From a virus: a stretch of 20,415 bases of DNA. The DNA lies in the IMG/VR virus record IMGVR_UViG_3300031599_000052, positions 1-20,415 of that record, one strand, 5' to 3'. The number at the start of each line of letters is the position of its first letter. Positions within the stretch are counted from its first letter, which is position 1. Position numbers and translations under genes: made by a program. The notes under the pieces are model-generated. The model saw nothing but the letters and a program-made list of their open reading frames with translations. It had not been told where the DNA came from and made no database searches. Of the stretch, positions 1 to 20,415 are shown one piece after another.

Positions 1-1880
1 CCGCCGCCATCATAATATCTAATCTGAACCTCTCCTCCAATATTATGAGTAGTACAAGACCAATATTTAGACCTGTTAAGTTCTAGCGTATTTGCATTTA
101 AAGTGTTAAAATTATGCAGTTCCCCCCAGTCAGCTGAAGTTGGTACATACCAATCCTCATATCCGCCCCAAGTTCCACTAAGAGCAGCATTAACAGCTAA
201 AAGATTTTCACCTTCTTGTGTTTGTAATACGTCACATATATCATCTCCGTAGTTTATATTCCCAATGAAAGGGGCTTCAAATACGTTTGTACTGAAAGCT
301 ATTGCTTCATAGTAATCTACTGGGGCCACAATAAAGCCTTCAGTTAAACCATCTGCGTTAGTACCTGCATAATATAAAGTTCCCCCTCCATATTCATCAC
401 CAACTGTTGGTAACCCTTCTTGAGGAGAATAAGTATAGTCACTAAATGTTGTAGGTGTAGTTACCTCCCCACCGGTTGTGTTTGTTGCATCCGGATCGGT
501 ACAGCCTTCGTAGGTACATGAAGCAGCTACGTGTGTATTTATATTTACAGCCTGGTCAGGATTTATAAGATTCGCTGTACCAGTTTCTGTGTAATCATTA
601 AAATTAAATGCATTTGGATCTAAACATCCATTATTTATTGCGTAACAACTTCCATTATCAGTTGTTGCTGCAGCATTATAGTTGAACATTGTGGCATCCG
701 TACATCCAGGAATTCCTAATGTATATGTACATAACGTATCATCTGCTACGAGGTCTGTACAATTTTCATCTGAAATATCAGTATAATTATCTGCTGACGG
801 ATCTGTACAAACAGAGTAAGCGCACATACCACTATTATCAACATGCCACGGCTCTATAGGGTCTGGTATGTTAGATGCAGGACTAAACGGAGCACATTGG
901 TGGTCACCTGCAGCACTCGTTAAACAAGCATCTTCATATCTCTGGCAATCAGCTGCAACATGTATAGTAGCTAAAGGGTCGTATCCATATGCAGTTTCAT
1001 CTGTACACCCAGAAACAGGTGCTACAACAGTGAATGTATATGAACCTGTGTACGATTCAGAAGAGGGTGGATTACCATGCCCCCCTGGTAGTAAGGCGGT
1101 AACAGTAAGTATTACTGTGTATGTTCCTGCTGCGTAAGTATTAAAAGGTTGGGGTGTATTTGTTACTGTAGAACCGTTCCCCATATTCCAACTCCATGAC
1201 TCAGAAACAGATCCTGGTATATTAACAGTACCAAGAAATTGATATGCTCCGTTAACATCCCCTACATTAATTTCCGCTGTTACTTGAACTTCAGAATCTT
1301 CTGGAGTAGGCGTAAAGGATGGATATGGCATACATAACCCACTATCTTCCCCAGATTCAGCTCCTAAATATGGTAGAGATGTAGAGTAATAGTAGTTACC
1401 ACTAGCAGCTCTTTGATCTAAAATATCCTTAGTAGAATCAGCTGCAGGGTTGTAATTAGAAGCTGTTGGGTCACTACATCCGCTAGTTGAGTTGTAACAT
1501 GTACCAGTCCAACCAACAGAGGTGTCCGCCTCAGGATTATAATTAGTGGCCGTACTATCTGTACAACCTAATATTTTGTAATCTCTAACATCAAGTACAG
1601 TACCTTTACCTATGAAGCACTCCAATGGTGGAGTTTTAATAGATTTTCCTCTGTATTTAAATTTAACATAGTATAGGTTATTTGCACCTATTTTAACTAC
1701 CACCATGGATAGTCCAATCAAAGCTAACACACAATCTGACTGAATTACACCAGTATTTTCGAATCCCTCCTTAGCGGCGTTATTTCGAATTGATATAATA
1801 TTACCTACCGCTAACTGTTCGCTATTCTTAGTTAGTTCTATTGTGGTACTTCTTAGAGGTGATGCTAATATATATGCCAT
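1..1880 (-). CDS. Fibre-like repeat protein with PKD and lectin-like domains (3' partial)
   Basis: The minus frame is open from ATG at 1880 to the window edge, giving 626 residues with no stop; I checked the phase line by line. Residues 1-100 form an N-terminal domain I do not recognise, perhaps the virion anchor. Seven [GV]C[TSL]D-type repeats begin near residues 105, 134, 291, 357, 392, 418 and 459, most with an A-x-N-Y/F-N core and a closing cysteine, as in Bacteroidetes surface proteins. A PKD-like domain lies at about 196-265 (WSWNMGNGS, then GTYTVILTV). From about 498 onward the pattern GGTLYYAG, EDWYVPTSADWGEL, YWSCTT resembles the DUF1566/Lcl_C group of C-type-lectin-like domains; its end lies outside the window. 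It is the last visible gene of the structural cluster. I infer a receptor-binding fibre or virion surface adhesin. The domains are fairly clear; the role is inferred. Confidence 0.8.
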   Translation of the reverse strand, partial: MAYILASPLRSTTIELTKNSEQLAVGNIISIRNNAAKEGFENTGVIQSDCVLALIGLSMVVVKIGANNLYYVKFKYRGKSIKTPPLECFIGKGTVLDVRDYKILGCTDSTATNYNPEADTSVGWTGTCYNSTSGCSDPTASNYNPAADSTKDILDQRAASGNYYYSTSLPYLGAESGEDSGLCMPYPSFTPTPEDSEVQVTAEINVGDVNGAYQFLGTVNIPGSVSESWSWNMGNGSTVTNTPQPFNTYAAGTYTVILTVTALLPGGHGNPPSSESYTGSYTFTVVAPVSGCTDETAYGYDPLATIHVAADCQRYEDACLTSAAGDHQCAPFSPASNIPDPIEPWHVDNSGMCAYSVCTDPSADNYTDISDENCTDLVADDTLCTYTLGIPGCTDATMFNYNAAATTDNGSCYAINNGCLDPNAFNFNDYTETGTANLINPDQAVNINTHVAASCTYEGCTDPDATNTTGGEVTTPTTFSDYTYSPQEGLPTVGDEYGGGTLYYAGTNADGLTEGFIVAPVDYYEAIAFSTNVFEAPFIGNINYGDDICDVLQTQEGENLLAVNAALSGTWGGYEDWYVPTSADWGELHNFNTLNANTLELNRSKYWSCTTHNIGGEVQIRYYDGG

Positions 1881-1906
1881 GGTACTTCTATAAGGTTAGT
1901 TTTGTT

Positions 1907-2401
1907 TTAGCAACCGCAGTCACAATTTCCTTCGCACATTTCAACAGCTTTTAAATACTGAGAATCTGCATCACTTACTAGCACTTTATCTTCTTCGGTC
2001 ATAATTCTGGCCGCAGTAGCTTGTGCAGATTTTATAAGTAACATAACTTTTTGTGCCTTATCCAGTATTGCTGAACAGGCGGGAGAGTAACACCCACAAC
2101 TTAATAATTTATCTGCTAATAAAACCAAGCATTTATCTACAGCACATGTAGATACTAGATATTGGAACGCAACAACTGCAGCAGATACCGAGGTAGTAAC
2201 CTCTACTAGGTATAATCCACCTAAAGTAAGTCCGGACATTGCCCATGAGTCTTCCGCCATAGTTATAAACCCAGTGTATACAGTACCTGAACTTACGTGA
2301 GTAAATTTTAATTTGTACTCTACATGAGGGTTCGGGTTTTCTAAGTTAACTATAATTGCTTTACAGTCACCTGACATCCTTGTTGTTAATGATAACGCCA
2401 T
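1907..2401 (-). CDS. Cysteine-rich probable virion protein
   Basis: This 164-aa protein starts at ATG 2401 and ends 26 bases before the fibre-like gene. The first 80 residues look like a beta sandwich of fibronectin III type (YKLKF, a Trp, then SGLTLGGLYLVEV). The second half is helical and cysteine-rich, with Cys at 86, 91, 102, 104, 109, 156, 160, 162 and 164, ending in CEGNCDCGC. Paired cysteines could bind a metal or form disulfides; the sequence alone does not decide. Its place between a structural gene and the fibre-like gene suggests a tail or fibre-attachment protein, but I cannot name a family. A terminator just upstream (2414-2451) means it may be expressed at a lower level than the 289-aa protein, or from its own promoter: a near-match TAAATTTC lies before the start. 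Confidence 0.75.
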   Translation of the reverse strand: MALSLTTRMSGDCKAIIVNLENPNPHVEYKLKFTHVSSGTVYTGFITMAEDSWAMSGLTLGGLYLVEVTTSVSAAVVAFQYLVSTCAVDKCLVLLADKLLSCGCYSPACSAILDKAQKVMLLIKSAQATAARIMTEEDKVLVSDADSQYLKAVEMCEGNCDCGC

Positions 2402-2413
2402 AAGTTGAAATTT

Positions 2414-2451
2414 AAAAAAAGATCGTATAGGGGCTATTAAAACCCCTACAC
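2414..2451 (-). terminator. Rho-independent terminator after the 289-aa gene
   Basis: On the minus strand, GTGTAGGGG (2451-2443) pairs with CCCCTATAC (2433-2425) across a 9-nt loop, nine pairs with one G-T wobble. GATC and seven T residues follow. It sits 22 bases past the 289-aa gene and just before the 164-aa gene, so it probably trims transcription within the structural cluster. Confidence 0.75.
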
Positions 2452-2472
2452 AATCTAAATAAGATTAATAGT

Positions 2473-3342
2473 TTAAGCTAACTCTGAGAACCCTTTAAGA
2501 GCTACGATAAACGCATCTCTAGCTACATCTCCAGCAACAACTTTTAAAGCAATGCTAAGCTCACGTACATTATCTACACCACGAATTTGACCTTCAGCCG
2601 AATTCTTATATCTTACAGATATAATATCGTAATCTGAAGCTGCTACTATATTTGTAGCTACTTCAGCAGCGAATGGGTTAAGACGGTCGTAGTTACCATC
2701 AGTTCTACCTGCTTGAGCAATCTCTAATTCACGTAACATAGCAGGAGTTCCAACTGGCTCTACTGCATTTGTTTTAGGCACTGTAATAACAATATCAGAT
2801 TCTCCCGCATCAAAAGCAATAGCTGCTCTCTCTCCGTCTTTCAATACGATTGTTACGATATGATCATCTGTACCAGGGGTTGTACCAATATCCATACTAA
2901 GAACACCTTCAAAGCCTTTAGTCTGAGCATCAAATGCTGCAACACATGCTGTAGCAGATGCTATTGCAGTTGCTCCAGATACGAACTCAATGTTATGACG
3001 TGTAAAAGGCTCATACCCTTGAGTTGTCATGATAACTTTAAGCGTGGCAGTTTTACCTGCAGTAGATCCTACAAAAGTAGCTACATGACTTTCAGCTCCG
3101 ATGTCAGCCCAGCTAACAAGATCAACACTTAAAATGTCATTACCTCTCATCCATGGAGAAAAATCATCTGCATCTGATGTTGTAGCACCTTTACGTGCAA
3201 CTCTCATTTCACCTGCAGCAGCTAAAGTTGCTGTGTCAGTTGATGCTGCACCTTGACCGTTTGCATCTTTGATCTGTAATACTGTTGTACCTGCTGTTGC
3301 AGCAAATACATCTGCTAATTCACTAATTATAACTTGTCTCAT
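2473..3342 (-). CDS. Probable virion structural protein
   Basis: A 289-aa protein from ATG 3342, rich in Ala, Val, Thr and Asp and predicted to be mostly beta strand, with no signal peptide or membrane segment. I do not recognise a family. Its composition (many short Ala/Thr/Val strands, few Cys, acidic) resembles abundant self-assembling virion proteins such as tail-tube or decoration proteins. It is the only gene in this part followed directly by its own strong terminator, which fits high expression. It lies between the putative connector gene (3364-4098) and the Cys-rich gene. Structural function is inferred from position; the exact role is open. Confidence 0.7.
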   Translation of the reverse strand: MRQVIISELADVFAATAGTTVLQIKDANGQGAASTDTATLAAAGEMRVARKGATTSDADDFSPWMRGNDILSVDLVSWADIGAESHVATFVGSTAGKTATLKVIMTTQGYEPFTRHNIEFVSGATAIASATACVAAFDAQTKGFEGVLSMDIGTTPGTDDHIVTIVLKDGERAAIAFDAGESDIVITVPKTNAVEPVGTPAMLRELEIAQAGRTDGNYDRLNPFAAEVATNIVAASDYDIISVRYKNSAEGQIRGVDNVRELSIALKVVAGDVARDAFIVALKGFSELA

Positions 3343-3363
3343 TTTTACAAATTTTAATAATTA

Positions 3364-4098
3364 TTATTCATTTTTACCTAACTCACTCTGGTGTGTTTGG
3401 TATCGAGGATCACCAATGACCTCTAGTATACTGCCAATTGCCATATCCACAATCTCTTGATGAGTATGTATAGGTAATTCACAGCTGTTGCCCAAAGATA
3501 GTGAAACTACCGAGGGATTCTTTATATACGTTAATTTAACCTTCTCTATTATAAATATATCATTAGTGTAGATTATGATATTATCACCTTCAACACTAAA
3601 GATAGGTTTATCTAGCTTCGTAGTATTAAATGGATCTACTAGAGAATTGAATACATCATCCTGCTGAGAAAACTTCATCATAACCTGCTTAGATACTTTT
3701 ATATCCTCAGGTATATCGGCTAGCTGTTGCTGATGATCTAAAGGAAGTATCCTACAATCTGATCTATGCGCTACCTCACCTACAATCTTTATTAAATGTC
3801 TGTAACCTTCTGGGAAGACTTCAGACTTATACATAAAAGTAGAATTGATGCTATCGGCTATATACTTACACTTTAGAGGTTTATCAACAAGTAAAGTACG
3901 GAGATCATCTATACGCTTTTGGGACTCTTCGAATCCCTTACCGTATATATTATTCTTACCGTACTTCAGCTGTATAAACTTATTAATAGCTTTATTAACC
4001 TCTAAGTCTATCTCTTCTGATAAAAGCGAGTCAGCTTGGAATGAATTAATCTTATCCACTCCTTGCTGAATCGCCAAATGCATTTGTTCAATATTCAT
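3364..4098 (-). CDS. Putative head-tail connector (ring/adaptor-type) protein
   Basis: A 244-aa protein from ATG 4098. The N-terminal 110 residues are strongly helical (MHLAIQQGVDKINSF, then EVNKAINKFIQLKYG). The middle is mixed alpha/beta. The C-terminus has a Cys-Glu-Leu-Pro segment followed by HTHQEIVDMAIGSILEVIGD and ends in PRYQTHQSE. A C-terminal LP-x-HTHxEIVDxA helix is, as I recall it, found in ring or adaptor proteins of Bacteroidetes podoviruses. The position between capsid and fibre genes also fits a connector. It overlaps no neighbour: 21 bases separate it from each side. The role is tentative; the gene itself is well supported. Confidence 0.7.
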   Translation of the reverse strand: MNIEQMHLAIQQGVDKINSFQADSLLSEEIDLEVNKAINKFIQLKYGKNNIYGKGFEESQKRIDDLRTLLVDKPLKCKYIADSINSTFMYKSEVFPEGYRHLIKIVGEVAHRSDCRILPLDHQQQLADIPEDIKVSKQVMMKFSQQDDVFNSLVDPFNTTKLDKPIFSVEGDNIIIYTNDIFIIEKVKLTYIKNPSVVSLSLGNSCELPIHTHQEIVDMAIGSILEVIGDPRYQTHQSELGKNE

Positions 4099-4118
4099 TT
4101 AGTACATTATTACATTTG

Positions 4119-4931
4119 TTATAGAGCTACCTCTTTAAGCTTTGCTCTTAAGGTAGTCAAAGTTCCTGAGTTCTTCTTGTTTTTCAAATAGATTACAGCG
4201 TCCTCCATAGTCTCTCCGATCACTTCGTCGATAAAGATTACTTGGTTACCTATCTTTCTTAAAACACTCATAGTGATCATCTCATCGATCTCAGCCTTAG
4301 TCTCTAAATTCTTATCTTCTGCAACACGTAAGAACTTTTTAGGGTCTGCGCTCTTAATATCATATAATGCATTCTCAATCTGTTCTAACGTAAGAGTGTC
4401 AGGATTAAGATTATTTGATAGTAAACGTAGAACTCTCTTCATGTTCTTAGTATCCGATGATAACTGAATAAATAACTTGTCAGCATCCTTCTTAACTTGA
4501 ATCTCATTAAATCGTTTAAGTTCATCTCTCTTAGTATCCTGTATGTAGAAACGTTTAATAGCTGATTGTGACATCTCAGCCTCTGTTAACGCAACATGTG
4601 GATGCTTGATAGCAAACTTATATTTTAAATAGTCCATGATATTAATTGGTTCGCCATCTTTGGTAAGACCAATCTCTAACTCGACTCCAGTAAATCCTAC
4701 TGGTATGGTCAACTCTGACCAGAATATTTTAGAATGACGTGGCCAATCTTGATGTTCCGGAGACACATCTAACAACCCAGTCATATACTTTTTCTCTTCT
4801 TCGGGTGAGAACCCTTTAAGTGGTTGTCTGTTGACATACACACTACTTAACTTTGTTATAGCCTCTGCTACAACTTCTTTTGGTAAATGATTTAAAATCT
4901 CTTTACGTCTTAGAAATATTTTTTTACTCAT
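4119..4931 (-). CDS. Conserved-looking structural-cluster protein of unknown function
   Basis: A 270-aa protein from ATG 4931. It is helical and charged, with a central segment DWPRHSKIFWSELTIPVG (about residues 62-79) that looks like a conserved core, and a region LTEAEMSQSAIKRFYIQDTK in the middle. No catalytic motif, membrane segment or cysteine cluster is visible. It is the first gene after the capsid terminator and is followed by the putative connector, so a head-completion or neck role is possible. I cannot assign a family; the gene call is firm from length, start and spacing. Confidence 0.65.
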   Translation of the reverse strand: MSKKIFLRRKEILNHLPKEVVAEAITKLSSVYVNRQPLKGFSPEEEKKYMTGLLDVSPEHQDWPRHSKIFWSELTIPVGFTGVELEIGLTKDGEPINIMDYLKYKFAIKHPHVALTEAEMSQSAIKRFYIQDTKRDELKRFNEIQVKKDADKLFIQLSSDTKNMKRVLRLLSNNLNPDTLTLEQIENALYDIKSADPKKFLRVAEDKNLETKAEIDEMITMSVLRKIGNQVIFIDEVIGETMEDAVIYLKNKKNSGTLTTLRAKLKEVAL

Positions 4932-4990
4932 AATATAGTTCTTTGTTAGTTAGTTCGGGTATAAAGAATAATTCCCCACTATTTTTCAGT

Positions 4991-5017
4991 AAAAGAAGTG
5001 GGGGACTAATCCCCCAC
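4991..5017 (-). terminator. Rho-independent terminator after the capsid gene
   Basis: On the minus strand a perfect 7-bp stem, GTGGGGG (5017-5011) and CCCCCAC (5004-4998), closes a 6-nt loop and is followed by TTCTTTT. It lies 46 bases past the capsid stop. A further GTGGGG on the minus strand (4979-4974) could compete for the CCCCCAC arm, which may let part of the transcripts read through into the downstream genes. Confidence 0.8.
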
Positions 5018-5062
5018 AACTCAACCAAAAAACCAATATATAGACACGCGATTAACGCCTTG

Positions 5063-6508
5063 TTATGATGCCACACATTCGATGTCAAGTGAAGTATCAA
5101 ATCTCTTCAATACAATACCTGCAGTCTTCAACATGTGAACAGATGCACCGTCTACGTCAGAAGCTCTAGATGTTCCAGAGTCAAATCCACGAGGTACAAC
5201 AGAACCAGCAACACACCATCTCATCATCTCACGACCCTTCTTATTAATCATCTGTAAATTCGACTGTCCGTCGTAATTAGATTGATCAACAAAAATCATA
5301 CGGTAAGACTCTAACGAATACCCAGTTACCGGGTGCTTGTCACGAGCTTGTGCAATAGGACCATGATCGAACATAGGTAATTTAACAACATTTACTGTAT
5401 GCCCATCTACGTGCTCGTATTGAGTAAAGTAACCTGTTAAACCTAATGAACGTCCAGAACCTGTAATGAAGCGATTCTCTCCACCAATCTTCCACGAGTT
5501 AGCGCTAGATCCACCGAAGTGTCCTTTTAATGCTTCGTCAAATTCACGAGCACCACCAGTTCCTGTGTAAAGAGTGATTTGTTTAGCATTGGCATCAGAC
5601 ATTCCGTAGAATAAGTCACCAATGATATTTTTGATCTTATTTTCAGTTAAAACTGAATAAGTATCCTTATTGATAATCTGCTCTAAAAGACCAGGACCCA
5701 AAATTACTGGTTGTCCATTTTCATCTTTCATTGTAGATTTACCTTTGTCATCGTAAGTCTTTTGACCGTACCAGTAGTACATCTCACATTCTTCTTTGAA
5801 AGAAAGCATGTGTTGATATTCTTCATAGTCCATCCAAAGTTTAGTAGCTCCGCCACCTTTCTTAGGAAGGGTAAATTCAGCCACGAAGTCTTTAGCATTA
5901 CCAGACATGTGGTATGATTTACGAATAGTACCGATCTTGTTACGAACTTTACCAGGAGTTTCCCAGTTAGATGCATTACCACGAGAGAAGTCAACTCCTA
6001 CCGGTGCATACATTTGAGCCCATAAAGCACCTACATCGTTTCCAGCTGTTAGTTTCGCAGACGGGTCTGGATTAACTAATTGTACTGTATAACGATAGTT
6101 AGCTCCAACCTGTACAGGTTCAGCCATGATACGTACTTGCTCACCTGCTCCGTTTACGAGAACGTAAGGGAAGATGAACCATTTATCTGGGAAAGTTAAG
6201 TAGAATGTTCCACCACCTAATCCTAGATTAGAACCGCCATTAGCTGCTGCTATTGGTCTAGTTTTCAACGAATGAGTTTTCACACGATACTCATACTCTA
6301 ATCTATCGATAGACTTTACGTTACCTACACCTTCAGTTAAGAAAGAAAGAGGGAAACGTTTGTCATCTTTACCAGAAAGGTGAGTAATGATCGGTGATAA
6401 TTCCGTTGGCCTAGAAACCATAGCATTAGCTAGACTGTTCATGTCAGTCATTTGAGAATCATTGTAATGATTCTTCTGTACACTAATGTTATTTCCTTGT
6501 ATTGCCAT
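5063..6508 (-). CDS. Major capsid protein
   Basis: A 481-aa protein from ATG 6508, directly after an acidic scaffold-like gene and before a strong terminator, the usual setting of a major capsid gene. Length fits the 480-500 aa capsid proteins of crAss-like and related Bacteroidetes phages. An extended N-arm of about 50 residues leads into RFPLSFLTEGVGNVKSID, followed by beta strands and a long mixed region with many aromatic residues. The C-terminal part (TAGIVLKRFDTSLDIECVAS) ends in a strand. An HK97 fold is expected from the family but cannot be proved here. There is no obvious protease-cleaved delta domain. The hairpin terminator and nearby promoter boxes suggest high late expression. 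Confidence 0.82.
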   Translation of the reverse strand: MAIQGNNISVQKNHYNDSQMTDMNSLANAMVSRPTELSPIITHLSGKDDKRFPLSFLTEGVGNVKSIDRLEYEYRVKTHSLKTRPIAAANGGSNLGLGGGTFYLTFPDKWFIFPYVLVNGAGEQVRIMAEPVQVGANYRYTVQLVNPDPSAKLTAGNDVGALWAQMYAPVGVDFSRGNASNWETPGKVRNKIGTIRKSYHMSGNAKDFVAEFTLPKKGGGATKLWMDYEEYQHMLSFKEECEMYYWYGQKTYDDKGKSTMKDENGQPVILGPGLLEQIINKDTYSVLTENKIKNIIGDLFYGMSDANAKQITLYTGTGGAREFDEALKGHFGGSSANSWKIGGENRFITGSGRSLGLTGYFTQYEHVDGHTVNVVKLPMFDHGPIAQARDKHPVTGYSLESYRMIFVDQSNYDGQSNLQMINKKGREMMRWCVAGSVVPRGFDSGTSRASDVDGASVHMLKTAGIVLKRFDTSLDIECVAS

Positions 6509-6549
6509 TTTTAAATTAATTTATATGCAAAGTTTAATATTGCCGTTAG

Positions 6550-7656
6550 TTAAATCGAAAGATCCAGATCATCTACATCGACGTCTTTTTTCCTTCTAGT
6601 TGCTCTCTTCGCGCTCTTAACAGATTCTTGTCTGCCAGAAATCTTATCTCTGAGAGTTTGTACACTCTTTGTTTTAGCTCTCGAGTTTACTAACCCGCCT
6701 AAATCAAATCCTTTGTACATTAGATAATCAATTGCTAGCTTTACGTCTACCTCTGCTTCAGAGTGATCAACATCTCGCTGAGTTCTACCTTCATTATCTA
6801 TAGTATTAGATAAGTATCCGAAGAACTTTGATTTATCTTTTTCAGGTATTGTTATACCTGCAAATTCTGATGAGTTAGTGATGGTATTCGAAATATCATC
6901 CCAAAACGACTGTTGCGCCTTTACCTCATCTACTTTAGTCTGTCTCTGCGTTTCATACATTCTCTCTCTTTGAGTGTCCTGGTAAGCGCTTAACGCACCT
7001 TTAGCAGCAGCAGCCTTTTTATATAATTTACCAGAATCCTCATAGTCTTCTAGTAACTCATTTGTAAATGCTTTATCATGACCTTTCAACTCAAAATAGT
7101 TAGCTAATATAGCTCTCTGAGATGCTGTGTCATTTTCATTCAATTCAAATGCAGAATAATCCGCCTTCGGATCATGTGCAGACATGAACTGTTGTGATTC
7201 TCCGCCTTGCATAACGTACTCTAAATGCTGCTTAACTAACGGAAAGTTATTTAATACATCATCTATTCTATCGTCTGCCATCTGGGAAGCTATATCCTTA
7301 GTCATAGCTGTCAACCCTTCTGGAGTATCATCGTATTCTTCTGAGGGTTCGTATCCAAGACTTTCTAAGATCTCTCCTACTACAGAGTCAGATGTATCAG
7401 CCTCGTCGCCATCATCATCGCCTTCATTAGGCTGCTCTTCAGGGTTGTCATCCTCTTCTTCCTCTTCAGGCTCCTCTTCTTCTTCCCCTTCATCACCTTC
7501 TAAGATGTCTTCTAATCCGTTGTCAGGCTCCTCTTCTGGAGCGTCTTCTGGTAATTCAAGGTCTCCTAATGGAGAATCTCCTCCGGTATCTGAAAAAACA
7601 TCGTCTATAGTGATGTCATCCAATGCGATCCCGTCGTTATCGTCTTCTGTAATCAT
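6550..7656 (-). CDS. Acidic scaffold-like / head assembly protein
   Basis: I place the start at ATG 7656 (368 aa). An upstream in-frame TTG at 7680 would lie inside the promoter -7 box (7678-7685). The first 100 residues are extremely acidic (GDEGEEEEEPEEEEEDD and further Asp/Glu runs), the middle is helical (residues about 190-250, with KAQQSFWDDI), and the last 40 residues are basic (RATRRKKD) before an acidic tail. An acidic, helical protein encoded immediately before the capsid gene is typical of scaffolding proteins, with the basic C-terminus suited to contacting the capsid protein. No protease motif is visible. Scaffold role is inferred from composition and position. Confidence 0.72.
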   Translation of the reverse strand: MITEDDNDGIALDDITIDDVFSDTGGDSPLGDLELPEDAPEEEPDNGLEDILEGDEGEEEEEPEEEEEDDNPEEQPNEGDDDGDEADTSDSVVGEILESLGYEPSEEYDDTPEGLTAMTKDIASQMADDRIDDVLNNFPLVKQHLEYVMQGGESQQFMSAHDPKADYSAFELNENDTASQRAILANYFELKGHDKAFTNELLEDYEDSGKLYKKAAAAKGALSAYQDTQRERMYETQRQTKVDEVKAQQSFWDDISNTITNSSEFAGITIPEKDKSKFFGYLSNTIDNEGRTQRDVDHSEAEVDVKLAIDYLMYKGFDLGGLVNSRAKTKSVQTLRDKISGRQESVKSAKRATRRKKDVDVDDLDLSI

Positions 7657-7677
7657 ATCTATTGGTTTTATTGTTAA

Positions 7678-7713
7678 CAAAAATACGCAATATATCTATA
7701 ACTTTTATACAAA
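7678..7713 (-). promoter_or_regulatory. Bacteroidetes-type promoter before the scaffold-capsid pair
   Basis: The minus strand carries TATTTTTG (7685-7678), a perfect TAnnTTTG -7 box, with TTTG at 7713-7710. The spacer is 24 nt, longer than the usual 19-21, so the -33 assignment is weak. Transcription would start about 15 bases before ATG 7656. The 88-base gap between the multidomain gene and this one contains no other obvious element. Confidence 0.5.
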
Positions 7714-7768
7714 CACTACATAATGCAGGTGTTATTAATATATAGCACTTTACTACTTATCTTCTCTT

Positions 7769-10700
7769 CTATATTCCTCCATTACCCTGAGTCTCTTTCC
7801 CGTCACTGTAGGTCTTAGCACCTAAGGCTGCAGCTCCAGCAACCATAGGCAGCTGATTAAGAGAGTTAGCTAACAAGGTAAAGTTAGTTTTAGTAGGCCC
7901 CATAAAATCAAATATCCTTTGAGGACTAGAGATAGAGGTAGGGGTGTGCCCCGCCGTAAATATATCATTATTTTTAGTTGTATGTCTGTAAGCAGGATTT
8001 TTTGTCAGCTCACGGTAAGCAACTTCCAACTGTTCTGGGGTAACATTTTCAAAATACCCATCGTCTGCGTATTTCATGTACCCTTTCTCCATAAGAACAC
8101 TCCTAAGTTCTGCTCCGAATGCAGTAGGTTCCCTAGAGTTACCATTAGATCCCCTTACGAAGTAATCGTAAGCTGACATAGCTTCTGGAGAAAGGTCATC
8201 TTTAGGAGTTATTTTAGCAAACTCTGTATCCAACACCGTTCTCTCTCCTTTTTGTAAGAAATGGTTAATCTCATGATGCATAGTCGGAACATTATCTACG
8301 TGAGTAGTACCTAATCCCATCATATCTTCTGGCCTAACCTGAACCCCATATTGACCAACTGTTGCACCTTTAGGGAAGTACGCAGCATTATTAAATAAAG
8401 AGCTGCTTGCAAAATTAGAATTTTGAATGTTGGTATTTCCAACTATATTGGCAGCCTTGTAATCTGCCGCCATACGATTATAGGTTGGGGCATTTCGTAG
8501 CCTATCTATACGCATCTTAGCTTTCTGTAAAGACGTATGAGAATTAAGCATTGGAGCCATAGATGGGGAATACATGTCTGCAAGCCTCTGTGTACCTCTA
8601 GTAGTCGAAAGCTCTCTAACTCTATTAGCTATAACAGAGTCGAATTTATCCGCACCGCTAGCAAGTTCATTCATAAATCTTACCGCCTCCCCTGGATTAG
8701 GGCTCGTCATAAACGACTCATAATTTAAATTGGGGGAGTTAGAGTAAGATATGTTGTTAAGTCCCACACCTTCCGTTCCTGAAAACCTCTCTACCTTACG
8801 TAAAGCTATATCCCGTGCCGTTAAAGGTGTAGGTGTAGGTCTATTCCATGGAAACTTAGGTAACTTAGGTAGTGTAAACCCAAGTTCAGATACATTGGAT
8901 GTATTCGAAGCAGCCTGTCCCGGTAAGTTCAGCGGGCTTGTAGTTTCTACAGCGGCAGCAACTAAAGGATTATCTACTTTCTTAATAACATTCGTAGCAG
9001 TGTTCAAGTTAATATTTGGTACAGGTATAGTAGGAACTGTAGACTTAACATTCTTTACTGTCTTAAGAGCTTTAAGTGATTTTACCCCTTTATCTATTAG
9101 ACCTAATGTTTTCCCAACAGGAAACAGAACCTCAGGTATAATGTTGTGAGGAGTAATCTCTCCCCCACTAGGTGTACCATCCCACTCAGGTCTAAGATTT
9201 CTGAAAGAGTCGTATTCATATCCTTCAGGAATTACAGGGGATACATACCCAGGCAGATTATCATTAAGGTGCTCATCAAGTAATGGGTTGAACGGTACTT
9301 TAACTTTTGTATTTAAAGTTTCTTGTGTGTTATTATAAACTGATGTATTATCAGAGGCTGAATATAAATCTGCGTAAGGGTCATATACTGGTGGATCATG
9401 TGGTCCTAACCCCCCATGATTAAATTTCTTTCTTATTCCTCCATTCTTGTGGGTACGATGTAGCCCCTCCATTATGTTTTTATTTAGAGGTATAGCCTCT
9501 TCTAAATCTTTAAGTCTTTTACTTCCACCTATACCTTTAGTTACATATATAGAGTCATGCCCTTTACCCATTATTTCTTTAATCTTTTCTACGGACCAAA
9601 CCTCAGGTTTAGGGGCATAGAAAGGGTTTTTAGAATTCATGTATGTTTGGTATCGAACATTCCCGTAATCTTTATACTTAGTTGCATTTGGAGTAAACCA
9701 AGTCATATTGTTAGGGACTGATCCAGACCCTCTTGTGTTTACATTAACTAAGTCTATAGGGTCCATGATAGTTCTTCCATCAGCTTTTACATTGTCAGCT
9801 AACCTTTGATTTCTATAAAAAGGTGTAGGAGCTTCTAACTTTAACTGCTTAGCCTTGGAAGGTTTTAGTATATTAGACACTATAGCGTCATCTCCCTTCT
9901 TAACAATCCCTTTAGACATGGTAGATAGATACTCTGGTGTTACAGCTCCAGCCTTACTTATATTTTTGGTAGTCTTCACTGCGTTGGCTCCAAGTTTTAA
10001 TGTCTTCCCAACAGGAAACATTAACTCAGGTAAAATATTATCCGGTGTAATCTCCCCTGATTGAGGGGTTCCGTCCCAGTTATCCTGAAGCTTTCCTGTC
10101 GCAGGACTCCAATGCGTACCCTCAGAGGTTTGAAATGAAGCATTAAGCTCCGCAGTACTGTTTACTTGTGTGTTGTCAGACTCTGACATTATATCTTTAT
10201 AAGGGTCAAATGTTGGTCCCGTATATTCTTCGTATTTCTTCTTTTTCTTATTCTTTACCCCTCCGTTCTCGAAGCTAGGTCTAGGGTACTGAGGTAATTT
10301 CCAGGAGCCTCCTGCAAATTTTGCTGCTTCCTTTTCAGTATCGAAAGGGATTCCCTCGCCTGCATTCATAGCTTGCCTAAAAGATTGAGGATGATACACA
10401 CTATCAGCGTATGGAGCCCTGTCGTTTGTCACAGAGGGTGCAGAGTAATACTTCCCATCTGCTTCATATGTTCTAGATAAATGTGTAGAGTGTGTATTTG
10501 GGGCCTGCTCAAAATCTAATGCATAATTTTCTCCCTGAGCGGGCCTCATCATTCTATATTTTCTAGCCTTATCTGCGTTAGTAGGGGGGTCACCCTTAAT
10601 TCCACCTTTCTTGTACGTCTTCTTGAATCCCCCCTCACTGTAACCTGTTACATTCTTGGCCATGTCCCATAAACTAACTTTCTTAGTTTCATGCGGTACA

Positions 10701-11887
10701 TACTTCTTAAGACTTTTAACTTCATCTAAAGATAATCCTAGATCTCTGTACGAGCCTAGGTTTATATCTACAGGTAGCTTAGATTTTATATGATCTGCAG
10801 CGCTGTGTGCGTTCTGCCAAGGATTATCATACTTACCTTTAGTTATTTCGTCCCACACTTTACCTGCAGATGCTCCCGTCTTCTCTATATTCTTTTGTGA
10901 CGGGTTAAAATCATAACTGTCAGAGACATGTACATTACCAAGCTCATCTATTGTGTAGTTTGCGTTTCCAGTTAAAGCATATAATGCTTCTCTTGTACTG
11001 TTACTTCCAGAAGGAAGGAAATCATCTATTAGAGTATTAGCAACTCCACGAGATTTTAAAACCTTTAAAGCTGCACTACTAGATGATGCATTCTTGACAT
11101 CACTTTTATTACTGTAATCCCTGTAATCTACTACACCGTCCTTACCTTTGTTTAAGTTGTCCCTTAAAATTGATTTGTAAGAAGCAAGTTCATCCGCTCG
11201 TAAGTCGTCCTCATCCACATCAAAGAAGGATTCATCGTCCTTTACAAATCCATAGTGTTGAAGCATTGAATTGGCAAGGTACTGAACGTAAGATTGCACT
11301 GATTGTGATGCACTATCTAATGTTGTCCTCTGAGCCTGACCTTTAAGCCAGTCCATGGTACCAATACTATCACTAGATGTTCTGTTAGTATATTTAGCAT
11401 AAGCTTTTGCGGTATCTTCACCCCAATCACCGTCTACACCATCACCATTTGCACCAAACTCACCAAGATCGTACCCTTCATCAACTAGTAAAGCTTGAAG
11501 AGCCATTATATCTTTCTTCCCTTTAGGACGTTTAGGTCCTCCTTCTTCATATTGTTTAATACCCCCATCTCTATACTGCCCAGGTTGAACAAAAGATGTG
11601 TTTCTAGATCCGGAAGTTTGATTTAATCCTACACCAGTTTTACCTGGAGTGACAAATTCCTTGCTAGAGGGTTGTGATTGTGGTATAGCTTGAGCTGGAG
11701 GTGGTGGAACTGGAGCTAGGGGAGGCATTTGTACAGCCTGCTGTTGACCCTGTTGCTGAGGGGCGCCTTGTTGAGACTCCGCCTGAGCAGCTCTTTCTTC
11801 CTCTTGAGCAATAGCCTCATACGCAGGAACCTCAAGGCTCCCTTGTATCGACTGCTTAATTATATCCAGCTTACTTACACTATCCAT
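7769..11887 (-). CDS. Large multidomain virion protein: PG-binding, ART-like and metallopeptidase domains
   Basis: A 1372-aa protein from ATG 11887 to a TAG stop. Residues 1-100 are Gln/Pro/Ala-rich and disordered. Residues about 121-168 match a peptidoglycan-binding-1-like domain (LQALLVDEGYDLG, then DGVDGDWGEDTAKAY). About 470-530 is a short module common in phage virion proteins (DGKYYSAPSV, then GIPFDTEKEAAKFA). About 688-800 resembles an ADP-ribosyltransferase core (FYRNQ, WFTPNATKYKDYG, then NPFY). About 1100-1300 is a zinc metallopeptidase-like domain with HEINH at 1205-1209 and a candidate third ligand at Glu1253 or Glu1260. Basic linkers of the form GG[IVF]K separate the parts, and residues 553-650 and 829-950 are two copies of one segment. 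Placed between portal and scaffold, it is probably packaged in the head and injected, or attacks the cell wall at entry. Domain roles are inferred from motifs. Confidence 0.8.
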   Translation of the reverse strand: MDSVSKLDIIKQSIQGSLEVPAYEAIAQEEERAAQAESQQGAPQQQGQQQAVQMPPLAPVPPPPAQAIPQSQPSSKEFVTPGKTGVGLNQTSGSRNTSFVQPGQYRDGGIKQYEEGGPKRPKGKKDIMALQALLVDEGYDLGEFGANGDGVDGDWGEDTAKAYAKYTNRTSSDSIGTMDWLKGQAQRTTLDSASQSVQSYVQYLANSMLQHYGFVKDDESFFDVDEDDLRADELASYKSILRDNLNKGKDGVVDYRDYSNKSDVKNASSSSAALKVLKSRGVANTLIDDFLPSGSNSTREALYALTGNANYTIDELGNVHVSDSYDFNPSQKNIEKTGASAGKVWDEITKGKYDNPWQNAHSAADHIKSKLPVDINLGSYRDLGLSLDEVKSLKKYVPHETKKVSLWDMAKNVTGYSEGGFKKTYKKGGIKGDPPTNADKARKYRMMRPAQGENYALDFEQAPNTHSTHLSRTYEADGKYYSAPSVTNDRAPYADSVYHPQSFRQAMNAGEGIPFDTEKEAAKFAGGSWKLPQYPRPSFENGGVKNKKKKKYEEYTGPTFDPYKDIMSESDNTQVNSTAELNASFQTSEGTHWSPATGKLQDNWDGTPQSGEITPDNILPELMFPVGKTLKLGANAVKTTKNISKAGAVTPEYLSTMSKGIVKKGDDAIVSNILKPSKAKQLKLEAPTPFYRNQRLADNVKADGRTIMDPIDLVNVNTRGSGSVPNNMTWFTPNATKYKDYGNVRYQTYMNSKNPFYAPKPEVWSVEKIKEIMGKGHDSIYVTKGIGGSKRLKDLEEAIPLNKNIMEGLHRTHKNGGIRKKFNHGGLGPHDPPVYDPYADLYSASDNTSVYNNTQETLNTKVKVPFNPLLDEHLNDNLPGYVSPVIPEGYEYDSFRNLRPEWDGTPSGGEITPHNIIPEVLFPVGKTLGLIDKGVKSLKALKTVKNVKSTVPTIPVPNINLNTATNVIKKVDNPLVAAAVETTSPLNLPGQAASNTSNVSELGFTLPKLPKFPWNRPTPTPLTARDIALRKVERFSGTEGVGLNNISYSNSPNLNYESFMTSPNPGEAVRFMNELASGADKFDSVIANRVRELSTTRGTQRLADMYSPSMAPMLNSHTSLQKAKMRIDRLRNAPTYNRMAADYKAANIVGNTNIQNSNFASSSLFNNAAYFPKGATVGQYGVQVRPEDMMGLGTTHVDNVPTMHHEINHFLQKGERTVLDTEFAKITPKDDLSPEAMSAYDYFVRGSNGNSREPTAFGAELRSVLMEKGYMKYADDGYFENVTPEQLEVAYRELTKNPAYRHTTKNNDIFTAGHTPTSISSPQRIFDFMGPTKTNFTLLANSLNQLPMVAGAAALGAKTYSDGKETQGNGGI

Positions 11888-11893
11888 GTGATA

Positions 11894-14203
11894 TTATTTA
11901 GAAGGGTTACTTTTACTCTCTTTTCTTTTTGCTGCAGCTAGTTTTTTCGATTCATTCTTGGAACCCTCAGATATTTTACTCTTATCTATGGATTCTTTAG
12001 CTTGATTCGATCTAACTGTTTCTGAAGCTTGAGATCCTTTAGTATCTGCCTCTCCCTCTTTTATATCTAACTCTCTATCTTTAAGTATAGCGTCATTTTC
12101 ATTTTTAGCATGACTAACTCCCGCAGAGATTTCAGCAACATCTATTTTGTTCTGTCTGTCCTTCTCGTTGTTCATGTTCTCATTCTCTACCTCAGCTTGT
12201 TGTTGTTCTAGTTGAGCTTGAGCTTGAGCTTGTTCAGCCTGTTGTGCAGCCTCTTCCAACTCTTGTTGTGCAGCTTCTGCTTTCTTAAGATTAGATTTAA
12301 TCTGAGAGAAACTCTTAGAATCTAACATCTCTACTACAGCTGATGCTGGTAAACCGTTCTGAATCATTGCTTGACTCATCTGTCTAGCCATCTCTATCTT
12401 CTCAATCTCATCACCAGAATCCGTCATCCATAAACCATATTCTGATTCCATATGCTCTGAAGACTCTACGTCTAAGAACTCTGCCATACCATCCGGCATG
12501 ATGAACGATGCTTTCTTACCATTTACCCACGCTTCTTTGGAATAATCCAACAAAGCTTGCATATCTCGTTGCTCTAATTGATTGAACTTACGATATAAAT
12601 CCTCAGTAATATGAGATGACTGAATTATAGCCTGCTGGCTGGACGCTTTTCCTTCATAGGCACCAATGTCACCCTGACGCTGTCTATTGACACCAGAGAG
12701 CTTCTCCCACTCCTCCATGACAGAGTTTAAGAGTACGATATACTGCTCAATAGTTTTGATAGACATATCTAAGACAGATTGATGTTGTGGAGAGAGTTGA
12801 ACTCCTTCCTTATTATAATCTACCCAAGCGATTCCTGTACCCTCAACAAAGTGCATGAACTTGTCCATATCCCACTTCTTAGGTATCATATTAATATCAA
12901 ACTGTGCAATTATTCCCTTAGAGCGAGCGATAGCGAGCTCAAGACGATACTTGTACACATTATAAGTCAATTGATAAGGTACCCCTAAAGAAACTAGGGA
13001 TATATTTTCAGCATTCACATCTGAATATCTTCTACCATTAATAGGTAGTTTACATAAAGACGGGTTGTCTAAAGATGAGCGTTGGTTTGTTATAGGCTTA
13101 ATATCCTTAAACATTCTACCATCGATTTTATGTCCACCCCAAACTTCATTAACCCATAGCCATTCAAGTTTAGCTCCTTGTTCTTTAAGTTCTTTAGGCA
13201 TTTTAAATCCATCTTCAACTTCCATTTCTTCCATCTCTCCTGTTTCAGGATTAGGGAAAGCCACAAAGCCGATACGTTTTCTAGACTTCCAATAGACAGT
13301 GATAAGTTCTATCAGTCTGTTACTGAACTGGTTGCCATTAGGACCTGATGATCCCATAGCTAGCCAAGGTATATGAGAGTTACCCATACCATGTGGCTCT
13401 TCTAAACTAAGAGATTCTTCATCAGTAAGTTCATCATGAAAGTAATCTATAAGTGTGGACGCATGTACAAACTTTCGTACTATAGCCCAATCTCCATCCT
13501 CAACAAAGTCAAGATCTGGATCTAAATCGTAATCAACATCAATAGGATTAAGTATATCATAGAAGACTTCGTTATGTCTAACCCCTCTATGTGTATACAC
13601 TTCTCCGGATACTAAGTAGTGGAACCAAGCTTTGTTAAGCTTATCCTGCACTTCTTCTTTAGCCATGATATAGTTCATAGAGTTCTGTCCCATAATAGCT
13701 CTGTTATCTACATAGCTATTATTGAAAAGCTCTTCTATTTGCTCTGGCATATCTATTTCAGTAGGATCCATACCGGTATCTATCCCAGCTTTAGAAGCTG
13801 CGTTAGCGAAGTGTTCCTGTAAGTTTCTGTAGATACTCTCGTTCTTAGCCTCTTCTTTTCTGGTTACAGAGTTTGCGTTTAGAACTCCAACAGTAAAGTT
13901 TAGAGGTCTTTTAGCTTTCTCACCTAGTAAAAGGTCAATGATGGGTTTAATTATAGGGAAATTCCTCAGTGTAGAGGGAAAGTTTTTACGTGCTTTACCA
14001 TACGGCTTAAGTATCTTAGAGTAGTCAGACTCATCAATAACTCCGTTATACATATCATAGTACTTCCGTAATTCATCTCTCCTATTGGACATGGATGAAG
14101 TGTTGGTTGATAGATCTATATACCCATCAATACATGCTTCTCTCCATTCCTTATTCTTCTTATTCATAGGCAGTTTCTGCCTAGGTAAACTATCGTATCC
14201 CAT
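11894..14203 (-). CDS. Portal protein
   Basis: A 769-aa protein from ATG 14203, directly after the large terminase gene, the standard place for the portal. Residues 81-96 (NFPIIKPIIDLLLGEK) and the surrounding N-terminal region match, as I recall them, the long portals of crAss-like phages. The middle contains mixed alpha/beta sequence with WAIVRKFVH and conserved-looking NRQRQGDIGAYEGKASSQQA. The last 130 residues (about 640-769) are unusual: a Gln/Glu/Ala-rich coiled coil followed by a charged, Lys/Ser/Glu-rich tail, perhaps reaching into the head or forming the barrel. The portal forms the dodecameric DNA gate at one capsid vertex. Only six bases separate it from the multidomain gene, so the two are probably co-expressed. 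Confidence 0.85.
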   Translation of the reverse strand: MGYDSLPRQKLPMNKKNKEWREACIDGYIDLSTNTSSMSNRRDELRKYYDMYNGVIDESDYSKILKPYGKARKNFPSTLRNFPIIKPIIDLLLGEKAKRPLNFTVGVLNANSVTRKEEAKNESIYRNLQEHFANAASKAGIDTGMDPTEIDMPEQIEELFNNSYVDNRAIMGQNSMNYIMAKEEVQDKLNKAWFHYLVSGEVYTHRGVRHNEVFYDILNPIDVDYDLDPDLDFVEDGDWAIVRKFVHASTLIDYFHDELTDEESLSLEEPHGMGNSHIPWLAMGSSGPNGNQFSNRLIELITVYWKSRKRIGFVAFPNPETGEMEEMEVEDGFKMPKELKEQGAKLEWLWVNEVWGGHKIDGRMFKDIKPITNQRSSLDNPSLCKLPINGRRYSDVNAENISLVSLGVPYQLTYNVYKYRLELAIARSKGIIAQFDINMIPKKWDMDKFMHFVEGTGIAWVDYNKEGVQLSPQHQSVLDMSIKTIEQYIVLLNSVMEEWEKLSGVNRQRQGDIGAYEGKASSQQAIIQSSHITEDLYRKFNQLEQRDMQALLDYSKEAWVNGKKASFIMPDGMAEFLDVESSEHMESEYGLWMTDSGDEIEKIEMARQMSQAMIQNGLPASAVVEMLDSKSFSQIKSNLKKAEAAQQELEEAAQQAEQAQAQAQLEQQQAEVENENMNNEKDRQNKIDVAEISAGVSHAKNENDAILKDRELDIKEGEADTKGSQASETVRSNQAKESIDKSKISEGSKNESKKLAAAKRKESKSNPSK

Positions 14204-14210
14204 AATTGAA

Positions 14211-14218
14211 CAAATTTA
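14211..14218 (-). promoter_or_regulatory. Possible -7 promoter box before the portal gene
   Basis: TAAATTTG on the minus strand is a perfect TAnnTTTG box, seven bases before the portal ATG, which would give an almost leaderless transcript. No TTTG is seen at the expected -33 position, so this may be chance in AT-rich DNA. Confidence 0.3.
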
Positions 14219-14225
14219 AGTAAAT

Positions 14226-14249
14226 TACAGCACCTGTGAGAGTGCTGTA
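14226..14249 (-). terminator. Hairpin between terminase and portal genes
   Basis: A perfect 8-bp inverted repeat, TACAGCAC and GTGCTGTA, encloses an 8-nt loop in the 79-base gap between the two genes. On the minus strand it is followed by ATTTACTT, only a weak T tract. It may be a weak terminator, an RNA-processing site or an mRNA-stabilising hairpin. It lies just upstream of the possible portal promoter. Confidence 0.5.
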
Positions 14250-14282
14250 TAAAATTATTGTATACTTTATAAATATGCCACT

Positions 14283-16265
14283 TTAGTAGTTTTGATCAAA
14301 CCACTCGTCGTGAGCCCTATCCTCTAGTACATCTTTAACTTCTGCATTATATAATTCTCGAGTATGGTACATTCCAATCATGAATGCCATCACTCTATCA
14401 AAGTTTCCTTTATGATTAAATTTAATCAGCTCTTGAAGTAAAGCTAAATCAAATATTTTATGTAAATTTAGTGTTTTTTTCCCATTCTCGTCAGTAGATC
14501 GGGGAGTATTTAACCAATCTCTTATGTAAATCTCTCCCTGGCGCTTCCTAGCCTCGGTCATGTGCATACCAAACTGTCTTCTAACCGTCTTAGATTGCAG
14601 ATTCTTTTTATCTAGCATCTCAAATTCTTCCTGAAGCTTATGTAAACGTCTATGCCTCTTAGCATAAGGTATCACTTCACCCCTGTCATTCTCGAAACCA
14701 ATCTTACATCCGTAGTATTCAGCCAACATAAATAGATTCCTATTGTAGTCATCAGATGTTTCTGGTCTACCAACGTAGCTAGCAACGATCATATCATCCG
14801 GAGACGATATATTGTTAGGTCTTTTTATTACGTACGCCGCCCCTAAAGAGGAAGAATCCGCAGATTGATTCTGGCCATATGGATCATGGCAGATTACATA
14901 CATATTTACTGGTACCTGTTGGCTTTTATTCCTGTAGGGAGATTCGTATATGACTACACCACCAGTGTTATCATCATCTCTCCTGTGAGGGTACTTAATT
15001 ATAGGTCGAATATCTCCGTCCATTCTAAACTTAGCATGCCCCTCAGTATTGTAGTAAAATATACCAGCTGTACCCACAGATTGTAATCCTCTGGACTTCA
15101 CGTAGTTATACTGCTCGTGTAATGAAGCAACATCAAATAGATTCGATGTAACCTGTAGAGTAGCTTCCTGTGGAGAGTTAGGGTGTTCCGCAATATACTG
15201 ATCTAATGATTTAGCATCTGCAGCTCCTTTCTTTTTCTCCCTCATACCACTCTCGTGTGCCCTGGCTTCTTCTCGAAGAGAATTCCCACTCTCATCTATA
15301 AACCCATCCAAGTTTGTATGTATAGGAACAAAGTACCCACATTTGGTACCCATAGAACCTTCATCCCAGATATTATTATAGTCCATACAGTCATACGACG
15401 CTGGATTATAAAATATCTCTTCCATAGCCTCAAAGTCTGCCCCCTCTTCACCGCCGGTACCAAAAGCTACCATTAGTCCAAGTGTTTTAGAACCTTGACG
15501 CATCGTAGGCATTGTTACCTCCCACGCTTTAAGGAGTCCGGGGAAAGAACCTGCTTCCTCAAAGAAAACAAGCTCTCCCGCCTTCCCCCTTACTTTATCT
15601 GGGTTATCCTTTAAGGACACCCCCATGATCTGGGACTTCATGCCCATCTCTATTTCAATACCATTTACCTTCTTCTTATATCCAGACATCTTACTCATCT
15701 CTCTGTCTCTTAGTCGAGGCTGAGCCCATGCAGTGTTGTCGTCTATAAAGGAAAGGAATTCCCACACCTTAGAAAGGATACCATCCCCAATAAGGTATTC
15801 TTTACTGTTTGCAAATACAAAATTCTTTGAGTTCTTTAATAAGAAGTAGTTCCTAGCAAGCATCGAGCCAGCCTTGTAAGAGTATCCCTTACGACGTGCC
15901 TTCAATACGATCATGTGCCTGTTAGTTCTCCTAGCTTCATCAATCTCTGTGAAGTATTCGTGATCCCCATCATAGAACGCTGGGAAAGATCTTTCACGTT
16001 TAGATTGTATAGTACCATCAGGTAATACCTCATCCACTGCCCTATCAATTGGGCAATAGTTAAGGTAGAAGTAATGGAACCCGGTTATAACTACCTCGTC
16101 CTCAGTACCTTCATCTACTGTGTATCCGTAAAGACATTTTTGTTTTTCTGTATCCCAATAGGAGTAGTACTCCCTGGTTCCTGGAAGGGCATTCGTATAG
16201 TAGCCATTGTTCTCAAACATTATGGCCGGCTCCCTGAACCTATTTACATCTTTAAATAGTTTCAA
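14283..16265 (-). CDS. terL: Terminase large subunit
   Basis: A 660-aa packaging motor. The ATPase half shows a deviant Walker A (LKARRKGYSYKAG, 121-133), a Walker B (ELVFFEEAG, 231-239, catalytic Glu 236/237) and a coupling motif (LMVAFGTGG, 264-272). The nuclease half shows RNase H-like acidic residues at Asp461 (ICHDPYG), Glu525/Asp527 (GFENDRG) and Asp623 (NFDRVMAFMIG). It cuts concatemers and drives DNA into the head through the portal. The start is TTG 16265, overlapping the stop of the 79-aa gene by 14 bases; no ATG exists upstream in frame, and the next ATG (16220) would remove NRFREPAI, which looks like part of the conserved N-terminus. The Walker A form and length resemble crAss-like terminases. 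Confidence 0.93.
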   Translation of the reverse strand: MKLFKDVNRFREPAIMFENNGYYTNALPGTREYYSYWDTEKQKCLYGYTVDEGTEDEVVITGFHYFYLNYCPIDRAVDEVLPDGTIQSKRERSFPAFYDGDHEYFTEIDEARRTNRHMIVLKARRKGYSYKAGSMLARNYFLLKNSKNFVFANSKEYLIGDGILSKVWEFLSFIDDNTAWAQPRLRDREMSKMSGYKKKVNGIEIEMGMKSQIMGVSLKDNPDKVRGKAGELVFFEEAGSFPGLLKAWEVTMPTMRQGSKTLGLMVAFGTGGEEGADFEAMEEIFYNPASYDCMDYNNIWDEGSMGTKCGYFVPIHTNLDGFIDESGNSLREEARAHESGMREKKKGAADAKSLDQYIAEHPNSPQEATLQVTSNLFDVASLHEQYNYVKSRGLQSVGTAGIFYYNTEGHAKFRMDGDIRPIIKYPHRRDDDNTGGVVIYESPYRNKSQQVPVNMYVICHDPYGQNQSADSSSLGAAYVIKRPNNISSPDDMIVASYVGRPETSDDYNRNLFMLAEYYGCKIGFENDRGEVIPYAKRHRRLHKLQEEFEMLDKKNLQSKTVRRQFGMHMTEARKRQGEIYIRDWLNTPRSTDENGKKTLNLHKIFDLALLQELIKFNHKGNFDRVMAFMIGMYHTRELYNAEVKDVLEDRAHDEWFDQNY

Positions 16266-16491
16266 GGCTAGATTTTAGTGTCATTAATTCTGCACATTTC
16301 TCATACTCTTCTCTGTTTGAGAAATGTTCTATTATCATATCCAGTGTTGCTGCATCCTTACCGTCCCCTACTTCAGGGTTAAACGGTAAAATATCTTCTT
16401 GTGTATCTTCAAATGATGTTCTTCCCGTAATTAAATTATACGCATTGTTCATTGCATCATCATACTTTTTTAAGTCTTCTATAAAGTCCAT
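16252..16491 (-). CDS. Small helical protein upstream of terL
   Basis: A 79-aa acidic protein from ATG 16491. Its start shares one base with the upstream stop (TAATG), and its end overlaps terL by 14 bases, so all three are translationally coupled. The C-terminal segment MIIEHFSNREEYEKCAELMTL forms a helical hairpin resembling the UvrB/UvrC-type motif, a protein-interaction element. Coupling to the terminase suggests a packaging accessory or terminase partner. Function unknown. Confidence 0.7.
   Translation of the reverse strand: MDFIEDLKKYDDAMNNAYNLITGRTSFEDTQEDILPFNPEVGDGKDAATLDMIIEHFSNREEYEKCAELMTLKSSLETI

Positions 16492-20415: not shown

What the first reader, a model, noticed from the sequence alone, without database searches (positions are those of the whole stretch)
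7769..11887. Multidomain 'effector-like' virion protein between portal and scaffold genes
One 1372-aa protein joins a peptidoglycan-binding-like domain (about 121-168), a short virion module (about 470-530), an ADP-ribosyltransferase-like region (about 688-800) and an HExxH metallopeptidase-like domain (about 1100-1300). The order and position suggest a packaged, injected protein that combines wall binding with two possible host-modifying activities, resembling the polyvalent proteins of phages and plasmids. The domains are read from motifs; the combination in a Bacteroidetes phage head cluster seems little described.
Basis: partly seen in the sequence, partly recalled or inferred. Interest (0 to 1): 0.8.

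Follow-up and report, generated by a model that had tools for sequence, protein, structure and literature searches.

The report
Swappable-module protein beside crassvirus portal
A marine relative of the gut crAss phages carries, next to the gene for its DNA gateway, one large protein built from interchangeable parts (a wall-binding part, a probable protease and a possible host-modifying enzyme), and its relatives keep the front end and swap the rest, which suggests a loading slot for proteins injected into the bacterium.

Summary
The 1372-aa ORF is real, intact and recovered identically from two other assemblies. It lies between portal and scaffold of a marine Crassvirales phage. The domains are unequally supported. 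Wall binding (121-168) is confirmed by family profile. The HExxH module (HEINH at 1205) is supported as a divergent relative of the metallopeptidase found in the same slot of gut crassviruses. The 470-530 region is a genuine recurring module. The ART call is only motif-level: Pfam ART-PolyVal does not match, AlphaFold was inconclusive, and the putative catalytic Glu is missing in both homologues.

The larger finding is the family. In all 59 loci with both flanks, this slot holds an ORF whose length varies 327-1553 aa (CV 0.38) while portal, scaffold and MCP are constant (CV 0.01-0.02). An N-terminal anchor is kept; exchangeable cassettes follow (transglycosylase, lysozyme, wall-binding, HExxH peptidases, one Pfam-certified ART-PolyVal), with homology breaks at GG linkers (GGh[KRP]..Y..GG: 43 seen, 0.09 expected). 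Best reading: a packaged, injected modular cargo protein, functionally like MuF toxins and polyvalent proteins but without a MuF domain. Packaging and injection are inferred, not shown.

The parts
7769..11887 (-). modular portal-scaffold slot protein, 1372 aa
   Evidence: intact ORF; identical in two other assemblies
11567..11887 (-). N-terminal anchor, residues 1-107, ending at Y104-xx-G107-G108
   Evidence: Y104, G107, G108 at 90% or more in 57 slot proteins; N-terminal domain of one subtype found in 8 of 13 long contigs, at one place each and in the slot; dN/dS median 0.18
11531..11578 (-). double-GG linker 1 (YRDGGIKQYEEGG)
   Evidence: motif 43 observed vs 0.09 expected in slot proteins, 0 in portal/scaffold/MCP/TerL
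11384..11527 (-). PG_binding_1-like domain, residues 121-168
   Evidence: 7 of 11 homologues hit PG_binding_1; PDB chain 4nso E 4.4e-6 by family profile
10643..11320 (-). core module with invariant DxYDFNxS motif, residues about 190-415, function unknown
   Evidence: homologous at other positions in L004, L005, L006, L019, L021, L028, L123
10592..10645 (-). double-GG linker 2 (GYSEGGFKKTYKKGG)
10280..10570 (-). recurring 'STHL' module, residues 440-536, function unknown
   Evidence: hmmsearch E 1e-28 or better in L011, L012, L013, L015, L020, L066, L071, L097 at different positions
9938..10267 (-). leader segment copy 1 (residues 541-650): GG/K linker, FDPY..SDNT, GEITPDNILPELMFPVGK
   Evidence: 49% identical to copy 2; alignment score 171 vs at most 44 in 500 shuffles
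9470..9829 (-). ART-like module, residues 687-806 (YR..., WFTPN..Y, GHDSI, EEAIPL)
   Evidence: homologues L050 299-435 and L096 895-1026, 37-38% identity, both just after a hydrophobic pretoxin-like segment; no Pfam ART match
9068..9448 (-). double-GG linker 3 (NGGIRKKFNHGG) plus leader segment copy 2, residues 814-940
7808..8830 (-). HExxH metallopeptidase-like module, residues about 1020-1360, with hydrophobic C-terminal tail
   Evidence: profile alignment of residues 1180-1372 to slot proteins of cr50_1, cr10_1, cr55_1, cr53_1 and cr6_1, score 28.9 vs null maximum 23.7 in 149 segments
8261..8275 (-). HEINH zinc-binding motif, residues 1205-1209
8129..8131 (-). E1253, putative third zinc ligand, first residue of E-x7-L-[KR]-x2-[LM]-x3-G
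   Evidence: signature shared with four gut crassvirus slot proteins; strict form occurs once in 53,073 aa of marine slot proteins
11894..14203 (-). portal protein
   Evidence: phrog_6547 E 7e-121
6550..7680 (-). probable scaffold (acidic, directly upstream of MCP)
   Evidence: position; phrog_16294 E 4e-4, unknown function
5063..6508 (-). major capsid protein, Crassvirales type
   Evidence: PF23898 E 2.8e-81

Best explanation
The gene is the window phage's version of a hypervariable portal-adjacent cargo slot of crassviruses. A conserved N-terminal anchor (conservation shown; function inferred) holds the protein in the procapsid near the portal. Behind it come cassettes joined by double-GG, lysine/tyrosine-rich linkers; cassettes are gained by recombination or duplication at these linkers (homology breaks there: shown). 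The protein is packaged and ejected through the portal and tail ahead of or with the DNA (inferred). The wall-binding cassette and, in relatives, transglycosylase and lysozyme cassettes help to cross the peptidoglycan (domain identity shown, role inferred). The HExxH module is a zinc peptidase that either cuts the multidomain chain apart after delivery or cleaves a host protein (inferred). The ART-like module modifies a host target or is an inactive descendant of such an enzyme (weak).
For: Slot length CV 0.384 (n=59) vs portal 0.017, scaffold 0.018, MCP 0.009, TerL 0.044. Homology blocks end a median 3 aa from a GG vs 14 aa for random points, 615 boundaries. Linker motif 43 vs 0.09 expected; absent from about 120,000 aa of portal/scaffold/MCP/TerL. 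Conserved N-terminus, where detected present at one place per contig and in the slot. Cassettes found in the slot: SLT in 10 of 57, PG_binding_1 in 3, ABC1-kinase-like in 2, pesticin-type lysozyme in 1, ART-PolyVal in L125, HExxH 9 observed vs 0.66 expected. PHROG hits include 'internal virion protein with endolysin domain' in 9 members. Gut Suoliviridae use the same slot for a glucosaminidase plus LysM protein, a protein annotated as peptidoglycan hydrolase, and HExxH proteins. The window HExxH module is related to the last. Purifying selection: dN/dS medians 0.18 for the anchor, 0.43 for modules, 0.115 for portal. Precedents: crAss001 carries cargo proteins in capsid and tail (PMC10172136); muf genes lie directly downstream of portal genes (PMC5576092).
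Against: No proteomics of any phage in this clade; packaging and ejection are inferred from position and cassette type. The crAss001 cargo proteins gp45/gp46 are encoded elsewhere, and its portal-adjacent gene product gp21 is an external head fibre (PMC10172136). phi14:2 and Fpv1 have no slot gene, so it is dispensable in some crassviruses. ART not demonstrated. AF2 models of both enzymatic modules have pLDDT about 40.
Confidence: 0.6

Rival explanations
1. An external head-fibre or decoration protein: the N-terminus docks in capsid hexons, as crAss001 gp21 and gp29 do, and the cassettes are displayed outside to bind cell-wall or surface polymers.
For: crAss001 gp21, a head fibre, is encoded directly after the portal gene and is anchored by its first 38 residues; the window protein has a wall-binding domain and beta-rich modules occur in relatives.
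Against: No visible similarity of gp21 to the slot N-terminus (by eye); ART-PolyVal, kinase-like and peptidase cassettes are hard to use outside a cell; hydrophobic pretoxin-like segments precede effector-type cassettes in 19 of 74 relatives.
Confidence: 0.15
2. A lysis or assembly factor that is not delivered: a late muralytic protein used from inside at lysis, with accreted, partly decayed domains.
For: SLT, lysozyme, glucosaminidase and LysM domains are common in the slot; ART-like catalytic Glu not conserved in L050 and L096.
Against: Fixed position between portal and scaffold in every locus tested; pesticin-type lysozyme coexists with a kinase-like cassette (L018) and ART-type cassettes with a C-terminal lysozyme-like segment (L125); purifying selection on the anchor.
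Confidence: 0.1
3. A structural ejection protein (functional equivalent of T7 gp16 or the P22 ejection proteins) in which the enzymes only open the envelope and none acts on the host cytoplasm.
For: PHROG 'internal virion protein with endolysin domain' hits in 9 of 57 relatives; most certain cassettes are muralytic.
Against: Cassette turnover is high; ART-PolyVal and kinase-like cassettes act on cytoplasmic targets in known systems.
Confidence: 0.15

Closest known systems
MuF polymorphic toxins of temperate phages (Jamet et al. 2017, PMC5576092)
   Same: Gene directly downstream of the portal gene, conserved N-terminal head-associated part, variable C-terminal extensions including metallopeptidases and ADP-ribosyltransferases.
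   Different: No MuF domain detectable here; several cassettes in tandem instead of one C-terminal toxin; double-GG linkers; Crassvirales instead of temperate phages of Firmicutes; immunity genes were not searched for.
Polyvalent proteins of phages and conjugative elements (Iyer et al. 2017, PMC5512222)
   Same: Many disparate domains in one polypeptide near virion genes; ART and metallopeptidase types; one slot relative (L125) carries ART-PolyVal itself.
   Different: The window protein hits no polyvalent Pfam family; cassettes in the family are dominated by wall-active domains; fixed portal-scaffold slot with a lineage-specific anchor.
Slot peptidases and glucosaminidases of gut Suoliviridae (cr50_1, cr10_1, cr55_1, cr53_1, cr130_1, cr7_1)
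   Same: Same genomic slot; HExxH followed by E-x7-L-x3-[LM]-x3-G and a hydrophobic C-terminal tail shared with the window HExxH module.
   Different: Single-module proteins of about 370-430 aa, one activity each, with a different N-terminus.
Cargo proteins C1/C2 of PhicrAss001 (gp45/gp46, PMC10172136)
   Same: Large crassvirus proteins thought to be stored in capsid and tail and ejected before DNA.
   Different: Encoded after the tail muzzle gene, not after the portal; homology to the slot protein was not tested here.

Membership tests
Crassvirales | Crass_capsid MCP with TerL-portal-MCP-ring gene order | tested here: met
   PF23898 E 2.8e-81, weak ring protein hit; PHROG portal and TerL
PG_binding_1 domain | profile match over residues 121-168 | tested here: met
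   7 of 11 homologues hit Pfam, best 1.3e-7; 4nso E 4.4e-6 with the family profile; the window sequence alone gives no hit
ADP-ribosyltransferase (ART-PolyVal) | match to PF18760 | tested here: not met
   no match at E 10; a different slot protein, L125, matches at 3e-14
ADP-ribosyltransferase (ART-PolyVal) | conserved catalytic residues | tested here: inconclusive
   YR conserved in 3 of 3; Glu at the expected last strand in the window only, Ser in L050 and L096 (placement by eye)
ADP-ribosyltransferase (ART-PolyVal) | ART fold | tested here: inconclusive
   AF2 pLDDT 41 with 3 sequences; hhalign to an ART-like group probability 12%
HExxH metallopeptidase of crassvirus slots | HExxH plus downstream Glu helix in the shared spacing | tested here: met
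   HEINH 1205-1209, E1253 signature; profile score above all 149 null segments; hhalign probability itself only 27%
HExxH metallopeptidase of crassvirus slots | zincin fold | tested here: inconclusive
   single-sequence AF2 pLDDT 39
MuF proteins | location directly downstream of the portal gene | tested here: met
MuF proteins | MuF domain at the N-terminus | tested here: not met
   no MuF-type Pfam hit in any of 57 slot proteins; the N-terminus is DUF192-like in 26
Polyvalent proteins | two or more disparate enzymatic domains in one polypeptide near virion genes | tested here: inconclusive
   met by position; in the window one enzymatic domain is supported and one is not
Polyvalent proteins | transfer into the host with the DNA | not testable with these tools
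   needs virion proteomics or a delivery assay

The most novel reading that the evidence does not exclude
Crassviruses have their own effector-loading slot: a portal-adjacent gene whose conserved, non-MuF N-terminus loads a chain of cassettes into the virion, with double-GG linkers as exchange and perhaps processing points, so that related phages inject different sets of wall-cutting enzymes, peptidases and host-modifying enzymes into Bacteroidota.
Probability: 0.4. Interest if true: 0.85.

Novelty: new variant of a known kind. Interest (0 to 1): 0.72.

Why it matters
Crassviruses are the dominant phages of the human gut, and which proteins they inject besides their RNA polymerase is open. The passages of the structure, genome and review papers read here (PMC10172136, PMC7886860, PMC10136315) do not describe a hypervariable modular gene between portal and scaffold. 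If the slot is an effector-loading site, reading it across phages would list what crassviruses deliver, explain part of their host adaptation, and point to a portal-proximal delivery tag that can be tested in Bacteroidota.

Tried and rejected
Pfam, PHROGs and NCBIfam on the window protein alone: nothing. tblastn of the whole protein in 50,697 phage records: no match; of the HExxH and ART-like modules: chance hits only. IMG/VR and GTDB scans with the HExxH module: only self, or nothing. AF2 of both modules: too uncertain, so no fold search was run. ART module profile against PDB: a bromodomain at E 0.013, judged chance. hhalign of the window HExxH to the L035/L066/L099 HExxH family: not significant. 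hhalign to the gut slot peptidases with longer inputs failed, but the HExxH-to-end comparison ranked first of 150; the region and the member set were changed after seeing the first result, so the rank is not a clean p-value, and the E-x7-L signature was also found by eye before it was counted. Considered and rejected: assembly chimera (identical in other contigs). The pretoxin-like hydrophobic segment is not found in the window itself, so it bears on the family only; its likeness to polymorphic-toxin segments is from memory, and Pfam does not name it.
Full report
What is there. The window is the packaging and head region of a marine Crassvirales phage: the MCP matches Crass_capsid at E 2.8e-81, the portal phrog_6547 at 7e-121 and TerL phrog_6681 at 6e-133. 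On the minus strand the order is TerL, portal, the 1372-aa gene, an acidic probable scaffold, MCP, further head and ring-type genes. The 1372-aa frame is intact and is 100% identical in two contigs from other metagenomes, one of them truncated.

Family view. Searches with three portal sequences returned three sets of 80 loci, which reduce to 104 distinct portals. In all 59 loci where both portal and scaffold are present, an ORF lies between them. Its length runs from 327 to 1553 aa (CV 0.384), while portal, scaffold, MCP and TerL have CVs of 0.017, 0.018, 0.009 and 0.044. The N-terminus is conserved to a Y-xx-GG motif (Y104, G107, G108 at 90% or more). In 26 of 57 members it carries a DUF192-type domain. 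In the 8 of 13 long contigs where the tested subtype was detected, it lay at one place, in the slot.

Modularity. Local homologies between slot proteins stop a median of 3 residues from a GG dipeptide, against 14 for random points (615 boundaries from non-independent pairs). The linker GGh[KRP]..[YFH]..GG occurs 43 times in 31 of 74 proteins, against 0.09 in shuffles, and never in portal, scaffold, MCP or TerL. The window has three copies. The 2325-aa protein after the portal of Azobacteroides phage ProJPt-Bp1 has similar GG..PRY..GG linkers, so the trait is not limited to this clade. In the window the leader segment is duplicated (49% identity, score 171 vs at most 44 in shuffles) in front of both the ART-like and the HExxH module; L054 and L057 have a weak double match too.

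The four claimed domains. (1) Residues 121-168 are a PG_binding_1 domain: the window sequence alone does not reach Pfam, but 7 of 11 homologues do, and the family profile matches the wall-binding part of PDB 4nso at 4.4e-6. (2) Residues 440-536 form a recurring module of unknown function. (3) Residues 687-806 are an exchangeable module with homologues in L050 and L096. The layout is ART-like, but Pfam ART-PolyVal does not match, AlphaFold is inconclusive, hhalign to another ART-like group gives 12%, and the presumed catalytic Glu is replaced in both relatives. What supports an effector role is position: in L050 and L096 the module follows a hydrophobic segment that in other slot proteins precedes ART-like domains, and L125 in the same slot has a certified ART-PolyVal at 3e-14. 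(4) HExxH is at 1205-1209. HExxH is enriched in the slot family, 9 vs 0.66 expected. Gut Suoliviridae carry in the same slot proteins annotated as peptidases, and these share with the window module E-x7-L-[KR]-x2-[LM]-x3-G downstream of HExxH and a hydrophobic tail. The profile score exceeds all 149 control segments, though the comparison was refined after a first negative one and the hhalign probability is only 27%.

The slot outside this clade. cr130_1 has a glucosaminidase (E 5.5e-8) and a LysM protein there; cr7_1 has a gene annotated as peptidoglycan hydrolase; cr50_1, cr10_1, cr55_1 and cr53_1 have HExxH proteins; cr1_1 keeps the first part of the cr50_1-type protein and lacks the peptidase part. 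phi14:2 and Fpv1 have no such gene.

Selection. dN/dS medians are 0.115 for portal, 0.18 for the anchor and 0.43 for downstream modules; pairs are not independent, and some module values include poorly aligned ends. The proteins are coding and constrained, with faster evolution of the cassettes.

Mechanism. Shown: conserved anchor, variable cassettes, exchange at linkers, wall-active and peptidase cassette identities. Inferred: packaging near the portal, ejection with or before the DNA, wall passage, and cleavage or modification of host targets. crAss001 is known to store cargo proteins in capsid and tail (PMC10172136), which makes the route plausible; but crAss001's own portal-adjacent gene product is a head fibre, so an external location remains a live rival.

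Comparison with known systems. The architecture works like MuF toxins, whose genes also follow the portal gene and whose C-termini include metallopeptidases and ARTs (PMC5576092), and like polyvalent proteins (PMC5512222). It is not a MuF protein (no MuF domain), and the window protein is not a certified polyvalent protein. I therefore file it as a new variant of a known kind.

Noticed in passing
window 3-1880 (-): Open-ended ORF with a PKD domain (E 1e-4), GCTD..A.NYN cysteine repeats and a weak Lcl_C match: probable tail or receptor-binding protein.
   Followed up: no
window 10643-11320 (-): Core module with invariant DxYDFNxS motif in 11 homologues; resembles the DxYD motif of colicin M-type enzymes from memory only, no database support.
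   Followed up: partly
L165 704-1855 (ProJPt-Bp1 PJPA_026): Annotated as a VIP2-type ADP-ribosylating toxin family protein, but no Pfam family matches and it sits in the scaffold position next to the MCP; probably misannotated.
   Followed up: partly
L018 11355-14084: Slot protein combining a pesticin-type lysozyme (E 1e-11) with a protein-kinase-like module.
   Followed up: partly
L125 9294-13952: 1553-aa slot protein: DUF192-type anchor, beta-rich module, ART-PolyVal, a second ART-like module and a C-terminal lysozyme-like segment.
   Followed up: partly
19 of 74 nonredundant slot proteins, e.g. L096 172-222 and 816-861, L080 189-239: About 50-aa hydrophobic segment (VGMIPxxGExxDxxNAxxYxxxGNYxxAAxSxAAxIPFxG) preceding effector-type modules; reminiscent of pre-toxin segments of polymorphic toxins, not named by Pfam.
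   Followed up: partly
window 17201-17623 (-): Small protein with a CxxC...CGKCGC cysteine pattern upstream of the terminase, conserved in L005: probable zinc-ribbon protein.
   Followed up: no
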